This document shows positions 1 to 64,000 of a stretch of 64,000 bases of DNA, piece by piece. Under the pieces are notes generated by a model. That model ran no database searches, had not been told where the DNA came from, and saw only the letters and a program-made list of their open reading frames with translations. Position numbers and translations under genes: made by a program. The stretch's first letter is position 1. The number at the start of each line of letters is the position of its first letter. The DNA is taken from positions 62,001-126,000 of the forward strand of contig CALURK010000005.1 in the NCBI GenBank assembly GCA_944323165.1, in the 5' to 3' direction. The stretch is from Candidatus Gastranaerophilales bacterium (lineage in GTDB: Bacteria; Cyanobacteriota; Vampirovibrionia; Gastranaerophilales; Gastranaerophilaceae).

Positions 1-34
1 TATAAGTACATATCCCAATCAACAACAAATAAAT

Positions 35-880
35 TTATATTAAACTCAAAGCTATGCTAGGCGCTTGGTTTGCAGTAGCGAGCAATGTCGCTGATGCTTG
101 TTGTAAAATTTGCGCCTTAATATAACTTGAGGATTCTTCTGCGACATCTGCATCTTTGATAGTAGACAGCGATGAAGTCAAATTTTCTATCTGTACATCT
201 AATGCGGAAGAAGCCGATTCTAAACGGTTTTGAGCCGAACCGATTGATGTAACCCTTGCAGAAATATTCGAAATAGCATCATCTATGGTTTGTAATTTTG
301 ATGCTGCAGTATCACTAGCCGCGCAAGCTGCTGCAAACGTAGTTATATTATCTTTTAAAAGTCCTTGCGTATTTGCTGCTTCAAATAAAGTATCAGGTAA
401 TTCAATTTTGCTATTGTCATCTGCATACAAGCCCACCTGTAATGAAATTGCGTCAGCAGAGCCATCCATCAGTTTTATGTCGTTATATTCAACGTTTTCA
501 GAAATTCTATCAATTTCCTCTAATCTTGCTGTTATCTCTGCTTCTATTGCATCTAATGATTCTGAACCATAAGTCCCGTTTGCAGCTTGTTCTGTCAAAT
601 CACGTACCCTTTGTAAATGAGATGTGATTAAGGCATAACTATCCTCTGCTGTTTTTAGTAAATCAAGCCCCATTGATGTATTTTCCGTTGCAATATCCAG
701 AGAACTCAATTTTGTAGTCCAATTTGAAGCTATTGAATATCCTGCAGCGTTATCTGAGGCACTATTTATTTTGTACCCTGTAGTCATTCTTTCAATAGCC
801 TTATTCAAGCTATTTGTAGCCGAATTTAAGTTTCTTTGAACAATCAAAGACGAAATATTTGTATTTATTGTAAGAGCCAT
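35..880 (-). CDS. fliC: Flagellin
   Basis: This is the structural subunit of the flagellar filament, exported by the flagellar type III system and polymerised outside the cell. The 281 residues show the two conserved flagellin ends. The N-terminal D0/D1 region has NLNSATNSLNKAIERMTTG, the SASDNAAGYSIA core and a run ending QAANGTY. The C-terminal region has NRLESASSALD followed by a helix ending QANQAPSIALSLI-like (read ANQAPSIALSLI). The central variable domain is only about 80 residues, so this is a short flagellin. It is preceded by about 150 bases without a gene; a purine-rich AGGTTAGGGA lies just before the ATG and I could not see a convincing sigma-28 promoter. No other flagellar gene lies in the window. 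Confidence 0.95.
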   Translation of the reverse strand: MALTINTNISSLIVQRNLNSATNSLNKAIERMTTGYKINSASDNAAGYSIASNWTTKLSSLDIATENTSMGLDLLKTAEDSYALITSHLQRVRDLTEQAANGTYGSESLDAIEAEITARLEEIDRISENVEYNDIKLMDGSADAISLQVGLYADDNSKIELPDTLFEAANTQGLLKDNITTFAAACAASDTAASKLQTIDDAISNISARVTSIGSAQNRLESASSALDVQIENLTSSLSTIKDADVAEESSSYIKAQILQQASATLLATANQAPSIALSLI

Positions 881-1034
881 TCCCTAACCTTTCTGACTCT
901 GTGCACCATAGCACATTTTCCCTAATCCTGAGCAGCATAATATAAATCTAAAATTTATATATCTCTCACATATCCTCGTATACACATATTATAGAATAAC
1001 TAAATAAAATTTACACCATGTCAGAAGTTTATTT

Positions 1035-1442
1035 TTACATTTTTTTACATTTTATTTCTTCGAGAAATTTATTAAATCCCTCATTAGTGTTTAATTTGGC
1101 TCTTTTTGCGGAAGATTTAATAGCTTTAACAAAATCTTCATGAGGGTATGTGCTATCGTAAATATTTTTTAATGGATTTAGATCCTTTTTTATTTTTTTT
1201 ATGATATTCTGTGGCAAATTACTTATTGTTTCTAAAAAGGATTTATCATTAACAACCATATCACAATATGCTTTTAGAGCACCTTGTGAATAATTGATTT
1301 CATAATCTTTGGCTATCGGTCGCGGTCCAAAACCGTATAATCTGTTTTTACCAATCTTTTGTGCTTCTCTAGAGGCTTTTGTGAGTCCATATATTACTTC
1401 TTCTTTACCGTTAAAATTAATATTAGTTGTTCTTACTTGCAT
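1035..1442 (-). CDS. Small protein of unknown function
   Basis: I do not recognise this 135-residue protein. I chose the ATG at 1442 because AGAAAGGAA precedes it; the longer reading frame adds 62 residues containing a chance hydrophobic stretch and runs under the divergent kinase gene. The N-terminus (MQVRTTNINFNGKEEV) is a short Asn/Phe stretch, followed by a basic region with YGFGPRPI and a mostly helical, lysine-rich C-terminal half ending in CKKM. It has no signal peptide or membrane segment. It is divergent from the PfkB kinase gene and its 3' end faces the upstream region of flagellin. The N-terminal style recalls other small proteins I associate with Gastranaerophilales, which is memory rather than proof. 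Confidence 0.65.
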   Translation of the reverse strand: MQVRTTNINFNGKEEVIYGLTKASREAQKIGKNRLYGFGPRPIAKDYEINYSQGALKAYCDMVVNDKSFLETISNLPQNIIKKIKKDLNPLKNIYDSTYPHEDFVKAIKSSAKRAKLNTNEGFNKFLEEIKCKKM

Positions 1443-1536
1443 ACTATTCCTTTCTCTTTTATATCTCAATATAAAACGTATGAATATTTTTTTTGCTATT
1501 TGTATTAAAATAAAGATAATACAGGAGGAAAAGATT

Positions 1537-2580
1537 ATGACAAAGGTTATTACCATCGGTAGTGCGACTATGGATGTTTTTGTTGAATGTGATGATGCGA
1601 ATATAGTTTCAGTATGTTCTAAGCACAAAAACTCGGATTTTATGAGTTATCCTTATGGTGCGAAAATTGATATAACAACCTTTTCTTCAAAAGTCGGAGG
1701 TGGTGGAGTTAACACTGCTTGTAATTTTGGTAATTTGGGATTTGAAACGGCTGCTATTTTTAAAATAGGGAAAGATATTTATTCTGAAGGTATTTTTGAT
1801 GCTTTCAAAAATAGAAGTGTAGATTTATCGAACATTATTCAAGATGAAAATTCTTCTACAGGTTTTTCTATAATTTTGGTAAGTTTCCAAGGGGACAGAA
1901 CTGTATTAGCTCACAGAGGTGCGAATGCACAAATAAGGGAAGATGAAATTAATTACAAAGCGATAGAGGAAGCTGATTTGTTATATGTTGCTCCGCTAAA
2001 TGGTGAATCAAATAAAGTTTTAGAACCAATTGTTGATTATGCACATAAGCATGGAACAAAAATCTGTTTCAATGCAGGTACAACAAGTATCAAGAGAGGT
2101 TTTGAACATATAAAAACTATTTTGAAGTCTGCTCATATAGTTGTTATGAATAAAGAAGAAGCTACCATGACTACAGGAATTCAGGTAAGACCGGATACTA
2201 AGACTGAAAAATTTTCACATGATCTTATTCATAAAGATATAAAGAAAATGCTAATGACATTAAAGGTTATGGATTACCAAATTATAGTAATAACTGATGG
2301 CGGAAAGGGCGCATACGCGTATGACGGTAAAAAATTCTACTTTTGTCCTGTGTTTAATTCTCCGGTTGTTTCAACCTTGGGTGCAGGCGATGCTTTTGCT
2401 TCTACTTTTTGCGGTGCTCTAGCAAGAACAAACCATGATGTAGGAAGGTCTTTGATGTATGCTTCTGTTAATTCAGCATCTGTTGTTTCTCAATTTGGTG
2501 CAACGGAGGGACTCATTACTTTCGAACAAATAGAGAGTCGCTTGGAGCAAAATCCCGAGTATACTTATTTAGAAGGCTAG
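1537..2580 (+). CDS. PfkB-family carbohydrate/nucleoside kinase
   Basis: An ATP-dependent kinase of the ribokinase/adenosine kinase (PfkB) family that phosphorylates a sugar or nucleoside; the substrate cannot be read from sequence. I see the N-terminal GGGGVNTACNFGNLG substrate-binding glycine motif and the C-terminal GAGDAFAS motif that carries the catalytic Asp and the anion hole. The 347-residue length fits the family. The start at 1537 is set by an ideal AGGAGG-like Shine-Dalgarno (acaggagga) eight bases upstream; an upstream in-frame extension to 1309 is rejected because it runs antisense under the neighbouring gene. The PD-(D/E)XK gene starts two bases after its stop, so they are probably co-transcribed. 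Confidence 0.9.
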   Translation: MTKVITIGSATMDVFVECDDANIVSVCSKHKNSDFMSYPYGAKIDITTFSSKVGGGGVNTACNFGNLGFETAAIFKIGKDIYSEGIFDAFKNRSVDLSNIIQDENSSTGFSIILVSFQGDRTVLAHRGANAQIREDEINYKAIEEADLLYVAPLNGESNKVLEPIVDYAHKHGTKICFNAGTTSIKRGFEHIKTILKSAHIVVMNKEEATMTTGIQVRPDTKTEKFSHDLIHKDIKKMLMTLKVMDYQIIVITDGGKGAYAYDGKKFYFCPVFNSPVVSTLGAGDAFASTFCGALARTNHDVGRSLMYASVNSASVVSQFGATEGLITFEQIESRLEQNPEYTYLEG

Positions 2581-2582
2581 TT

Positions 2583-3224
2583 ATGGAAAATTTCGATAAC
2601 AGATTCTCTCTGTATTCGCCAAATATGCTAAAAACTTTTCAGCAGTGTGAAAGAAAATTCTTTTTTAAATATGTGAAGAATATTTCCATGCCTGTAAATG
2701 ATGCGGTTTTTGAATTTGGAAAAAATATCCATGCTTTGGCTTCTTATTATCTCAAGAAGGAAAATATCGATAAAATGGAATGCTCCTTGAGTGATAAGGA
2801 GCGTGAAGTTTGGGGATATTTGAAGGGGATAAAGTATTTTTCTTATGAATTTGTAGAATCTGAATATAATTTATCTGTCAAAATAGGTGATTATATTTTC
2901 GGAGGGAGAATAGATGCCATAGTGAAAAATAATAATGAATATTTTATCTTAGACTACAAAACGGGTGCTGTCCCTAAAAATCCAAAATTTGATTATCAAA
3001 CTATGACTTATATTATGGCTGTAAAAGAATTTTTTAAGTCGGAAAGAGTTAATTTTGTCTATATTGATTTGAAGAATAAAGATGAGGTTAAAATTCAATA
3101 CACTGAAGAGCTTGGAAATGAATATAAACAACGTTTAATAAATGTTGTTGAAAAGATAAACAGCAATGAGTTTTCTGCAAAGCAAGCGGGTTGTTCTTGT
3201 GAATATTCTTCTATATGTTTTTAG
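2583..3224 (+). CDS. PD-(D/E)XK nuclease-superfamily protein (RecB/Cas4-like)
   Basis: A small stand-alone RecB-type nuclease domain of 213 residues. The visible core motifs are GGRID (Asp111) and ILDYKTG (Asp124, Lys126), which form the metal-binding site of this superfamily, and the QxxxY-type helix motif YQTMTYIMAV. Cys22 in the N-terminal QQCERKFFFKY motif and a C-terminal cysteine group (Cys204, Cys206, Cys212) resemble the iron-sulfur cluster arrangement of Cas4 and AddB, although the usual CxxC here is CxC. No CRISPR genes or helicase lie nearby, so a Cas4 role is not supported. It follows the PfkB kinase by two bases and precedes tatD, suggesting a DNA repair or housekeeping role (inference). 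Confidence 0.8.
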   Translation: MENFDNRFSLYSPNMLKTFQQCERKFFFKYVKNISMPVNDAVFEFGKNIHALASYYLKKENIDKMECSLSDKEREVWGYLKGIKYFSYEFVESEYNLSVKIGDYIFGGRIDAIVKNNNEYFILDYKTGAVPKNPKFDYQTMTYIMAVKEFFKSERVNFVYIDLKNKDEVKIQYTEELGNEYKQRLINVVEKINSNEFSAKQAGCSCEYSSICF

Positions 3225-3233
3225 TGTTATAAT
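3225..3233 (+). promoter_or_regulatory. Extended -10 promoter for tatD, candidate leaderless start
   Basis: TGTTATAAT is a perfect extended -10 element whose last base lies eight bases before the tatD ATG at 3242. Transcription starting the usual six to eight bases downstream of the -10 would begin at or next to the ATG. No Shine-Dalgarno sequence is present between them. The call is inference from spacing only. Confidence 0.5.
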
Positions 3234-3241
3234 CTTAAGTT

Positions 3242-4006
3242 ATGAAGGATTATTTAGTTGATACGCATGCTCATATAGATATGTTGGAAACACCTTTAGC
3301 TGATGTTTTTGCTAAGATGTCTGAAAATGGGGTGAAAAAAGCTATTATACCATCTGTAGAAGCTTCTTTGATGGAAAAAGTTGTTTCATTGGCAGATAGT
3401 TATGATAATCTTTGGAGCATGGTCGGAATTTATCCTTCGGAGGCTAAATCTTATAACGATGATGTTGAAAAATTAATGATTAAATTGGCTGAAAACCCAA
3501 AGGTTGTTGCAGTAGGAGAAATTGGGCTGGATTATTACTGGGATAAAAGTTTTGCTGATTTACAAAAGGAAATTTTTATTAAGCAAGTAATTTTAGCTAA
3601 TAAACTAAATTTACCAATTGTTGTGCATGATAGAGAAGCTCATAAGGATACTTTTGATATTTTAAAGAAGTATAATGAAAAATCGGATGTTCTATTTCAT
3701 TGTTTTTCGGGTAGTGTAGAATTTATGAAAGAGTGTGTAAAACAGGGTTGGTATATAGCTCTCGGAGGGGTTGTAACATTTAAAAACGCTGTTAAAATAA
3801 AAGATGTTGCTCGTGAAGTGCCTCTTGACAGATTAGTATTAGAAACGGATTCTCCTTATTTAACTCCGGTACCATACAGAGGGAAGGAAAATTCTCCTGC
3901 TTATGTAAAGTTCATAGCAGATGAAATAGCTTTGATAAAACAAATTTCAATTGAAGAATTAGCTGATATAACAACAAATAATGCGGAAAGGTTGTTTAAA
4001 ATTTGA
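3242..4006 (+). CDS. tatD: TatD-family hydrolase (metal-dependent DNase)
   Basis: A TIM-barrel metal-dependent hydrolase of the TatD/YcfH family, which in other bacteria has 3'-5' exonuclease activity on DNA. The 254 residues have the family metal ligands: DTHAHIDM at the N-terminus, GEIGLDYYWD (Glu ligand), VVHDREAH, the FHCFSGS strand and LETDSPYLTP near the C-terminus. Length is normal for the family. The start lies directly behind a TGTTATAAT element and has no clear ribosome binding site. The stop codon overlaps the TTG start of tlyA (ATTTGA), so the two genes are translationally coupled. Confidence 0.94.
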   Translation: MKDYLVDTHAHIDMLETPLADVFAKMSENGVKKAIIPSVEASLMEKVVSLADSYDNLWSMVGIYPSEAKSYNDDVEKLMIKLAENPKVVAVGEIGLDYYWDKSFADLQKEIFIKQVILANKLNLPIVVHDREAHKDTFDILKKYNEKSDVLFHCFSGSVEFMKECVKQGWYIALGGVVTFKNAVKIKDVAREVPLDRLVLETDSPYLTPVPYRGKENSPAYVKFIADEIALIKQISIEELADITTNNAERLFKI

Positions 4007-4815
4007 AAAAAGAACGTTTGGATAAATTACTTGTAGATTTAGGTTATTTTGAAAATAAAAGTAAGGCTTCTGCAGCCATATTAGCCGGTAACGTGATGAT
4101 AGGAACAGAAGTTATAACGAAGGCAGGATTCCAGATTGATCCATCAAAAGAGTATGATTTTAAAGTGAAATCAATGCCCTTTGTATCACGTGGAGGATTT
4201 AAACTGAAAAAAGCTTTGGAAGCATTTGATGTAAAAGTTGAGGATAGAATTTGCTTTGATGCAGGTGCTTCGACAGGCGGGTTTACTGATTGTTTACTTC
4301 AAAATGGTGCAAAATATGTTTATGCCGTCGATGTTGGTTATGGTCAGTTAGATTGGAAAATTAGAAGTTCTGAAAAAGTCAAAACTATTGAAAAAACAAA
4401 TTTAAAAACCTGCAGTTTCGAAGATATTTACGAAAAGAATGAGCCTGTAGCTGATTTATTAGTTTCCGATTTATCATTTATTTCATTAGAGAAGGTGTTG
4501 CCGAATTTGAAAAAACTTCTTAACCCAGAGTATAATGAAATGATTTGCCTTATAAAGCCACAATTTGAGGCCGGAAAGGAACTTGTTGAAAAAGGTGGAG
4601 TTGTAAAAGATAAAAATACTCATAAATCAGTTATTGAAAGTGTTTTAAAATGTATAAAATCGTTGGATTATTATATAAAGGGTTTGACCTATTCTTCAAT
4701 AAAGGGACCCGCTGGAAATATTGAATATTTGGTCTGGTTTTCAACAAAGGAACCAGATGCCGAAGTTGATATTGTTAATGTGGTAGAGGAAGCTCATAAT
4801 GTTTTAGATAAATAA
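4003..4815 (+). CDS. tlyA: TlyA-family 2'-O-ribose rRNA methyltransferase (hemolysin A family)
   Basis: A SAM-dependent methyltransferase of the TlyA/RrmJ-like family that modifies ribose 2'-OH groups of rRNA; some members were first described as hemolysins. An S4 RNA-binding domain occupies about residues 1-60 (KERLDKLLVDLGYFENKSKA), then the FtsJ-like fold with the SAM loop CFDAGASTGGFTDCLL and the catalytic K-D-K-E set suggested by SRGGFKLKKAL, VSDLSFISL and LIKPQFE. It begins with TTG overlapping the tatD stop. A strong terminator overlaps its stop codon. Confidence 0.93.
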   Translation: MKKERLDKLLVDLGYFENKSKASAAILAGNVMIGTEVITKAGFQIDPSKEYDFKVKSMPFVSRGGFKLKKALEAFDVKVEDRICFDAGASTGGFTDCLLQNGAKYVYAVDVGYGQLDWKIRSSEKVKTIEKTNLKTCSFEDIYEKNEPVADLLVSDLSFISLEKVLPNLKKLLNPEYNEMICLIKPQFEAGKELVEKGGVVKDKNTHKSVIESVLKCIKSLDYYIKGLTYSSIKGPAGNIEYLVWFSTKEPDAEVDIVNVVEEAHNVLDK

Positions 4816-4840
4816 AAGAACCGTACAAGACGGTTCTTTT
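4814..4840. terminator. Bidirectional intrinsic terminator between tlyA and rpmB
   Basis: An 11-bp perfect stem (AAAAGAACCGT / ACGGTTCTTTT) with a five-base loop ends in T-rich sequence on both strands. It sits between the convergent genes tlyA (+) and rpmB (-), so it can serve both. Confidence 0.85.
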
Positions 4841-4865
4841 ATAGTAAAAAATTTTTCTAACAATC

Positions 4866-5057
4866 CTAAACAGCTTTTTGAACTTTTCCTGCTCTTAAGC
4901 AAGAAGTACATACTGTCATTTTTTTAGTCTGACCGTTTACATTAACTCTGATTTCTTGTAAATTTGGAGATTGTCTTTTTACAATTTGTTTATGAGAAAA
5001 TGTTAATTTAGCTGCTTTTAAAGGTGTTTTTCCACATACTTCACATTTTTTAGACAT
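4866..5057 (-). CDS. rpmB: 50S ribosomal protein L28
   Basis: Ribosomal protein L28 of the large subunit, 63 residues, a normal bacterial length. The N-terminus reads MSKKCEVCGKTP and a second cysteine pair CTSC lies near the C-terminus, so this is the zinc-binding (C+) form. The conserved core includes SHKQIVKRQSPNLQ and the RVNVNGQ strand. A good AAGGAA ribosome binding site precedes the ATG. It is monocistronic, ending at the bidirectional terminator shared with tlyA. Confidence 0.95.
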   Translation of the reverse strand: MSKKCEVCGKTPLKAAKLTFSHKQIVKRQSPNLQEIRVNVNGQTKKMTVCTSCLRAGKVQKAV

Positions 5058-5155
5058 AATTATATTTCCTTCTTTCTACCAGTGTAATTCAAGTGTACAT
5101 TAAACCTATTTTTTTTACAAGTCTTATTGTAAAGATTTTGTTACAGGTTCAGTTA

Positions 5156-5683
5156 TTAATAATCAGATTGTTGATAATCGTCATCGTCTTGTAGTGATGA
5201 AAGATCAGATGAGTATTTTGTATCAAAATCTTCCGGAAGATATTCATTATCCGGCCAAACTGTTTCTTCGTCAAATCTGCAAGCATTCAAATTTTCTGCC
5301 ATTGACAAATCAGAGTTTGTAAGTTCAGCTCCTTGGAACACCGAGCCTGCCATATCTGCGTCAGAAAAGTTACAGTAATCAACTTTTGAATAGCTGAAAT
5401 CCGTTCCATTGAGAACTGATTCATTGAAAGAGCATTCTACTAGCTCTGCTCTTGTAAAATCAACTGAAGTTAAGTCACAACCTTCAAACTTTACTTCACT
5501 TAAGTGGCTATCTGAAAAAGTAGATGAGGTTAAGTCTACATTTATAAATTCAGCACCTTCCAAGCTTGAACTGCTAAAATCAGTTTCACTTAAGTCTATG
5601 TCGCCGTTTGCCTTTCTAATTTCTTCATTAAAGGCGTCTACATCTGAATAAGCAAGATTTATTAATTCTTCTTTTGATAACAT
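5156..5683 (-). CDS. Pentapeptide-repeat protein
   Basis: A 175-residue cytoplasmic protein whose residues from about 30 to 135 form pentapeptide repeats of the A(D/N)Lxx kind, seen as L..A.F, DLTSVDF, RAELVEC, VLNGTDF, KVDYCNF, ADMAGSV and AELTNSD. Such repeats fold as a right-handed quadrilateral beta-helix. The C-terminal 40 residues are very acidic (QDDDDYQQSDY end). No catalytic domain is visible, so its role is unknown; pentapeptide proteins can act as protein-binding or DNA-mimic modules. It is the last gene of the minus-strand signalling run starting at 10154, 20 bases behind a response regulator and with its own AGGAG ribosome binding site. Confidence 0.88.
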   Translation of the reverse strand: MLSKEELINLAYSDVDAFNEEIRKANGDIDLSETDFSSSSLEGAEFINVDLTSSTFSDSHLSEVKFEGCDLTSVDFTRAELVECSFNESVLNGTDFSYSKVDYCNFSDADMAGSVFQGAELTNSDLSMAENLNACRFDEETVWPDNEYLPEDFDTKYSSDLSSLQDDDDYQQSDY

Positions 5684-5703
5684 ATAACTTGTTGACTCCT
5701 ATT

Positions 5704-6330
5704 TTATTTAACTAAATTTATTTGCATAGCAAGTAAAACTGCTTGCGTACGGTTTGTAACTTTTAACTTTTTGAAGATACTATTTAAATGTGTTTTGACT
5801 GTCACATCTCTGACACACAATTTATCTGCAATTTGCTGGTTGCTGGCTCCTTTCGCTACAAGCTCCAGCACTTCTTTTTCTTTTGGTGTAAGAGCGTCAA
5901 TATTTACGTCTTTATTTAGAGTTACACTATCTTTTTTTGCTGATTCATTTTGCCAGCGGCAACGTCTTAAAACTGCTTCAATCCTTGCGAGAAGGTTCGG
6001 CAATATGAATGGTTTTACTATATAGTCATCTGCACCTATTTTTAGGCCTGAAACAACTTTTTGATCCTCACTCACTGCAGTAATCATAATTACAGGAATA
6101 TATTTAATCTTTTTATTGCTCCTGATAGCTTTTAAAGTATCCCATCCGTCCATATTAGGCATCATTACGTCTAATAGAATTAAGTCAAATGAGCCACTTT
6201 CCTGATCCAGAATTTTTAGTGCCTCTAAACCATCTTTAGCAACTTTAACATTATACCCGTACATTGGAAGTGCATCGGATAAGAATTTTGGGTTGTCGTC
6301 TACTACAAGTATTGAAGCTATTCCGTCCAT
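5704..6330 (-). CDS. Response regulator, receiver domain plus LuxR-type HTH
   Basis: A two-component transcription regulator of 208 residues. The receiver domain (about 5-122) has the acidic pair VVDDN, the phospho-acceptor Asp in LILLDVMMPNMDGW, the Thr of MITAVS and the Lys of YIVKPF. The C-terminal LuxR/FixJ helix-turn-helix (about 145-205) reads LTPKEKEVLELVAKGASNQQIADKL then VTVKTHLNSIFKKL. The receiver is closer to the OmpR style while the output domain is LuxR type, a combination common in cyanobacteria-like lineages. It starts three bases after the stop of the preceding response regulator gene. No histidine kinase lies in this operon, so its phosphate donor is unknown. Confidence 0.93.
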   Translation of the reverse strand: MDGIASILVVDDNPKFLSDALPMYGYNVKVAKDGLEALKILDQESGSFDLILLDVMMPNMDGWDTLKAIRSNKKIKYIPVIMITAVSEDQKVVSGLKIGADDYIVKPFILPNLLARIEAVLRRCRWQNESAKKDSVTLNKDVNIDALTPKEKEVLELVAKGASNQQIADKLCVRDVTVKTHLNSIFKKLKVTNRTQAVLLAMQINLVK

Positions 6331-6333
6331 ATA

Positions 6334-6984
6334 TTATACCAATCTTTCTTTAAGCGCTTTTAGTGCTGCTTGTAGTCTATCATCTACTTCGAGTTTTTGC
6401 AATATACTTGCTACATGTGCTTTTGTTGTATTGATACTTACAAAAAGCTCTTTTGCTATTTCAATATTGCTATAACCTTCTGTAATAAGTTTTAAAATTT
6501 GTGTTTCTCTAGAGGTTAAGCCATAATTTTTTTCAGGTTTTGGAGAAGCTATCTCTTGAGATTTTGTTGCAGCTTCAAGAACTATATGTGAAATTGAAGG
6601 GTCGAACCAAGCTGCTCCATCTAATACTGATTGTACAACTTGCGTTAGGCGCTTTGTGTTAATCTCTTTTGAACAATAAGCATTCGCTCCGGCTTTAAGG
6701 CTATTTAAGACTTCTTGCTCATCATTGTGCGAAGTAAGCACTACAATTTTAATTTCCTTATTTTTTTCTTTGATTTTTTTTGTGGCATCTATTCCGTTCA
6801 TACCAGGCAAACCTAAATCCATGATAATTAGGTTTATATCATTGTTATTGACTATTTCAAATCCTTTTTCCGCTGACTCTGCCTCATAGATTTTATCGAC
6901 AAAATCGCAAGACTCAAAAGCTGTCTTAAGTCCAAATCTAGTTAATTCGTGATCTTCAACTATTAAAATATTACTCTTCATCAT
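6334..6984 (-). CDS. NarL/FixJ-family response regulator
   Basis: A 216-residue two-component regulator. The receiver has VEDHELTRFG, the phospho-acceptor in IIMDLGLPGMNGIDAT, the VLTSH Thr/Ser position and a Lys in YCSKEI where KP is usual. The LuxR HTH reads LTSRETQILKLITEGYSNIEIAKEL followed by INTTKAHVASILQKL. It is clearly paralogous to the regulator at 39472-40161, sharing the DLGL.GMNGI.AT core and the AKAHV.SILQK recognition helix region. The start is one of two adjacent ATGs (6984 or 6981) inside the end of the preceding TPR gene, so translation is coupled to it. Confidence 0.92.
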   Translation of the reverse strand: MMKSNILIVEDHELTRFGLKTAFESCDFVDKIYEAESAEKGFEIVNNNDINLIIMDLGLPGMNGIDATKKIKEKNKEIKIVVLTSHNDEQEVLNSLKAGANAYCSKEINTKRLTQVVQSVLDGAAWFDPSISHIVLEAATKSQEIASPKPEKNYGLTSRETQILKLITEGYSNIEIAKELFVSINTTKAHVASILQKLEVDDRLQAALKALKERLV

Positions 6985-8494
6985 ACACACTATGTCCCGG
7001 ATTTACATCTGCAGTATAATCAGAATTCAATCTTGAGCATCGGATTAAAGACTGATTTGCAAGTTCTATATCACCTTTCGCTCTAAGCACAAGACTTAGA
7101 TAATAATAATATTTAAAGTTATTTGCGTCAATATAGTATGAATTGTTTAGGTAAGTTGCAGCCATATTAAAATTTTTATCTCTTATTGCTAAGTTGGCTA
7201 AACCTAACCAAATATCATTATTAGAAATATCAATAGAAGCAACTTTTGGCAGGTAATAGTCAGCTTTTTGAGGGAATACTTGCAATGACTCTACTAACAA
7301 TTCCTCGTTAGAGTTATGTTTTTTTAGAAGTTTTTCGTATAGCTTTTGAGATTTTTTATCTTTTTCCAATGCTAAATAGGTTTTTGCAACACCAACATCA
7401 GGCTCAGCGTCTTTAGTAAGCTTTTGAGCTCTTTTATAATATTTTAAAGCTTCCTCAAACTTTCTGTTATCATAATTTACGTCTGCAAGTGTAATTGCTG
7501 CTAAATAGTTATTTTTATCTTCTCTGAAGGCTCTAGAGGCAAATTCTTGAGCTTTTAGAGGTTCATCATTTTCGTAATAAATTTTTCCGAGTAACGAAAA
7601 TATCATTGGGCTATATTGTTTTGCTTGAAGAACAGATGTTTGTAACACTTTTGTCGCTAACAAGCTCTTATTTTGCAAATGATAATAATATGCCAAATGA
7701 TAATCTTTCAAAGCTTCTTCCTTAGATGTTTTATACAGAATATATTCTTCTACGGATCTGACCTTGTTTTGAAAATCTACTGTTAAAAATTCGGTCTTTT
7801 TTATTTTTTCAAGAATTTTTAATGCTTGTTTAGGCTTATTCAAGTCAGCTAATACTTTGGCCTTAAGTGACAAATAATTGATGTTAGAATCATTTTCTAT
7901 AATAGCATTGTTAATGTATTTCAAAGCTTGTTGCAGATTATTTGATTTATAGTACCCTAAAGCGATTAGGTAATTTTTATAATCACTTTCACCGGCTTGG
8001 TTGCTATTTAATAATTCTGAAGTCGTTTCAATAGCCATGTTGTTATACATAATATTAGAATACGCATCTGCAAGATAGATTAAGTCTTTTTGACTGACCA
8101 ATGCTGACGGATAATAATATTTTTTGATATCCTTTATGTAAGATGATGTAAAGATATTAGAGTCAAGTTTATTGATTAAAGCGTCTGATAAATCAAAGAA
8201 ACCGTATTCAGCCATTTTAATTCCGTAGACTAAAAATACATAATCATCATGTGAAGCCCTATCTATAAGATCACTAAAATCATCATAAGCAGCCTTTACA
8301 TTGTTTTGTGCAAATCGATTCTCAGCAGAGGCATACTTAGATTTTACAAAATTATCTTTTATGACCATATCCATATTTGCTACATTTGTTTCTGCTTTAA
8401 CCTTAAGCTGTTTAACTTCTTCTGCTTGTGTTGAAACAGTTACAGAAGCTAAGATTAATGTGGATATTAATAGTTTTCTAAAAGTTCTACTCAT
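6971..8494 (-). CDS. Secreted TPR-repeat protein
   Basis: A 507-residue protein with a cleavable signal peptide (MSRTFRKLLISTLILASVTV, probable cut after VSTQA) and TPR-type helical repeats over most of its length. Recognisable repeat cores include YLSLKAKVLADLNKPKQALKIL, FSLLGKIYYENDEPLKAQEFA and YLAAITLADVNYDNRKFEEAL (read each as part of a longer repeat). It therefore acts outside the cytoplasm, probably as a protein-interaction scaffold. It lies between a GAF/HD-GYP gene and two response regulators, overlapping both neighbours by a few bases, which suggests a role in the same signal pathway (inference). No enzymatic motif is visible. Confidence 0.85.
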   Translation of the reverse strand: MSRTFRKLLISTLILASVTVSTQAEEVKQLKVKAETNVANMDMVIKDNFVKSKYASAENRFAQNNVKAAYDDFSDLIDRASHDDYVFLVYGIKMAEYGFFDLSDALINKLDSNIFTSSYIKDIKKYYYPSALVSQKDLIYLADAYSNIMYNNMAIETTSELLNSNQAGESDYKNYLIALGYYKSNNLQQALKYINNAIIENDSNINYLSLKAKVLADLNKPKQALKILEKIKKTEFLTVDFQNKVRSVEEYILYKTSKEEALKDYHLAYYYHLQNKSLLATKVLQTSVLQAKQYSPMIFSLLGKIYYENDEPLKAQEFASRAFREDKNNYLAAITLADVNYDNRKFEEALKYYKRAQKLTKDAEPDVGVAKTYLALEKDKKSQKLYEKLLKKHNSNEELLVESLQVFPQKADYYLPKVASIDISNNDIWLGLANLAIRDKNFNMAATYLNNSYYIDANNFKYYYYLSLVLRAKGDIELANQSLIRCSRLNSDYTADVNPGHSVYDEE

Positions 8495-10154
8495 GCTCTA
8501 AATCTACACCTACATAATATTTATTAAAAACTTGCAACAGTTTGTTACTACAATTATTTACTATTGAGTAATATAAATCAAGTAGGTTATATTTTTCTAA
8601 TGTAACCAAATCTTCTTTATCAATAGTCATGTGATTTTCTGTAATAAAAACTCCAACAATTTTGCTAAGTTTGATTGCTAAAAATTTATCAACAACCTTC
8701 GGATCAAAATGTGTTCCAGCTCCATTTTTTATAATATCTATAACTTTTTCTATAGGCATCTTATCTCTGTAGTGCCTCTTTGATGTGATTGCATCAAAGA
8801 CATCAGAAACAGCCAGAATTCTTCCGCCAAAAGGTATTTCTTCCCCTTTAAGATGTCTGTAATATCCTGTACCATCATATTTTTCGTGATGTGAACACGC
8901 AATTTCCGTTATTTGTTGGAAATCTTTAGACATGTGTATTTTTTCTAAAATATGATGCGTAATTTCAACGTGTTGTTGTATATGTTTGTATTCTTCAGGT
9001 GTAAGTTTACCTTCCTTTTGTAAAACTGAGTCTTTTATACCAATTTTACCTATATCATGCAATGCTGCTGCTTTTTCCAGAATATATAAATCATTCTTTT
9101 CCATTCCAAATTCTTGGGCAATAAGTGAAGCATACATTTTTACTCTGGAAGAATGACCTGACGTGATTTTATCTCTTGCATCAATGGATGTGGCAAGAGT
9201 TTCAATAAAACTATCCAACACAACTTTTTGTTCTTCAAGAAGTTTTCTCTGTCTTTCAAATAATTGAGCGTTTTCTAATGAAATACCGGCGCTGGATGCT
9301 ATTGCAACCAGCAGGTCTTCATCATCAGCTGTAAAGTATTCATCAAATTTATTCAGAACTTGAAAAACGCCTATTGTTTCCTGATTAAAGTTTTTGATAG
9401 GCATGCACAAAATTGTCTTAGTCCTATATCCAGTTTTCTTATCAACGTCAGGATTGAATCTTTTATCGTTGTATGCATCCCTAATGTTGATTGTTTCTCC
9501 TGTCTTTAGAACGTGCCCAGCAAGACCCTTATCTGCAGGAATTCTTAATTCTTTTGTGTCGAGGCCTGTTGCTACTTTTGAATAAAGTTCATTATGCTCC
9601 TTATCATACATATAAACAGTACAACGATCTGCATTTAGGGCTGTTTTTGTTTCTTCAGCAATAGTTTTTATAAGTAGATCAATATTTTTTTCAGCAGCTA
9701 CAGCTTGTCCAATGTTAACCAGAGCTATAAGCGGATCTTTAGTTTGATTGTGATTACTGTAGTGGCTTATAGGCGGGCATTTTAACAATGAATTTAACTT
9801 TTCAAAAAAATCTGTTTTTTGGCTTTTTATGGAAAGTTTTCTAGCCTGGTTGTAGTTAATAGCATAAAGGGTTGTGTTCTTTTCTGAAAAATTAATATAT
9901 CCTAAAATCATTTCGTGTAGGATTTTAGTTATATCATCTTTGGTTTGGTCAACCAAAAAAGTTGCGTCATTCATGAACTGATAAAACTTGGCATTATCTT
10001 GTTTTAGAAAAGCCGCAAGTGCAAGCATACTGAAACAAATTGCGGTATCATTCTGATAAATTTCTTTGTGCTTTTCTATTCTGTTTTTTACTTCTTCATA
10101 CTCTCCATTGAGTATTTCTGAAATTGACTCATAAATAAAATTTTCTAAAGTCAT
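8487..10154 (-). CDS. GAF and HD-GYP domain protein (cyclic-di-GMP phosphodiesterase-like)
   Basis: A 555-residue cytoplasmic signalling protein. Residues 1-135 are helical without known motifs, a GAF sensor domain spans about 150-300 (LNADRCTVYMYD, ADKGLAGHVL), and an HD-GYP domain spans about 325-510. The HD motif is intact (ALHDIGKIGI near residue 366), as are later His ligands (QQHVEITHHIL, SHHEKYDG). The signature GYP is changed to GYY in DGTGYYRHL (near residue 427). HD-GYP enzymes hydrolyse cyclic-di-GMP or related dinucleotides; the GYP change makes activity uncertain. It heads the signalling operon with a GAGGGTG ribosome binding site. Confidence 0.9.
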   Translation of the reverse strand: MTLENFIYESISEILNGEYEEVKNRIEKHKEIYQNDTAICFSMLALAAFLKQDNAKFYQFMNDATFLVDQTKDDITKILHEMILGYINFSEKNTTLYAINYNQARKLSIKSQKTDFFEKLNSLLKCPPISHYSNHNQTKDPLIALVNIGQAVAAEKNIDLLIKTIAEETKTALNADRCTVYMYDKEHNELYSKVATGLDTKELRIPADKGLAGHVLKTGETINIRDAYNDKRFNPDVDKKTGYRTKTILCMPIKNFNQETIGVFQVLNKFDEYFTADDEDLLVAIASSAGISLENAQLFERQRKLLEEQKVVLDSFIETLATSIDARDKITSGHSSRVKMYASLIAQEFGMEKNDLYILEKAAALHDIGKIGIKDSVLQKEGKLTPEEYKHIQQHVEITHHILEKIHMSKDFQQITEIACSHHEKYDGTGYYRHLKGEEIPFGGRILAVSDVFDAITSKRHYRDKMPIEKVIDIIKNGAGTHFDPKVVDKFLAIKLSKIVGVFITENHMTIDKEDLVTLEKYNLLDLYYSIVNNCSNKLLQVFNKYYVGVDLEHE

Positions 10155-10253
10155 TTCACCCTCTCTGCTTATTGTATTATAATATAATAAAATAGCATTT
10201 TTGGCAAAGGGTGTAAGAGAAGAATTATAAGCTAGACAAAAATAAGAGGTACT

Positions 10254-10937
10254 ATGAAAAAGATAACTATACTAATACCTGTTTATAATGAAAAAAAATC
10301 CTTATTGGATATCTTAAAACAGGTAGAAGAAGTCGATTTTGGCTTGGAAAAAGAAATAATTCTAATAGATGATTTTTCTACGGATGGAACAAGAGAACTT
10401 TATAAAAATATTCCTTACAAGGTTCTGTACCATCAGAGAAATATGGGTAAAGGTGCAGCTCTAAGAACAGGGCTAATGTCTGCAACTGGTGATATTATAA
10501 TAATTCAAGATGCAGATTTAGAATACAATCCAAAGGACTATAAACCTCTTGTAAACCTCATTGAAACCGATGTTGCGGATGTTGTTTATGGCTCTCGACT
10601 TGCAGATACAAGAAATAGTGGTAAATTCCTTATGCTAAGCTATCTGGCAAATGTGTTTTTGACTCTTATGACAAGAGTTTTATATGGCGTTTATATGACA
10701 GATATGGAAACTTGTTATAAGGCTTTTCGTGCAGATGTTATAAAAGGAATTTCTATAAAATCTAATCGCTTTGATTTCGAACCGGAAATAACAGCAAAAG
10801 TTCTGAAAAAGAATGTGAGGTTTATGGAAGTACCTATTTCATATAATGCCAGAAGTAATGAAGAAGGGAAGAAAATCGGCTGGAAAGATGGTGTTCAAGC
10901 AATGTGGACTCTTCTAAAATATAGATTTTTTGATTAA
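10254..10937 (+). CDS. Family 2 glycosyltransferase (dolichyl-phosphate mannose synthase-like)
   Basis: A 227-residue GT-A glycosyltransferase of family GT2. It shows the family opening ILIPVYNEKKSL, the nucleotide-binding EIILIDDFSTDGT, the QRNMGKGAALRTG loop and the metal-binding IIIQDADLEYNP (DxD-like). The absence of membrane segments and the short length resemble the soluble dolichyl/undecaprenyl-phosphate sugar transferase subgroup. It would transfer a hexose from a nucleotide or to a polyprenyl phosphate carrier on the cytoplasmic face (inference). It is transcribed alone, divergent from the HD-GYP gene, and ends in a terminator shared with glmU. Its AAGAGGT ribosome binding site is clear. 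Confidence 0.9.
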   Translation: MKKITILIPVYNEKKSLLDILKQVEEVDFGLEKEIILIDDFSTDGTRELYKNIPYKVLYHQRNMGKGAALRTGLMSATGDIIIIQDADLEYNPKDYKPLVNLIETDVADVVYGSRLADTRNSGKFLMLSYLANVFLTLMTRVLYGVYMTDMETCYKAFRADVIKGISIKSNRFDFEPEITAKVLKKNVRFMEVPISYNARSNEEGKKIGWKDGVQAMWTLLKYRFFD

Positions 10938-10943
10938 AAAAAA

Positions 10944-10969
10944 GAGCGGTTATACCGCTCCTTTTTTTT
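10944..10969. terminator. Bidirectional terminator between glycosyltransferase and glmU
   Basis: Seven-bp GC-rich stem (GAGCGGT / ACCGCTC) with a three-base loop, flanked by an A run on the left and eight Ts on the right, so it works on both strands for the two convergent genes. A very similar GAGCGGT hairpin recurs at 14928-14958. Confidence 0.85.
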
Positions 10970-12245
10970 AATTATGATTTTTTACCCAATCTGATAAAAT
11001 TCTAAGAGGTGCTCTTGTTATTGCAAGTGCCCAAGCTGGTATATTTTTAGTGATAACACCCACTGCTCCGACATTAGCACCTTCTTCTATTGTAACAGGG
11101 GCAACAAGTACGGAATTTGATCCGATTTTAACATTATCCTTAATGATAGTTTTGCTTTTAACTTTGGTTAAAGGATTATAGTTTGCTGTAATTGTCCCGG
11201 CTCCAATATTAACGTTAGCACCGATTTCGCTATCTCCGAGGTAGGTTAAATGACAAGCGTTTGTATGCGATTTAATAGTCGTTTTCTTAACTTCGACAAA
11301 ATTGCCGATTTTAACATAATCCTCCAGTGTTACATCACCGCGAAGATGAGCAAACGGGCCTATCTTGCAGTGGCTACCGATTTTATTTTTACCGTTAATG
11401 TAGCAAGAAGGATAAATTGTTGTGTCACTTCCGATTTCAGTTTCCGGGCTGATCCAAGTAGTAGAAGGATCAATAATAGTAACTCCATTATTTAAATGTT
11501 TATTAATTGTTCTTGTATTAAGGATTTTTGAAGCTTCAGCAAGATTTGCTCTGGAATTTATTCCATATATTTCAGTGTTGTCTGATAGAATATACGCATT
11601 AACCGATAAATTCTTTTCATTGCCCCATTTTATTATGTCTGTAAGATAGTATTCTCCTTGTGCATTGTTATTTTTTAATTCTGAAAATGCAGCTTGAACT
11701 TTGTCCCAATTTATGCAATAAATTCCTGCATTAATTTCCTTTACTGCTTTTTGAGTTTCTGTAGCGTCTTTTTCTTCAACGATAGAATTAACTGAGTTGT
11801 CTGAATTTCTGATGATTCTACCATAGTTAGTCGGGTTATCGAAAATTGCGCTCATAACAGTTATATCTGAATTTTTATCCTTGTGAAATTTTATGAAATC
11901 AAGCAATGTTTCTGTTGTGATAAGTGGCGTATCGCCGCATAAAATGATAATTTCTCCGGTAAAGTCTTTAAGATAAGGTATCGCCATACTTACAGCGTGA
12001 CCGGTTCCAAGCTGAGGTGTTTGGAGCAAACACTTAGAATTGCTGTAGTTTGAATTTACATATTCTTCAACTTTTTCAGCCTGATGCCCTACTATAATAA
12101 AGTTTTCATCAATCACGCCAGTGTTATTAACTGCGTCTATAACATAACCGACTAAAGGCTTATCAAAAATGGTATGTAAGACTTTAGGTAAATCCGATTT
12201 CATTCTTGTGCCTTTACCGGCTGCTAAAATAATTGATTTTATCAT
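10968..12245 (-). CDS. glmU: Bifunctional UDP-N-acetylglucosamine pyrophosphorylase / glucosamine-1-phosphate N-acetyltransferase
   Basis: GlmU makes UDP-GlcNAc, the precursor of peptidoglycan and lipopolysaccharide, by acetylating glucosamine-1-P and then uridylylating it. The N-terminal nucleotidyltransferase has SIILAAGKGTRMKSDLPKVLH and CGDTPLI; the C-terminal left-handed beta-helix has the hexapeptide repeats and the acetyltransferase signature HLRGDVTLEDYVKIGNFVEVKK, ending APLRILSDWV. I moved the start to the ATG at 12245, which has GGAGGA six bases upstream; this gives 425 residues, slightly short of the usual 450. It is monocistronic. Confidence 0.95.
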   Translation of the reverse strand: MIKSIILAAGKGTRMKSDLPKVLHTIFDKPLVGYVIDAVNNTGVIDENFIIVGHQAEKVEEYVNSNYSNSKCLLQTPQLGTGHAVSMAIPYLKDFTGEIIILCGDTPLITTETLLDFIKFHKDKNSDITVMSAIFDNPTNYGRIIRNSDNSVNSIVEEKDATETQKAVKEINAGIYCINWDKVQAAFSELKNNNAQGEYYLTDIIKWGNEKNLSVNAYILSDNTEIYGINSRANLAEASKILNTRTINKHLNNGVTIIDPSTTWISPETEIGSDTTIYPSCYINGKNKIGSHCKIGPFAHLRGDVTLEDYVKIGNFVEVKKTTIKSHTNACHLTYLGDSEIGANVNIGAGTITANYNPLTKVKSKTIIKDNVKIGSNSVLVAPVTIEEGANVGAVGVITKNIPAWALAITRAPLRILSDWVKNHN

Positions 12246-12308
12246 TGCTAATCCTCCGTAATGAAAATATTTTATCACAAAGTAATATTACAAAATCTTC
12301 ACAATTAT

Positions 12309-12337
12309 TTGCATTTTATTTATGTTTATTTTAGTAT
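12309..12337 (+). promoter_or_regulatory. Candidate promoter of the rpmG-secE-nusG cluster
   Basis: TTGCAT at 12309-12314 and TAGTAT at 12332-12337 are separated by exactly 17 bases, giving a sigma-70-like promoter about 100 bases upstream of rpmG. The initiation site would fall near 12344, just before a terminator-like hairpin. The match to consensus is partial. Confidence 0.35.
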
Positions 12338-12359
12338 TAACTCATACGCCGATTTAAAG

Positions 12360-12386
12360 AAAGAATGTGTTTTGCACATTCTTTTT
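12360..12386 (+). terminator. Terminator-like hairpin in the rpmG leader
   Basis: Ten-bp perfect stem (AAAGAATGTG / CACATTCTTT) with a TTTTG loop and a short T run (12382-12386). It lies downstream of the candidate promoter and 50 bases upstream of rpmG, with no + strand gene before it (glmU is divergent). It may be an attenuator or a stop for stray transcripts. Confidence 0.5.
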
Positions 12387-12436
12387 AAAAAGGTTTAAAA
12401 TAGCAAAAGTCACTAAAGATATAAAGGAAAGTCAAA

Positions 12437-12604
12437 ATGGGTATCAAAGGTAAAAACGACAGAATGGTAGTTCTAGCTTGTGAAGATTGTAAAGAAAGAA
12501 ATTACACAACTGTAAAGAACAAGAAGAACGTAAAGGACAGATTAGAATTAAGCAAATATTGTCCAACATGTAAGAAACATACAACTCACAAGGAAACAAA
12601 GTAA
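12437..12604 (+). CDS. rpmG: 50S ribosomal protein L33
   Basis: Ribosomal protein L33, 55 residues, translated directly from the DNA because it is shorter than a typical ORF cutoff. It reads [20 protein letters not shown] and ends [14 protein letters not shown]. Two CxxC pairs (CEDC, CPTC) make this the zinc-binding C+ form. An AAAGGAAAG ribosome binding site sits at 12424-12432. The order rpmG, tRNA-Trp, secE, nusG, rplK, rplA is a classical bacterial arrangement. Confidence 0.95.
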
Positions 12605-12606
12605 GA

Positions 12607-12633
12607 GTGTTTGTGGCTTAAAGTCACAAACAC
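12607..12633 (+). other. Perfect hairpin between rpmG and tRNA-Trp
   Basis: GTGTTTGTG and CACAAACAC form a nine-bp perfect stem around a nine-base loop, immediately after the rpmG stop and five bases before tRNA-Trp. There is no T run, so it looks more like an mRNA 3'-end stabiliser or RNase processing site than a terminator. Confidence 0.55.
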
Positions 12634-12638
12634 AATAC

Positions 12639-12711
12639 GCGTCCTTAGTTCAGTTGGTAGAACGTCGGTCTCCAAAACCGGATGTCGAGGGTTCGAGTCC
12701 TTCAGGGCGCG
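12639..12711 (+). tRNA. trnW: tRNA-Trp (anticodon CCA)
   Basis: A complete cloverleaf of 73 bases: acceptor GCGTCCT/AGGGCGC, D stem GTTC/GAAC, anticodon stem TCGGT/ACCGG with loop CTCCAAA (anticodon CCA at 12672-12674), and T arm GAGGG TTCGAGT CCTTC. The discriminator base is G and the 3' CCA is not encoded. It is embedded between rpmG and secE. Confidence 0.97.
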
Positions 12712-12734
12712 AATAATATGATAAGGTAGTAATA

Positions 12735-12935
12735 ATGAATAATACATTAGAAACAGCAAAGAAAAATATAGTTACATATTTTAAAGGCGTAAGAACTGAG
12801 TGGGGCAAGATTACTTGGCCGGAGAAAAATCAGGTTGTTGTAGAAACAGGTTTTGTTGTTGCAATTGTATTTATATTCACTGTTTTTATTTATGTTGTGG
12901 ATATCATATTCAACGCATTGTTATCAAAGTTATAA
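12735..12935 (+). CDS. secE: Preprotein translocase subunit SecE
   Basis: The small essential SecE subunit of the SecYEG protein export channel in the cytoplasmic membrane. At 66 residues it is the single-transmembrane form: a cytoplasmic amphipathic helix with the family signature VRTEWGKITWPEKNQV, then one membrane helix (VVAIVFIFTVFIYVVDII). It lies 23 bases after tRNA-Trp and 17 bases before nusG, the standard secE-nusG pairing. Confidence 0.96.
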   Translation: MNNTLETAKKNIVTYFKGVRTEWGKITWPEKNQVVVETGFVVAIVFIFTVFIYVVDIIFNALLSKL

Positions 12936-12952
12936 TTTGAAGGGTTAGAATA

Positions 12953-13564
12953 ATGACTGAAAAAGACGAAAATATTATGAATGAAGGAACAGCGGAAGAA
13001 AATTTAGAGGTGGATAATGCTAAGTCTGCTGAAAAGAAAAATCAAAAACGCTGGTATATAGTTCACACATATTCAGGTTATGAAAACAAGGTAAAGAGCA
13101 ATCTTGAAAAGCGTATAGAATACATGAATATGGCTGATAAGATTTTCAGAGTAGAAGTTCCACAAAAGACAATTACCCAAATCAAAGGTGGAAGAAAGCA
13201 GGAAAAAGAAGAAAAAATCTTCCCTGGTTATGTATTAGTAGAGATGATAATGGATGAAGACAGCTGGTATGTAGTACGTCATACTGCGGGTGTTACAAAG
13301 TTTGTCGGTTCTGCTAAGAAGCCTATTCCAGCAAAAGATAGTGAAATTAAGAAAATTATTCACAGATCAACAGCTCAAACTCAAAAAGTTGAAATGGATG
13401 TTAAGGTTGGAGAAAAAGTTAGAATTATTTCTGGTCCATTTGCAGAGTTTGTTGGTGATATAACAGAAGTTTATCCGGATAAGGCTAAATTAAGAGCAAT
13501 GGTTTCAATCTTTGGTCGTGAAACTCCGGTTGAATTAGAATACAAACAGATACAAAAGTTATAG
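12953..13564 (+). CDS. nusG: Transcription termination/antitermination protein NusG
   Basis: NusG binds RNA polymerase and couples transcription with translation or Rho. After an acidic 32-residue N-terminal extension (DENIMNEGTAEENLEVDNA), the NGN domain starts at RWYIVHTYSGYENKV and contains KIFPGYVLVEM; the KOW domain has VRIISGPFAEFVGDITEVYPDKAKL. The 203-residue length is normal with the extension. AAGGGT precedes the ATG. It is followed by the leader of rplK. Confidence 0.97.
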   Translation: MTEKDENIMNEGTAEENLEVDNAKSAEKKNQKRWYIVHTYSGYENKVKSNLEKRIEYMNMADKIFRVEVPQKTITQIKGGRKQEKEEKIFPGYVLVEMIMDEDSWYVVRHTAGVTKFVGSAKKPIPAKDSEIKKIIHRSTAQTQKVEMDVKVGEKVRIISGPFAEFVGDITEVYPDKAKLRAMVSIFGRETPVELEYKQIQKL

Positions 13565-13603
13565 AGTAAGTGAATTTACTCACAATAATGTAAAACAAGA
13601 TAG

Positions 13604-13635
13604 CGTGGAAGGGGATGCCCCCCGTTAGTACCACG
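13604..13635 (+). promoter_or_regulatory. L1-binding-site-like leader of rplK
   Basis: The RNA folds as CGTGG (13604-13608) paired with CCACG (13631-13635), an asymmetric internal loop (AA against GTTAGTA), and an inner GGGG/CCCC stem. Ribosomal protein L1 autoregulates r-protein operons by binding mRNA sites that mimic helices 76-77 of 23S rRNA, where as I recall a GUGGGAGG strand faces CCUUGAAAUACCAC. The match to that pattern, and the near copy upstream of rplA, support an L1 regulatory site. The AAAGGAG ribosome binding site of rplK follows directly. Confidence 0.7.
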
Positions 13636-13648
13636 AAAGGAGAACAAA

Positions 13649-14080
13649 ATGGCAAAAAAAGTAGTAGGAAAAATTAAACTGCAAATAGAAGCAGGTAAAG
13701 CAAATCCATCCCCTCCAGTTGGTCCTGCATTAGGTCAACATGGTGTAAACATCATGGATTTCTGCAAGCAGTTCAATGCGAGAACTGAATCACAAGCAGG
13801 ATATATTATCCCAGTTGTGATTGATGTATATGAAGACAGAAGTTTTACTTTTGTTACAAAATCACCACCGGCTCCGGTTTTGATCAAGAAGGCATTAAAC
13901 TTATCAAAAGGTTCTGCAGTGCCTAACAAAACTAAGGTTGCTGAAATTACAAGAGCTCAATTAGAAGAAATCGCAAAGATTAAAATGAATGATTTGAATG
14001 CTACTTCTATGGAAGCTGCTGTAAATATGATAAAAGGCTCTTGCAGAGCAATGGGTGTAACTGTAAAAGAAGAAGCGTAG
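13649..14080 (+). CDS. rplK: 50S ribosomal protein L11
   Basis: L11 forms the GTPase-associated centre of the large subunit with 23S rRNA. The 143 residues are full length and collinear with the family: [33 protein letters not shown] at the N-terminal domain (quoted here in parts), the linker [18 protein letters not shown] and the RNA-binding C-terminal domain ending [11 protein letters not shown]. It is the first gene after the L1-like leader at 13604-13635, so it is probably repressed by excess L1. Confidence 0.97.
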
Positions 14081-14116
14081 TAAACGCTACAGCCATAAGT
14101 GGTTAGAAAATAGATA

Positions 14117-14145
14117 ATGGAAGGACTATTGTCCGTTAATACCAT
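14117..14145 (+). promoter_or_regulatory. L1-binding-site-like leader of rplA (second copy)
   Basis: ATGG (14117-14120) pairs with CCAT (14142-14145); an inner GGAC/GTCC stem with a TATT loop is separated by the same asymmetric loop (AA against GTTAATA) as in the rplK leader. The stems differ in sequence but keep pairing while the loop is conserved, which is the signature of a conserved RNA structure. The rplA ribosome binding site GAAAGGA follows immediately. Confidence 0.7.
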
Positions 14146-14161
14146 GAAAGGATAAGATAAA

Positions 14162-14887
14162 ATGTCAAAAATTACTAAAAAACAAAGAAAGCTTCAGGAG
14201 TTATTAGCTGATTTCCAACAACCGGCTAGTGGTCGTGATGCATTAATAAAATTACAAGAAATATCTAAAGAAGTTGCAAAATTCAATGAAACTGTTGAAT
14301 GTCACATGAGATTAGGTATTGAAGTAAAACACGCTGAACAACAAATAAGATCAACTGTAGTATTACCTGCAGGTTTAGGTAAAGAAGTTCGTGTTTGTGT
14401 TATTGCAAAAGGTGCAAAGGTTAATGAAGCAAAAGATGCAGGCGCAGATTTCTACGGTACAGAAGATATTATAGATAAAATTTCAGGCGGTTGGTTTGAA
14501 TTTGATACTTTAATTGCAACTCCAGATTGTATGGGTATGTTAGGTAAATTAGGTAGAGTATTAGGACCTAAAGGTTTGATGCCAAACCCTAAGACTGGAA
14601 CTGTTACTTTAGATATTGCAAAAGCAGTTAAAGATGCTAAAGCAGGTAAAGTAGAATTCAGAGCTGATAAGCAAGGTATGATTCACTGTCCTATAGGAAA
14701 AGTTCAGTTCTCTAATGAAGATTTAGTTAAGAACTATGGTACTTTAGTTGATGCCGTACTAAGAGCTAAACCTTCTGCAGCAAAAGGAACTTATGTTAAG
14801 TCAATCTACTTGACAACAACAATGGGACCAAGTATCAAGATTGATTCGAAGAACTTGCAAGCAGAAGTAAAAGAAATTGTTGGTTGA
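14162..14887 (+). CDS. rplA: 50S ribosomal protein L1
   Basis: L1 forms the mobile stalk at the tRNA exit site and is a translational repressor of its own operon. The 241 residues include the hallmark [19 protein letters not shown] and the C-terminal [30 protein letters not shown] region (in parts). Slightly longer than the usual 230 because of a lysine-rich N-terminus. It is followed by two hairpin terminators instead of rplJ and rplL, so the transcription unit ends here. Confidence 0.97.
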
Positions 14888-14894
14888 TATTTAC

Positions 14895-14922
14895 GGCTAG
14901 CCGAAAGGTTAGCCTTTTTTTT
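14895..14922 (+). terminator. Terminator of the secE-rplA operon
   Basis: Eight-bp stem GGCTAGCC / GGTTAGCC closed by a GAAA tetraloop and followed by eight Ts, directly after the rplA stop codon. Confidence 0.92.
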
Positions 14923-14927
14923 ATACA

Positions 14928-14958
14928 AAAAGAGCGGTTGTATAATTACCGCTCTTTT
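14928..14958 (+). terminator. Second hairpin after rplA
   Basis: Eleven-bp stem AAAAGAGCGGT / ACCGCTCTTTT with a nine-base loop that itself contains TATAAT (14941-14946). It resembles the terminator at 10944. Either a second terminator or, through the TATAAT, part of the promoter of the following parvulin gene. Confidence 0.6.
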
Positions 14959-14992
14959 GTTATATTAAACTTGAATAGAAGGAGAAATAAAA

Positions 14993-15271
14993 ATGAGAAT
15001 AAGAGCAAGCCATATTTTGGTAGACACAAAAGAACAAGCAGAAAATTTATTGCTTGATATAAAAAATGGGGTAGCTTTTGAAGACTTAGCAAAAGAATAT
15101 TCAAAATGTCCATCAGGTAGAAATGGCGGTGATTTGAAATGGTTTGGGAAAGGGATGATGGTTAAACCTTTTGAGGATGCCGCGTTTGCTCTTAAAAAAG
15201 GTGAGATTTCTGAACCTGTAGAAACTCAATTTGGATGGCATTTGATTAAATTAACAGATGTTGATGAGTAA
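14993..15271 (+). CDS. Parvulin-type peptidyl-prolyl cis-trans isomerase
   Basis: A 92-residue protein that is just one PpiC/parvulin domain: RASHILVDTKEQAENLL, FEDLAKEYSKCPSGRNGGDLKWFGKGMM (in parts), PFEDAAFALKKGEIS and PVETQFGWHLIKL. It isomerises peptide bonds before proline. There is no signal peptide, so it is the stand-alone cytoplasmic form like E. coli PpiC. GAAGGAG precedes the ATG, and the aminopeptidase P gene starts three bases after its stop. Confidence 0.95.
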   Translation: MRIRASHILVDTKEQAENLLLDIKNGVAFEDLAKEYSKCPSGRNGGDLKWFGKGMMVKPFEDAAFALKKGEISEPVETQFGWHLIKLTDVDE

Positions 15272-15274
15272 GGT

Positions 15275-16750
15275 ATGAAAGACTTATTAAAAAATTTAGA
15301 TATAGATTATTTATTAGTAAATTGTACTAACGAATATTTGGTTGAATATCCGGCTTTGAGTGAAAATGCCAGATATACTTTGACTGGTTTTTCCGGCTCT
15401 ACAGGAGATGCACTGATAACAGAGGATAATATTTATCTTTTTGTTGACGGAAGGTATCATACTCAGGCTGATATGGAAGCTAAAGCGGGCGTTACGGTTG
15501 TAAAACTGGGGCTTGGGCAACGACAGGATGAGGAAATTAAAAAGCTTATAAATCCTGATAAGGTATTAGGTATTGTGGCTAAAAAGGTTTCTCAAAAACG
15601 TTTGGAAGGGTTTGTGGGGTATCAAATTAAACTTTTGGATAAAGATCCTATAAATGATTTTACAGAACTTCATAATAGTGATGATTATGTTCAAGTAATT
15701 AAGCAAATAAATTATTTCCCCGAAAAACCTACTTTTGTCTCAAATTTGGAAGAAGTTTCGTATCTAACCGGAATGAGAGATTTTTCTAAAGACTGTTCTT
15801 CAAAAATTTGGGCAAAGTTATACGTTGACAGTAATTCAAGAAGATTATTTACAGATAGTAATGAGTGTGAAGAGTTTTTAAGAAATTATAAAGGCGAATT
15901 AATTGTAGATAAGACAAGTATAAATGCTTATGATTATGCACTTATAGAAAAACCTGTTCATAAAGCTTCTGATGTAAAGCTTCTGAAAGCGGTTAAATCT
16001 GATGATGAAATTGATGCGTATAAAAGGGCATTTGCAAAAACTGATTTGGCTGTAAAAGCAATAAGACAGTATATAGAGGATAATGAAAATCTTTCTGAAT
16101 ATGATATAGCGAAACGTTTGAGGGAAGAGTTTATTCATTATGGTGCAAAGTCTTTAAGCTTTAATTCTATTGTAGCGATTGATAATAATTCAGCTTTGGC
16201 TCATTACGCAAAGAATGCAAAGGATGTAATTTTAAAAGAGGGTTCTTTGGTTTTAATTGATTGTGGCGCTTATTATGAAAGTGGTTTAGCAACTGATATC
16301 ACAAGAGTTTTTGTTAAAGGAAAACCTTCTGGTTTACAAAAAAGAGTTTACACAACTGTATTAAAGGCCTTCTTAAATGCATTTAATTCCAATTTCGAAA
16401 CTGGATTTGAGTATGATAGGCTTGCGCACACAATTTTAGATAATAAGATTAATGGTTTCACATTTGGGCATGGTCTTGGGCATGGAATAGGAATTAATGT
16501 TCATGAAGCTCCACCGGCTCTTAACCAAACAGAAATTGCCCATACTAAAATTCAAGATAATATGACGTTTACAATAGAGCCAGGATTGTACAATCCGGAA
16601 TACTTTGGTGTTAGACTAGAGAATTCTTGTTCCAAAAAAGGTGGGAAAATTCATTCTTTTGTAAAAATAGGGTATGAGGGTAAACTAATTGATTTCAGTT
16701 TACTTAATGAACATGAAAGAGAGTGGCTCAGGGGTTTTGAAATTTTATGA
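15275..16750 (+). CDS. Aminopeptidase P family metallopeptidase (M24B)
   Basis: A 491-residue Xaa-Pro aminopeptidase-like enzyme that removes N-terminal residues linked to proline. Two creatinase-like N-terminal domains are followed by a pita-bread M24 domain with all five expected metal ligands: Asp in VLIDCGAYYESG, Asp in ATDITRVF, His in FGHGLGHGIGINVHEAP, Glu in FTIEPGLY and Glu in GVRLENS. Cytoplasmic. The stop codon overlaps the ATG of the downstream rRNA/tRNA methylase (ATGA), so they are coupled. Confidence 0.93.
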   Translation: MKDLLKNLDIDYLLVNCTNEYLVEYPALSENARYTLTGFSGSTGDALITEDNIYLFVDGRYHTQADMEAKAGVTVVKLGLGQRQDEEIKKLINPDKVLGIVAKKVSQKRLEGFVGYQIKLLDKDPINDFTELHNSDDYVQVIKQINYFPEKPTFVSNLEEVSYLTGMRDFSKDCSSKIWAKLYVDSNSRRLFTDSNECEEFLRNYKGELIVDKTSINAYDYALIEKPVHKASDVKLLKAVKSDDEIDAYKRAFAKTDLAVKAIRQYIEDNENLSEYDIAKRLREEFIHYGAKSLSFNSIVAIDNNSALAHYAKNAKDVILKEGSLVLIDCGAYYESGLATDITRVFVKGKPSGLQKRVYTTVLKAFLNAFNSNFETGFEYDRLAHTILDNKINGFTFGHGLGHGIGINVHEAPPALNQTEIAHTKIQDNMTFTIEPGLYNPEYFGVRLENSCSKKGGKIHSFVKIGYEGKLIDFSLLNEHEREWLRGFEIL

Positions 16751-17490
16751 AGATAACGAGTGTAAATAATGAGCTGGTAAAAGATACTGCTAAGCTAATG
16801 CAGAGAAAATATCGTGATGAAAGCGGGTTATTTTTGCTCGAAGGCGACAAATGTATAGAGGAGGCTTTGGAATCAGGACTTAAAATCGAACGTATTTTTA
16901 AACTTGAAGGCTATGAAAAATTTCCTGAAGGTATAGAAACGACAGAAGCTGTTTTATCCAAGATTTCATCAACATCAACTCCCCCAAAAGCCGTTGCCGT
17001 TGCACAAAAACAATCAAGGGAATGGAGTGTAGATTACAGAAGAGTAGTTTTGCTTGAAGATATAAAAGATGCTGGAAATCTTGGTACAATATTGCGTACT
17101 TCTGCTGCTTTCGGTATTGATGCTGTTATTTTGTATGGTGATACCGTTGATTTATACAATCCAAAATGTGTACGCTCGTCTGTTGGAAACTTGTGGAAAA
17201 TACCTGTATTCAATCTTAATTCTATTTCTAAATTACAAGAATTGTTTGGCGATTATGAAAGAGTAGCGACTCTGCCAAAGTCAGAAAAGAGTGTTTGGCT
17301 GTCTGAGTATGAAGCTCCTGAAAGATTTGTAGTTATGTTCGGAACAGAATCCTCTGGGCTAAGTGAAGAATTAAAAAACTTTGCTACCAAAAACTTGACA
17401 ATAGAAATGGATAGCAAGGTTGAATCTTTGAATTTAAGTATATCAACAGGGGTTATTTTGTATAAACTATTTACTCAAAATTCCTTTTAG
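16747..17490 (+). CDS. TrmH/SpoU-family RNA 2'-O-methyltransferase
   Basis: A SPOUT methyltransferase of 247 residues. An N-terminal substrate-binding region (LMQRKYRDESGLFLLEGDK) is followed by the three SpoU motifs: NLGTILRTSAAFGIDAVIL, VVMFGTESSGLSEEL and SLNLSISTGVILYKL, which make the knotted SAM site. Methylates a ribose in rRNA or tRNA; the exact site cannot be told (RlmB-like or TsnR-like). Its stop codon overlaps by three bases the stop of the convergent gene at 17487, so there is no intergenic terminator. Confidence 0.92.
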   Translation: MKITSVNNELVKDTAKLMQRKYRDESGLFLLEGDKCIEEALESGLKIERIFKLEGYEKFPEGIETTEAVLSKISSTSTPPKAVAVAQKQSREWSVDYRRVVLLEDIKDAGNLGTILRTSAAFGIDAVILYGDTVDLYNPKCVRSSVGNLWKIPVFNLNSISKLQELFGDYERVATLPKSEKSVWLSEYEAPERFVVMFGTESSGLSEELKNFATKNLTIEMDSKVESLNLSISTGVILYKLFTQNSF

Positions 17491-17699
17491 CCCCTTGTAT
17501 TGGAGTTTTCAAAAATATATCTGCTTTGGCTAAGCGCAAGCATTTTTAGAGAGCACTCTCCGTCTGCTCTGTTCATAACTCCTATGGATGATAGTCTTGC
17601 TATTACAAATTCATTTAAATCATCCGGAGAGATAAACAGAGGGCATTCATCGTTGCAAACCCTGTTTTCTGCAAAAGGGCAAGTTTTTATCATTTCCAT
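17487..17699 (-). CDS. Small cysteine-containing protein of unknown function
   Basis: A 70-residue protein starting MEMIKTCPFAENRVCNDECP, with four cysteines in CPF...C...C and one in GECSLK, so it may bind a metal (inference). I place the start at the ATG 17699 with GGAG nine bases upstream; a TTG five codons earlier is also open. The start lies just beyond the stop of the transketolase gene (17704), so it is the last gene of the wecG-transketolase unit. An opposite-strand frame over the same DNA exists but has no ribosome binding site and poor composition. I do not recognise the family. Confidence 0.7.
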   Translation of the reverse strand: MEMIKTCPFAENRVCNDECPLFISPDDLNEFVIARLSSIGVMNRADGECSLKMLALSQSRYIFENSNTRG

Positions 17700-17703
17700 A
17701 AAT

Positions 17704-18534
17704 TTATTCTCCAAGTTCTTTTAACGCCTGTTCTAATTGCTCATCATTAGGAGCCTTACCATGCCAGCCGGCCTGATTTTCCATAAAAGAAACTCCCTTT
17801 CCTTTTATAGTATGAGCAATGATGGCGCAAGGCTTTGTGCATTTTTTTGCAGTTTCTATTGCATCATAGATTTCATCAAAATTATGACCATTAATTTCAA
17901 TGACATTCCAATTAAAAGCCTTAAGTTTGTCATTTAAGTTATCAAGAGCCATAACATTCTCTGTACACCCATCAATTTGTAATTTGTTTCTATCAATAAT
18001 TACTATAAGGTTATCTAATTTCCTGTGTGCAGCTTGCATAAAAGCTTCCCAACAGGAGCCTTCTTGCAATTCTCCATCTCCGGTGTATACAACTACATTA
18101 GCCGGATTGTTTTTTAACTTTAATCCCAAAGCCATACCGCATCCTATAGATAGTCCCTGTCCTAAAGAGCCTGTCGAAGTTTCTATTCCCGGAAGGTATT
18201 TTTTAGCCGGATGGCCTTGTAATCTTGAATTAATTTTTCTAAAGGTCATCAATTCTTCTTCAGGGATAATATCTTTCATTGCAAGAATAGAATATAAAAG
18301 GGGGGAAGCGTGGCCCTTTGACAGAATAAATCTATCCCTATTTTCAAAATCGGGAGAATTATTCCATTCTTTTGGAATATTAAGAGCTTTTTTATATAAA
18401 ACTGTCAAAATATCAGCTCCAGAAAGAGATCCGCCTGGGTGGCCTGATTTGGAATTATGAACCATTTTTACAATGTTTCTTCTAACAATATTTGCAGTTT
18501 CTTTTAACTCTTTTTTTTCTATTTCTGTTAACAT
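17704..18534 (-). CDS. Transketolase, N-terminal (thiamine-diphosphate-binding) subunit
   Basis: The N-terminal half of a split transketolase, 276 residues. It carries the SGHPGGSLSGAD motif, SKGHASPLLYS, STGSLGQGLSIGCGMAL and the thiamine diphosphate/Mg motif GDGELQEGSCWEA. Split transketolases work as a pair with a separate pyrimidine-binding C-terminal subunit, in the pentose phosphate pathway or in supply of sugar precursors. That partner is not adjacent or anywhere in the window, which is unusual. Nine bases separate it from the wecG gene upstream and the small Cys protein follows. Confidence 0.93.
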   Translation of the reverse strand: MLTEIEKKELKETANIVRRNIVKMVHNSKSGHPGGSLSGADILTVLYKKALNIPKEWNNSPDFENRDRFILSKGHASPLLYSILAMKDIIPEEELMTFRKINSRLQGHPAKKYLPGIETSTGSLGQGLSIGCGMALGLKLKNNPANVVVYTGDGELQEGSCWEAFMQAAHRKLDNLIVIIDRNKLQIDGCTENVMALDNLNDKLKAFNWNVIEINGHNFDEIYDAIETAKKCTKPCAIIAHTIKGKGVSFMENQAGWHGKAPNDEQLEQALKELGE

Positions 18535-18543
18535 CTTAACCTC

Positions 18544-19263
18544 TTAAATTTTGTCTTTATAGCTAAGAACCTTAATTAAAAATAATGGTATTGCAGGAAA
18601 AATTCTCTTAAATCTGGAAGGTTGCATAATTGTTCTATATAGCCATTCCAAACACAATACTTGAAAAATCTTTGGAGCTCTCTTTACTGTTCCAGACCAA
18701 ACGTCTAAGCTCCCCCCGATACCAACCATAAGAGCAGGATTGAGTTCTTTTTTTGCTTCATATATAAATTTTTCTTGTTTAGGAGCACCGAGAGCGACTA
18801 AAATTAATTTAGGTGAATATTTTTTTAAATCTTCATAAATCTCAGAATTATTGTCAAAATAGCCGTTATGGTAATATACAATATTGAGTCCGCTTATTTC
18901 ATTTTCTAAATTTTTAACTGCTTTTGTTATAACATCTTCTTTTGCTCCAATGATAGCAACAGGAATATTACTAAGAGCTGCTTCTTGTAGTAATCTTTTA
19001 GCAAAATCCACTCCTGGAATTCTTTCAGCGCTTTTCCCTGTTAGCTTAAGCCCCAATGTAACTCCAACTCCATCAGGAATTACCATTTCAGCCTCTCTAA
19101 TAATGTTTTCAAAATAAGAATCGCTTTCTGCAGCCTGAAACATTTCAGGATTAATTGTTATAACCTGAGCTACTCTGTCGCCGTCAATTAAGCTTTTAGC
19201 TTTTGTAATGGCTTCGTCAAATGAATAATTATCAATTTTAAATCCCAGTAAATCTACACTCAT
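18544..19263 (-). CDS. WecG/TagA/CpsF-family glycosyltransferase
   Basis: A 239-residue family GT26 enzyme that adds a ManNAc-type or related sugar to a polyprenyl-linked intermediate in surface polysaccharide synthesis. Family motifs seen: VITINPEMFQAA, PDGVGVTLGLKLTGKS, ERIPGVDF, VALGAPKQEKFI and GVGGSLDVWSG-like GIGGSLDVWSGTVKRAPKIF, ending with the WLYRTIMQPSRFKR membrane-association region. The ATG at 19263 lies six bases behind TATAAT with no ribosome binding site, a candidate leaderless gene. It heads the unit containing the transketolase half. Confidence 0.93.
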   Translation of the reverse strand: MSVDLLGFKIDNYSFDEAITKAKSLIDGDRVAQVITINPEMFQAAESDSYFENIIREAEMVIPDGVGVTLGLKLTGKSAERIPGVDFAKRLLQEAALSNIPVAIIGAKEDVITKAVKNLENEISGLNIVYYHNGYFDNNSEIYEDLKKYSPKLILVALGAPKQEKFIYEAKKELNPALMVGIGGSLDVWSGTVKRAPKIFQVLCLEWLYRTIMQPSRFKRIFPAIPLFLIKVLSYKDKI

Positions 19264-19269
19264 ATTACC

Positions 19270-19275
19270 ATTATA
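19270..19275 (-). promoter_or_regulatory. -10 element of wecG, candidate leaderless start
   Basis: On the minus strand the sequence is TATAAT followed by only GGTAAT and then the ATG of wecG. Transcription would start at or within a base or two of the start codon; no Shine-Dalgarno is possible. Confidence 0.5.
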
Positions 19276-19331
19276 CCTAAAAATATAATTTAGGTAAATT
19301 ATTAAGAATTAATGAACAATTATACATCTTG

Positions 19332-19366
19332 TATCGTTTAATATTATGTGATTAAATAAAACGATA
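19332..19366. promoter_or_regulatory. Inverted repeat upstream of the secreted helical pair
   Basis: TATCGTTT (19332-19339) and AAACGATA (19359-19366) are perfect eight-base inverted arms separated by 19 AT-rich bases, in the divergent region between wecG and the gene at 19387. It could be an operator or a weak leader hairpin; spacing and position alone support this. Confidence 0.35.
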
Positions 19367-19386
19367 ATGAGAGAAAGGAGTTTAAT

Positions 19387-19701
19387 ATGAAAAAAATCTT
19401 AACATTAATGGCTATTGTTGCACTAACAGGGGCAATTGCTGCAAATGCTGCAGAATCAAGACTAGAGAATTTTGTAAACAAACAATTATCTCCAATTACC
19501 CAGAAGGAGAAAGAATTGAATGCTAAGATGGAAGCTCAACAAAAGGCAAACGAAGCAAAACAAGCAGAATTAAAGAAACAACAAGAAGAGCGTCAGGCTG
19601 CCAGAGAAAAACAAAAACAAGAAGCTCAAGCAAGACGCCAGGCAACAAAGGATGCTATCCAAGCTGAAAAAGATTACTGGAATTCACTAATTAAAAAATA
19701 A
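19387..19701 (+). CDS. Small secreted, charged helical protein (paralogue A)
   Basis: I do not recognise the family. The 104 residues begin with a Sec signal peptide (MKKILTLMAIVALTGAIAA, likely cut at ANA-AES). The mature part has ESRLENFVNKQLSPITQKEK, then about 45 residues almost wholly Lys, Gln, Glu, Ala and Arg (KKQQEERQAAREKQKQEAQ), and ends in KDYWNSLIKK. The middle should be one long solvent-exposed helix. It is paralogous to the next gene: both share the ESR..(F/W)VN...SPIT(Q/K)KE block, a charged helix and an aromatic C-terminal FW/YW.SL motif. A strong GAAAGGAG ribosome binding site and 11-base spacing to the next gene suggest a high-output two-gene unit. Confidence 0.82.
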   Translation: MKKILTLMAIVALTGAIAANAAESRLENFVNKQLSPITQKEKELNAKMEAQQKANEAKQAELKKQQEERQAAREKQKQEAQARRQATKDAIQAEKDYWNSLIKK

Positions 19702-19712
19702 AGGAAGGTAAT

Positions 19713-20084
19713 ATGAAAAAGATTCTTACTACTTTAATTGCCATAGTGTTAACTTCTTCTATAGCGGTTAATGCAGCAGAGTCAAGGGTTCAACATTGGG
19801 TAAATCATTGGATGTCGCCTATTACCAAAAAGGAAAGAGCGTACAATGATAAGCAAGCAGAAGCTCATAAAGCTCATAAAGCCAGACAGGCTAAATTAAA
19901 GAAACAGCAAAAAGAGCGTCAAAAAGCTTACGAAAAAAAGAAAAAAGACAGAGAAAAAGCTTATAAAAAGCAGCAAAGAGAAAGGGAAAAAGCTTTAAGG
20001 GAAGCTCAAAAACGAAGAGATGACAGAAATAAAGCTATTCGTGATGAGGCGAATTTCTGGAAATCACTTTTTCATAGAAAATAA
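19713..20084 (+). CDS. Small secreted, charged helical protein (paralogue B)
   Basis: A 123-residue paralogue of the preceding gene, with signal peptide (MKKILTTLIAIVLTSSIA, cut near VNA-AES), ESRVQHWVNHWMSPITKKER, a very basic helix (KKQQKERQKAYEKKKKDREK and similar) and the end ANFWKSLFHRK. It is more basic than paralogue A (Lys/Arg rich against Lys/Gln/Glu), so the pair could associate electrostatically with each other or with the envelope (inference). AAGGAAGG precedes the ATG. A strong terminator follows. Family unknown to me. Confidence 0.82.
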   Translation: MKKILTTLIAIVLTSSIAVNAAESRVQHWVNHWMSPITKKERAYNDKQAEAHKAHKARQAKLKKQQKERQKAYEKKKKDREKAYKKQQREREKALREAQKRRDDRNKAIRDEANFWKSLFHRK

Positions 20085-20094
20085 TAAAGTCTTG

Positions 20095-20123
20095 TAGGGA
20101 AGTTTATAACTTCCCTATTTTTT
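20095..20123 (+). terminator. Terminator of the secreted helical pair
   Basis: Ten-bp perfect stem TAGGGAAGTT / AACTTCCCTA with a three-base TAT loop, followed by six Ts and a G. It ends only 14 bases before the purB start codon, leaving just enough room for the purB -10 element. Confidence 0.9.
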
Positions 20124-20131
20124 GTTATAAT
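20123..20131 (+). promoter_or_regulatory. Extended -10 promoter of purB, candidate leaderless start
   Basis: TGTTATAAT, identical to the element before tatD, ends six bases before the purB ATG (20138). Because a terminator ends at 20123, purB must have its own promoter here, and the only place for an initiation site is at the start codon. No Shine-Dalgarno is present. Confidence 0.6.
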
Positions 20132-20137
20132 CAGTGT

Positions 20138-21421
20138 ATGATTGATAGATATTCAAGAGAAGAAATAAAGAAAATTTGGGACTTAAATACTAAGTTTGAT
20201 TATTACCTGAAAGTCGAGCTTGCTGTATGTGAAGCTTATTCTAAGCTGGGAGTGATTCCGACTCAGGCATTAGATGAAATTAAACAAAAAGCTGGGTTTT
20301 CTCTTGAGCGTATTGATGAAATAGAAAGAGAAGTTAAGCATGATGTAATTGCCTTTTTAACTTCTGTTAATGAAAATGTTGGTAAGGAAAACGCAAAGTA
20401 TATTCATATGGGCCTTACAAGTTCTGATGTTATAGATACTGCATTTGCTCTTCAAATAGTAGACAGTTCGAAGATTATTATGAAAGAACTCGATAACTTG
20501 ATAAGTGTTATAAGAGAAAAGGCTTTTAAGTATAAAAATACTGTTTGTATAGGACGTTCTCACGGAGTGCATGCAGAAGTTATGACTTTCGGTTTTAAAT
20601 TGTTGAATTGGTTAGATGGTTTAGAAAGAGCTAAGAAAAGTTTAATTTTTGCCCTAGAAGAGATTTCAGTAGGTCAAATATCAGGTCCTGTCGGTACTTA
20701 TAGCAATGTACCAGTAGAAATAGAAGCTTTAACTTGTGAGATTTTAGGTCTGAAACCGGCTAAGATTTCAACACAAATAATATCAAGGGACAGGCATGCT
20801 AAATTTATGTCATCTCTTGCAGTTTTAGCTGGCTTAATAGAACAGTTCGCAACAGAGATAAGACATTTGCAAAAAACAGAAGTAAGAGAAGTTGAAGAAG
20901 GTTTTGGAGCAAATCAAAAAGGCTCTTCTGCTATGCCTCATAAGAAAAATCCTGTTTTGTGCGAAAACCTTTGCGGGCTCTCTCGTGTAGTCCGCTCAAA
21001 CTTAATTGCTGCTTTAGAGAATATAAATCTCTGGCATGAAAGAGATATTTCTCATAGTTCTGCAGAGAGAATTATTTTCCCTGATTCACTCATTCTTATA
21101 GACTTTATGCTTCATAGATTCAAGGGTGTAATGGAAAATCTTGTAGTTCACGAAGATAATATGCTAAAAAATACGAAGCTTTATGGCGGGGTTGTTTTTT
21201 CACAAAAAGTTTTGTTAAAGCTGGTTGAAGAAAAAGGATATTCAAGAGAAGATGCTTATAGAATAGTACAAAAACATGCTCTTAATGCTTTAAATGGTGG
21301 CAATTTTAAAGAAGGCTTGAGGTCAGAAAATATACTTTCTGACGCTGAGTTAGAAGATTGCTTTGACGTTAATGATTATTTAAAGAATATCGACAAAATC
21401 TTTGAAAGATTTTCTGTTTAG
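20138..21421 (+). CDS. purB: Adenylosuccinate lyase
   Basis: PurB acts twice in purine synthesis, cleaving SAICAR and adenylosuccinate with release of fumarate. The 427 residues match the short bacterial form: MIDRYSREEIKKIWDL start, HDVIAFLTSVNE, MGLTSSDVIDTA, the catalytic His in RSHGVHAE and the superfamily signature GSSAMPHKKNPVLCENL. It is alone between a terminator and a gap of 224 bases and appears to be translated from a leaderless mRNA. Confidence 0.96.
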   Translation: MIDRYSREEIKKIWDLNTKFDYYLKVELAVCEAYSKLGVIPTQALDEIKQKAGFSLERIDEIEREVKHDVIAFLTSVNENVGKENAKYIHMGLTSSDVIDTAFALQIVDSSKIIMKELDNLISVIREKAFKYKNTVCIGRSHGVHAEVMTFGFKLLNWLDGLERAKKSLIFALEEISVGQISGPVGTYSNVPVEIEALTCEILGLKPAKISTQIISRDRHAKFMSSLAVLAGLIEQFATEIRHLQKTEVREVEEGFGANQKGSSAMPHKKNPVLCENLCGLSRVVRSNLIAALENINLWHERDISHSSAERIIFPDSLILIDFMLHRFKGVMENLVVHEDNMLKNTKLYGGVVFSQKVLLKLVEEKGYSREDAYRIVQKHALNALNGGNFKEGLRSENILSDAELEDCFDVNDYLKNIDKIFERFSV

Positions 21422-21435
21422 CACTAAAAATAGGC

Positions 21436-21459
21436 AAAAAAAAGAGTCTCAATGACTCT
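21436..21459 (-). terminator. Possible minus-strand terminator after spmB
   Basis: AGAGTC/GACTCT (21443-21448 / 21454-21459) with a five-base loop; read on the minus strand it is followed by eight Ts. It would stop transcripts running on from spmB. On the + strand no T run follows, so it is not an obvious purB terminator. Confidence 0.4.
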
Positions 21460-21524
21460 AAAAACTTTAATGTGTGAAGTGTAGTATATATGTGTATGTG
21501 TTTTATGTCTTATTAATATCCTTA

Positions 21525-21538
21525 TATATATAAAGTAT
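21525..21538 (+). promoter_or_regulatory. Shared 14-bp motif, copy 1
   Basis: TATATATAAAGTAT, identical to copies at 31813, 42289 and 42640. It lies in the 224-base gap between purB and the zinc-ribbon gene, 108 bases upstream of the latter's ATG. The rest of the gap is AT-rich; a looser half (ATACTTTA) of opposite polarity is at 21559-21566. Confidence 0.5.
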
Positions 21539-21645
21539 TTTTAAGGTAAATAATTGATATACTTTAATAAAAATGTAACAAATCTTAACATTTCTTTTGA
21601 CTAATTCTCTATTCTTATTAATAAAAGTTTAGAGAGGTTTAGCTA

Positions 21646-22029
21646 ATGTTTATAATAGATTTGTTGAATAAAATTAATCCAAAATGTCAGCATGAGCATG
21701 TGACACCCGATAAAGATTGTGGATATTGTCCTGATTGCGGTAAATTTATAAAAAATGAATGGTATATTACAAGATGTGCATGCTGTGGAGTTAAATTAAG
21801 AGCAGTGATTAAAAATGGAGAAGTTGTTCCGCAACACCATTATTGTTCAAATTGTGGAGGGGAAGAGTTTGTCGTTGAAAAATTGGAGCAAATAAACTTT
21901 ATAGACATTAATTTTGCAGTTCTAAAGAAACGTGTGGTAGAAGATGATAATAATAAAATTTGTTCTACAACACGCTGTTGGCAAGAAAGAACAGACGTGC
22001 AACCCAAATTGCTAGTACAATATTTGTAA
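21646..22029 (+). CDS. Zinc-ribbon protein of unknown function
   Basis: A 127-residue protein with about a dozen Cys and His residues in ribbon-like knuckles: CQHEHVTPDKDCGYCPDCGK, CACCGVKLRA and HHYCSNCGGEEF. This suggests two or three zinc sites and a role in nucleic acid or protein binding. A GAGAGG ribosome binding site precedes the ATG. The final 65 bases overlap, in antisense, the 3' end of the well-conserved spmB gene, so the C-terminal tail after about residue 106 is probably a read-through extension with little constraint (inference). Family unknown. Confidence 0.7.
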   Translation: MFIIDLLNKINPKCQHEHVTPDKDCGYCPDCGKFIKNEWYITRCACCGVKLRAVIKNGEVVPQHHYCSNCGGEEFVVEKLEQINFIDINFAVLKKRVVEDDNNKICSTTRCWQERTDVQPKLLVQYL

Positions 22030-22489
22030 TATCAGCGATTATTCCTGTAAGAAGTGCGTATCTGTATTTTTTTATGCCAACAGATCCAAAATAAACAGCA
22101 AGCACATAAAAAGTTGTTTCCGAGCTACCTACCATTATGGCTGCGAGCTTAGCAATATAAGAATCTGCTCCAGACTGTTTAACGATATCAGAAAATAGCC
22201 CAAGAGCAGCTGAGCCTGATAGTGGTCTTGTGAATATAAGCGGTATAATATCTGGCGGAATAATATTGTTAGCGAAAGCTTTAACGTATTCAAGTACTCC
22301 GGATGCTCTAAACATTGAAACTGCTACAATAATAGCTACCAGGTACGGAATTATTGAAATTGAAACTTTAAATCCGTCTTTTGCTCCTTCTATGAATTCT
22401 TCATAAACAGGAACCTTTTTTATTAATCCGAAAGAAAGGATAAATAATATCATAAGAGGGAGTATATAAAGAGAAATTTTTTCAATCAT
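21965..22489 (-). CDS. spmB: Spore maturation protein B-like membrane protein
   Basis: A 174-residue integral membrane protein of the SpmB / nucleoside-recognition (Gate) domain family, with several hydrophobic helices and the conserved FTRPLSGSAALGLF and VGSSETTFYVLAVYFGSVG segments. In Bacillus the SpmA/SpmB pair affects spore core dehydration, but the pair is widespread in bacteria that do not sporulate, where the substrate is unknown. It overlaps spmA by eight bases and its 3' end overlaps the convergent zinc-ribbon gene by 65 bases. Confidence 0.92.
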   Translation of the reverse strand: MIEKISLYILPLMILFILSFGLIKKVPVYEEFIEGAKDGFKVSISIIPYLVAIIVAVSMFRASGVLEYVKAFANNIIPPDIIPLIFTRPLSGSAALGLFSDIVKQSGADSYIAKLAAIMVGSSETTFYVLAVYFGSVGIKKYRYALLTGIIADITNIVLAIWVARLFFLANSVL

Positions 22490-23066
22490 ACTTCCTCCAG
22501 ACCTTTTGTAAAATTAAAGCTACAATAATTGCAGTCACAAAAGAAAGTGATGTAACAATAAGTGTAGGTAAGATAATTTCAGTAGGATTCTTAGCTCCAA
22601 ATCCCACCAATATAGCGATAACTGTAGCCGGAATGATTTGAAATCCAGCAGTATTCATCCCTAAGAACATACACATTGCATCTGTTGCTTTTGATTTATC
22701 AGGATTATCTTCTTGTAGTTCTTTCATAACTTTTAAGCCTATGGGAGTTGCTGCATTTGTAAGTCCAAGGGCATTTGCGGTTATACTCATAGTTATATCA
22801 CCTATTGCAGGGCTGTCTTTTTTTACATCCTTGAAAAGAAATTTTGTTATAGGAAAAAGGAATTTAGAGATTATTTGCACTAAACCGCTTTTTTCTGCAA
22901 TTCTCATAATTCCAAGCCAGAAAGCCATAATTCCAATAAGAGATAGCGAAATTTCTACCGCAGTATTGCATGCTCCAAGCATGGAACTTACAACTTTATC
23001 AAGTGTGTGATTAAAAATCCCCGCAACTATTGATACTGAAATAAGAATAAAAAATATATAATTCAT
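22482..23066 (-). CDS. spmA: Spore maturation protein A-like membrane protein
   Basis: The 194-residue partner of SpmB, also with the nucleoside-recognition Gate fold. Conserved parts include FWLGIMRIAEKSGLVQ, the MSITANALGLTNAATPIGLKVMKEL core (in parts) and MFLGMNTAGFQIIPAT. Multi-pass membrane protein. The ATG has no ribosome binding site; TAATAT lies six bases upstream, so this may be another leaderless start, less convincing than purB. Divergent from the giant coiled-coil gene. Confidence 0.92.
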   Translation of the reverse strand: MNYIFFILISVSIVAGIFNHTLDKVVSSMLGACNTAVEISLSLIGIMAFWLGIMRIAEKSGLVQIISKFLFPITKFLFKDVKKDSPAIGDITMSITANALGLTNAATPIGLKVMKELQEDNPDKSKATDAMCMFLGMNTAGFQIIPATVIAILVGFGAKNPTEIILPTLIVTSLSFVTAIIVALILQKVWRKYD

Positions 23067-23094
23067 ACATTAATATTAGAAAAAAAATTGGTAT

Positions 23095-23123
23095 TTGTCA
23101 CTATTTTTATATTAGTATATAAT
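23095..23123 (+). promoter_or_regulatory. Sigma-70-type promoter of the giant coiled-coil gene
   Basis: TTGTCA (23095-23100), a 17-base spacer and a perfect TATAAT (23118-23123). Expected start near 23130, giving a 30-base leader before the ATG at 23160. One of the clearest promoters in the window. Confidence 0.75.
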
Positions 23124-23159
23124 AAGTTATGAATGTAGAATGTGGGATAGAGTAGGTAT

Positions 23160-26100
23160 ATGGCAGACATAAATAATTTTACGGAGATTACAGAGAATTT
23201 TGATACAATCAAAACCTTGCTAAATTCAATAAGGGCACAGGGTATATTGAATACTTCTGACGTCGATAAACTTCTGGCAGGTATTAATTCCAAATTAGAA
23301 AAGCTTAATACAGAAGAGGACATTGATTTAATAAAAATCTTTCTGACAGAACTTAAGCAAAATCTTGATGAAAGACACAGTGTATTGTTATCTAAATTTG
23401 GTGCTATTGAGTCTTTATTCTCAAATCTTCTTAAAAATAGTTCTGAAGCTTTAAAATCAAGTGAAGTAAAGGAACTGTTTGATATTGTTGCAACCAATCT
23501 GTCTGTATTTTCAAGGGAAGTTGTTTCGCAAAAAGAAACTCTATCTGACATAACTCTACGTTTAGATGCGATGAGATCTGATGATTCTCAGAAAAAAGAA
23601 ATTGTAAAAAATATTTCATTTTTAAAAAATGATTTAGAGCGTCTTAATAACGGCTTTGATTCAATAGTATTGAGCCTGAACGAGAACTTTAAAACAGTTA
23701 TAAAATCAATTTCAAGTGTTGATCCAACAGAGGTTGTATCTAATTTTAGCAAGGAATTGGAAGATATTACTAATTCTTCTAACACTATATTGTCAGCTAT
23801 TCAAGTTTTAGACAAGAAAAATTTGCAAATAGAAGATGCAATAAAAGGTTTGGCAACACATGAAGATTTAGTAAGTACAAAAAAATGGATAAGTGATTTA
23901 GCTAATCAAGAACAACAGTTAACGCAATCTGTAGATAATTTAGCTGATAAATACTATAAAATAGACAATTTAGCAGAAAAAATTGACGCTTCTGTCGATA
24001 TAATAGCCGGCATGAAGACTATTATTGCTGACAAAGATGAGCAGAGCTCAAAAGCTATTATCGACAGACTAAATCAACTTGAAGATTTTGTTCGGGATGT
24101 AACTTCTAACAAAGAATTTGATGAGTTCAAGAAAACTCTTGAACAAACATTAAATGGAATATACAATGCATCTACCTCTCTACACTCGTCACTGAATTTA
24201 ACAGGAGATGAGATAAAGAAGATTAGCGAAGCAATAAGAACTCTCGATATAAATGTTAATTTCAAGAGTTTAGCGTCTGATTTATCAAAGGCAGAACAAG
24301 GTATAAAAGAGCATGTAAGTGTAGAATCTGATAAAGTAATTCAATTAGTTGATGTAAATGCTACAAGGACTTTAAATGAGTTAACAAATAATGCGGATAG
24401 TTTATCTGACAAGCTTGTTGAAACACAGCGACTTATTACCGGGTTGTGCGAAAAAAGTTTTTCTGATTTAGAAGAAAATATTTCTGGTTTGCGAAATGTT
24501 GTTTCACAGATTGATGAAAATAATGTTTCTGCTAATAATGCCATTTTTTCAAATATTACTGATAGACTGGCTTTGTTTGAAGCCGGTTTAAAATCTTCAT
24601 TAGAAAAGCAAGAAAATTATGTAGCTAATTCTTCTAAGGATCTTTTGGAACAGATTAGCAATATAAAGGATTTGTCAGGTGTTTTAGATTACAAATTAGA
24701 TTCTTCAGTAATAGAAATAAATAATGCAAAGACAGAATTTTCAGGTTTAAAAAAAGCTGTAGAAGAAATTTTAGCTTTAGATTTTGTAAGTAAGGTAAGC
24801 GATTTTAAGGTAGATTTGTATGCTGCCAAACAAGAGCTGACTAATCTTTTTGAAGCAACAACAAATGATTTTTCTGAAAAATTCTCAAATGATTTGTTTA
24901 GTAAATATGAACTTTTGACTAGTAAGCTTGATAGTGTAGAAACTGATATAAAAAAGGTTCAAGCAGAGTCTTTAAATAGTTTAAAAGTTTCGTTAGACAA
25001 TATATCATCTTCTCTTGTAGATATATTATCTTATGTAAGTTCAGTAAAGGAAATCAGTACAGAGGGTATTGAAGCTAAGTTAGATGAAATTTCAAAAAAT
25101 GTAAGTGATAATAGTTTAAACTATATAGAAAGTGTAAAAGATGCTGTAGATATTGTAAGAATTCAGGTAGAGAATAATATAAAAAGTTTACAGGAAGACA
25201 CTTATAAGCAGGTTAAAAGTTTAAATTCTTCAATTGAAACTTCAAGTGGTATAATTCGTGAAGATATAAAAAAATCTTATAACAAATTACTTGAAGTGCA
25301 GAAGTGCTTTGAAGACGTTCAAGGAGTGTTACAGCAGAATAATTCATCTTTTACTGAGAATATAGAAGGTATTGTAGAAAAGGCTTCAAAAATTAAAGAT
25401 GAGTTTGATAATAAGCTGATATCTCTAAAAAATTCAATAATAGAGAAAGTTGCTGATTTCCAGAAAGATTTTACATGCGAAAATGCAGATAAAATAAGTG
25501 AAATTAAATTTATTTCAGAAAATTTACATACAAAACAACTTGAAAACTCTCAAGAGGTAAAAGAAGAATTACGCGGAGAAATCTTTAAGTTAGCCGGAAC
25601 ATTAAAATTAAATATTGAAGAGTTGGCAGAACAGTTGGCTGGTAATTCTTCAAAACTTGATACTGTAAATCATGATATTGTCAATCTGATAAATAACGAT
25701 TTTAAATCACAGGTGGAAACTTTTACAGGTTCAGTGTCAGAAACAATGAACGATTTCAAGGAAGGATTGGGAGAAAAATTAGATGATAATTATTCAAAAT
25801 TATCTGATTTAGAATCTTCAGTGAATAGTTTATCAACGACTACAACAACATCCTTAACTTCAACTTTGGCAAAGGTTTTAGACAATTTTGTTTCTTTAAA
25901 GGCTTTGCTTGGCAATTTGAATGAAAAAACATCTGAAGATTTTCAAAAAGCTGTTGATACAATAATAAATGAATTTGCAAATTTAAAAGATAAGATAGAA
26001 AGTTTTGACAGTACAATTGACGAGGATTTAACAAGGCAGCTGTCCATAATAGAAAATAATTTTAACGATTTGAGCAGCAATTTAGGAAACTTTTTTGCTC

Positions 26101-29100
26101 AATCAAATCATTTAATAGGCAGTACAATAAGCAATGGCTTGTCAAATGTTTCCGGAACGTTGAGAGAAACCGTTCTGGAAAGTCTTGAACAATATAAAAA
26201 TAAGATAAATTCAACATTTGATGATATATCAGAAAAAAATGACCTACAAATTAATTTGATGGAAGAAAAAGCAAAGGAATTGAATGATATACTTCAAAAG
26301 ACTTTGGATGAACAAAATTCAATATCTTCAAATAAATTGTCTGAGTTGACTCAAAATTTAAAGAATATATTGGAAGAAAATATTGAACTAACTTCGGCAG
26401 ATTATAGTTCTTTAAAGGAAAAATTTAATGAATTATTGAAAAATGTAGAAAATCAAAATAAAGTAACTGCGGAGTTTTTAAAAGAGGCAACAGAATCTAT
26501 AAATAGCGATTTAAAAGCTCAAGAGAACTCATTATCTGTAAGAATAGAAGCAGCTCAAAATGTATTAAAGGAAACTCAAGATGAGTATGGAAAAGTAATT
26601 ACATCACAGGTTTCATCAGTATTAAATGAAATTAATTCCATAAGCAGAGGTTTGGATGAAGCTGCTCAAGATATAAATAATAATGTTTCTAAAGAAATTT
26701 TAGACACATTTAATGAGTTATATGAGAAAATGAACTCTTTATTTGAGCAAACAACATCGAATTTGTCATCACTGAGCAACAGTAACAACGCCCAACAATT
26801 AGGGGAATTAAATGCAAAAACACTGGAAATAAAGGATTTATTTACAAGTTTAAATGAACGCTTGGATAAAGATGAAATTTCGAGAATGAATGTATTTCAA
26901 TCTCAATTAAAAGAATTAAGTAATTCTTTCAATGCATTAATAGAGGATACTAAGAATGTAACTAAAAAAGAAGTATCATCTATTTCGCAAATGTTGATAC
27001 AAAGCAATAAGGAAATAATGTCGGATGTAGAGCAGTCTATTGAAGATAAAGTAAATTCAATTCTGTCTACAAGTGCTGATATTGCTGCAGGAGAGCTACA
27101 AACAATTGAATCTTATGCAAATAAAATAATAGATCAGGTTAAAGCTTCTCAGGAAGCTCTGAATTTAAGCAAGGATTTCATAACTGATTTTGTAAAGAAT
27201 GAGTTGTCTATAATTTCGGATAACATAGAAAAAGAATCAGATATTCTGGTTAAAGATTTATTAGAACAAATGAGTTTAATGAAGGATTTCCAGCGCGATG
27301 AGATTACGCGTTTAACAGCAGAAATCGAAGGTGCTGTGGAAGACAGTATTTACAATAATATAAACGAGTTAAAATCTTATGTTGACATAAAAACTGACAC
27401 ATCAATATTAAATAGTAAATTAGATGAAATAAATTTATCTCTAAACAAAACGACAGAGGATATATTAACTGCCTCCAATAATATGTTAACTGCGAGTGTA
27501 TTTGATAATGCAATCGCAGATTTGAGGTCTGCAAATAATGTTTTAATTACGTCGTTAGCAGATAGTTTAAATTCTCAAATACAAGCGTTTGTTAAAAATA
27601 CTTTACTGAAAGATATAGATGATAAATTTAATCTATTTGATAAGAAATTTGTAGATACAGTAGTTGATAAATATGAAGAAATAAAAGTTATATCATCCAA
27701 GTATAATAACTCTTTTGACGTAATTCAAGCTTCCGTAAAAGATTTACTTGCAAAATTTACCGATTCAAAACAAGAAATATATAAGACTTTGTTATCCGTA
27801 GTAGATGATATAAGCAGTGATGTAGATGAATTAAGTTCAAGTTTTGCGGATTTGAAGTCACAAATATTAAATAAGTCTTTTGATGAAGCTTTTCAAAACT
27901 CAATAACTGCAGAAATTACAGAAATACAGTCATTAATAAAGGAACAATTCAGCTATGTAGAAGATATAAGTTCTCTATGTTGCAGTAATTTGCCTGAGTT
28001 AACCGAGATGAATGCTTTAGTGAAGTATAATATAATACAATCTTTAAAGGATTTGAATACGAGATTAGACGGTCAGGATTCAAATATAGAGAAAGAGCTT
28101 GATTCATTAAAAACGGATGTAATAACTCAGTTCTTAAATATATTTAATCAGATATCTTTTGTCGCCGAACAGGAAGAAATATTAGATTTTATACAGGAAA
28201 AACATTCAGAGTTAATAACTATATTAAGTCATATTGTCACTCGAAATGAAGAGATAGATACAATAAAAGATAGTGTTTCCAGTGTTGAAAATAAGGTAGA
28301 TACCGTAAAGAACGACATAGATTCTATCAATGAAAAAATAACATCTATAATATCATCGAATGGAAATGTTGATTATGTATATAGTTTGCAGGATTTAGAG
28401 TCAGATATTGCAAATCTTCGATTGACTTTGAATGATATAAAAGAAAATAATTCATCAAAAGAGTTAGAAGCGCTTATAGCGTCTACCAATAACATATATG
28501 AATTGGTGGAATCTTTGAAGAAAGAGTTCCCAAACTTTAATACAGAGGAATTTAAAAAAGATTTTGATGCTTTAAGTGAGGATATAGTAAGCATAAGTAC
28601 CAGAACTAATAAACTAATATTAGCGTCTGATGAGTCTTACAAAACATTACAGGAAAATCTTCAAGATTTTAAATTAGTAATAAATGATTTGGACGAAAGA
28701 ACTCGTAACTTTGCTCATGAAGTTGGTATTGAAAGGATAGATAATAAGCTAGGCGTTATCAATACAATGATTCAAAATGGAGCAAAAACAAATCAAGTAT
28801 TTAACCAGGTATTTGAATATTTAGCAGAATGGGTAGATAATGCCGGCAGCCAAATCTCAGCAATATCAGATAAGGTTGAAACATTAGATGATATAGGTCA
28901 AATAAAAGTAATGCTGGAAGATTTGAAAGCTGAGGCTGAAGATAATTCAGACAGTGCAGAATTAATAGATGCATTGAGTAATGTATTTGAGAAGCAGGCT
29001 AAACGAATAAGTTCATTAGAAGCAAAGCTTGACAGGGTTATTGTAGAAACTACAATAAATAATAAGAATAATAAGCTGGATTTAACACCAATAGAAGAAA

Positions 29101-29312
29101 CCTTAAATAGATTTTTGGTAGCAATAGACGATAAAATGTTGTCTCAGCAGTCCAAAATAGATTCTCTGGAGTCCAAGCTTGCGGAAGTAATGACAATGAT
29201 TAATCCAAAAGATACCGCGCAATTAACCAAAAAAGTCGGTGGTATGGATAGGCAAATAGCCAAGTTAAATAAAAGTATTGAAAAAATAGCATCACATGTT
29301 GTTGAAAAATAG
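23160..29312 (+). CDS. Giant coiled-coil protein of unknown function (2050 residues)
   Basis: I do not recognise this protein. It fills almost 10 percent of the window. From about residue 20 to the end it is dominated by heptad-like helical sequence rich in Ser, Asn, Asp, Glu, Lys and Leu, with almost no Pro, Gly, Trp or Cys (one CC pair in SSLCCSNLP near residue 1605). There is no signal peptide, membrane helix or recognisable catalytic motif. The style resembles chemoreceptor signalling helices or SMC-like rods, but no ATPase ends are present. The C-terminus (MDRQIAKLNKSIEKIASHVV) is again a coiled coil. A strong promoter and an AGTAGG-type weak ribosome binding site precede it. The GlcD-type oxidase starts inside its last 17 bases, so they are co-transcribed. 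A cytoskeletal or scaffold role is inference. Confidence 0.88.
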   Translation: MADINNFTEITENFDTIKTLLNSIRAQGILNTSDVDKLLAGINSKLEKLNTEEDIDLIKIFLTELKQNLDERHSVLLSKFGAIESLFSNLLKNSSEALKSSEVKELFDIVATNLSVFSREVVSQKETLSDITLRLDAMRSDDSQKKEIVKNISFLKNDLERLNNGFDSIVLSLNENFKTVIKSISSVDPTEVVSNFSKELEDITNSSNTILSAIQVLDKKNLQIEDAIKGLATHEDLVSTKKWISDLANQEQQLTQSVDNLADKYYKIDNLAEKIDASVDIIAGMKTIIADKDEQSSKAIIDRLNQLEDFVRDVTSNKEFDEFKKTLEQTLNGIYNASTSLHSSLNLTGDEIKKISEAIRTLDINVNFKSLASDLSKAEQGIKEHVSVESDKVIQLVDVNATRTLNELTNNADSLSDKLVETQRLITGLCEKSFSDLEENISGLRNVVSQIDENNVSANNAIFSNITDRLALFEAGLKSSLEKQENYVANSSKDLLEQISNIKDLSGVLDYKLDSSVIEINNAKTEFSGLKKAVEEILALDFVSKVSDFKVDLYAAKQELTNLFEATTNDFSEKFSNDLFSKYELLTSKLDSVETDIKKVQAESLNSLKVSLDNISSSLVDILSYVSSVKEISTEGIEAKLDEISKNVSDNSLNYIESVKDAVDIVRIQVENNIKSLQEDTYKQVKSLNSSIETSSGIIREDIKKSYNKLLEVQKCFEDVQGVLQQNNSSFTENIEGIVEKASKIKDEFDNKLISLKNSIIEKVADFQKDFTCENADKISEIKFISENLHTKQLENSQEVKEELRGEIFKLAGTLKLNIEELAEQLAGNSSKLDTVNHDIVNLINNDFKSQVETFTGSVSETMNDFKEGLGEKLDDNYSKLSDLESSVNSLSTTTTTSLTSTLAKVLDNFVSLKALLGNLNEKTSEDFQKAVDTIINEFANLKDKIESFDSTIDEDLTRQLSIIENNFNDLSSNLGNFFAQSNHLIGSTISNGLSNVSGTLRETVLESLEQYKNKINSTFDDISEKNDLQINLMEEKAKELNDILQKTLDEQNSISSNKLSELTQNLKNILEENIELTSADYSSLKEKFNELLKNVENQNKVTAEFLKEATESINSDLKAQENSLSVRIEAAQNVLKETQDEYGKVITSQVSSVLNEINSISRGLDEAAQDINNNVSKEILDTFNELYEKMNSLFEQTTSNLSSLSNSNNAQQLGELNAKTLEIKDLFTSLNERLDKDEISRMNVFQSQLKELSNSFNALIEDTKNVTKKEVSSISQMLIQSNKEIMSDVEQSIEDKVNSILSTSADIAAGELQTIESYANKIIDQVKASQEALNLSKDFITDFVKNELSIISDNIEKESDILVKDLLEQMSLMKDFQRDEITRLTAEIEGAVEDSIYNNINELKSYVDIKTDTSILNSKLDEINLSLNKTTEDILTASNNMLTASVFDNAIADLRSANNVLITSLADSLNSQIQAFVKNTLLKDIDDKFNLFDKKFVDTVVDKYEEIKVISSKYNNSFDVIQASVKDLLAKFTDSKQEIYKTLLSVVDDISSDVDELSSSFADLKSQILNKSFDEAFQNSITAEITEIQSLIKEQFSYVEDISSLCCSNLPELTEMNALVKYNIIQSLKDLNTRLDGQDSNIEKELDSLKTDVITQFLNIFNQISFVAEQEEILDFIQEKHSELITILSHIVTRNEEIDTIKDSVSSVENKVDTVKNDIDSINEKITSIISSNGNVDYVYSLQDLESDIANLRLTLNDIKENNSSKELEALIASTNNIYELVESLKKEFPNFNTEEFKKDFDALSEDIVSISTRTNKLILASDESYKTLQENLQDFKLVINDLDERTRNFAHEVGIERIDNKLGVINTMIQNGAKTNQVFNQVFEYLAEWVDNAGSQISAISDKVETLDDIGQIKVMLEDLKAEAEDNSDSAELIDALSNVFEKQAKRISSLEAKLDRVIVETTINNKNNKLDLTPIEETLNRFLVAIDDKMLSQQSKIDSLESKLAEVMTMINPKDTAQLTKKVGGMDRQIAKLNKSIEKIASHVVEK

Positions 29313-30681
29313 TATAGAAGAAATAAAAGATGTCATAAAAAAAGGCAATGTACTGACAGATGATTCTGAGTTATATTGTTATTCAGAAGATTCTCTGAAT
29401 AATCGTTTAGAATCAAGTAAGGCAGATGTTGTAGTATTTGTAGAAACAATAGAAGAAGTTCGGCAAATTTTAAGGTATGCGAATAAAAACAAAATCCCTG
29501 TTGTATCTCGTGGTGCGGGTACTAATATGGTTGGTGCGTGCACCTGTCCTAGAGGTGGTATTGTTCTTAACTTCTCTAGAATGAATAAGATAATAGATTT
29601 TAATCCTATAAATATGACAATGACAGTCCAGCCCGGAGTTGTAGTGGGTGATATAAAAAAACTTGCAGAAAGTAAAGGTTTGTATTACCCTCCAGATCCT
29701 TCTAATTTTAAGGTTTCTACAATCGGCGGTAGCATAGCTCAATCTTCTGGAGGGGCATCTGCATTTAAGTATGGAACTACGAAGGATTATATATTAAGTT
29801 TAACAGTAGTCCTGGCAGATGGTACAATAATGAAATTGGGTTCTGGTACAATAAAGGATGCTGTAGGTTATCATTTAAATCAGCTAATGGTAGGAAGTGA
29901 AGGAACTTTAGCAATAGTAGTTGAGGCAGAATTAAAGTTAATCCCAAAGCCGGAGTCTAAGCGTTCTATTGTTGGCTATTTTAATACAGTAAAAGCTGCA
30001 GTTGAGGGAGTTAATAATATACTAACTAATCAAGTTTTTCCTGTAACGATTGATTTTATGGATAGAAACTCTATAAATACAGTAGAACAGTTTTATCCTT
30101 GTGGGTTGCATATAGAAAAAGAGGCTCTTTTACTCGTAGATATTGATGGTTTTGAATCATCAATGAATTATCAAGAAAGTATTGTGGTGGAAGCCTTAAA
30201 TAAAGCTGGCGCTACTAATGTTGTAATAGCCAAAACGGAAGAAGAAATTGAAAAAATATGGACGGCAAGACGTTCGAGTTTTGCAGCAACGGCAAAACTT
30301 GCTCCGGATGTGTTATCAGATGATATAATTGTTCCAAGAACAAGTATCGTAAATATGGTAGAAGGTTGTAAAGAAATTTGTGATAAATATAATTTAAAAG
30401 CTTGTATTGTTGGACATTTGGGGGATGGTAATTTACATCCTCAAATAGCACTAAATTTAGATAATGAGGAAGAGTTTAAACGGTATCATATTGCAAAATC
30501 GGAAATATATAATATGGCTATTAAACTGGGTGGCACAATTTCCGCTGAACATGGAGTTGGGGTGGAAAAAATGCCATATATTGGGAATATAATTAATAGT
30601 TCTGCAATAGAATATATGAAAGAAATAAAACGGTTATTTGATCCAAATAATATATTAAATCCGGGAAAGATATTTGAATAA
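29296..30681 (+). CDS. FAD-binding oxidase of the GlcD / D-lactate dehydrogenase family
   Basis: A 461-residue flavoenzyme of the VAO family that oxidises 2-hydroxy acids such as glycolate or D-lactate. The FAD-binding PCMH domain has VVSRGAGTNMVGACTCPRGG, MTVQPGVVVGDI, PPDPSNFKVSTIGG and AGGY-like VGYHLNQLMVGSEGTLAI; the C-terminal domain has VGHLGDGNLHPQ and ISAEHGVGVEKM, which bind the cofactor and substrate. No GlcE or iron-sulfur GlcF partner lies nearby, so the electron acceptor is unknown. The ATG lies within the last codons of the giant coiled-coil gene. Confidence 0.93.
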   Translation: MLLKNSIEEIKDVIKKGNVLTDDSELYCYSEDSLNNRLESSKADVVVFVETIEEVRQILRYANKNKIPVVSRGAGTNMVGACTCPRGGIVLNFSRMNKIIDFNPINMTMTVQPGVVVGDIKKLAESKGLYYPPDPSNFKVSTIGGSIAQSSGGASAFKYGTTKDYILSLTVVLADGTIMKLGSGTIKDAVGYHLNQLMVGSEGTLAIVVEAELKLIPKPESKRSIVGYFNTVKAAVEGVNNILTNQVFPVTIDFMDRNSINTVEQFYPCGLHIEKEALLLVDIDGFESSMNYQESIVVEALNKAGATNVVIAKTEEEIEKIWTARRSSFAATAKLAPDVLSDDIIVPRTSIVNMVEGCKEICDKYNLKACIVGHLGDGNLHPQIALNLDNEEEFKRYHIAKSEIYNMAIKLGGTISAEHGVGVEKMPYIGNIINSSAIEYMKEIKRLFDPNNILNPGKIFE

Positions 30682-30693
30682 TAAGGAGAAATT

Positions 30694-31008
30694 ATGGATA
30701 TAATAGTTATTTATTGTACAGTACCAGATAAAAAGGTTGCAAAGAATATAACAAAAATCCTTATGAAACATAAGTTAGCAGCATGTGTTAGTATGGTAGA
30801 TAAGGTAAACTCTGTATTTTCATGGGATGGTGAAATCTGTGAAGAAAAAGAAGTCTTAATGATGATTAAGACAAGAAGGACAAATTATGCGAAGATAAAA
30901 TTGGTAATCGAAGATGTACATCCGTATACAGTTCCGGAAATTATTGCGTTACCAATAGTAGATTGCAGCGAAGAATACTTAAAATGGTTAGTCAAAGAAA
31001 CCAATTAA
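30694..31008 (+). CDS. cutA: Divalent-cation tolerance protein CutA
   Basis: A 104-residue CutA protein, a trimeric ferredoxin-like fold related to PII. Family motifs: VIYCTVPDKKVAKNI, LAACVSMVDKVNSVFSWDGEI, EEKEVLMMIKTR and HPYTVPEIIALPI. It was named for copper tolerance but its true ligand is not settled. AAGGAG sits at 30683-30688. The gene overlaps the next by 25 bases. Confidence 0.95.
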   Translation: MDIIVIYCTVPDKKVAKNITKILMKHKLAACVSMVDKVNSVFSWDGEICEEKEVLMMIKTRRTNYAKIKLVIEDVHPYTVPEIIALPIVDCSEEYLKWLVKETN

Positions 31009-31775
31009 AAGAATTAGAAAGATATCTCAGTAGAATAGGTATTTCTGTAAATATCGGGAAAAATAAAGCCAGAGGCAATCAGGGAATTTTTATAGCAGGA
31101 AAAGAATTAAGAATAGACGTTTCCAATGCTGTTGATGAGAATGCTCGATTATCAATATTGTTGCATGAGTTTGCTCATTATGTACATTATTGTTATGATC
31201 ACAAGCTAAAATCATTGAAATGTATCTTTGGAGAATTAACAGAAAATGAAGAAGAGGAGTTGTTGCGTGTAACTGTACATAAAATTCCGAAGGATTCTGC
31301 AAAATTTTTGTATTCTAAAAAAAATACTATAAAAAATGATATAAGGATATTATCAAATGTAATAAAGGAACATTATCCGGAATTTGTTAAATCAAAGCCT
31401 TTTAAAAAGATAGAACAAAATTTGAGTTGTCCTGTTAAATATTTATTAAGGTATGATAGAATAAAATATTTAAATAAAATATATTCTATAGAAGATATAG
31501 AAAAAGATTTTCCTAAGTATAGCGATTATGAATTTGCCTATATTAAATTAAAGTCAAAACAACGATTTTTATCGCGTATAAATTCAAAAATAAACAAGCT
31601 GAATAAGTATTACAATGAACCAACAGAATTGTGGGCAAGATTTTGTGAATTATTTTATACTGATAGGAATATGTTGGCAAAATTAGCTCCGGGATTATTA
31701 TGTAAATTTGAACAAAAGATAAAAAATGGCGATTTAAAAGAAATAGAAGAGCTTAACAAATTGTTAAACTTGTGA
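30984..31775 (+). CDS. HExxH putative metallopeptidase of unknown family
   Basis: A 263-residue, very basic protein. ILLHEFAHYVHY contains the HExxH zinc-binding motif (His-Glu-Phe-Ala-His, near residue 57), and a later NEPTELWARFCELF could supply the third ligand, as in gluzincins such as ImmA/IrrE-like or SprT-like peptidases. The middle is lysine-rich and poorly conserved in appearance. There is no signal peptide, so it is cytoplasmic. I chose the ATG at 30984; a TTG seven codons earlier is open. It overlaps the end of cutA. No repressor or toxin gene is adjacent, so a phage-type ImmA role is not supported. Confidence 0.75.
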   Translation: MVSQRNQLKELERYLSRIGISVNIGKNKARGNQGIFIAGKELRIDVSNAVDENARLSILLHEFAHYVHYCYDHKLKSLKCIFGELTENEEEELLRVTVHKIPKDSAKFLYSKKNTIKNDIRILSNVIKEHYPEFVKSKPFKKIEQNLSCPVKYLLRYDRIKYLNKIYSIEDIEKDFPKYSDYEFAYIKLKSKQRFLSRINSKINKLNKYYNEPTELWARFCELFYTDRNMLAKLAPGLLCKFEQKIKNGDLKEIEELNKLLNL

Positions 31776-31812
31776 TAAAACGACTTTATTTTTTTTTAAT
31801 AATAGTATAAAA

Positions 31813-31826
31813 TATATATAAAGTAT
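31813..31826 (+). promoter_or_regulatory. Shared 14-bp motif, copy 2
   Basis: TATATATAAAGTAT ends 24 bases before the ATG of the TPR membrane protein gene. Same 14 bases as at 21525, 42289 and 42640. Confidence 0.5.
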
Positions 31827-31850
31827 TAATAAAGAGAAGAGAGATTTACA

Positions 31851-32648
31851 ATGATTACTAATTTTAAGAATCCACCAAGCAAGAAAAGTGAAGATAAAAA
31901 AAATAGTGTAATTTTTGTTGCTTCAATAATAGTAGTTTTCATACTAGCAGGCTGGATGATAATGCCTCCTATAGATAAAATTTCTCAGATATGTTATTGG
32001 GGAAATAACGTACACTTTTTCTTTGCAAAGTTGACTGGTTCAAGTGCTGCAACGGAGTATATTTTTCATAGAAATAATGCAATCTATTTAGCCAAGATGT
32101 ATAGGAATAAAAAGATAGCATTAACGGAAATGAATAAAGCAATTGAAACATTGCCTATATACGCATCTGATGATGAGCTAAAGACTCTATACAAAGAACG
32201 TGCAGAAATAAAGTTGTACTTAGGTGAGTATAAGAGTGCATTAAATGATTACATCAATTCAGATAAGATTACCTTTAATGATAATTTAAAGGTTGCGATG
32301 TTGTTCAAAATGGTAGGAAACTACAGAGCTGCATTGTCCTTTTGTAATAATATAATAAATGCAGATAGTGCAGCATACGCTGGTTTTGCCTGTATGGCAG
32401 ATCTTTATATATCAGCAGGTCGTCCTGATGTAGCTTTAAACGTATGGGACTTAGCGATTGATAGAAATAAAAATAATCCAAGAGCATATGCTGATAGAGC
32501 ATTGGTAAAGAAATCTATTGGTGATATGGAAGGTTATAATAAGGATGTTAAAATTGCGAAGGAATATTCTCCTGGGATAAATATAGAGAAATCAATAATA
32601 GAGGAAACTTTGCATCCTAAGATATTATCTTTAGCAATACGCCGATAA
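31851..32648 (+). CDS. Membrane-anchored TPR protein
   Basis: A 265-residue protein with a short basic N-terminus, one membrane helix (about residues 22-40, VIFVASIIVVFILAGWMIM) and no cleavage site, followed by TPR-like repeats such as LYKERAEIKLYLGEYKSALNDY, AMLFKMVGNYRAALSF and ACMADLYISAGRPDVALNVW (each part of a 34-residue unit). The repeats lie outside the cytoplasm if the N-terminus is inside. Probably an envelope adaptor; no partner can be named. GAAGAGAG precedes the ATG, and the 14-bp motif sits just upstream. Confidence 0.85.
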   Translation: MITNFKNPPSKKSEDKKNSVIFVASIIVVFILAGWMIMPPIDKISQICYWGNNVHFFFAKLTGSSAATEYIFHRNNAIYLAKMYRNKKIALTEMNKAIETLPIYASDDELKTLYKERAEIKLYLGEYKSALNDYINSDKITFNDNLKVAMLFKMVGNYRAALSFCNNIINADSAAYAGFACMADLYISAGRPDVALNVWDLAIDRNKNNPRAYADRALVKKSIGDMEGYNKDVKIAKEYSPGINIEKSIIEETLHPKILSLAIRR

Positions 32649-32726
32649 TCTTAATAATAAATTTATGTGAAAAGAGCTTTGTTTGTTTTAGAATAATACA
32701 TAGTAAAAGTCAGACGGAGCGAAGGT

Positions 32727-34349
32727 ATGAAATATTCTGAATATTCGGTTGTAATAATTGGGAGTGGCTCAGCAGGGTTATATGCTGCGCTGAAGATATC
32801 ACAACAAATAAATTTGCCAGATGGAATCTTAATAATAACAAAGTCCTTTTTAGGTGATAGTAATTCAATGTACGCTCAAGGTGGAATTGTAGGCGTTCTT
32901 CATCAAAATCCTGCCGATAATGTGAATAAGCACGTTTCAGATACATTGGTAGCCGGTGCTGGATTAAGCGATAAGAGCGCTGTGGAATATATATCTCAGG
33001 CATCAGATGAGGTAATAAATGATTTAATAGATTCCGGGGTAAGTTTTGATAGAGATCCAAATGGTGAATTAACTTTTACTTTGGAAGCTGCTCATAGTGT
33101 AAGAAGAATTTTGCATTCTGGAGGTGACGCAACAGGAAAGGGCATTACACAAGCTTTATGTGATTTAGTAAGGAAAGATGAGCATATAAGTGTAATGGAG
33201 GATGCTATAGCTGTAGAGTTATTGGTAGATTCTGACAAAGAATGTAAGGGTGTTATTGTATATAATGAATTAACAGGTGAGCATGAGATTGTCTATACAT
33301 CTGCTTTAGTACTGGCTACAGGAGGTTTAGGGCAGCTTTATAAATATACAACAAATCCGGAATGTGCAACTGGCGATGGTATAGATTTGGCATATAATGC
33401 CGGTGCCATAATCCAAGATATGGAATTTATACAATTCCATCCAACAGCTTTGGCGCTTAGTCCTAATAGTAAAGATAGATTTTTGATATCAGAAGCAGTT
33501 CGTGGTGAGGGAGCAAAATTAGTAAATAATCATGGTGATGAATTTATGTCAAAGTATCATGATAAAAGAGAGTTGGCACCTCGTGATATAGTTACAAGAG
33601 CAATATATAAGGAAATGGGTAAGGAGCATAAGTATAATGTATTTTTAAATGCATCAATGATTGATTCAATGAAACTTACGAAAAGATTTCCAACTATTTC
33701 AAAACGCTGCCTTGAAAATGGTATAGATATATCAAAAAAACCAATTCCTGTAGCTCCTGCTGCTCATTACAGTATGGGTGGAATTAAGGCAACTGTAGAG
33801 GGCAGAACATCTTTAAGGGGATTATATGCAATAGGAGAATGCGCTTCTACAGGCTTGCATGGTGCAAATCGTTTAGCTAGTAATTCTTTGCTTGAGTGTG
33901 TTGTATGTGCTTACGAGTTGGCAGATTATTTGTCTTTTGCAAATCTGACTACTCCAAATAAAATAGACGATAATATAAGAAAAACTATAGAAATATATTC
34001 TCAACCAATAAGTGATGTCGATTATGATATTCAAGCATTAAAATTAAAGTTAAAAGATATAATGTGGAATAATGTAGGTATAATTCGTTCCGAGGAGGGC
34101 TTATTGTCTGCAAAAAGGCAGATAGAGTCTTTGCGAGAGTCATTTAAACGCACGAGAAAATGTTTAAATAGAGATGAATATGAATATCGCAATATGTTAA
34201 CAGTTTCTGAATTAATAATAAACAGTGCTCTTCAGAGAAAAGAATCAAGAGGTGCTCATTGCCGCTCGGATTATCCGGAAAAATCAGAAATTGCAAGTCA
34301 CACAAATATTATTAAAAAGTTTGAAAGGAAAGCAGAGTATGTTAAATAA
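32727..34349 (+). CDS. nadB: L-aspartate oxidase
   Basis: NadB oxidises L-aspartate to iminoaspartate, the first step of de novo NAD synthesis. The 540 residues have the Rossmann FAD motif IIGSGSAGLYAAL, the SMYAQGGIVGVLH active-site stretch, THILATGG-like LVLATGGLGQLY, FIQFHPTAL, VRGEGAKLVN and APAAHYSMGGIKATVEGRTSLRGLYAIGECA (in parts). Close to family length. It overlaps nadC by 11 bases. nadA, the quinolinate synthase needed between them, is not in the window. Confidence 0.96.
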   Translation: MKYSEYSVVIIGSGSAGLYAALKISQQINLPDGILIITKSFLGDSNSMYAQGGIVGVLHQNPADNVNKHVSDTLVAGAGLSDKSAVEYISQASDEVINDLIDSGVSFDRDPNGELTFTLEAAHSVRRILHSGGDATGKGITQALCDLVRKDEHISVMEDAIAVELLVDSDKECKGVIVYNELTGEHEIVYTSALVLATGGLGQLYKYTTNPECATGDGIDLAYNAGAIIQDMEFIQFHPTALALSPNSKDRFLISEAVRGEGAKLVNNHGDEFMSKYHDKRELAPRDIVTRAIYKEMGKEHKYNVFLNASMIDSMKLTKRFPTISKRCLENGIDISKKPIPVAPAAHYSMGGIKATVEGRTSLRGLYAIGECASTGLHGANRLASNSLLECVVCAYELADYLSFANLTTPNKIDDNIRKTIEIYSQPISDVDYDIQALKLKLKDIMWNNVGIIRSEEGLLSAKRQIESLRESFKRTRKCLNRDEYEYRNMLTVSELIINSALQRKESRGAHCRSDYPEKSEIASHTNIIKKFERKAEYVK

Positions 34350-35169
34350 ATTCTTTATAGAAGAACACATAAAAAATGCCTTAAATGAGGATATTGGTTT
34401 TGGGGATATAACAACTGATTATTTAACAGAAGAAAGCGATACTTTGAAATGTTCCTTAAATACTCGTGTAGATGGTATTTTTTGCGGAAGAGATGTTTTT
34501 GAAACCGTGTTTAAAATATTATGTCCAGAAATTGATATTAAATTTTATTTTAAGGATGGCGATAAGATAAAAATGGGTGACAAAATAGCTGATTTAAGCG
34601 GTTCTGCAAAGTATATATTAATGGGTGAGAGAACAGCTTTGAATTATGTTCAAAGGATGAGCGGTATCGCGACAGAAACCAATAAATACCAAAGTGCCAT
34701 AGGTGAATATAAAGCAAAAATTGTTGATACAAGGAAAACTACTCCAGGTTTTAGAGCTTTTGAGAAGTATTCTGTAAAAATGGGCGGAGGAAGTTTGCAT
34801 AGGTTTAATTTAGCGGATTGTGCGATGATAAAAGATAATCATATTAAATTTGCCGGTTCATTGACGAAAGCTATTCAAAAGCTAAAAATGAATATATCTC
34901 ACGCACATAAAATAGAGGTAGAGTGTGATTCTTTAGATCAAGTGAAAGAGGCTTTATCTTGTGGTGTAGATATAATAATGTTGGATAATATGGATTTGGA
35001 AACTATGCGAAAGGGCGTAAATTTGATAAATGGTGCCGCAATAGTAGAAGCAAGCGGTAATGTAAAATTAGATACAGTAAGAGAAATTGCTTCGACGGGA
35101 GTAGATATAATTTCATCGAGTGCCATAGTAGCCAAAGCTCCAACGTTAGATTTAGGGCTAGATATGTAG
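34339..35169 (+). CDS. nadC: Nicotinate-nucleotide pyrophosphorylase (quinolinate phosphoribosyltransferase)
   Basis: NadC converts quinolinate and PRPP to nicotinate mononucleotide. Conserved parts: ALNEDIGFGDITTDYL, GERTALNYVQRMSGIAT, VDTRKTTPGFRAFEKYSVKMGGG (in parts), HRFNLADCAMIKDNH, VECDSL and EASGNVKLDTVREIASTGVD. The ATG at 34339 overlaps the end of nadB and gives 276 residues, the normal length; a 38-codon in-frame extension is the nadB coding region read out of frame. Confidence 0.95.
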   Translation: MLNKFFIEEHIKNALNEDIGFGDITTDYLTEESDTLKCSLNTRVDGIFCGRDVFETVFKILCPEIDIKFYFKDGDKIKMGDKIADLSGSAKYILMGERTALNYVQRMSGIATETNKYQSAIGEYKAKIVDTRKTTPGFRAFEKYSVKMGGGSLHRFNLADCAMIKDNHIKFAGSLTKAIQKLKMNISHAHKIEVECDSLDQVKEALSCGVDIIMLDNMDLETMRKGVNLINGAAIVEASGNVKLDTVREIASTGVDIISSSAIVAKAPTLDLGLDM

Positions 35170-35178
35170 TATTGAAAT

Positions 35179-35442
35179 TTAAGATTTTCGAATTTTGCTT
35201 AATTCGTTATCTAATTCCCTTTTTTGGTTCTTAATATCTTGTAGATCCATGTCAAGATCGTGAACTTGGTTTTTGATTTGTGATAATTCATTATTAAGTT
35301 CTCGTTTTTCATCCCTGATTTTATTGGTTTCATTGTCCAGTTCGCGTTTTTGGTTTTCAATATCACGTTCTTCTTGGGCAAAAGAGCTTCTAAAATTTAC
35401 ATATGGTTTATAGTTATAATTATTAAGAGCAAATATTTTCAT
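35179..35442 (-). CDS. Small coiled-coil protein with four 14-residue repeats
   Basis: An 87-residue protein. After MKIFALNNYNYKPYVNFRSS the sequence is four near-perfect 14-residue units: NQKRELDNETNKIR, DEKRELNNELSQIK, NQVHDLDMDLQDIK and NQKRELDNELSKIR, ending KS. This is a textbook two-heptad coiled coil repeat. I put the start at the ATG 35442, which has GGAGG just upstream; an ATG five codons earlier would place that ribosome binding site inside the gene. No signal peptide. Function unknown. The N-terminal Asn/Phe stretch recalls the protein at 1035-1442. Confidence 0.75.
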   Translation of the reverse strand: MKIFALNNYNYKPYVNFRSSFAQEERDIENQKRELDNETNKIRDEKRELNNELSQIKNQVHDLDMDLQDIKNQKRELDNELSKIRKS

Positions 35443-35548
35443 AAGACCTCCATACAATAATTAAAACATCTAAATAAAAAATTTGCTAAAGGTATCTTAA
35501 AAAAAATAAAAAAATATATTAATATGATAGAATAAGTTATAGGCATAC

Positions 35549-35622
35549 CTCCTTGTAGCTCAGATGGATAGAGTGCAGGTTTCCGAAGCCTGAGGTCATG
35601 GGTTCAATTCCCATCAAGGAGG
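35549..35622 (+). tRNA. trnR: tRNA-Arg (anticodon CCG)
   Basis: A 74-base cloverleaf: acceptor CTCCTTG/CAAGGAG, D stem GCTC/GAGT, anticodon stem CAGGT/GCCTG with loop TTCCGAA (CCG at 35583-35585), T arm ATGGG TTCAATT CCCAT, discriminator G. The 3' CCA is not encoded. It stands alone upstream of the GGDEF gene. Confidence 0.97.
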
Positions 35623-35684
35623 TTTTAAATATGTATAAAATATGTTATACTTTAAGAGTTACTTGGAATTAGAGGAATACGCCT

Positions 35685-37577
35685 GTGGGCTTTTTTGATA
35701 GTATTAAAAATTTTAAACATAAGATTGATCAAGTAGAATCCACTGTATATACAGGGAAACAGTCATTACTGGAGGTTTATGAAATTAATGCAAAGCTAGA
35801 AGCCGAAATTGCTCTAAGAACACGAGAATTAGACAGAGCTAACAGGCAAATGCTTACGTTACAGCATATTTGGGATATGATGAATTCATCTAAACCTCTT
35901 TCTAGTGTATTAAATGCCATAGTAAATAGTTTGCAGGGCGAATTGGGTTATTTATACAGTTTTATAGTGAAAGAAAAGGCTGATAATAATGGTATATATT
36001 TGCAAGTTGTAGCTTCTTCAAGAGATGATTTAGATACAAAATTTTGGGAAAATTTTAAGTGTAATGTTTCAGATTTTCGTATGAATTTTCCAGATATTCC
36101 GGAATTAAGAAATGCTGTTAAAAATAATCAGATATATCAGTCTGTAAATTTAGAAGATTTGGTTTGTGGATTTGTTCCTCAATTTGATAAAAAAAGAGTA
36201 GAAGAGTTCTTGCGAAACGCAAAAATGCGATCATACATCTTGGTACCATTGAAGTCTAAGCAAACTCATTTTGGCTCTTTATTAGTATTTTCATCAAGGG
36301 AACGAGTAAGTGAAAGTGAATTAAATTTTTTAAGTTTATTTGCGAAACAAATAGAACTTGCTATAACTATCGCAGACTTATTTGAAGCTGTAAAAGAGCA
36401 AGCAATTACAGATGGAATGACTGGGTTGTATAATAGACGTTATTTTGAAGAATTTATAAAAAAAGAAGTTATAAGGTCAAATCGTCAAAACCAAAAATTT
36501 ACAGTAATAGGCTTGGATTTAGACCATTTAAAGCAAATAAATGATACTTATGGGCACAATTACGGTGATATTGCTATAAAAGCTATAGCAGAGGTTTTGA
36601 AAAACAATGCTCGTTCTATAGATGTTGCAGCCAGAATGGGGGGCGAAGAGTTTAATATATTACTTCCGGGTGTAGATTCAGCCGGTGGCTGTATAGCAGC
36701 GGAACGTATTAGAAAAGCTATAGAATCTGTAGAATTAGATAAAATTGGGCATATAACAGCAAGTTTAGGTGTTGCAACTTATTTAGAGCATACTGACGAT
36801 ATTGAAGAATTGTTGGAAATTACTGATAGAGCCATGTATGAGTCAAAAAGAAATGGACGAAATCGCGTAACAATTGCACGACCTGCTTATGAAACTTCTT
36901 GGCAGGAAATTGCTGTAAATACTTTCCTAGATATTTTGGAGAAGCACAGAATTCCTGTAGATGAAACTACATCTAAACTATTAACAAAAAAATTAGAAGG
37001 AATGAATATAAATAATACAAAGCTTTATCAAGTTGCGGATAGTCTTATTTCTACGTATAATCCAGAGCATATAGAAGGAAGCGTTAAGAAAAAAGTTGAA
37101 TTAGCAACTCTTTTGGCAAAACGTTTTGAATTATCTAAAGATGCGGCTGATAAGCTAAAAATAGCAATTTTGCTATATGATATAGGAAATACGATGCTTC
37201 CTAGGGAAATTTTAAGGAAAAAGGAACCTTTAACAGAAGAAGATAAGGCTTCAATAAAGCAGCATCCAATAATCGCAGCCAGAGAAATTTTAAGGCCAAT
37301 ATCAAATATAGTAGATGTTATACCAATAATTGAAAAACATCACGAAAATTGGAACGGAACCGGATATCCTGCAAATTTGGCAGGCGATGATATTCCAATT
37401 GAATCTCAGATTATATTAATAATAGATTCGTACTTTGCTTTATTAGAGAAACGTCCATATAGAGAGGCAATGTCAAAGTCTGATGCAATTGCGTTAATAG
37501 AACAGGATATAAATAAAAAATGGAGTGAAAAGCTTGCTCAGGAATTTATTGCAATAGTGAAGAATGATTTAGATTAG
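35685..37577 (+). CDS. GAF-GGDEF-HD-GYP hybrid signalling protein
   Basis: A 630-residue protein combining cyclic-di-GMP synthesis and hydrolysis folds. Order: coiled coil (about 10-70), GAF-like domain (about 75-230), GGDEF domain (about 240-400) with the intact active motif RMGGEEF (near residue 318) and LDLDHLKQINDTYGHNYGD, and an HD-GYP domain (about 430-620). In the latter the catalytic HD is changed to YD (LLYDIGNTM, near residue 497) while HHENWNGTGYPANL keeps GYP. This suggests an active diguanylate cyclase with a sensory or inactive phosphodiesterase domain (inference). It starts with GTG, after AGAGGAAT. Confidence 0.92.
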   Translation: MGFFDSIKNFKHKIDQVESTVYTGKQSLLEVYEINAKLEAEIALRTRELDRANRQMLTLQHIWDMMNSSKPLSSVLNAIVNSLQGELGYLYSFIVKEKADNNGIYLQVVASSRDDLDTKFWENFKCNVSDFRMNFPDIPELRNAVKNNQIYQSVNLEDLVCGFVPQFDKKRVEEFLRNAKMRSYILVPLKSKQTHFGSLLVFSSRERVSESELNFLSLFAKQIELAITIADLFEAVKEQAITDGMTGLYNRRYFEEFIKKEVIRSNRQNQKFTVIGLDLDHLKQINDTYGHNYGDIAIKAIAEVLKNNARSIDVAARMGGEEFNILLPGVDSAGGCIAAERIRKAIESVELDKIGHITASLGVATYLEHTDDIEELLEITDRAMYESKRNGRNRVTIARPAYETSWQEIAVNTFLDILEKHRIPVDETTSKLLTKKLEGMNINNTKLYQVADSLISTYNPEHIEGSVKKKVELATLLAKRFELSKDAADKLKIAILLYDIGNTMLPREILRKKEPLTEEDKASIKQHPIIAAREILRPISNIVDVIPIIEKHHENWNGTGYPANLAGDDIPIESQIILIIDSYFALLEKRPYREAMSKSDAIALIEQDINKKWSEKLAQEFIAIVKNDLD

Positions 37578-37589
37578 TCAGGTGGGTTG

Positions 37590-38105
37590 ATGATTGAGCT
37601 TTTAATATTATTTCAATTAAATCGTAAAGTCTTAACAATGTACGGCGTTTCCAAAGAAATAAGAAATTCCTTTTCTGTATTAACAACTCCAAGTTATGGA
37701 ACTATAAAGCCGGCTTTAAATCGTTTGGAAGAGGGTGGTTTTGTTAAAACTCAAAAGACAATGTCAAAAGGCGGGCGTCCTTCGACTTACTATTCAATTA
37801 CAAATTCGGGAATAAATGAGCTAAAGAACTTAATTTTAACACCGCCGCAGGAAAATCCAATACAGTTTTTACCTACTGCGCGTATAAAGTTGGCTTGTTC
37901 TGATGTTCTTGATGATGAACAGAGAAACAAGCTATTTAATCAATTAAAAGTAAAAGCTGAGAGTATACTTATAGATACACAAAATATAATTTCGTCAAAA
38001 GACTTGTCTTTTTATCCAAGAATGGTTTTTGATAATTTGATATGTGAATATAAGAATTTCATCTCATTAGTAGAAGGTTTTGAATATGCCGGCAATCGTA
38101 AGTAG
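37590..38105 (+). CDS. PadR-family transcriptional regulator
   Basis: A 171-residue winged-helix regulator. The N-terminal PadR domain reads ELLILFQLNRKVLTMYGVSKEI, SYGTIKPALNRLEEGGFVKTQK and GGRPSTYYSITNSGINEL; the rest is a helical dimerisation region. PadR proteins usually repress efflux or stress genes, often their neighbours. I prefer the ATG at 37590 (AGGTGGG upstream) over the TTG one codon earlier. It overlaps the next gene by 20 bases and follows the GGDEF gene by 12. Confidence 0.9.
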   Translation: MIELLILFQLNRKVLTMYGVSKEIRNSFSVLTTPSYGTIKPALNRLEEGGFVKTQKTMSKGGRPSTYYSITNSGINELKNLILTPPQENPIQFLPTARIKLACSDVLDDEQRNKLFNQLKVKAESILIDTQNIISSKDLSFYPRMVFDNLICEYKNFISLVEGFEYAGNRK

Positions 38106-39354
38106 TGTTTCAAAAGGTTCGATAGCGGAAGAATTAGAAATCTCTGAAGGAGATATTCTTTTATCTATAGATGGTAATAAATTACAGGATATGATAGATT
38201 ACCGTTTTATGGTAAAAAGTGAATTTTTAACAATAGAAATACAAAAAATAGATGGTGAAATAGAAGAGATTGAAATTGAAAAAGATTATGATGAAGATCT
38301 GGGTATAGTATTTGAAAGTGCTGTATTTGACAAAATAAAACCTTGTCTTAACAATTGTATATTTTGTTTTGTGGCTCAACAACCTAAAGGTTTAAGAAAA
38401 ACATTGTACATAAAAGATGATGATTATAGATTATCGTATTTGCAAGGAACATATATAACGACTACTAATCTCACAGATGCGGACAAAGAAAGAATCTCAA
38501 AAATGCACTTAGGTCCTTTTTATATATCAGTACATACTACAAATCCAGAGTTACGGGTTAAAATGCTAAGGAATCCTAATGCCGCAAAAATTATGGATAA
38601 TCTGAATTGGTTTAAATCTAACGAAATACCTTTTCATGTACAAATTGTTTTGTGTCCTGGATATAATGACGGCAAAGAACTTGAGCGTACTCTAAGTGAT
38701 TTGGAAGGCTTAGGTGAATCACTGTTATCTGTTGCCATAGTTCCTGTTGGGGTAACTCAATTCCGTGATAATGTTCTAAAGACGGTTGATTCTGAAATTG
38801 CAAAAAAAACAATAGAAATAGCTTCAAAATTCCCTAAAGTATGTTGCTCCGATGAATTTTTCCTTCTTGCTGGCAAAGATATTCCAAGTTCAGATTATTA
38901 CGGAAATTTCTCTCAACTAGATGACGGGGTCGGGGCATTAAGATTAATAATGGACGATTTTGATAAGCTTAAGCTACCAGGAAAGCTTTCTAAGAATTTG
39001 AGCTTAACTTTTGCTTGCTCCGTGGCAGCAGAATCAGCATTTAGCTATATTGCATCCAAACTAAATAAAATAACGAATTTAACGGTTTATGTAAAGCCTG
39101 TAAAATCAACTTATTGGGGTGCAAATATTACAGTTGCTGGACTAATAACTTCCGGGGATCTGATTAATACTATAAAAAATGTAGATTCAGATTATATAAT
39201 AGTTCCTTCTATAATGCTAAAACCTTATTCTGATTTGTTTTTAGATGGGGTATCTTTGTCTAATGTTATAAAAGTTACAAAGAAAAATCTTTTTGTCGCA
39301 AAAGACAATTATTCAGTAAGAGAAGTTATTAATCTGATAGAGAAGTGTGTATAA
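38086..39354 (+). CDS. PDZ, radical SAM-like and DUF512 domain protein
   Basis: A 422-residue protein of the DUF512 family. The N-terminal PDZ-like domain (VSKGSIAEELEISEGDILLSIDG) is followed by a radical SAM-type cysteine motif CLNNCIFCFVAQQPKGLRKTLYIKDDDYRLSYLQGTYIT (in parts; CxxxCxxC cluster), then the DUF512 region with FHVQIVLCPGYNDGKEL, CCSDEFFLLAGKDIPSSDYYGNFSQL (in parts). It is found in Cyanobacteria and Firmicutes with no proven reaction. I chose the ATG at 38086, with AGAAGG eight bases upstream, over the TTG at 38080. It is translationally coupled to padR. Confidence 0.92.
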   Translation: MPAIVSSVSKGSIAEELEISEGDILLSIDGNKLQDMIDYRFMVKSEFLTIEIQKIDGEIEEIEIEKDYDEDLGIVFESAVFDKIKPCLNNCIFCFVAQQPKGLRKTLYIKDDDYRLSYLQGTYITTTNLTDADKERISKMHLGPFYISVHTTNPELRVKMLRNPNAAKIMDNLNWFKSNEIPFHVQIVLCPGYNDGKELERTLSDLEGLGESLLSVAIVPVGVTQFRDNVLKTVDSEIAKKTIEIASKFPKVCCSDEFFLLAGKDIPSSDYYGNFSQLDDGVGALRLIMDDFDKLKLPGKLSKNLSLTFACSVAAESAFSYIASKLNKITNLTVYVKPVKSTYWGANITVAGLITSGDLINTIKNVDSDYIIVPSIMLKPYSDLFLDGVSLSNVIKVTKKNLFVAKDNYSVREVINLIEKCV

Positions 39355-39471
39355 AGATTGTATATTAAATATAAGTAGGTTGGGTAATATACTATAAAGC
39401 GGGTGTATTATTTAATATTGGAGTAGGGGACAAAGAGAAAATATACTACCCAGATAGGAGGATTTATTAAA

Positions 39472-40161
39472 ATGAGTACAGCCGCAGTAAGTGCAGAGAA
39501 GAAAACGATTAGCGTAATTATTATTGAAGATTTCAAGTTAACCCGTGTGGGCTTGAGATGTGCACTAAATTCTAATGAGGATATAAAGGTCGTTGCTGAA
39601 AGTGATAATGCAATTGATGGTCTAAAATTAATAGAGCAATACTCCCCTAATATAGTTCTTATGGATTTAGGTCTTGCCGGCATGAATGGTATTGAAGCTA
39701 CTGTAAAAGTTAAAGAAATGAATAAAGACATAAAAGTTATTGCACTAACTTCTCACGATAGAGAAGAAGAGGTTATAGCAGCCTTATCTTCAGGAGCAAT
39801 GGCTTATTGCCTAAAAGATATAGATCCGACAAAATTAGCGGATGTTATTCGTGATGTAAATAATGGGGTTTGTTGGTTAGATCCAGTTATTGCAAGAAAG
39901 GTTTTGGATTCTTTCCCTAAGCAAGAAACTTTAGGAATTTTAAAAGACAAATCCTCAGAAGAAGGCAGAGTGCCTCTTACAGAAAGAGAATTTGAAGTTC
40001 TTAAACATTTAGTAGAAGGTAAAAGCAATACTGAGATTGCCAAAGAACTTATAGTAAGTGTTCATACCGCAAAAGCACACGTGTGTTCTATCCTACAGAA
40101 AATGTGTGTAAATGATCGAGTTCAAGCCGCGGTAAAAGCAGTTAAAGAAGGCTTGGTGTGA
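39472..40161 (+). CDS. NarL/FixJ-family response regulator
   Basis: A 229-residue two-component regulator paralogous to the one at 6334-6984. Receiver: IIEDFKLTRVGLRCAL, phospho-acceptor in LMDLGLAGMNGIEAT, ALTSH and YCLKDI. Output: LTEREFEVLKHLVEGKSNTEIAKEL and VHTAKAHVCSILQKM. An AGGAGG ribosome binding site lies 12 bases upstream. The 117-base leader holds GGGTAATATAC and ATATACTACCC-like arms that could form a long-range hairpin. No kinase is adjacent. A terminator follows. Confidence 0.93.
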   Translation: MSTAAVSAEKKTISVIIIEDFKLTRVGLRCALNSNEDIKVVAESDNAIDGLKLIEQYSPNIVLMDLGLAGMNGIEATVKVKEMNKDIKVIALTSHDREEEVIAALSSGAMAYCLKDIDPTKLADVIRDVNNGVCWLDPVIARKVLDSFPKQETLGILKDKSSEEGRVPLTEREFEVLKHLVEGKSNTEIAKELIVSVHTAKAHVCSILQKMCVNDRVQAAVKAVKEGLV

Positions 40162-40173
40162 GTTTTTATGTAT

Positions 40174-40204
40174 CAAGGCAGTATTATAATTACTGCCTTG
40201 TTTT
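40174..40204 (+). terminator. Terminator after the response regulator
   Basis: Ten-bp stem CAAGGCAGTA / TACTGCCTTG with a seven-base loop, followed by TTTTG. Confidence 0.88.
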
Positions 40205-40220
40205 GTATTCTGAGTATTTA

Positions 40221-40229
40221 TGCTAAAAT
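40221..40229 (+). promoter_or_regulatory. Extended -10 promoter of the CooC-like gene
   Basis: TGCTAAAAT is an extended -10 element 22 bases upstream of the TTG start and directly downstream of the terminator at 40174-40204; an AGAGGA ribosome binding site lies between. A poor -35 (TTGTAT at 40203-40208) is spaced 15 bases away. Confidence 0.45.
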
Positions 40230-40250
40230 CAAAAAAAGAGGATTACGATT

Positions 40251-41003
40251 TTGGCAATAAAAATAGCAATAACAGGAAAAAGCGGGAGTGGTAAAACAAC
40301 AATAACTAAAGCTTTGTTGAAAAATATACAGGATAGATTCCCGGAAAAATCAATATTACTTTTTGATAATGATTTAACAAGTGAATTAGCTCATTCTTAT
40401 GGTTTAGATATAAGAAATACAATTTACGGTATACGAAGCGGAAAGCACGAATATAAAACAGGTATACCGGAAGGTATGACAAAACACGAATATATAGAAT
40501 GGGCAATGGAAGATATTTTGGTGTCATTATCAGACAATGTTGATATTATAGTGTCTTGGTTTGTTGGTGCGAAGGATTGCAGATGTCCAATAACTGCTCA
40601 AATAAATGATGCTTGTCAAAGGTTGATTGAACGTTATGATTTTGTGATTTTTGATTGTGAATTTGATTTGAAATACTTAAATCAACTAGTTGATACAAAT
40701 ATAGATTTGGCAATAATTGTTACGAATCCTACAATAGATTCGTTGCATTTAGCAAAACGAATTTCAGAATTTTCTGCAAAATACGCTGCTGGTGGGCAGC
40801 TTGGTATTGTCGTAAACAAGGTTAATAAAGAAAATATGAATAATATATATGAGCAGCTAAAAGATAGTGAAACTGATATAATAGGTACAATACCATTTGA
40901 TGACGCTTTAAAAGAAGGTAAACTGGATAGAAACTCAGAAGTTGTTTCAGAGGCTGTAAACCAGTTCTATTTTAGACTAAATCTTCCTCAGGAGAATAAA
41001 TGA
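40251..41003 (+). CDS. CooC/ParA-like P-loop ATPase
   Basis: A 250-residue SIMIBI-class ATPase. Walker A is GKSGSGKTT (residues 8-16), the switch region is DFVIFDCEFDLKYLNQLVD, and a nucleotide-specific VVNKVNK motif follows. The layout resembles CooC and other metal-centre insertion ATPases more than the DNA-partitioning ParA, but the deviant Walker KGG.GKT is absent. CRCP in AKDCRCPIT could bind a metal. No carbon monoxide dehydrogenase lies nearby. The gene begins with TTG after AGAGGA and its stop overlaps the folD start, linking it to one-carbon metabolism (inference). Confidence 0.8.
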   Translation: MAIKIAITGKSGSGKTTITKALLKNIQDRFPEKSILLFDNDLTSELAHSYGLDIRNTIYGIRSGKHEYKTGIPEGMTKHEYIEWAMEDILVSLSDNVDIIVSWFVGAKDCRCPITAQINDACQRLIERYDFVIFDCEFDLKYLNQLVDTNIDLAIIVTNPTIDSLHLAKRISEFSAKYAAGGQLGIVVNKVNKENMNNIYEQLKDSETDIIGTIPFDDALKEGKLDRNSEVVSEAVNQFYFRLNLPQENK

Positions 41004-41824
41004 TGATATTAGACGGAAAAGCTGTTTCAAATAAAATTTTAAGCGATTTAAAAAATAAAATAGATGAAAAAAGCATCAAAGCCCATCTTGTAGTCATTCT
41101 GGTAGGAAATAATCCAGCAAGTCAAGTATATGTAAGAAATAAAAAACTTGCAGCGGAGAAAATAGGCATAAAATCAACGGTAATAGAAATGCCGGTAACT
41201 ACTACCGAAAAAGAGCTCTTAGATACAATACAAATATTAAATAATGATGATGAAGTTACAGGGATTTTAGTTCAATTACCTTTACCTTCTCATATAGATA
41301 AAAATAAGGTGGTACAAGTTATTTCCCCAAAAAAGGATGTGGACGGATTTACTCCTGAAAATGTCGGAAAGTTAGCAATCGGTCTTGAACCATACTATTA
41401 TCCGGCAACACCACAAGGAATAATTATGCTTTTAGATGAATATAATATTCAAATAGAAGGAGCTGATGCCTTAGTAATCGGTCGTTCAAATATTGTTGGG
41501 CGTCCTATGGCTCAGATGCTTTTAAGAAGAAACGCAACTGTAACAATAGCCCATTCATATACAAAAAATCTTGATGAAAAAATAAAAACCGCTGATATCG
41601 TTGTATCTGCGGTTGGTCATAAGGTTGTAAGATGTAAGATGGTTAATAAAAATTCTGTTATAGTTGACGTTGGAATCTTTAGAGATTCAAACGGCAAACT
41701 GACTGGTGATGTTGACTTTGATATTGTTTCACCAAGTGTAAAATATATAACTCCTGTTCCCGGAGGAGTTGGTCCAATGACGATAGCGTCTTTAATGTAC
41801 AATGCTTCAAAAGTTTATCATTAA
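41000..41824 (+). CDS. folD: Methylenetetrahydrofolate dehydrogenase / methenyl-THF cyclohydrolase
   Basis: FolD interconverts 5,10-methylene-, methenyl- and 10-formyl-tetrahydrofolate. The 274 residues include the substrate motif VYVRNKKLAAEKIGI (YxxxK), GILVQLPLPSHID, PKKDVDGF, CTP-like PATPQGIIMLL, VIGRSNIVGRPMAQML and the C-terminal PVPGGVGPMTIASLM. The first of two ATGs overlaps the preceding stop (ATGA), with AGGAG upstream. A glycine cleavage system further along (49-52 kb) feeds the same folate pool. Confidence 0.96.
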   Translation: MMILDGKAVSNKILSDLKNKIDEKSIKAHLVVILVGNNPASQVYVRNKKLAAEKIGIKSTVIEMPVTTTEKELLDTIQILNNDDEVTGILVQLPLPSHIDKNKVVQVISPKKDVDGFTPENVGKLAIGLEPYYYPATPQGIIMLLDEYNIQIEGADALVIGRSNIVGRPMAQMLLRRNATVTIAHSYTKNLDEKIKTADIVVSAVGHKVVRCKMVNKNSVIVDVGIFRDSNGKLTGDVDFDIVSPSVKYITPVPGGVGPMTIASLMYNASKVYH

Positions 41825-41827
41825 TTA

Positions 41828-42259
41828 TTATGATTGCAACAATCCAGTGTCTTGAGCAGCATTTGAAGTAGCTGACTTTTGACCTTCTTGTTGTGCTCTT
41901 AATTGTTCAAGCATAGACTCATACATTGTTTGCATTGTGTCATATTCAACGTCCATTTCTGCAAGAGCTAATGACAATTCTTCATCGTATTGTTTAACCT
42001 TAGCGTGTGCATAAGCATCTGCCAATTGTTCATTTCTGTTATTTTCTGCTACAACAACTCCACCGGCTGTAAGTTCTTTAGAATTATCAATTGCAGAATC
42101 AAATGCACTTTCCCATTTTTCTTCATATTTAACTTGTTTAGAAAGTTTTGCACTGTTTGCTTCATACTTACCACTCCAGTAAATTTGCTGTTGTGTATAG
42201 TAGTTGATTTCTGCTTTCGTATTTAATAATGTTCCTAATAATGCTGCTGTGTTTGCCAT
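41828..42259 (-). CDS. Small helical protein of unknown function
   Basis: A 143-residue cytoplasmic protein with no signal peptide. MANTAALLGTLLNTKAEINY is followed by alternating Gln/Tyr/Lys/Glu helical sequence and a Gln/Ser/Ala tail (QKSATSNAAQDTGLLQS). Gln- and Tyr-rich helices with small N-terminal residues recall secreted filament or type III-type substrates, but I cannot assign it. It is convergent with folD (3 bases apart). Its promoter region carries the shared 14-bp motif, also found before the next minus-strand gene. Confidence 0.75.
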   Translation of the reverse strand: MANTAALLGTLLNTKAEINYYTQQQIYWSGKYEANSAKLSKQVKYEEKWESAFDSAIDNSKELTAGGVVVAENNRNEQLADAYAHAKVKQYDEELSLALAEMDVEYDTMQTMYESMLEQLRAQQEGQKSATSNAAQDTGLLQS

Positions 42260-42288
42260 TTTTCTATGCCTTATACTTTCATCTTACA

Positions 42289-42302
42289 TATATATAAAGT
42301 AT
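42289..42302 (-). promoter_or_regulatory. Shared 14-bp motif, copy 3
   Basis: In gene orientation ATACTTTATATATA, 30 bases upstream of the ATG at 42259; TATATA would serve as -10, with AAGG as ribosome binding site further on. The bases are identical to the other three copies. Confidence 0.55.
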
Positions 42303-42357
42303 AGAAAAAATATCTAATTTCACAAAGCTTTATTTTCTTTACAAAACTTTACAAAAC

Positions 42358-42385
42358 AAAAAGCTCGATTTATATCAAGCTTTTT
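42358..42385 (-). terminator. Minus-strand terminator after the 67-residue gene
   Basis: An 11-bp stem with one mismatch (AAAAAGCTCGA / TCAAGCTTTTT) and a TTTGTTTTG tail on the minus strand, 25 bases after the stop of the gene at 42410. It separates two small genes that each carry the 14-bp motif. Confidence 0.7.
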
Positions 42386-42409
42386 ATATAATCAATGCAA
42401 ATATAATCA

Positions 42410-42613
42410 TTAGTTGTTACTTAAGACTAGTCTAAAAGTAGCTAAGTTCTTAATAGAAAGCATTCTATGCTTATTACCTTGTTTTTCAGCGATATTAAAA
42501 ATTCTACAAATTCTTTGAATTTCTTCTACATCCTGTCTTGTTTCTAACTTGTAAACGTTATTGATAGGATCTGATATAACTGACATTGCTGCGTTTAATT
42601 CTTCTTCTTTCAT
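42410..42613 (-). CDS. Very small protein of unknown function
   Basis: A 67-residue protein (MKEEELNAAMSVISDPINNV start, ending LATFRLVLSNN), mixed charged and helical, no membrane segment or Cys pairs. I use the ATG at 42613 with AGGA eight bases upstream; a TTG two codons earlier is possible. It has its own terminator, and the 14-bp motif lies 26 bases upstream, so it is probably a regulated single-gene unit. Function unknown. Confidence 0.7.
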   Translation of the reverse strand: MKEEELNAAMSVISDPINNVYKLETRQDVEEIQRICRIFNIAEKQGNKHRMLSIKNLATFRLVLSNN

Positions 42614-42639
42614 TCTCAATTTCCTTTACAATTCTTATG

Positions 42640-42653
42640 TATATATAAAGTAT
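42640..42653 (-). promoter_or_regulatory. Shared 14-bp motif, copy 4
   Basis: In gene orientation ATACTTTATATATA, 26 bases upstream of the 67-residue gene. Same bases as the copies at 21525, 31813 and 42289. Confidence 0.55.
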
Positions 42654-42778
42654 TTCATTTTTGAAAAATTGCTTTTTTTATTAATTATATTAAGATATGT
42701 AACGATTTAAAAAATAGGATTAGCACTGAAACGATGATTATTATTGCTAAAACTTGATTTTTATAGTATGTTAATTTT

Positions 42779-43708
42779 GTGATAGACAAAGCATTAGATT
42801 TTAGTGTTATATTAGAGAAATGTGGCTTGGGAGTTGAGCCTCCAGATATTGTTTTAAGAAGGATTTTTGACGTAGAGAAGAAAATGTCAAAGTCTGAAAA
42901 GGAGCAATTTTTGGTCTACTTGCTTGGTACTATAAAAGATGGGGCAATGTTAGTGGAAATTTTAAAAAACTGTAAAACAGAAAACTACCCGGAAATATTG
43001 CCGGCGCTTTTAGATATATTATTGCTTAAGAATATGGAAGAAGGGTATTCTGACGAGTTGATAAATGCAAGGGTGCTTTGTGCAAAGATTATAGCAGGAT
43101 ATAAAGATACTTCCGCTCTGGGGACATTGTTATACTGTTTAAATAATAAAAATGAAAATTACAAAGTTAGATTGGCATGTGCGGACGCATTAGGAAGAAT
43201 TGGTGACAGGTATGCAGTAAAGCCACTTATAGATGTGGTAAAGGATGAAGAAGAAAAATCTGTGTATGTACAGGAGTCTGCAACTTTTGCCTTAGGTATG
43301 ATTGGTGATAGTGATGCTATTGATCCTTTAATAAGTATTATGGAAGCTAAACAGGGACTTATAGGGAAATTCTCATTTTTGAAAGAGAGAATAGTAGAAG
43401 CGTTAGGTAAGTTGAATTCTAATAATAAAAAAGTTTTGAAAGTATTGAAGAATGCGTTAATGGACTCCTCTCCGATGGTAAGAATTAATGCTATAGAAGC
43501 TTTAATGAATAGTGACTATGAGAATGCCTCTGAACTTATTAGAACCGCGTTGAAGGATGAGGATGACGAAGTTAAACGGAATGCGCTTATTGCCTTGTAT
43601 AATATAGATGGACGCGATATTTTAGAAGAAGTGATTTCACTGCCGGTATATAGTGATTTCTTAAAAAATGAAGCACAGAATATGTTGGATGAATATGAGG
43701 ATGAATAA
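42779..43708 (+). CDS. HEAT-repeat protein
   Basis: A 309-residue alpha-solenoid of HEAT/PBS-lyase-like repeats, seen as VRLACADALGRIGDRYAVKPL, VQESATFALGMIGDSDAIDPL and VRINAIEALMNSDYENASELI. Such repeats bind proteins or nucleotides; no catalytic motif is visible. The GTG start at 42779 is uncertain because it has no ribosome binding site (TATGTT lies six bases upstream). Its TAA is directly followed by the queC TTG start, so it may be part of the queuosine-related cluster. Confidence 0.82.
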   Translation: MIDKALDFSVILEKCGLGVEPPDIVLRRIFDVEKKMSKSEKEQFLVYLLGTIKDGAMLVEILKNCKTENYPEILPALLDILLLKNMEEGYSDELINARVLCAKIIAGYKDTSALGTLLYCLNNKNENYKVRLACADALGRIGDRYAVKPLIDVVKDEEEKSVYVQESATFALGMIGDSDAIDPLISIMEAKQGLIGKFSFLKERIVEALGKLNSNNKKVLKVLKNALMDSSPMVRINAIEALMNSDYENASELIRTALKDEDDEVKRNALIALYNIDGRDILEEVISLPVYSDFLKNEAQNMLDEYEDE

Positions 43709-44371
43709 TTGAAGAAAGCTGTTATTTTAATGTCAGGAGGTCTTGATTCCCTCGTTGCAGCAGGATTTACTCAAGATGAGTATGAGATATCCTTAGCTTT
43801 AACTTTTGATTACGGACAAAAAGCTTTGGATAATGAAATAAAATCTGCAACGGCAATATGTGATTATTATAGTATTCCTCACAGAACAATTAAATTGGAT
43901 TGGTTGAAAGAAATCTCCCAAACTGCATTAGTTAATAAAGATAAACAATTACCAGTTTCTGATTTGGGGACTGAAGAGAGTGCAAAAGCTGTTTGGATAC
44001 CTAATAGAAATGGCTTATTCTTGAATATTGCAGCTGCGTTTGCAGATTCATACGGTTATGACTATATACTTTATGGAGCAAATAAGGATGAGGGAGAAAC
44101 ATTTTCTGATAATACAGAAGAATTCAGGCGTCAGGTCACTAAAGTTTTTGAAACATCAACGCAGGTAAAGCCAAAAGTTGTAGCACCCTTGATAAATTAT
44201 ACCAAGGATGATATAGTAAGAATTGCGATAGAGTGTAACATGCCTCTCGGTTTAGTATGGAGTTGTTATAAGTCGGGAAAGTATCATTGTGGAGAGTGTG
44301 AGTCTTGTCGCCATTTAAAAAATGCATTAAAAGCTAATCACAGAGAAGATATAATAGTATTTGAGAAATGA
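43709..44371 (+). CDS. queC: 7-cyano-7-deazaguanine (preQ0) synthase QueC
   Basis: QueC converts carboxy-deazaguanine to preQ0 using ATP and ammonia, in queuosine tRNA modification. PP-loop motif SGGLDSLVAAGF (residue 9), GANKDEGETFSDNT, and the zinc cysteines CGECESCRHL at the C-terminus. The 220-residue length is normal. It starts with TTG directly after the HEAT stop, with AGGA seven bases upstream inside that gene, and overlaps the DUF366 gene by four bases. Confidence 0.95.
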   Translation: MKKAVILMSGGLDSLVAAGFTQDEYEISLALTFDYGQKALDNEIKSATAICDYYSIPHRTIKLDWLKEISQTALVNKDKQLPVSDLGTEESAKAVWIPNRNGLFLNIAAAFADSYGYDYILYGANKDEGETFSDNTEEFRRQVTKVFETSTQVKPKVVAPLINYTKDDIVRIAIECNMPLGLVWSCYKSGKYHCGECESCRHLKNALKANHREDIIVFEK

Positions 44372-44925
44372 TGAAAACAAAATTAATAGAAGAAGAGATA
44401 AAGTATATAGGTTCGCAGCTTGCTCCTCACTGGATATATAAAAATTTTGGTATGCAAGGTGATGCCATCGTTGCTTTCAAAGGTGAGTGCGATGTTAAGT
44501 TAACTGAGATGGTTGATATAGAAGATGTTATAAATAATGAACCTATTTATAGCAAGTATATGCTAAGTTTCATTACAGAGCAATTCAATGTGAATTTAGT
44601 GGAAGGTGTATATAGGCAACGTTTACTGATCTGTATAATAAAAGAATTATTAGAGGAAAAAGGTATATTTGTAAAACGAAATGGAGATGATTTGATTATT
44701 AATGGCGGAAAACTTTCCGTATCGATTGCGACAAAATCATTAACTTCTATTTTGGTACATACAGGCTTAAATATAATTTCGGACGGGGCTCCTGTAAGGG
44801 CTGCTGGTTTGACAAATGATTTAGGTATAACAGATATAGATGGCTTTGCAAAAGAGGTTATGAAGCGATATTCTGAAGAAATTGAGGATATAAATTTAGC
44901 AAGTACGAAAGTACGTGGAGTATAA
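44368..44925 (+). CDS. DUF366 family protein
   Basis: A 185-residue protein matching what I know of DUF366, a family often found beside queC-type genes in archaea and bacteria. Visible conserved parts: QLAPHWIYKNFGMQGDAIVAF, INNEPIYSKYMLSFI, RQRLLICIIKELLEE and VLVHTGLNI with SDGAPVRAAGL. No function is proven. Translational coupling to queC (ATGATG over the TGA) supports a role with preQ0 or queuosine (inference). Confidence 0.8.
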   Translation: MMKTKLIEEEIKYIGSQLAPHWIYKNFGMQGDAIVAFKGECDVKLTEMVDIEDVINNEPIYSKYMLSFITEQFNVNLVEGVYRQRLLICIIKELLEEKGIFVKRNGDDLIINGGKLSVSIATKSLTSILVHTGLNIISDGAPVRAAGLTNDLGITDIDGFAKEVMKRYSEEIEDINLASTKVRGV

Positions 44926-44926
44926 A

Positions 44927-45544
44927 ATGAGAAAGCAATTCGGATACAAAAAGTATATGAAAAAAGAGGCTCAACAGGATAATTCTTTGTTGAAGATATT
45001 TGTCATCTCTTTCTTCGGAATGCTTTTAATATTTACATTTCTAATAAAGTCATTTTCACCGTCCGTTGATACTTCAATAGGGGACTATTCACAAGAGTCT
45101 GAAGAGATGGACAATTCAGATGATACGAAAAAAATTGTTGATGACAGATTAACAATGATACAAAGTGAAGACCAGGGTAGAAATTTTTCAGAATTGATGG
45201 CAAAGCCTGATGATGTTGCGGCTCCCAAAAGTGAAGAGCGTCCTTTGGCACAAGAAACAGTTGTGCAGGAATCAACTCCTGTAGCACAAACTCCAGTAAA
45301 TGAGCCTCAGGTGGAACCTGTATATAAAGTCTTTGTAGGTACATATACATCGGCAGAACAAGCAAAAGTTGCAAAAGAAATTATTCAGGAAGGTGGTTCA
45401 GGTTTGAGTCCTATCGTAAAATGTTTAGGTTCAAATAATTATACGCTTCAGGTTGGTATATTTAAGAGTAAACAAAGTGCTGAATCATTATTATATACGG
45501 TCCAGCAAAATCATTTGCCGGGAAGAATTGTTCAAGATTATTAA
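44927..45544 (+). CDS. SPOR-domain membrane protein
   Basis: A 205-residue bitopic membrane protein: short basic cytoplasmic part, one membrane helix (about 24-43, IFVISFFGMLLIFTFLIKS), a long acidic/Gln-rich linker and a C-terminal SPOR domain (VYKVFVGTYTSAEQAKVAKE ... YTLQVGIFKSKQSAESLL). SPOR domains bind denuded septal peptidoglycan, so a role at the division site is likely. I moved the start to the ATG at 44927, with GGAG upstream and two bases after the DUF366 stop. Confidence 0.88.
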   Translation: MRKQFGYKKYMKKEAQQDNSLLKIFVISFFGMLLIFTFLIKSFSPSVDTSIGDYSQESEEMDNSDDTKKIVDDRLTMIQSEDQGRNFSELMAKPDDVAAPKSEERPLAQETVVQESTPVAQTPVNEPQVEPVYKVFVGTYTSAEQAKVAKEIIQEGGSGLSPIVKCLGSNNYTLQVGIFKSKQSAESLLYTVQQNHLPGRIVQDY

Positions 45545-45674
45545 GCTTTGCAAATAAATCTTAACATCGCGAAATATTTTGAAAAATTTTCCAAATTTTG
45601 TGATACATTAGTATAAGAAAATCCGTTATGGGGAATTAAGTTGACTATCATAGGTTAGTATAGGAGAAGTTTTG

Positions 45675-46319
45675 ATGCCTAATTATTTGACGAAGGAAGA
45701 GATAAGACAATGGAGGAGCTCTCTTGAAAAAATAACTTTGGAGGAATATGCTGCAAGATTGGGAAAAGAAGTTGAAGAAAAGAAACCAACAAATGATTTA
45801 GTAGATATTGTAATGACAAAAGGCACGTCTTCAACTACTGATACGAATGTAAATGATGGCTTTTCAAAGATTGCTGAAAGAGCTTTTGAAAGGGAACGCC
45901 AAATTTCTCATACTCCTTTTTCAATTAGTAGAAACCAATTGAGGGAGAAAAGCAATAATAAATTAAATAAAAATGAAGAGAAAAAGAAAGAAAATAACGT
46001 ATTAAGAACAAAATCGGAAGTAACTAATAAAAAAGAAGAAGTCCGCAAAGAAGAGCCAAAAGTCTTGAAAAGTGTTGTTGAGATTGCAGCTAAAAAAGAT
46101 ATTCAAATAAAATTAAAAAAGGCTCTTACTGACAGGGAACAAATGGTTTTTGACTACTTAATGAATAATGTAGGCAAAACTGTTTATGCAAAAGATTTAG
46201 CAAATCTGCTAGACTTACCGAGAGATTATGTTTATAAATATATAAAAAATTTACGCGCAAAAATCGAAGGAGATAAACTTAAAAATGTTCCTTCCGGCGG
46301 GTTTGTGCTAACTGAGTAA
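45675..46319 (+). CDS. Winged-helix protein with long charged linker
   Basis: A 214-residue protein. Residues 1-45 are helical (TKEEIRQWRSSLEKITLEEY), 60-135 a charged low-complexity linker, and 145-212 a winged-helix DNA-binding domain (LTDREQMVFDYLMNNVGKTVYAKDLANLL, ... YKYIKNLRAKI, NVPSGGFVL, quoted in part), in the style of OmpR-type output domains. AGGAG lies at 45662-45666. One base separates its stop from the next gene, a DUF262-like protein. The family is not one I can name; a transcription factor is likely. Confidence 0.75.
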   Translation: MPNYLTKEEIRQWRSSLEKITLEEYAARLGKEVEEKKPTNDLVDIVMTKGTSSTTDTNVNDGFSKIAERAFERERQISHTPFSISRNQLREKSNNKLNKNEEKKKENNVLRTKSEVTNKKEEVRKEEPKVLKSVVEIAAKKDIQIKLKKALTDREQMVFDYLMNNVGKTVYAKDLANLLDLPRDYVYKYIKNLRAKIEGDKLKNVPSGGFVLTE

Positions 46320-46320
46320 T

Positions 46321-47412
46321 ATGAAAGTTGTAAATTTATTAAATTTTATAAATAAGGCGAAAGATTTATACACATTAGATTATGCTAATTGTGATAATGA
46401 GCTTGTGAATTTTTTAGATTTAATGACTGAAGATGAACAATTTACTCAAAAAGTTGACTTAGGTATTATTTTTGTTAATCAAAAATCTTTTGATCAGTAT
46501 ACAATAGTTGATGGTTTAAACAGAATATTATCATTATCACTATTGTTGCATGCGGTTTGTGAATGCTATAAAAAAACCACTGCTCAAAATGAAAAAGCAA
46601 TAAAGACTATTCGTAATAAGTATTTGATGAATGGTCAGAGAACAAAATTACGTTTGAATGATAAGGATAGTGTAATATATTCTAAGATAATAAATGGAGA
46701 AAGACTCTCTGGGCACGAAAAAAAGTCCAGGATGTTTAAATTGCTCCATAGTTTTTGGTCACAAATAAAGTCAGAGAATTTGCAAGCATCAAATATTTTT
46801 ACGATGTTAAAGAAGATATTTGTAACTCTTGTAGAAACTGATAATGTTTCAAAAAGAAACTTGTACTATAAGCTAAATGGTAATAGAAATTTAAATCAAA
46901 TCTTATTAATAGAAGATTTCTTAAAAGAAAATGGCATAGAAGAAGAATGGCAATTAATAAGAAATAAGTATTTTTCTTTGGACAGTGATATAGAAAGATT
47001 TTTAAAAGATTTCTTTATCACAAAGTTTAATTACAAGAAATTTAACCCGGATAGATTGTATGAAAGTTTTGTGAACTATTTTGAAACAATGATGCAATAT
47101 ATGCCGGAAGATACAATAATGCAGAAAATGAAACACGCTGCAGCATTGTATAGCAATATATTAAATGTAAATTTCAGAAATGATGAAATAAAACAGGCCT
47201 TTATAAAAATCAAAAAATATTCTGGGGAAGACACATATGCATATATATTAGAGGTATATGAAGATTTTGCAGATAATAATATCTCTGAAACAACCTTTAT
47301 TGAAATCCTTAATACAATTGCTGATTATTTAAGTAATAGGCAAAAAAATAATAATAACGTAGAGTTTAACGAATTAATACAATATCTTAACGCATTTATC
47401 ACTTGTAAATAA
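46321..47412 (+). CDS. DUF262-like protein without nuclease domain
   Basis: A 363-residue protein I place, with moderate confidence, in the DUF262 (GmrSD N-terminal, ParB-like) family. The evidence is IVDGLNRILSLSLLLHAV (near residue 64) in place of the usual (I/V)DGQQRLTTL, LYYKLNGNRNLNQILLIEDF in place of the usual F..LN..G..L...DL..N, and a C-terminal DTYAYILEVYEDFADNN ... EILNTIADYLSNRQ. The DGQQR motif is degenerate (DGLNR), and the DUF1524 HNH nuclease is missing, so a standard type IV restriction role is unlikely. Gene context is a winged-helix gene one base before. Confidence 0.6.
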   Translation: MKVVNLLNFINKAKDLYTLDYANCDNELVNFLDLMTEDEQFTQKVDLGIIFVNQKSFDQYTIVDGLNRILSLSLLLHAVCECYKKTTAQNEKAIKTIRNKYLMNGQRTKLRLNDKDSVIYSKIINGERLSGHEKKSRMFKLLHSFWSQIKSENLQASNIFTMLKKIFVTLVETDNVSKRNLYYKLNGNRNLNQILLIEDFLKENGIEEEWQLIRNKYFSLDSDIERFLKDFFITKFNYKKFNPDRLYESFVNYFETMMQYMPEDTIMQKMKHAAALYSNILNVNFRNDEIKQAFIKIKKYSGEDTYAYILEVYEDFADNNISETTFIEILNTIADYLSNRQKNNNNVEFNELIQYLNAFITCK

Positions 47413-47511
47413 TGTATTGGAAAATATATTAATAATATTTTTTATACTCGTTTTATACTAAGTAATAGGAATAAGAAGTATAAAAAGATTTAATAGTATG
47501 GAGGGTTTATT

Positions 47512-47805
47512 ATGGGTAAAAACCATATAGGTAAACTGCTGAATTTTTGTCAGAAATTATATAATGAGTTGGAATCAATAAGTACAATAATAGTGATAAC
47601 AAAGAGTTATTGTATAAATAAAGAAGTATCAGGTGAATATTACAATTCGTCAAGAGATATTTCTGTAAAAATAAGTACAGAAAGAAATGATTACATAAAT
47701 ATGCTTACGCTATTGTCAGAAAAATTAACAAATACCAAGGATTTATGTAATTCTCTGGAAGATGAAGCTGTATTACATAATGACTCCAACAATAGCAGCC
47801 GATAA
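47512..47805 (+). CDS. Small protein of unknown function
   Basis: A 97-residue protein beginning MGKNHIGKLLNFCQKLYNEL, mixed helical and beta in look (ISTIIVITKSYCINKEVSGE), ending in a Ser/Asn tail. AGGAGGG-type site (ggagggtttatt) lies 8-13 bases before the ATG, a good sign of translation. Its last 33 bases overlap in antisense the end of nupC. Lies 99 bases after the DUF262-like gene and could belong with it. No recognised family. Confidence 0.6.
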   Translation: MGKNHIGKLLNFCQKLYNELESISTIIVITKSYCINKEVSGEYYNSSRDISVKISTERNDYINMLTLLSEKLTNTKDLCNSLEDEAVLHNDSNNSSR

Positions 47806-49041
47806 ATAGCAGCTAAGTGTTCCACATATAAGAGCCCTTAAGCCTAACCTGGCTAAATTTTTCTTTTGGTTAGGTGCAAGCTCTCCTATACCACCTATTT
47901 GTATGGCAATAGAACCGAAGTTACCGAAGCTGCATAATGCAAAACTTGCTAACATAAAGCTTTTTGGCGCAAGAGAATGTGCAATTTGTGAGAGATTAAC
48001 ATAAGCAACCATTTCATTAAGCACTAGTTTTGTGCCCATTAAAGCCCCGACAATAGAAGCATCTTTGAGAGGAACACCTATAATTATTGCAAAAATAGCA
48101 AATATTTTACCTAAAATAAATTTCAGAGAAAGATGAGTTAAAAATGCAAAATGAGAACATCCCGGACAGAATTTATAAAGCAATAGCCCACTAAGTCCAA
48201 GCAGCCAGTCAATAAAGGCAACTAAAGCTACAAGGGCTAAAATCATTGCTGTGACATTAATAGCAACTTTCATTCCTTCTGATGCACCATTAGATATCGC
48301 TTCAAAGACATTCGCGAATGTTCTTCTTTTAGAAATTCTTATGTTATCACGAGTTTCAGGTTCACCAGTTTCAGGGTACATAATTTTAGCAAGAATTAAA
48401 GCTCCAGGAGCTGCCATAACTGATGAAGCTAAAATATAATGAGCAGGAATGCCCATCCCTATATAAATCGGCATAATTGCGCCTGAAATGCAAGCCATAC
48501 TTCCTGACATAGAAGCAAGAAGCTCTGAACGTGTAAGTTTTTCCAAATAAGGTTTAATCATTATTTGAGCAAGAATCTGTCCGACAAATGAACTTGCAAC
48601 ATTTGATAATGCTTCTGCTCCTGACACGTGCATAATTTTATTCATTGCTTTACCCAACGTTGCAACCACTCTTTGCATAATTCCGTAATAATATAAGATA
48701 TTAACCAGAACCATCATAAAAATATTTGTGCAAATTAGTTGAACTGCGAAAATACTGCTTCCGGCTCCAAATAATTCACTCAGTTTCACTTTATCAAGTA
48801 AAGGTCCAAATACAAACAGACCGCCTTCTGTTGCAAAATCCAGAATTTTTTTTATAAAATCACCAATCATAAGAAAGATTTTTTCTCCAATCGGGACTTT
48901 AAATATAAAAACTGCCAGTAAAATTTGTAAGATAAAACCAGTAATAATCGTTTTATAATTTATAGCCTTTTTATTATTAGACATTAAATATACAATTAAG
49001 AAAATAACAACAATGCCTATAATCCCAATAAATCTTTCCAT
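47773..49041 (-). CDS. nupC: NupC-family concentrative nucleoside transporter
   Basis: A 422-residue nucleoside/cation symporter of the CNT family, in the cytoplasmic membrane. Multi-helix; recognisable stretches are VGQILAQIMIKPYLEKLTRSEL (core region), GSMACISGAIMPIYIGMGIPAHYILASSVMAAPGAL (in parts), EGMKVAINVTAMILALVALVAFI and GTKLVLNEMVAYVNL, GNFGSIAIQIGGIGELAP at the C-terminus. AGGAG precedes the ATG, and a TATAAT lies just upstream (minus strand, 49055-49060). It follows the gcv operon but is separated from it by a terminator. Confidence 0.94.
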   Translation of the reverse strand: MERFIGIIGIVVIFLIVYLMSNNKKAINYKTIITGFILQILLAVFIFKVPIGEKIFLMIGDFIKKILDFATEGGLFVFGPLLDKVKLSELFGAGSSIFAVQLICTNIFMMVLVNILYYYGIMQRVVATLGKAMNKIMHVSGAEALSNVASSFVGQILAQIMIKPYLEKLTRSELLASMSGSMACISGAIMPIYIGMGIPAHYILASSVMAAPGALILAKIMYPETGEPETRDNIRISKRRTFANVFEAISNGASEGMKVAINVTAMILALVALVAFIDWLLGLSGLLLYKFCPGCSHFAFLTHLSLKFILGKIFAIFAIIIGVPLKDASIVGALMGTKLVLNEMVAYVNLSQIAHSLAPKSFMLASFALCSFGNFGSIAIQIGGIGELAPNQKKNLARLGLRALICGTLSCYLSAAIVGVIM

Positions 49042-49077
49042 CTATACTCCTAAAATTATACGTAAGTTCATTATACC

Positions 49078-49108
49078 AAAAAAGAAGCTATCATAATTAG
49101 ATAGCTTC
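49078..49108 (-). terminator. Terminator of the gcvT-gcvH-gcvPA operon
   Basis: Nine-bp perfect stem GAAGCTATC / GATAGCTTC followed on the minus strand by six Ts. The gcvPA stop codon (49097-49099) lies in the loop. Confidence 0.85.
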
Positions 49109-50335
49109 AATATAATTTACAATTTCTTCTTCTGTGTTCATCTCTGTCGTACAAACAAGTACATGTCTGTTATCTAACATTATCCCGCCAAGAATTCCTG
49201 ATTCTTTAAGCTTATCTAAAAATTGTTTTGAATTATTAACTTCAATAACAAATTCATTAAAGAAGTTTTTGTTAAGAGTTCTTATGCCCTTTCCCTTAAG
49301 CATGTTAGATAATGCATGCGCTAAGTTTGCAGATAATATAGAAGTTTGCTTAAACCCACTTTCACCCAATAAACTTAAATATAAAGTAGCTGATAGCGCT
49401 ACTAAAGACTGGTTAGAGCAAATGTTACTTGTTGCTTTTTCTCTTTTTATGTGCTGTTCTCTAGTCTGTATTGTTAGTGTAAATGCCTGTTTACCCTCAT
49501 TATCAGTTGTTCTTCCTACTAATCTTCCTGGCATTTGCCTCATATAAGCTTCTTTACAAGCCATATAACCAGCATGAGGTCCTCCGAAATTCATACCTAT
49601 TCCAAGCGGTTGTATATCACCAACAACAATATCCGCTTCTTTAGGTGGTCTGATTATTGCTAAAGCGGATAAATTTGCACAAACAATGAATGTTGTGTCT
49701 ATAGACTTTAATTCAGGAATTTCACCAAAATAGTCTGGATATTGAACTAGTACCGCAAAGTATTCAGATACACTATCAGGCATCTCTTCAAACCATTCTA
49801 TTTCTATATCTTGTGCCCAGCAATATGTCTTGATGACTTCACTATATTCCGGGTTTAATTTGTTTGATATAAGAATTTTATTTTTTTTACCTTTAGCAAT
49901 CCTATGTGCCATCAAAACGGCTTCAGCACAAGCGGATGCAGCGTCATACATAGATGCATTTGCAATATCCATACCAGTTAGACGAGATATCATTGTTTGG
50001 TATTCATATATAACTTGCAGTGTCCCCTGTGAAATTTCAGGTTGGTAAGGTGTATAAGCTGTTAAAAATTCAAAGCGTTGAGCTACATAGTTTACACAAG
50101 CTGGTATAAATTTATTGTATACTCCACCTCCAATAAAATTAGAAAGCTCAGTGTTATTTTTTCTAGCTATCTCTTTTATTTTGCGTTGCGCATCCAGTTC
50201 ATTTAGTGAATTTCCAACTGAAAAATTCTTACATTTCACCGGCACTTGTACAAACAAATCTTCAAGTGATGATTTTGAGATTTGTTGAAGCATTTCTTTT
50301 CTAATTTTATCGTTGTGTGCTAAAAATTTATTCAT
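49097..50335 (-). CDS. gcvPA: Glycine dehydrogenase (decarboxylating) subunit 1
   Basis: N-terminal half of a split P-protein of the glycine cleavage system; it binds glycine with the PLP-carrying subunit 2 (GcvPB). Seen: EMLQQISKSSLEDLFVQVP, GGGVYNKFIPACVNYV, AYTPYQPEISQGTLQVIYEYQTMI (in parts), DGASACAEA-like YDAASACAEAVLMA, QPLGIGMNFGGPHAGYMA and the MPGRLVG. 412 residues, slightly short of the usual 440. The gcvPB half is absent downstream; the operon ends at a terminator. Overlaps gcvH by a base or so. Confidence 0.94.
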   Translation of the reverse strand: MNKFLAHNDKIRKEMLQQISKSSLEDLFVQVPVKCKNFSVGNSLNELDAQRKIKEIARKNNTELSNFIGGGVYNKFIPACVNYVAQRFEFLTAYTPYQPEISQGTLQVIYEYQTMISRLTGMDIANASMYDAASACAEAVLMAHRIAKGKKNKILISNKLNPEYSEVIKTYCWAQDIEIEWFEEMPDSVSEYFAVLVQYPDYFGEIPELKSIDTTFIVCANLSALAIIRPPKEADIVVGDIQPLGIGMNFGGPHAGYMACKEAYMRQMPGRLVGRTTDNEGKQAFTLTIQTREQHIKREKATSNICSNQSLVALSATLYLSLLGESGFKQTSILSANLAHALSNMLKGKGIRTLNKNFFNEFVIEVNNSKQFLDKLKESGILGGIMLDNRHVLVCTTEMNTEEEIVNYIEAI

Positions 50336-50709
50336 TATTCAATTTCTTCTTTATAATCTGAGTAGTCTAGTAAATCTGCAAATTCAACTTGATCTGCTGA
50401 TGATTCAATTTTGATGAACCACTTTTCTTCAAATGTTTCATCATTAAGTAGCTCTGGGCTGTTGACAATTTGTTCGTTAATTTCAACAACTTTTCCAGAA
50501 ATTGGCATATATATCTCAGAAGCAGCTTTAACTGATTCTATAGTTGCAAAAGCTTCATTTTTTTCAAATTCTGTTCCTACTTCCGGAAGTTCAACAAATA
50601 CAATGTCACCAAGCTGCTGAATTGCATAGTCTGTAATACCTATTTCATAAATTCCGTTTTGTTCAAGAAGATATTCGTGTGTTTTCGTGCATAACATACT
50701 TTCGTTCAT
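50335..50709 (-). CDS. gcvH: Glycine cleavage system H protein
   Basis: The lipoyl carrier protein of the glycine cleavage system, 124 residues. It has the lipoylation motif IESVKAASEIYMPISG (lipoyl Lys) and GITDYAIQQLGDIVFVELPEVG. Cytoplasmic. It carries the aminomethyl group from the P protein to GcvT. It sits 31 bases after gcvT and its stop overlaps the gcvPA start, as is usual. Confidence 0.97.
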   Translation of the reverse strand: MNESMLCTKTHEYLLEQNGIYEIGITDYAIQQLGDIVFVELPEVGTEFEKNEAFATIESVKAASEIYMPISGKVVEINEQIVNSPELLNDETFEEKWFIKIESSADQVEFADLLDYSDYKEEIE

Positions 50710-50740
50710 TAAAATTGTCTCCTTTATAGCTATTTAAAAA

Positions 50741-51838
50741 TTATCCTTTATTATTTTTCTTTACAAAAGGGCGTTTTACTATTTCCGCATTGTGTAATTT
50801 TTCTCTTATCATTACTTGAATTGTAGAGCCTACAGCCAAATTGTCAAGATTTTTTATGTAAGCTAATGCAATATTATCCCCCCTAATTGGTGAAATACCA
50901 CCGCTGGTTATAGTTCCAATTTTTTCATCATTGTAATAAACATCATATCCATGTCGTGCAATATTTCTATCTAACATCTTTAGACCTATTAATTTTTTTT
51001 GCACTCCGTTTTCTAATTGGTTTATAATTACCGATTTCCCGTTATAATCTTCAGTTTTAGTTCTAGGAATTGACCAAGCTAATCCTGCTTCTACAGGAGT
51101 AGTACTTTCATCTAAGTCGTTTCCGTAAAGATGTAACGCTGCTTCTAATCTTAAAGTATCCCTGGCACCAAGTCCGATGGGTTTTATTCCGAATGTTTGA
51201 CCTGCATCTAATAATTTATCCCACAAATACTCCGAAAATTCGTTTCTGACAAGAATCTCAACCCCATCTTCACCTGTATATCCTGTTCTTGATATCCATA
51301 GATTTATGTTGAATAAGGTACCCCTTTTGATTGTAAAAAACGAAGGTAAATCTTCTACTCCTAAGCTTTTTATTAAATCACAAGCCTTAGGACCTTGTAC
51401 GGCTAGTAGTGAAAAGTTATGTGACTCGTTTATTATTTCAACATTAAAACCGATTTTATTTCTAACCATCCAGTTTAAATCTTCATCAATTCTTGAAGCA
51501 TTTACGATTACCAGGTATTTTTCATCTTCTAATTTGTATATAATTAAATCATCAATAATGCCACCTTTTTTATTTGTCAATTGACAATAAATAGCTTTTA
51601 AATTTACTAATTTTGATATATCTTGTGGGACAATCTTATTGAGGAAGGGTAATGCATCTTCGCCCTTAATAATTAGCTCTCCCATGTGAGAAACGTCAAA
51701 TAAACCAACTTTTTCCCTTACAGTTTTATGTTCTTCAATTATTGATGAGTATTGTACAGGCATATCCCAACCTGCAAAATCAACCATTCTTGCTCCGAGA
51801 GCTATATGTTTGTCGTGTAAGAATGTTTGTTTTGTCAT
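50741..51838 (-). CDS. gcvT: Aminomethyltransferase (glycine cleavage T protein)
   Basis: GcvT transfers the methylene group from the H protein to tetrahydrofolate with release of ammonia. The 365 residues include MVDFAGWDMPVQYSSIIEEH, LFDVSHMGELIIKG, FSLLAVQGPKA, SRTGYTGEDGVEILV, LGARDTLRLEAALHLYGNDLDESTTPVEAGL (in parts). GGAGG lies upstream of the ATG. I looked for a glycine riboswitch before it and found none. Folate one-carbon units would pass to FolD (41000-41824). Confidence 0.96.
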   Translation of the reverse strand: MTKQTFLHDKHIALGARMVDFAGWDMPVQYSSIIEEHKTVREKVGLFDVSHMGELIIKGEDALPFLNKIVPQDISKLVNLKAIYCQLTNKKGGIIDDLIIYKLEDEKYLVIVNASRIDEDLNWMVRNKIGFNVEIINESHNFSLLAVQGPKACDLIKSLGVEDLPSFFTIKRGTLFNINLWISRTGYTGEDGVEILVRNEFSEYLWDKLLDAGQTFGIKPIGLGARDTLRLEAALHLYGNDLDESTTPVEAGLAWSIPRTKTEDYNGKSVIINQLENGVQKKLIGLKMLDRNIARHGYDVYYNDEKIGTITSGGISPIRGDNIALAYIKNLDNLAVGSTIQVMIREKLHNAEIVKRPFVKKNNKG

Positions 51839-51903
51839 AACTTTTATCAGCCTCCACCTTCTATAATATATTTTCTTTATAAATGTATGTTATGTCAAGT
51901 TAA

Positions 51904-51937
51904 AAAAACACTTTCTTATAAGTAAGAAAGTGTTTTT
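51904..51937 (-). terminator. Terminator after the DnaJ-like gene
   Basis: Fifteen-bp perfect stem (AAAAACACTTTCTTA / TAAGAAAGTGTTTTT) with a four-base loop and a T run on the minus strand; it lies between the gcvT promoter region and the stop codon of the DnaJ-like gene. Confidence 0.85.
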
Positions 51938-51940
51938 AAT

Positions 51941-52966
51941 TTAGCTAAGTTTTTGTATCTGCTTGTACAAGTCCAGAACCTCTTTAGACATATTTTTAGG
52001 AATTACGATTTTTATTTTTGCATTCAAATCTCCGTAACCTGAACTTTTCGGTAATCCCATTTGTTTTAATCTGAGAGATTGACCGCTTGAAACTCCGGCA
52101 GGAATTTTTATGTTAATCTTGCCATGCAATGTTGTAATTTCTTTAGAACAACCTAATACAGCTTCTGGAGGCGTAATATCAACTTCTTTAATCAGCGTAT
52201 CACCATCAAACTCATATTCGGAATCTTTAAAATGGATTACCAAATACAAATCACCCTTGTTACCGTATGCGTCGGTTTTACCTTCACCTTTAAGACGAAC
52301 TTTTTTACCTTCTGTAACACCTTTAGGTAATTTAACTTTGACGGTTCTTTGTTTTGATACAATTCCTGTACCGCCACAATTTGTGCAGTATCCGCCGCCA
52401 TGACATTGGGTACACTTTTCCATTTCACTGAAAGTTACTGAAATCGGTTTTCCATCAAAAATCTCTTTGGCTGTAACATTGAGATTTTTAGTAATATCTA
52501 AATCTTCAGTCTTGGTTTGTGAAGCACGTCTTTGTCTAGCAGAACCGGTAGAACCCTGGCTAAAATCAAAGCCGCCGTAATTTCTTCCAGCTCTTTGGGT
52601 GTTCATATTTCCCATCATGTCCCCAAACAATGAACTGAAAAAGTCTGAGAAACCACTGCCGCCGAAATCAAAACTTTGTGCACCGCCTTGATTGAAATTA
52701 AAGCTGAAATTTTCAAACCCAGGAGGTGGAGTATAATCTGCGCCTCCCTGCCAGTTTGCTCCCAAGCTATCATATCTTTGACGTTTTGCTTTATCTGATA
52801 AAACTTCATAAGCCTCATTTATGTCCTTAAATTTTTCTTCGGCTTCTTTTGTTTTATTTACATCAGGATGGTATTTTCTGGCAAGTTTTCTATATGCAGA
52901 TTTTATAGCTGCTGCATCAGCATCACGACTTACTCCTAATATTTCATAATAGTCTTTGTATTTCAT
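51941..52966 (-). CDS. DnaJ-like co-chaperone with half-size zinc domain
   Basis: A 341-residue J-domain protein. The J domain has DYYEILGVSRDADAAAIKSAYRKLARKYHPDVNK with the HPD motif (in parts), then a Gly/Phe-rich region (FNFNQGGAQSFDFGGSGFSDFF), then only two zinc knuckles CTQCHGGGYCTNCGGTG near residue 186, where DnaJ has four. The C-terminal substrate-binding barrel is complete (VTEGKKVRLKGEGK, ITPPEAVLGCSKEI, PAGVSSGQSLRLKQMG). It stimulates DnaK. Between DnaJ (type I) and CbpA (type II). I use the ATG 52966 (AAGGA upstream); another ATG lies one codon earlier. Confidence 0.92.
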   Translation of the reverse strand: MKYKDYYEILGVSRDADAAAIKSAYRKLARKYHPDVNKTKEAEEKFKDINEAYEVLSDKAKRQRYDSLGANWQGGADYTPPPGFENFSFNFNQGGAQSFDFGGSGFSDFFSSLFGDMMGNMNTQRAGRNYGGFDFSQGSTGSARQRRASQTKTEDLDITKNLNVTAKEIFDGKPISVTFSEMEKCTQCHGGGYCTNCGGTGIVSKQRTVKVKLPKGVTEGKKVRLKGEGKTDAYGNKGDLYLVIHFKDSEYEFDGDTLIKEVDITPPEAVLGCSKEITTLHGKINIKIPAGVSSGQSLRLKQMGLPKSSGYGDLNAKIKIVIPKNMSKEVLDLYKQIQKLS

Positions 52967-53085
52967 CATTAATCCTTCTTATTTACTTATATTTTTATAT
53001 TAATACAAAAAATTACAAAACTTAATAAAGTTAATCTTTTTTTAACAGTATTTGTGTTAAAATACTCTCAAAGGATTAAGAAATT

Positions 53086-54162
53086 ATGGATATAAAAAAG
53101 ATTTTATTTAAAACAAGCTCTATTGATGTAGAAAAAGCTCTTCCGGATGCTTTGGTTTTGTGTAACAAAGATGGAAAAATTGAATGGGTTAATGATGCTG
53201 CTGCTGAAATCTTCGAAACTTCTAAAATGCATTTATTAACTTCTAATATATCAGATTTTATAGAAAACCCTATAAACCTTATAAGTACTTCTATATCTTT
53301 GCATAAACCCGTGATTACAAAGTTTACAGGTAAGGAAGTATACTTTGATATGACGGTTAAAGAGATTAGTGAAGGTTACGTACTTGATTTTAGAGAAGCT
53401 TTAAATCAAAAGAGTGATGTTTCGTTAACTAAAGAGAGTGATCTTAATCAAAATAAAAATCAATTTCTGCTGAAACTGGCTAATGATTTAAAATCTCCAA
53501 TTCAGTCTATAGTTGGCTTTTCTCAAGCTATGGCTGATGGTTTGGGCGGCGAAATGAACGCTCAGCAGGAAAAATATATAAAGATTATTAATAAAAATTC
53601 TGTTGAGTTAATGTATTTTATCGCTAAATTGTTAGAACTTTCGCAAACGGAATCTGATCTAAAACAAACTGAAAAAAGAGTTTTTGATGTGTTAGGTCTT
53701 GTGAATTCTGTTGTTAGATATAATGAACAACTTTTTAAAGAAAAAGAGGTCAGTATATCTGTTAATACAGGAGATGATTTTGTAAAGACAATTACAAGTG
53801 ATGAAGAATTGGTAAAATTAATTGTTCAAGATATTTTGGAAGTAATCTTAAAATCAGTGGATATGGGCGAAATTGAAATTAACCTCTCTACTCCTCCTGA
53901 TGAGTTTGTTATATCTAAAGGGTTACTAGCAGGCAATTATACTTTAATCTCATTTTCAAGCAATACTCTTCTATTGTCTGAAAATGATTTGGAATGTATA
54001 TTTGATCCGTATAAGATTGTAAATTCTGCAAATAGAAAAAATGTGTTAAGAGCAATTGTGCTTGCAAGTGTTAAAAATTTGGTACAAGCTTTAAATGGGA
54101 TAGTGTGGGTGGAATCTCAAATATTAAAAAATACGACGTTTAGTGTTTTAATACCAAACTAG
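53086..54162 (+). CDS. Histidine-kinase-like protein with lost catalytic residues (pseudo-kinase)
   Basis: A 358-residue PAS-HisKA-HATPase-shaped protein. The PAS-like domain (about 15-100) has ALVLCNKDGKIEWVNDAA. In the H-box, LANDLKSPIQSIVGFSQAM aligns with the family LSHELRTPL, but the phospho-accepting His is Asn133. The ATP-binding N-box (VQDILEVILKSVD) lacks Asn, and the G boxes are degenerate (the usual DxGxG and GLGLA are read as ENDLECIFDPYK and RAIVLASVKNLVQALNGIVWVES). It should therefore bind or signal without autophosphorylation (inference). AAAGGA lies before the ATG. No regulator gene is adjacent; the ABC ATPase follows. Confidence 0.85.
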   Translation: MDIKKILFKTSSIDVEKALPDALVLCNKDGKIEWVNDAAAEIFETSKMHLLTSNISDFIENPINLISTSISLHKPVITKFTGKEVYFDMTVKEISEGYVLDFREALNQKSDVSLTKESDLNQNKNQFLLKLANDLKSPIQSIVGFSQAMADGLGGEMNAQQEKYIKIINKNSVELMYFIAKLLELSQTESDLKQTEKRVFDVLGLVNSVVRYNEQLFKEKEVSISVNTGDDFVKTITSDEELVKLIVQDILEVILKSVDMGEIEINLSTPPDEFVISKGLLAGNYTLISFSSNTLLLSENDLECIFDPYKIVNSANRKNVLRAIVLASVKNLVQALNGIVWVESQILKNTTFSVLIPN

Positions 54163-54192
54163 ATACAAGAGGAGATGGCTTAAAATCTATAT

Positions 54193-55239
54193 ATGAGTGA
54201 TGTAATACTGAAAAATTTAGTAAAAAGTTATGACGGTAAGACTAATGTAATTGATGATATTAGTCTGGAAATTAAGGATAAAGAGTTTATTGTTTTGGTA
54301 GGATCTTCAGGGTGTGGTAAGTCTACTATATTGCGATTGATTTCTGGGTTAGAAGATATTACTTCTGGGGAAGTTTTGATTGATGATAAAGTGGTAAATA
54401 ATGTTCACCCAAAAGACAGAGATATAGCTTTTGTTTTCCAAAGTTATGCACTCTATCCGCACATGAGCGTGTATGACAATATTGCTTTCGGATTAAAGAT
54501 GAGAAAGACTCCAAAATGTGATATTGATAAAAAGGTCAGGGAAGTCGCGAAGTCACTTAATTTAGAACAGCTTTTGGAAAGAAAGCCAAGACAACTTTCC
54601 GGCGGGCAAAGACAAAGGGTCGCTTTAGGAAGGGCTATTGTAAGGAATCCGAAGGTATTTTTGATGGACGAACCTTTATCTAACCTTGATGCAAATTTAA
54701 GAGTGCAAATGAGATCTGAAATAAAACGTTTGCATCAAAAGTTACAAACTACTTTTATTTATGTAACTCATGATCAAACAGAAGCGTTAACTATGGGAGA
54801 TAGAATTGTCGTCTTAGATAAAGGTAAAATTCAACAAGCTGACTCTCCTGAGGTTATTTATAATAATCCGAAAAATATTTTTGTTGCAGGTTTTATCGGA
54901 CAAATGAATTTTATGGATGTAGAGGTTAAAGACGGGTGTTTTGAAATTAATGATACCAAATTTAAGGCACCTGAATTCTTGAAAGGAAATGTTGTCGCTG
55001 CAATTAGAGCCGAAAAAATGATAAGTGGTGATACTTCAATAAATGTAAAGCCTGAAATAATTGAGATGACAGGCGGGGAAAGAATAGTTTATTTTTATTT
55101 GAATGGGAATAAGTGCTCTGCTAAAATTCCTTTGGAATATTCTTTTAGTAGGGATAATATAGAATTGAAAATTTCTGTTAAAGACATGCATTTCTTTAAT
55201 AAAGATAGCGGAGATGTGATTAAGTATGAAAAAGTATAA
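54193..55239 (+). CDS. UgpC/MsmX-type ABC transporter ATP-binding protein
   Basis: A 348-residue sugar-import-class (CUT1) ATPase. Walker A GSSGCGKST (residues 37-45), Q loop FVFQSYALYPHM, signature LSGGQRQRVALGRAI, Walker B VFLMDEPLSNLD, switch His in THDQTEALTMGD and a C-terminal TOBE-like region. CUT1 ATPases such as MsmX/UgpC often serve several transporters. No permease or binding protein gene lies nearby, so its partners are encoded elsewhere. It overlaps the AsmA-like gene by 14 bases. Confidence 0.92.
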   Translation: MSDVILKNLVKSYDGKTNVIDDISLEIKDKEFIVLVGSSGCGKSTILRLISGLEDITSGEVLIDDKVVNNVHPKDRDIAFVFQSYALYPHMSVYDNIAFGLKMRKTPKCDIDKKVREVAKSLNLEQLLERKPRQLSGGQRQRVALGRAIVRNPKVFLMDEPLSNLDANLRVQMRSEIKRLHQKLQTTFIYVTHDQTEALTMGDRIVVLDKGKIQQADSPEVIYNNPKNIFVAGFIGQMNFMDVEVKDGCFEINDTKFKAPEFLKGNVVAAIRAEKMISGDTSINVKPEIIEMTGGERIVYFYLNGNKCSAKIPLEYSFSRDNIELKISVKDMHFFNKDSGDVIKYEKV

Positions 55240-58200
55240 ATATGTTATTATAAGTGTTGTTTTATTTCTGGCAGTGTGTGTAACTGTATGTTTTATACCG
55301 ATAAATGCTACAAGATTCATTCCTCTTATAGAAAAACAGGTAAGCAAGGATCTTGGTGTAAATGTACATATTGAAAGATTAATTTTAAGACTTGGACCCT
55401 CTCTTAAAGTTAAAGCTCCGGCTGTTCATGTCATGTATCCTGATGGGCAGAAATTCGGACAAATTACTAATGTCAAGTTCTTTATTCCTTGGAGTACGTT
55501 ATTTAAGAATGATATTTGCATTAAAAGACTTAATGCAGATAAATTTATAGTTAAGATTAATTCAAACGATAAATATTTGAACAGTTTTATAGAAAAAGTA
55601 AATTCAAGAGATTTTAAAGAAATTCCTGATGTAAAGTTAAAAGGGTATAGCATATCTTATAATGATGCTGCTTTGAATAAAAAATATAAGATATGTGGCT
55701 CAAATTTAGAGCTTTTAAAGGTTGTAAATTACAAGAATATTCAAGTTAAATCTATCGGGGAATTTTCAATAAACGACAAAAAATACATAACCTATGACAT
55801 ATCTGTTTTACCTAATATAAAAATGCCAAAAAGTGATGTAAATTTTGAAATACAAGACTTTTTGAAACAATTAGAAGATTTGGATTTCTATTCAGATATT
55901 ATAGCTGATTTGAAGTTATATAACAATTTAAATGGTGATTTACAAATATCTGGACTTATTAATATTGATAATATTTCGGTATTAGATCCAAATAAAAAAT
56001 CACCTAAGAGTTTCATATATCTTACGTTTTTAGGCGATAAAATAGGAGTTTTGTCCAATATATATGCTTCTAATAATAAAAAGGTCTATGTAGATGGTGT
56101 AATAAACAATTCTAAGAAAAAAAGCATTGATTTAAAAGTAAAGACTGATGAGATAAGAATTAGCGATGTTTACACAAAAATAAAACTTCTAACGGATTTC
56201 TCTCGATATAGAGCAATCAACTCAATTGATGGAACTTTAAAAGCTGATTTTTCAATTAAAGGTGACTTAAAAAAGATTAAATCTTCCGGCTACATGAAGA
56301 TTTCTGACGGTTCTGTTAAGGCAAATGGTTTAGATATTAATAAGATTTCTTCAGATATAGATTTTTCAAACAATGTAGTTAATATCTCAAATGCTGTTGG
56401 GTATGTAAACAATGCCCCGATAATGGTAAAAGGAAGTATTAACAAAAATATCAATATTGAGATTTTAATGAACAAAGTCGAACTTAAACATCTTTTACCT
56501 ACTACATTAGGGATAAAAAGCGGTATAGCATCTATTGTAGCTAACTTAAGTGGGACTTTGGATAATATTTCCCATAAAGAAAATATACAGATAGAAAACT
56601 TCAAATGTGTACAAAAATCAAATAATCTTTCATTTTCTTCTTTAAAAATAGATACAAACAAGGATAACATTGCTTATATTAACAATATCTTGATAAATAA
56701 CGATAAGACGGCCTTAATAAAGCTTCCTCTTATGAAGCTTCATATCGAAAAAGATTCGATTAATATACCTGAAACAAATATTTATATGCCAAATTCAAAA
56801 CTTTCTGCAAGAGCAGAAGTATTAGATTATAATACCAAAAATTTGGCTTTTAATTTGAATTTTAATGGTTTTATTAACTCGAAAGACATAAAGAGTATAA
56901 AATCAAATTATGCTGTGTATCCGATAAAGCTTGCCATAAATGGAAATACAAGCGTTCAGAATGTCATAGCTCAGATTTTTATGGAAAAGGCCTTGATTTT
57001 AGATGAACCATCTGTCGTAAACTTAGTATCAAAAATAGAAAATAATACATTAAAAATTGAGGACTTAAGTATTTTACCTTCAAGCGGAAAAATCTCAAAC
57101 GATTTCAAGTTAAATATGAAAGGTCAAAAGAAACTAATAATTACAGGAAATGTAGAAAATTTAAAAAATCCTGTATTTAAAAATTTCAGAATATTCATTC
57201 CTCAACAATTAAATGTTACATATTTTGACACTATAGCACAACTAAAGGGTGATTTATTTATAAATGGAAGTGTAAAGAAGCCTGAAGTTGTTGGTCAAAT
57301 AACTGCGCAAAATATTATAAATCAATTTTTACAGCTTGCTATAAATAATTTAACAATCGACTTTAATAAATCTATAGCATCAATTAATGCTCCTCAGGTA
57401 AAAATTGGGGATTCTGTATTTGGCGTTAATTCTACCATTTCAACGGATATATCTAAGGAGCTGTTGGTTAAAAATATAAATGTTAAATCAAAATTTATCA
57501 ATACAGACACCTTTTTCATGTATAAAGACAGCCCTGCTTATAATTTGATTCCACTAAGAGTTAATGAGGGAACTATTTATTCTGAGAAGGTCTTGGCAAA
57601 TGTCTATAATTCTCCATTGCATTTATCGGCTTTGTCATCTGAGTTTAATTTAAAAGATAATGTGTTATCTTTTAAGAATATTTCATCAGAAATATTTAAT
57701 GGAAAACTCGCAGGCTCGTTAGATTTTAATTTAAAGGATGAACATTTTAATTCAAAAATTCAAGCAAGAGGAGTAAGTGCTTCACCAATTTTCAATTTAA
57801 TATCTACAAGAAAAGAGTCTGTAAGCGGTGTAATGGATTTTGATACGAATCTAAGCGGTAATTTATCATCAAAACAGTCATTGAATGGTAATATAAAGTT
57901 TATAGTACACAACGGAAGAATGGGAACTTTAGGAAAATTAGAGCACCTTCTTTATGCTCAAAACGTTATTGCTGACAGTATGTTAAGGACATCGTTAAGT
58001 GTTGTAACCAAAGCAATTACATTAAAGGATACAGGCTTGTTCAAATATCTCCGTGGAGATATAAATATGAAAAATGGTATTGCTAATATACAATTCCTGC
58101 AATCTCAGGGCCCATTGATGTCATTGTTTATAAAAGGAACTTATAATCCGGATACAGATTATGCAAAATTGGTTGTACTTGGACGACTTTCTGATGAAAT

Positions 58201-58489
58201 TATATCCGGTTTAGGGGTTTTTGGCGATTTTTCACTTAATAAGCTGATGATTATGTTAACAGGAGAGGACAGCAAGTATAATATTGTACCGGAGGATTTT
58301 GAAAATATACCTCAATTACCAACGAAGTACACAAAAGAGTTCAGAAGCGTAATAAATGGTATTGCAGATAAACCTAGTTCAGTATTATTGTTTAATTGGA
58401 TATCGTATTCAGAAAAATCATACAGGCAAAAAGATGTTCCTATGACAAATATAAAAATACCTGATTTTATTGAATCTTTGCCGGGTTAA
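55226..58489 (+). CDS. AsmA-like/TamB-like envelope protein
   Basis: A 1087-residue protein with one N-terminal membrane helix (MKKYKYVIISVVLFLAVCVT) and then a long repetitive beta-rich periplasmic region. The N-terminal motif VNVHIERLILRLGPSLKVKA and the C-terminal domain (MDFDTNLSGNLSSKQSLNGN ... NIQFLQSQGPLMSLFIKGTY) are typical of the AsmA family, whose members form bridges carrying phospholipids between the inner and outer membranes. This supports a double-membrane cell. It starts inside the ABC ATPase gene, so they form an operon. Confidence 0.85.
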   Translation: MKKYKYVIISVVLFLAVCVTVCFIPINATRFIPLIEKQVSKDLGVNVHIERLILRLGPSLKVKAPAVHVMYPDGQKFGQITNVKFFIPWSTLFKNDICIKRLNADKFIVKINSNDKYLNSFIEKVNSRDFKEIPDVKLKGYSISYNDAALNKKYKICGSNLELLKVVNYKNIQVKSIGEFSINDKKYITYDISVLPNIKMPKSDVNFEIQDFLKQLEDLDFYSDIIADLKLYNNLNGDLQISGLINIDNISVLDPNKKSPKSFIYLTFLGDKIGVLSNIYASNNKKVYVDGVINNSKKKSIDLKVKTDEIRISDVYTKIKLLTDFSRYRAINSIDGTLKADFSIKGDLKKIKSSGYMKISDGSVKANGLDINKISSDIDFSNNVVNISNAVGYVNNAPIMVKGSINKNINIEILMNKVELKHLLPTTLGIKSGIASIVANLSGTLDNISHKENIQIENFKCVQKSNNLSFSSLKIDTNKDNIAYINNILINNDKTALIKLPLMKLHIEKDSINIPETNIYMPNSKLSARAEVLDYNTKNLAFNLNFNGFINSKDIKSIKSNYAVYPIKLAINGNTSVQNVIAQIFMEKALILDEPSVVNLVSKIENNTLKIEDLSILPSSGKISNDFKLNMKGQKKLIITGNVENLKNPVFKNFRIFIPQQLNVTYFDTIAQLKGDLFINGSVKKPEVVGQITAQNIINQFLQLAINNLTIDFNKSIASINAPQVKIGDSVFGVNSTISTDISKELLVKNINVKSKFINTDTFFMYKDSPAYNLIPLRVNEGTIYSEKVLANVYNSPLHLSALSSEFNLKDNVLSFKNISSEIFNGKLAGSLDFNLKDEHFNSKIQARGVSASPIFNLISTRKESVSGVMDFDTNLSGNLSSKQSLNGNIKFIVHNGRMGTLGKLEHLLYAQNVIADSMLRTSLSVVTKAITLKDTGLFKYLRGDINMKNGIANIQFLQSQGPLMSLFIKGTYNPDTDYAKLVVLGRLSDEIISGLGVFGDFSLNKLMIMLTGEDSKYNIVPEDFENIPQLPTKYTKEFRSVINGIADKPSSVLLFNWISYSEKSYRQKDVPMTNIKIPDFIESLPG

Positions 58490-58535
58490 GAAAAGTAGTA
58501 TATTTATATGATTAACTAAGTTAATGTTTTTATTT

Positions 58536-58541
58536 TATAAT
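58536..58541 (+). promoter_or_regulatory. -10 element of the PilZ-like gene, candidate leaderless start
   Basis: TATAAT ends six bases before the ATG at 58548, with GTTTGT between and no Shine-Dalgarno. This also decides that start over the ATG at 58524, which would lie upstream of the initiation site. Confidence 0.5.
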
Positions 58542-58547
58542 GTTTGT

Positions 58548-59156
58548 ATGGAATTATTGAAGCCAGGACAAAAACTAAGTATATCGTTTCAGAAAGAGGA
58601 TAAACTTGTCGAAATTATGTGCGTAATTTCTGAAGTTTTTGAGGATAGATTAGTTATCGAATTACCTCAATATTTTATGCGGTATATTGAATACTTAGAT
58701 GTAGGTTGTAAGCTTACGGTTAAAGTATTTTCAAAAATTGGTACAGTGGATTTTAATACTATTGTCATATCATCCCCATTAGAAGATGATTTTTCAGTAG
58801 AGTTGGACTATAATGCGATGAAGCTGACTCCAAGTGAAGAAATGCCTGTTGTAAATGCTGTAGAAACCTTAAATATTACAATGGATGAAGAACGTATGTT
58901 TAAGGTGAATACTTTTGAAATAGCTACTGAGTATTTGAAATTCTATAGCGATTATGAATTTCAATTAAATGATTCATTTAACTGTGAGTTAATATTACCG
59001 AAAAACTATGGTATAATAAGATTTAGAGGGACGGTAATATATGTTGATCCCGTTTATGATAATGAATTTAAAATAAGTTATTCAAATATGATAGAAGAAG
59101 ATAGGCAGAATTTATTGTATTATATGTATTTATATGCAAATGATAGTTCTGATTAG
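58548..59156 (+). CDS. PilZ-like (YcgR-type) protein
   Basis: A 202-residue soluble protein that looks like YcgR: an N-terminal flagellar-brake-type domain (LLKPGQKLSISFQKEDKLVE, VIELPQYFMRYIEYLDVGCKLTVKVF in parts) followed by a PilZ-like beta barrel (KVNTFEIATEYLKFY, FRGTVIYVDPVYDNEFKISYSNM). The two signature PilZ c-di-GMP motifs (RxxxR and DxSxxG) are not visible, so it may not bind c-di-GMP. A role with flagella or envelope is inference; the window also holds two c-di-GMP domain proteins. The second TPR gene starts 11 bases after the stop. Confidence 0.6.
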   Translation: MELLKPGQKLSISFQKEDKLVEIMCVISEVFEDRLVIELPQYFMRYIEYLDVGCKLTVKVFSKIGTVDFNTIVISSPLEDDFSVELDYNAMKLTPSEEMPVVNAVETLNITMDEERMFKVNTFEIATEYLKFYSDYEFQLNDSFNCELILPKNYGIIRFRGTVIYVDPVYDNEFKISYSNMIEEDRQNLLYYMYLYANDSSD

Positions 59157-59167
59157 GATAAAGAGAA

Positions 59168-60760
59168 ATGAAAAATATATCAGATGTAAAAACTAGTAAA
59201 TCTCAAAAACCAAAGAATAAAATGTATGATCAAATAGAACGATGCCGTTTAGATTTGCAAAAAGATCCGACTAATGCGTCTTTGCATGTTAGATTGGGTG
59301 ATTTGTACATGAAGTGGCATTTGGATATATATAGTGCTTGTCAATATATTGATGAAGCAATTACAGAATACCAGCTTGCAATGGAATCTTTAATAGATTC
59401 TTGTGAAATTTATTATAAATTAGGTGTTGCTTTTTATTATAAGGGTGATTTGGATAAGGCTATAAATTATTTCACTTTAGCATTAGAAAAAAAGAATAAT
59501 TACTATGATGCGTATTATATGATAGCCGAAACTTTTGTTAAAAAAGCCCATTTTACGGATGCAATAGATGCATGCGAAGCTGCAATACAATGTTCACGTT
59601 GGACTTCTTCTAGTGCTCACTATCTATTATGTAAGTTGTATGAAGCATCGTCTTTCAAAAATACTAAAACAAAGTTTAAAGCTTTTTACGAAAAGATAAT
59701 GTCAATCTTGCTAGTTCCTTTTGATCGAACAGCACAAATAAATATTATAAAAAATATTTCTTATTTACGTTTTTTGGTGTTATTTATAAAAGGTTTTTAT
59801 GCTATCCAAGTAAAGGATTATGCTAAGGCTGTTCAACTGTACAAGGATGCAATTGAGGTAGCTCCTGGTTTTGCTCCATTATATTGCGTACTGGGAGATA
59901 TCTATTTATCGACAGGCTATTTTGAGGATTCAATAACTGAGTATAAAATGGCTATATGGCTAGATTCTTTCAATATAGCAGCTTATAGGCACTTGTGCCG
60001 TGCTTATGAAGAGCAGGGTGATTATAATCAAGCGATTGAAGTTTATAACAAATTAATTGCAATGGCGCCAAATATGCCTGATTTGTACTCTAATTTGGCA
60101 AACATATACTATATAAAAGGAGATTTTGATTTAGCAATTTCTAATTATCAAACAGCAATTACACTAAATCCTAATAAATCTTGGACTAGTGTAATAGCTC
60201 AGACAATGGGGTTTGTATATCAGGAAAATAAGTCAGATCCTGATGCCGCAATATCAGCGTATCAAACAGCTTATGTCTTAACGCCGGACGATATTGATAT
60301 TTATGTTAATTTAGGCAGTGCTTTTTATGACAAAGAAGATTATAATAATGCACTTGCCGTATATAGACAAGCTTTGGAATTACAACCTCATAATGCAAAA
60401 ATACATTGTAATTTAGGATTTTTGTATTGGGGTAAGGGGGATTCTGAAGAGGCAATAAAATCTTATGAATTGGCTATAAAATATAATCCAAAGTATGACA
60501 TTGCTTATAATAACCTAGGTGTTATTTATCTAGATGATTTAGGACGTGTAAATAAGTCTATTGAATTATTTAGAAAGGCTGTGGAATGCAATCCTAATTA
60601 TGCATTGGCTCATTTTAATCTGGCAAGAGCAATATCCATAGTCGGCGACAAAGTTGAAGCTGCAAAATTATATCAAACTGCACAAGACATAAATAAAATT
60701 ACGCAAGAAATTGATCCTAGGGATATTGCAGACAAAATTAGCGAATTATTCGAATCTTAA
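59168..60760 (+). CDS. TPR-repeat protein
   Basis: A 530-residue protein with about ten TPR repeats across residues 45-520, seen as GDLYMKWHLDIYSACQYIDE, LGVAFYYKGDLDKAINYFTL, LGDIYLSTGYFEDSITEYKMAI, LANIYYIKGDFDLAISNYQTAI and LGFLYWGKGDSEEAIKSYELAI (each part of a 34-residue unit). No signal peptide or membrane helix, so cytoplasmic. A protein-interaction scaffold with no named partner. It is the second gene after the PilZ-like one, in the same orientation with AAAGAGA as site before the ATG. Confidence 0.88.
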   Translation: MKNISDVKTSKSQKPKNKMYDQIERCRLDLQKDPTNASLHVRLGDLYMKWHLDIYSACQYIDEAITEYQLAMESLIDSCEIYYKLGVAFYYKGDLDKAINYFTLALEKKNNYYDAYYMIAETFVKKAHFTDAIDACEAAIQCSRWTSSSAHYLLCKLYEASSFKNTKTKFKAFYEKIMSILLVPFDRTAQINIIKNISYLRFLVLFIKGFYAIQVKDYAKAVQLYKDAIEVAPGFAPLYCVLGDIYLSTGYFEDSITEYKMAIWLDSFNIAAYRHLCRAYEEQGDYNQAIEVYNKLIAMAPNMPDLYSNLANIYYIKGDFDLAISNYQTAITLNPNKSWTSVIAQTMGFVYQENKSDPDAAISAYQTAYVLTPDDIDIYVNLGSAFYDKEDYNNALAVYRQALELQPHNAKIHCNLGFLYWGKGDSEEAIKSYELAIKYNPKYDIAYNNLGVIYLDDLGRVNKSIELFRKAVECNPNYALAHFNLARAISIVGDKVEAAKLYQTAQDINKITQEIDPRDIADKISELFES

Positions 60761-60820
60761 TAAAGATACTTTACCTTTAAATTTCTTAAATGTATAATAT
60801 TGGAATATCGGAATTAATTT

Positions 60821-61705
60821 ATGACTGAAGAAGATAAAACAAGAATTTCTCATTTGATAGAAAAAGAATTAAATTCATCAGATAAAATATTAAAACCTGA
60901 TTTTAACCAAAAAACAGGTCGAGAGTTACTGGCTTTTTATTTACAGTCAAAGTTTAAACAAGTACTTGCGTATGATAATAAAGCTGCCGAGCCTATATTT
61001 ATAGAGGTTCGGTATGATTTTATTCAACGCTTTTCAAAAAGATTAATTCAAAATCCTGAAAAGCGTATAATGATTGGTATAACCGGCGAGTCTGCATCAG
61101 GAAAATCTACTATATGTAAAGAAATAGAAAACGTTATTGAGCGTTTTAATATGCCTGTAACTATTTTAACTACAGATAACTATTTCAATGATATTTCAGG
61201 GTTAATAAAGGAGTATGGAACTTTTGATAACCTCCGTGATAATGGGTATGATGTAGATTCTCCAAATAGTTTCCAGTTGGACGTATTAAAAGAAGATTTA
61301 GACAAAATCTCACATGGTGAGGATGTATATTCTCCTGAATACCTTCTAAATGGTACAGGGGTTTCTGTTCCAAAAGCAAAGTTTGTTCCTTCAAATAAAA
61401 TTGTTGTAGTTGAAGGTATGGCTTCAATGTTTGGTGATAACAAAGATATTTTTGATATAAAAGTATATGTGGAAACGGATTTAAATATAAGACGTGAACG
61501 CTTTTTGACACGAGCTTATACAGAGAGAAATCAGGATTTAGAGAATGCTAAAAAACATTGGGAATATATACTTGGAGCAGGTGAAAAGTATGTAAAACCT
61601 TATAGAGCTGAAGCTGATATTATAATTAATGGGGATACGAATTTAGCTTATTTCTCTCAGATTTTAGAATATATACATACAATTACTAATAATTTTGAGG
61701 TTTAA
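60821..61705 (+). CDS. Uridine kinase / phosphoribulokinase-family P-loop kinase
   Basis: A 294-residue kinase of the PRK/URK family. Walker A is GITGESASGKST (near residue 87), DNYFN is the substrate Asp motif in LTTDNYFND, and IVVVEGMASMFGD is the Walker B-like strand. An N-terminal 80-residue helical region and an insertion around YSPEYLLNGTG distinguish it from ordinary uridine kinases of about 210 residues. The substrate, a nucleoside or a phosphorylated sugar, cannot be read from sequence. The convergent FAD gene begins one base after its stop, with no terminator between. Confidence 0.85.
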   Translation: MTEEDKTRISHLIEKELNSSDKILKPDFNQKTGRELLAFYLQSKFKQVLAYDNKAAEPIFIEVRYDFIQRFSKRLIQNPEKRIMIGITGESASGKSTICKEIENVIERFNMPVTILTTDNYFNDISGLIKEYGTFDNLRDNGYDVDSPNSFQLDVLKEDLDKISHGEDVYSPEYLLNGTGVSVPKAKFVPSNKIVVVEGMASMFGDNKDIFDIKVYVETDLNIRRERFLTRAYTERNQDLENAKKHWEYILGAGEKYVKPYRAEADIIINGDTNLAYFSQILEYIHTITNNFEV

Positions 61706-61706
61706 T

Positions 61707-62945
61707 TTATAATTTAGCTAGATATTTAGCTAAACCTTCTCCCATTGAAAAGCAGGAAGGGATAATTCGTAGTGCAGCTTGAGCTTCAAAATCTGCAGAT
61801 ATACAACGACCAATTACAAATAGCCTATCCTTAACTATTAGTGATTCTAGTGGAAGTTGATACTCTTTATAAACTTGCTCAAGAGTAGAGGCATCTTTTT
61901 GGTCTGAATGTACATCTATAGGATAATTCGAAATAACAACTGGGGTTTCGAATTTCTTGCCGGTTCTTAGATCGTCAGAAGTGTATATATATTTGCCTTT
62001 TACTCTGTTTGAAACTCTTACTCCTAGGGTATTAGCAATAGATGATATGTAAGCGTTTTCGAATCCTGGAAGGTATATATTACAGAATTTAGATAGACGC
62101 AGAATACTTGCTCTGCCGTCAATATAAGGATTATCCGTATTTTTGATTAATCTCGGACAATTAAAAGCAATAGAATCAGCAGTTCCGGCAACTGAAAATA
62201 TCTGAAAGTAGTTAGAGTCCTCTTCTGTTATGATTCCATCGTCTATACCCTGCATAAATAGAGGTCTAAGAGCCCAATTTTTATTCCTATCCCACGTATA
62301 AGCTGTAGATAGATATATTTTACTATCAACAATGCAGCTGGATGTCACATCTCTATCTTTATCCAACTCCAATATCCATTCAGAAAATTTGTTAACATTT
62401 ACTCCAGACATGATAAATCTTAAATTAATTGGTTGAGATTTTTTTTCTAAAAATTCGCAATTTAATTTTTGACAAATTTTTGCATCACCTGTTGCGTCTA
62501 CTAAATACTTCGTTTCGATAGATAATAATAAATCTTTCAAAAGGCGCAAATTTTTATTATCCTCTATCGTAACGATATATGATAATAAATTTTCTTCTAC
62601 ATTCTGTATGTTAGACTCAAATAAAATTTCTACTCCGGCTTCAGTTAAGATAGTGTCGAGTGCTATTTTCGTAAGCTCTGGATTAAACCATCCCTTATTA
62701 CCGTCTATGTAAGTTATTGCTCCTCCGATTTTATGTAGTTTGTTGTATAAGATGTCGAAAAAATCGGTGTTTATTGCGTTATCGGAAGTTTTCATAGCCG
62801 GAATTACAAGAGAAGATGTAATAGAACCGCCTAAAAACGAATTTTTCTCTATCAAAAGGACTTTTAAACCATGTTTAGCGGCTGTATAAGCGCAAGCACA
62901 GCCTGCGGTTCCTCCCCCTGCGATTACAACATCATATTTATTCAT
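61707..62945 (-). CDS. FAD-dependent oxidoreductase (FAD_oxidored type)
   Basis: A 412-residue flavoprotein with an N-terminal Rossmann site VVIAGGGTAGCACAYTAAKHG, LLIEKNSFLGGSITSSLVIP and a C-terminal FVIGRCISADFEAQAALRIIPSCFSMGEGLAKY (in parts), as in PF12831-type enzymes. The PF12831 group is distinct from the DAO-type oxidase of MnmC. It overlaps by eight bases an MnmC2-type methyltransferase gene upstream, so the two are probably made together. The reaction is not known. The AT-rich intergenic space to the kinase is one base. Confidence 0.85.
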   Translation of the reverse strand: MNKYDVVIAGGGTAGCACAYTAAKHGLKVLLIEKNSFLGGSITSSLVIPAMKTSDNAINTDFFDILYNKLHKIGGAITYIDGNKGWFNPELTKIALDTILTEAGVEILFESNIQNVEENLLSYIVTIEDNKNLRLLKDLLLSIETKYLVDATGDAKICQKLNCEFLEKKSQPINLRFIMSGVNVNKFSEWILELDKDRDVTSSCIVDSKIYLSTAYTWDRNKNWALRPLFMQGIDDGIITEEDSNYFQIFSVAGTADSIAFNCPRLIKNTDNPYIDGRASILRLSKFCNIYLPGFENAYISSIANTLGVRVSNRVKGKYIYTSDDLRTGKKFETPVVISNYPIDVHSDQKDASTLEQVYKEYQLPLESLIVKDRLFVIGRCISADFEAQAALRIIPSCFSMGEGLAKYLAKL

Positions 62946-64000
62946 TTTTCATACTCCTGATTTTCATATATTTAGAAGAGCTCATAAGGTCACTGTGTCT
63001 AAATTCATATTCCCTTAAATCGATAATATCTCTCTTATCAAAGCATAGGTTAGGATCGTGGTAAGGAATTCCTGCTTTGGTACCGCAAAGTCCAATTTCA
63101 TAATTATTAAGAGGATATTCTATTTTAGTTTTATCTTTAGAAGCTATTGTTCCAATAATTTTATTTGTTTTTTTATTATAAATGTTTCCAACATAGAATT
63201 TGTTTTCTAAAAGAGTATTTCTAACAAGTGCTGATGTAGAATACGTCATTAATAATCCGTGAGGGGAAATTCTTTTATAGAGTTCTGCTAAAAATTCAAC
63301 TGTCCATAGTTGTGGTGCTTTTGTGTACGTAAAAGCATCCAAAAATATGAGGTCATATTCGTTATTTAGCTTCAGTATGGTCTTTCTGGCATCATCTACA
63401 TAGAAATTCACGTTAAAAAGGCTCTCAGCAGTCTTAAAATTGACCTTTTTATATCGACTCGATAAATGAGCATAATATATATTATGTAAGAAGGTTGATA
63501 AATTACGTCTGGAGGATTTATTATACCCCCATTTATGATTAAATTTGGCATAATTTATCAAGGTTCTGTCAAAAAATCTTCGATTTTGTTTCTCTTTTAT
63601 CATTTCAAGTAGTTTTTTAGACGGAAACTCTTTTTGATAATATTCTGATAAACTGTTTATTAATATATAATTTACATAGGGATTTATTTTATATTCTTTG
63701 TCAATGTGCATATTTTTAAATTTTAAATCCAACAGTTCTTTTATTTCTTTTCTGTTTTTGGGAGAAAATTTTGACAACAGATTAATAAATAAATTTTTGA
63801 TTGTATAGTAAGTATCAAAACAATCAAAAATTTTGGGAACAAAACTATCAAAGATTTCTTCCGGAGTTTTGACAGTTCGAAAAAGTGGAGAAAGTTGTAC
63901 AAGTTCTTCATTTATATCTAAGCAGTCAATTAAAAACGAATAATTGTTATTATTATTTATCGAGTCGATATATGACAATAATATTTTATTCTTTTTAAAT
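62938..64000 (-). CDS. MnmC-type SAM-dependent methyltransferase (5'-partial at window edge)
   Basis: A methyltransferase of the MnmC2 (DUF752) type that completes 5-methylaminomethyl-uridine in tRNA. The second half has the family motif YDLIFLDAFTYTKAPQLWTVEFLAELY then GLLMTYSTSALVRNTLLENKFYVG (in parts). The open reading frame has no stop before the window end, a TTG at 63978 has no ribosome binding site, and the SAM glycine-loop expected 80-100 residues before DDARKT is missing, so the true start lies beyond 64000. The readable 5' end (FKKNKILLSYIDSI...) fits an internal strand. Its overlap with the FAD oxidoreductase is noted there. Confidence 0.78.
   Translation of the reverse strand, partial: FKKNKILLSYIDSINNNNNYSFLIDCLDINEELVQLSPLFRTVKTPEEIFDSFVPKIFDCFDTYYTIKNLFINLLSKFSPKNRKEIKELLDLKFKNMHIDKEYKINPYVNYILINSLSEYYQKEFPSKKLLEMIKEKQNRRFFDRTLINYAKFNHKWGYNKSSRRNLSTFLHNIYYAHLSSRYKKVNFKTAESLFNVNFYVDDARKTILKLNNEYDLIFLDAFTYTKAPQLWTVEFLAELYKRISPHGLLMTYSTSALVRNTLLENKFYVGNIYNKKTNKIIGTIASKDKTKIEYPLNNYEIGLCGTKAGIPYHDPNLCFDKRDIIDLREYEFRHSDLMSSSKYMKIRSMKNE

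Follow-up and report, generated by a model that had tools for sequence, protein, structure and literature searches.

The tandem genes at window:19387-19701 and window:19713-20084, both on the plus strand, encode two members of a family of small, probably exported proteins whose hydrophobic ends appear held on one side of a plain alpha-helix across many lengths of the charged middle; the window is the whole stretch of 64,000 nucleotides of a Candidatus Gastranaerophilales bacterium that was analysed. Judged from the sequences, a hydrophobic stripe runs along one face of the predicted helix between these ends, and in adjacent pairs the second protein is the more basic. We favor, tentatively and at somewhat less than even confidence, an operonic pair of exported, straight periplasmic rods that dock side-on, most likely on an envelope surface, with both proteins acting together.

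The two open reading frames (P0001 and P0002) are 11 nucleotides apart in a genome of 1.93 Mb. Their products share 44% identity over 122 columns (BLASTP, E 1e-30), which bears out the tandem paralogous pair proposed by an earlier, sequence-only reading of this DNA. The block ESR..(F/W)VN...SPIT(Q/K)KE and the aromatic C-terminal motif (YWNSL and FWKSL) that it had described are present in both proteins, as are the ribosome binding sites and a terminator-like stem in the DNA. The features of the region are as follows.

18544..19263, minus strand: WecG/TagA/CpsF-type glycosyltransferase gene, divergent neighbor, recurrent in context I (see below)
19374..19380, plus strand: Shine-Dalgarno AAAGGAG of P0001, from sequence
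19387..19701, plus strand: P0001, first gene; precursor of 104 residues, mature net charge +5 (mature start placed by eye), E41-W98 spacing 57
19387..19452, plus strand: residues 1-22 of P0001, resembling a signal peptide; cleavage site placed by eye
19453..19521, plus strand: N-block of P0001, residues 23-45, with hydrophobics L26, V30, I37 and L44 on one face and the conserved E41
19657..19698, plus strand: C-block of P0001, residues 91-104, with I91, W98 and I102 on the same face as the N-block hydrophobics
19700..19708, plus strand: Shine-Dalgarno AAAGGAAGG of P0002, overlapping the P0001 stop codon, from sequence
19713..20084, plus strand: P0002, second gene; precursor of 123 residues, mature net charge +20 (mature start placed by eye), E41-W116 spacing 75 (57 + 18)
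19713..19778, plus strand: signal-peptide-like segment of P0002, residues 1-22, by eye; AlphaFold2 helix break at residues 18-21
19779..19847, plus strand: N-block of P0002, residues 23-45, from alignment
20037..20081, plus strand: C-block of P0002, residues 109-123, FWKSLF
20094..20118, plus strand: terminator-like stem-loop 3' of the pair, 11 pairs and then a T run; one found vs 0.5 +- 0.6 in shuffles
20138..21421, plus strand: purB, downstream neighbor, recurrent in context I

The scan that found the terminator-like stem found no promoter-like site on the plus strand just upstream of the pair. As an indicator of expression, codon usage gives a mixed sign, and the abundance expected by the sequence-only reading finds a parallel in the first gene only: measured against two genes for ribosomal proteins in the window, P0001 is closer than 39 of 45 mechanical ORFs of at least 200 residues and P0002 closer than only 9 of the 45, the reference being these two genes only and one of them itself standing among the 45.

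Both proteins begin with the signal-peptide-like N-terminus already recognized in that reading and are probably exported; a loose small-x-small motif falls within residues 15-28 in 196/196 relatives, a count without a chance control. Alignments of 27 and 30 rows give a common anatomy: the signal-peptide-like start, a hydrophobic N-block whose Glu hardly ever varies, a charged middle that differs in length between members, and a C-block that in aligned members ends in a large residue followed by Leu, Ile or Phe. AlphaFold2 monomers predict, in line with the long helix proposed earlier, one continuous helix for each window protein (residues 2-103 of P0001, mean pLDDT 80; residues 22-121 of P0002, mean pLDDT 82) and no strands in either. 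The claim that this helix is devoid of hydrophobic residues was wrong, as its middle holds three large hydrophobics in P0001 and six in P0002. In the middles of 66 nonredundant proteins, residues of opposite charge lie at i+3 and i+4 more often than expected, whichever sign comes first (z 10.0 to 11.8), and residues of like charge less often. E-K and E-R pairs three or four residues apart are described, in a passage of PMC5347031, as stabilizing single helices. Proline after residue 45 occurs in 1/196 proteins. Cysteine is found within residues 11-30 in 6/196, after residue 21 in 0/196 and in neither window protein. The last residue is Lys in 85/196, as in both window proteins, and Asp or Glu in 90/196.

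Neither window protein matches a Pfam or NCBIfam model above its cut-off, and the family is as unfamiliar as it had seemed from the sequence. The sub-threshold matches are to PF03938 (OmpH/Skp) for P0001 (16.2 bits, cut-off 32.4; P0002 is not among the matches listed), to the Asr model NF033636 for P0002 (17.8 bits, cut-off 50; absent for P0001 among the best 25 matches listed), to TolA NF007065 (14.2 and 11.6 bits, cut-off 213) and to the ApoA-II Pfam model (16.8 bits, cut-off 27). PHROGs gave weak matches for both proteins (best E 0.0011). A phage or mobile origin was discarded on these weak matches and on a search of viral contigs and phage records with P0001 only, in which it has no relative. 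A known structure was likewise discarded (PDB sequence search with profile A2, best E 0.38); Foldseek with the model of the first protein only returned no match, and none of the papers listed in the literature search is on this protein family.

The proposal of a protein family had been made to depend on homologues in related genomes, and profile searches found them in 256 of 383 genomes and 31 of 52 genera of the order sample, in 158 of 289 genomes of the class sample and in 107 of 292 of the phylum sample. Public loci with close relatives of P0001 belong to Candidatus Gastranaerophilales bacterium (18/20) or to uncultured bacterium (2/20), and a single-sequence search had hits in 56 of 97 related genomes; a few of these hits are weak and come from outside the window's taxonomic family, the Gastranaerophilaceae. 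Among the matches listed, all matching genomes of the phylum sample lie within the window's genus or family, and one genome of the class sample (G068) comes from another family of the order. When 14 genomes from other families of the order were checked, four matched with E values no higher than 0.01, and in three of these E was at most 2e-6. These matches, together with the listed rows, argue that this is mainly a protein family of the window's taxonomic family with faint relatives in neighboring families. The window's own genome has two strong copies only, the pair itself, and five further matches at E 0.03 to 0.16; many genomes of its genus have a single gene copy only.

A neighborhood census of 72 loci, including the window's own and with at least one region taken twice (L035/L063), gave two recurrent contexts. 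In context I, that of the window, the WecG/TagA-type glycosyltransferase gene is present in 39 loci, a gene for the N-terminal part of transketolase in 38 and purB in 19. Context II is marked by an RNase PH gene in 23 loci, of which one was checked, and in 18 loci by a gene that looks, by eye only, like acetolactate synthase. The neighbors in both are housekeeping genes and none makes a functional link. Because the two contexts carry different genes, a functional guess from glycosyltransferase, purB or RNase PH was dropped. The transketolase gene of the window (17704-18534, minus strand) holds the N-terminal thiamine-diphosphate domain only, as in split transketolases. Two adjoining membrane protein ORFs at 21965-23066 (minus strand) look, by eye, like the spore maturation proteins SpmA/SpmB, and an ORF of 2050 residues 3 kb downstream of the pair (23160-29312, plus strand) has five sub-threshold apolipoprotein-domain stretches, apparently helical repeats (63.5 bits, cut-off 90).

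The distance from the Glu of the N-block to the Trp, or its equivalent, of the C-block takes few values. In a first set of 112 proteins these are 39, 50, 57, 61, 64, 68, 75, 82, 86, 97, 159 and 180, and their differences from 57 are mostly steps of 7, 11 and 18 and sums of these, which restore about the same azimuth on an alpha-helix. This set was anchored by a regular expression; rows with TEKEK were corrected by two residues (59/70 to 57/68) and some other mis-set rows were corrected too, ten unanchored sequences were left out, L109:4326 was re-anchored by hand and a row of genus g43 without the KE block (L135) was removed. Once the rule had been seen, 80 further loci were fetched to test it. 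Anchored by the regular expression, 91 fresh proteins included 74 that deviate from the phase of 57 by no more than 20 degrees; another 17 could not be anchored, and some mis-anchoring was visible. The final anchoring used position-specific scores from the first set with a block threshold of 5 bits, which 196 of the 231 pooled proteins pass at both blocks and 35 fail. With it, 184 of 192 spacings up to 120 lie within 20 degrees, for a chance expectation of 1/6. The fresh loci give 76/81 (46/51 leaving out spacings of exactly 57), and counting each spacing once per genus, which lessens the weight of close relatives, gives 43/49 (30/36 without 57). Dropping the score threshold leaves 202/221 spacings up to 120 within 20 degrees.

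The 14 distinct spacings up to 120 (39, 46, 50, 57, 61, 64, 68, 72, 75, 82, 86, 97, 108 and 111) have a resultant of 0.90, a value reached by 0 of 100000 random sets; the control distances give 0.09 (Met1 to Glu) and 0.19 (Trp to C-terminus). The best angle is 99.5 degrees per residue, or 3.62 residues per turn, that of a plain alpha-helix, and the resultant falls from 0.90 at 18/5 to 0.79 at 11/3 and 0.38 at the heptad value of 7/2. Differences from 57 of 4, 7, 11, 15, 18, 25, 29, 40, 51 and 54 are all seen, and none is off phase by more than 60 degrees. No spacing among the 192 differs from 57 by 14 or 21, though other pairs of values do differ by 14 (50/64, 61/75, 68/82). Exceptions amount to 12/196 proteins that are off by at least 40 degrees. 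Eight of them have spacings up to 120 and are off by 40 to 60 degrees; the other four comprise all the proteins with spacings of 155 to 180 and are off by 60 to 120 degrees, at lengths over which small pitch errors would add up. As far as spacing can tell, the two ends of the predicted helix are thus phase-locked on one side. The length itself is free: it ranges from 39 to 180 and differs between operon partners (57/75, 50/57 and 180/57, for example). On a weakly resolved tree of 107 rows the spacing changes 39 times, a number that poor resolution may inflate, which argues against one inherited length. No phase-restoring length rule for single exported helices appears among the papers listed in the literature search.

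The face so defined is hydrophobic. With the Glu at 0 degrees and 100 degrees per residue, large hydrophobics in 70 nonredundant proteins occupy 82 to 97% of N-block positions at 300-340 degrees, and 63 to 64% of those at azimuths 20 and 240. In the C-block they fill 83 to 100% of positions at 300-340 degrees, and 80 to 100% at azimuths 200 and 240. Within the middle, the first half has them at 49% at 300 and 34% at 340 degrees, with only 7% at 320, where Lys/Arg make up 57%; in the second half they reach 59% at 320, with 19% at 300 and 14% at 340. Elsewhere in the middle their share is 0 to 11%. Lys and Arg are frequent at 240-260 and 0 degrees, flanking the stripe, and again at 120-140. For Asp/Glu the maxima are at 60-80 and 180-200 degrees, and Ala is most frequent off the stripe. 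In the window proteins, 3/3 middle hydrophobics of P0001 and 6/6 of P0002 lie on the stripe face. When Ala, large hydrophobics and Gln/Asn are analyzed one class at a time, the strongest period of each lies at 98-100 degrees. For charges, and for Ala combined with large hydrophobics (61 degrees), the peak is near 60, a harmonic of an 18-residue repeat. The restriction of the middle hydrophobics to one face indicates that the charged middle, earlier read as a spacer, would carry a thin, interrupted seam joining two end patches that face the same way.

The unlike charges of the two window proteins were correctly read from the sequence. Their divergence after duplication, as that reading had it, is an incomplete account, since the order from less to more basic recurs in both contexts. 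Among anchored same-strand adjacent pairs, the second product is more basic in 41/41. The window's genus contributes 20 of these pairs, and five other genera contribute 21, of which a single genus supplies 11. Median net charges of first and second products are +5 and +11.5 in the own genus, +4 and +17 in the others. Without the score threshold the order holds in 54/57 pairs; of the 16 below threshold, 13 keep it and three break it (L178, L208 and L225). The exception in L208 (+5 then +3) looks real, and the second ORF of L178 and the first of L225 may not belong to the family. In the other genera the first partner has 88 to 236 residues and is net acidic in 3/21 pairs, and the second has 98 to 119 residues. 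In genera g34/g40 (L109:4326-5036, L117:3298-3984, L168:709-1509) the first partner of some pairs reaches about 200 residues or more with net charges of -9 to -25, and the basic partner keeps its size. The charge order would be either ancient or arisen repeatedly. By block HMMs, 20/20 second genes are closer to the basic proteins of other genera, but only 7/20 first genes are closer to the low-charge group. A quick tree has 58 columns and leaves 60 of 104 inner branches open, and the AU test rejects neither grouping, one constrained tree even beating the free tree. On these results we make no claim that first and second genes are orthologous across genera. Genus g35 (L199, L202, L205, L208, L209, L221) has one more type of paralogue, which starts with a segment similar to SSFF..LWKFN.DV.AKID and has a C-terminus similar to LEEKREQLR.LLEE; it failed the block anchors and lies immediately 5' of the second gene in five of the six loci.

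In our preferred model, each mature protein would be one unbroken, straight alpha-helix stiffened by i+3/i+4 salt bridges, with a short hydrophobic-aromatic patch at both ends. The patches would be joined along one face by a thin hydrophobic line (L62 in P0001; L62, Y73, Y84 and L95 in P0002), and this face would dock in a straight line, most likely on the periplasmic face of a membrane or on a cell-wall polymer, with P0001, close to neutral, and the strongly basic P0002 working together. A varied length, a kept azimuth and a poor heptad fit favor rods that lie side-on, whether on an envelope surface or in a straight bundle. Against such docking, the stripe is thin and broken in the middle, and Ala is periodic too but commonest off the stripe. 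The many single-gene genomes of the genus, the three pairs that break the charge order, the proteins off phase and the lack of a functional link among the neighbors also speak against the model.

That the stripe is instead the buried core of a straight, nearly untwisted bundle (a hendecad or 18-residue coiled coil, homo- or heteromeric) with no surface bound is possible, if rather unlikely. The separate periodicities of Ala, large hydrophobics and Gln/Asn would fit it, as would the pairing of a low-charge with a basic protein, and four-residue insertions leading to 11 and 18 are known in coiled coils as stutters, according to a passage of PMC9369452. However, stripe positions that lie 7, 7 and 4 apart, several of them with Asn, Gln or Arg, would make a poor core, and the spacings fit the heptad angle badly. 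We consider it quite unlikely that the quantised lengths are a mutational by-product, in which periodic genes gain or lose whole repeat units with no selection on phase. Some inserts do look, by eye, like tandem copies (18 residues in L019, 11 in L025), and duplication of repeat units may explain part of the quantisation. Yet the many differences from 57, from 4 to 54, all remain near phase, the periodicity would itself need explaining, and the changes of spacing are many, though possibly inflated in number by the tree.

The sequence-only reading had suggested single-helix spacers that bridge envelope layers, or hold them apart by length as Lpp does. Continuous predicted helices, the salt-bridge pattern and probable export speak for such spacers, as does a lineage reported to be diderm, with lipid A genes and SomA/SomB-like porins, in a passage of PMC4040986. 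A strut across two layers has to keep its length and can leave its azimuth free, and the family has the opposite: spacings from 39 to 180, unequal lengths within one operon and a nearly fixed phase. This weakens the suggestion, as do the cysteine-free sequences after residue 21 and the divided C-terminal residues, and we hold it decidedly unlikely. We give the least credence to a soluble chaperone or protectant of the periplasm, similar to Skp, acid-shock or LEA proteins, whose charge would let it bind polyanions or unfolded proteins. The proteins are basic, charged and helical, with sub-threshold OmpH and Asr matches, but these scores are far below the cut-offs, three OmpH-family matches lie elsewhere in the same genome, and a chaperone has no need of a locked phase. 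A divergent relative beside an OmpH-type gene in three loci of one genus could also be counted in its favor: in g43 (L120:3418-3864, L135:3419-3862, L136:4464-4907) a relative without the KE block adjoins an OmpH/Skp-like gene, which is above the PF03938 cut-off in L120, the one locus of the three that was checked. Besides its three OmpH-family matches the window's genome has SLH-domain genes, so that such envelope parts exist apart from the pair.

Beyond side-on docking as such, we can envisage, as an unlikely extension, a two-subunit envelope system specific to gut Gastranaerophilales and built of straight single helices locked in phase. In it, one rod, near-neutral or acidic, would be free in length and the other, basic, would hardly vary in length; both would lie side-on along an envelope surface as an ordered coat or lattice, beside Lpp-type tethers or in their place, and length would change only by phase-restoring steps. 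The Gastranaerophilales are hardly cultured gut relatives of cyanobacteria, and little is known of how their envelope coheres. Two thirds of the genomes sampled from the order carry this family, which no searched family library matches above cut-off, and it is a good first target. If true, the phase rule would let 7, 11 or 18 inserted residues be tolerated and 5 or 9 not. The rule also suggests a way to separate side-docking helices from spanning spacers by sequence alone, usable on low-complexity charged proteins now shelved as coiled coil or disordered.

Like the Braun lipoprotein Lpp, the window proteins are small, probably exported, alpha-helical and charged and end in Lys; unlike Lpp, the family has no lipobox Cys, does not keep the C-terminal Lys, has a periodicity of 3.6 rather than 3.5, does not hold its length and comes in pairs of unlike charge. 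A cross-linked tether of the Lpp type, suggested by the terminal Lys of both window proteins, was rejected on the 90/196 acidic C-termini and the lack of Cys after residue 21. Lpp itself can be longer by 21 residues in E. coli, the periplasm then widening (from a passage of PMC8824477). With Skp/OmpH the family shares probable export and a long basic helix; it differs in that neither window protein matches PF03938 above the cut-off, in having no predicted strands and in the other OmpH genes of the genome. By the indirect test of spacing, a canonical heptad coiled coil is a poor fit (0.38 at 7/2 vs 0.90 at 18/5). Hendecad amphipathic helices, as in alpha-synuclein, apolipoproteins and group 3 LEA proteins, have a periodicity near 11/3 to 18/5 and a nonpolar line on a charged helix. 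The family resembles them in both respects, but its nonpolar face is thin and broken and its Pfam matches are sub-threshold only. With single-alpha-helix (ER/K) domains it has in common a long E/K/R helix with opposite charges at i+3/i+4; unlike them, it has a one-sided hydrophobic stripe joining hydrophobic ends, is rich in Ala and Gln, and would make the helix the whole of an exported protein.

Follow-up and report, generated by a model that had tools for sequence, protein, structure and literature searches.

A very large, predicted helical protein of Gastranaerophilales whose conserved ends flank a length-variable rod

Introduction

A single gene fills 9.6% of the 64-kb stretch of DNA analysed here (the window), which comes from a Candidatus Gastranaerophilales bacterium. 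The question raised by this locus is what kind of protein the gene encodes and what such a protein could do in the cell. A preliminary description, made from the letters of the window, had seen in it a cytoplasmic coiled-coil protein with a strong promoter, possibly a cytoskeletal rod or a scaffold. This very large protein is kept in almost all these gut bacteria, and no curated full-length family was found for it. A literature search combining the order with 'coiled-coil' returned no relevant paper, and nothing useful was found in the literature on apolipoprotein-like repeats and cell morphology. The protein family is undescribed and lineage-specific; the general kind, long helical rod proteins, is already known.

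Results

The gene, its promoter and its neighbours

The gene lies on the + strand at 23160..29312 and is an intact open reading frame of 2050 aa, with orthologues in the genus and the family and omega values well below 1. The size given in the preliminary description (about 10% of the window) was therefore correct. A putative sigma-70-type promoter is located upstream on the same strand (23095..23123), with TTGTCA at 23095-23100 and, after a 17-nt spacer, TATAAT at 23118-23123. This promoter, which had also been recognized earlier, was matched upstream of the gene in 38 of 38 sequences of the genus, and in the genus alignment the conservation around it forms a block extending past both hexamers. 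On the divergent side lie spmA/spmB-type genes (Pfam Gate), in agreement with the assignment proposed before; among the compared loci, the one for the spmA-like Gate protein (22482..23066, − strand) was found in this place only in the window's genus. On the other side, the gene overlaps by 17 nt (29296..29312, + strand) with a gene for a glcD-type FAD-linked oxidase (29296..30681, + strand), a probable operon partner in the window's genus. Matches to PF02913 and PF01565 confirmed the nature of the oxidase. Its ATG start codon is placed within the sequence coding for the -HVVEK* end of the giant protein.

Two other places in the window were noted. At 19387-20084, two adjoining small ORFs (104 and 123 aa) have similar signal-peptide-like starts and K/Q/E-rich bodies, and they look like tandem duplicates. 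Downstream, at 35685-37577, a protein reads by eye as GGDEF plus HD-GYP. In genera g43 and g52 (L221, L222, L228), a similar protein is encoded at a distance of about 1 kb from the giant gene, in a neighbourhood that is otherwise different.

Distribution and selection

The initial search of relatives gave a match to the giant protein in 62 of 97, and within the window's genus the only genome of this set lacking a match is 69% complete. The window's family is represented by 188 genomes, and a profile of the C-terminal region (A1) detected the protein in 180 of them. Absence from close relatives, which the preliminary description had named as an outcome speaking against it, was thus not observed. 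A more diverse profile (A3), from which L144 was left out because of stop codons in its joined match coordinates, detected the protein in 105 of 107 genomes of the family. A1 was the first and less sensitive profile; genome G234, missed by A1, was recovered by A3. Elsewhere in the order, sister families encode shorter versions: those of f6 have about 750-820 aa, and a single f7 genome has one of about 1450 aa. Outside the order, no genome in a sample across the whole phylum matched at E 1e-4; four class-level f8 genomes with weak matches (E 2e-8 to 6e-4) were not counted as relatives. As judged by these profiles, the family is confined to Gastranaerophilales and near-universal in the window's own family.

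In close pairs of orthologues, omega was about 0.03-0.10 for the N and C parts of the protein and 0.08-0.24 for its central rod, values limited by dS being near saturation in several pairs and uncomputable in some. They indicate strong purifying selection on the ends and weaker selection on the rod.

Architecture of the protein

The 38 full-length sequences from the genus range from 1844 to 2550 aa, and they share one plan. The N-terminal conserved region (aa 1-150; 23160..23609, + strand) shows about 90% column conservation and is homologous in other genera of the family. The whole N part, up to about aa 790, is nearly free of indels, with few sequences deviating. It is followed by the central rod (aa 790-1352; 25527..27215, + strand), the length of which varies between 353 and 1075 aa, an approximately three-fold range within one genus, while the flanks keep an almost fixed length. 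The C part, from about aa 1352 to 2050, is again almost without length change except in a few sequences. It includes the C-terminal conserved region (aa 1640-2050; 28077..29309, + strand), which carries the family signature SISTRTNKLIL and FEYLAEWVDNA and the profile of which finds relatives across the order. Other genera of the family have recognizable N and C regions around differing rods, and the whole protein reaches up to 2867 aa there. The extreme C-terminus, -HVVEK or -NVVEK, is strongly conserved and coincides with the start of glcD; the overlapping gene may be part of the cause of this conservation.

Hydrophobic periodicity and charge pattern

For the whole protein, the hydrophobic power was 24.8 at a period of 3.65 and 0.1 at 3.5, and the power at 3.5 never exceeded 3.9 in any 250-aa stretch. 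When the rod was averaged over the 38 orthologues, the peak was found at 3.650 with a power of 31.5, compared with 0.8 at 3.5; unlike the rod, the N and C ends have peaks near 3.4. The strongest autocorrelation lags include 11, 22, 29, 33, 44, 18, 62, 51 and 40. Such lags, of the form 11n or 11n+7, together with the period of 3.65 point to a hendecad pattern, that is, an 11-residue hydrophobic periodicity over a long stretch. The dominant 3.5 periodicity of a canonical heptad coiled coil of the intermediate-filament type is missing, and the heptad-like sequence that had been reported through nearly the full length of the protein was not confirmed, as the centre peaks at 3.65. The identical script placed the SMC arms of the same genus at 3.52, tropomyosin at 3.525 and apoA-I at 3.665.

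In the rod, K/R residues are enriched along either side of the hydrophobic face, and D/E residues on the face opposite to it. This class A-like pattern is less pronounced than that of apoA-I and more distinct than that of SMC arms. The window protein is strongly acidic, with 365 D+E and 219 K+R residues and a net charge of −146.

Domain searches and structure prediction

No enzyme domain was found for the giant protein in Pfam, NCBIfam or PDB sequences, and the search against PDB sequences gave nothing at E 0.1. No signal peptide is evident. Transmembrane segments were not detected either, since Kyte-Doolittle means over 19 aa do not exceed 1.04 for the window protein and 1.59 for the orthologues. 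In these respects, the preliminary description of a protein without signal peptide, membrane helix or enzyme motif was right. Its statement that there is no known domain has to be qualified by PF01442 (Apolipoprotein A1/A4/E), which matches the window protein at E 2.8e-17 with 63.5 bits, below the curated cut-off of 90 bits, and exceeds the cut-off in three relatives (L138, 92.4; L144, 113.2; L145, 151.1 bits). This match is a shared helical repeat pattern and not evidence of common descent with apolipoproteins. A search for a fused domain in other genera returned only helical-type or low-significance matches.

AlphaFold2 predicted only helices for residues 1-300 and 1640-2050, with mean pLDDT of 63.1 and 67.5 and pTM of 0.38 and 0.20, respectively. 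A globular enzyme fold, which had been named in advance as contrary evidence, was not predicted for either end in these low-confidence models. Foldseek found no PDB structure matching either end model at an E-value of 0.001 or lower, as expected for helical models of low confidence. Hendecad coiled coils are reported, in the account given in PMC11676326, to be particularly difficult AlphaFold targets. The low confidence therefore does not count against a coiled coil, nor can it serve as proof of one.

The hydrophobic stripe of a long helical rod needs to be buried against a second copy of the protein, a different helix or the surface of a lipid layer. The last possibility makes up the main alternative: a long amphipathic helix coating a membrane or the surface of a lipid or storage granule, like apolipoproteins, perilipins or phasins. 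We regard it as rather unlikely, although the PF01442 matches, the rod period near that of apoA-I and far from the ~3.52 of SMC arms and tropomyosin, and the charge distribution intermediate between apoA-I and SMC arms all agree with it. The same period occurs in hendecad coiled coils, the PF01442 matches may reflect repeat pattern and composition only, and the charges are less segregated than in apoA-I. Moreover, so acidic a protein is unfavourable for binding to an anionic membrane. The class A-like pattern keeps the lipid-surface alternative alive, and the net charge speaks against it.

Association with glcD

Where glcD follows on the same strand, the overlap is exactly 17 nt in 84 of 90 loci and 14 nt in 5; the loci are not independent, as many come from the window's own genus and some genomes were sampled twice. 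The remaining locus is L102, from a metagenome-assembled genome, in which the giant ORF is truncated to 1520 aa (L102:2875-7437), through either an assembly error or a true break. Such regularity, seen in many genera while the upstream neighbour changes, would suit a protein that serves the GlcD-type oxidase as its dedicated structural partner or tether. Genome G260 (g40), which is 99% complete and has neither gene, is in line with this; the other g40 genomes searched have the giant gene. The overlap may, however, be mere translational coupling. In g50, glcD follows the giant gene with no overlap. The giant gene is located elsewhere, beside other genes, in g43, g49, g52, g54 and the sister families f6 and f7; those of their genomes in which glcD was looked for do contain it. 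Several genomes also contain glcD without the giant gene adjoining. The search for an ancestral neighbour revealed no single partner conserved across the order: the giant gene adjoins glcD in most derived genera, and the other neighbours, named by reading, include an upstream gene for a protein of about 461 aa (g43 and g52) and a uracil-DNA-glycosylase-like gene (g49, g54 and f7). Since the giant gene lies elsewhere in basal genera and sister families, its arrangement with glcD is probably derived, and GlcD is not an obligate partner. A function tied to GlcD is then not likely to be the original one, and we consider this explanation improbable.

Evolution of rod length

The longest relative in the genus, L038, contains adjoining copies of a 59-aa unit whose DNA sequences show 99% and 94% identity, so that its rod has recently grown by tandem duplication. 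In other genera, a 58-aa period was found in L145 and L147, and a 29-aa period in several further relatives. The rods of sister species differ considerably, by 292 residues between L038 and L039 (81% identity) and by 91 residues between L054 and L056 (86% identity). Indels partly keep the helical phase: at a period of 3.64, R is 0.46 with a Rayleigh p of about 0.003, a modest result because several periods were tried. Read from the sequences, rod length grows and shrinks through in-frame tandem duplication. The protein clearly exemplifies, in nature, how tandem duplication can rewrite the length of a rod between conserved ends, and this combination looks less like an enzyme than like a linker or scaffold of structural type.

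The same data bear on the proposal in the preliminary description of a scaffold that sets a cell-level dimension, in other words a molecular ruler. The conserved ends and the defined rod length of each species would be expected of a ruler, but a rod that is so unstable between close sister species fits poorly with measuring a conserved dimension, which makes this proposal very improbable. Kinship with SMC proteins or phage tape-measure proteins is the least credible explanation, to be given hardly any weight, for the weak matches fall in generic helical stretches (they are to Rad50 and archaeal SMC-related models and, at a best E of 1.4e-6, to PHROGs of tape-measure type), the giant protein has no ATPase head in a genome with a separate SMC, and no phage genes adjoin it in the loci examined, where the window and its relatives have housekeeping neighbours.

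Discussion

Proposed role

On balance, we find it somewhat more probable than not that the giant protein is a cytoplasmic, acidic, all-helical and elongated hendecad rod of an order-specific family, which links or scaffolds cell components through binding ends. In this respect, the earlier suggestion of a cytoskeletal rod or scaffold is supported as to a long, all-helical, cytoplasmic protein of structural type, and fails as to heptads in the central rod. The conserved N- and C-terminal helical regions would serve as binding or assembly ends, joined by the rod. As the hydrophobic stripe of the rod follows hendecad repeats, chains would pair or bundle through this stripe, and the resulting rod, with each of the 2050 residues adding about 0.15 nm, could reach a length of up to about 300 nm when fully extended. 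It would act as an intracellular linker or scaffold whose length is altered by tandem duplication. The sequences directly show the gene, its conservation, the architecture, the periodicity, the variation in length with its origin, and the selection on the ends; we infer that the chains self-associate, that they are extended inside the cell and that they link or scaffold. The last reading agrees best with the data because the ends are the conserved parts and the rod tolerates changes of length. Counting against the hendecad rod are the low AlphaFold2 confidence, the class A-like charges that would also suit a surface-binding helix, and the lack of an order-wide partner.

A broader claim would be that Gastranaerophilales possess, near-universally, a new cytoplasmic filament or spacer system, built of a hendecad rod with binding ends whose length evolves fast via tandem duplication. 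This is possible, and we hold it tentatively, leaning against it. If a filament or linker is the true role, the protein would represent a structural element peculiar to this lineage, which has been little studied and is known mainly through genome sequences.

Comparison with known systems

The coiled-coil arms of SMC and Rad50 resemble the giant protein in their long helices and weak profile matches; it differs from them in that no ATPase head was found and in its period of 3.65 versus 3.52. With the apolipoprotein repeat of PF01442 it shares the 11/22-residue amphipathic helical periodicity, the basic flanks and the acidic opposite face, whereas the window protein scores below the cut-off, is devoid of a signal peptide, far longer and acidic. 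The likeness is one of pattern. The bacterial coiled-coil cytoskeletal proteins, as far as they are portrayed in the accounts of Helicobacter pylori Ccrp (PMC2776988) and crescentin (PMC10873595), are likewise helical, cytoplasmic and possibly filament-forming. In contrast to them, the giant protein, for which no sequence relation to them was found, has a non-heptad centre and about 2000 aa. The hendecad coiled-coil families (Martinez-Goikoetxea and Lupas 2023, as cited in PMC11676326) have in common with it, within what that account covers, the long, probably helical sequence with 11-residue periodicity, the amplified repeats and the poor AlphaFold models. Compared with these families as described there, the giant protein is distinguished by conserved ends that flank a rod of variable length.
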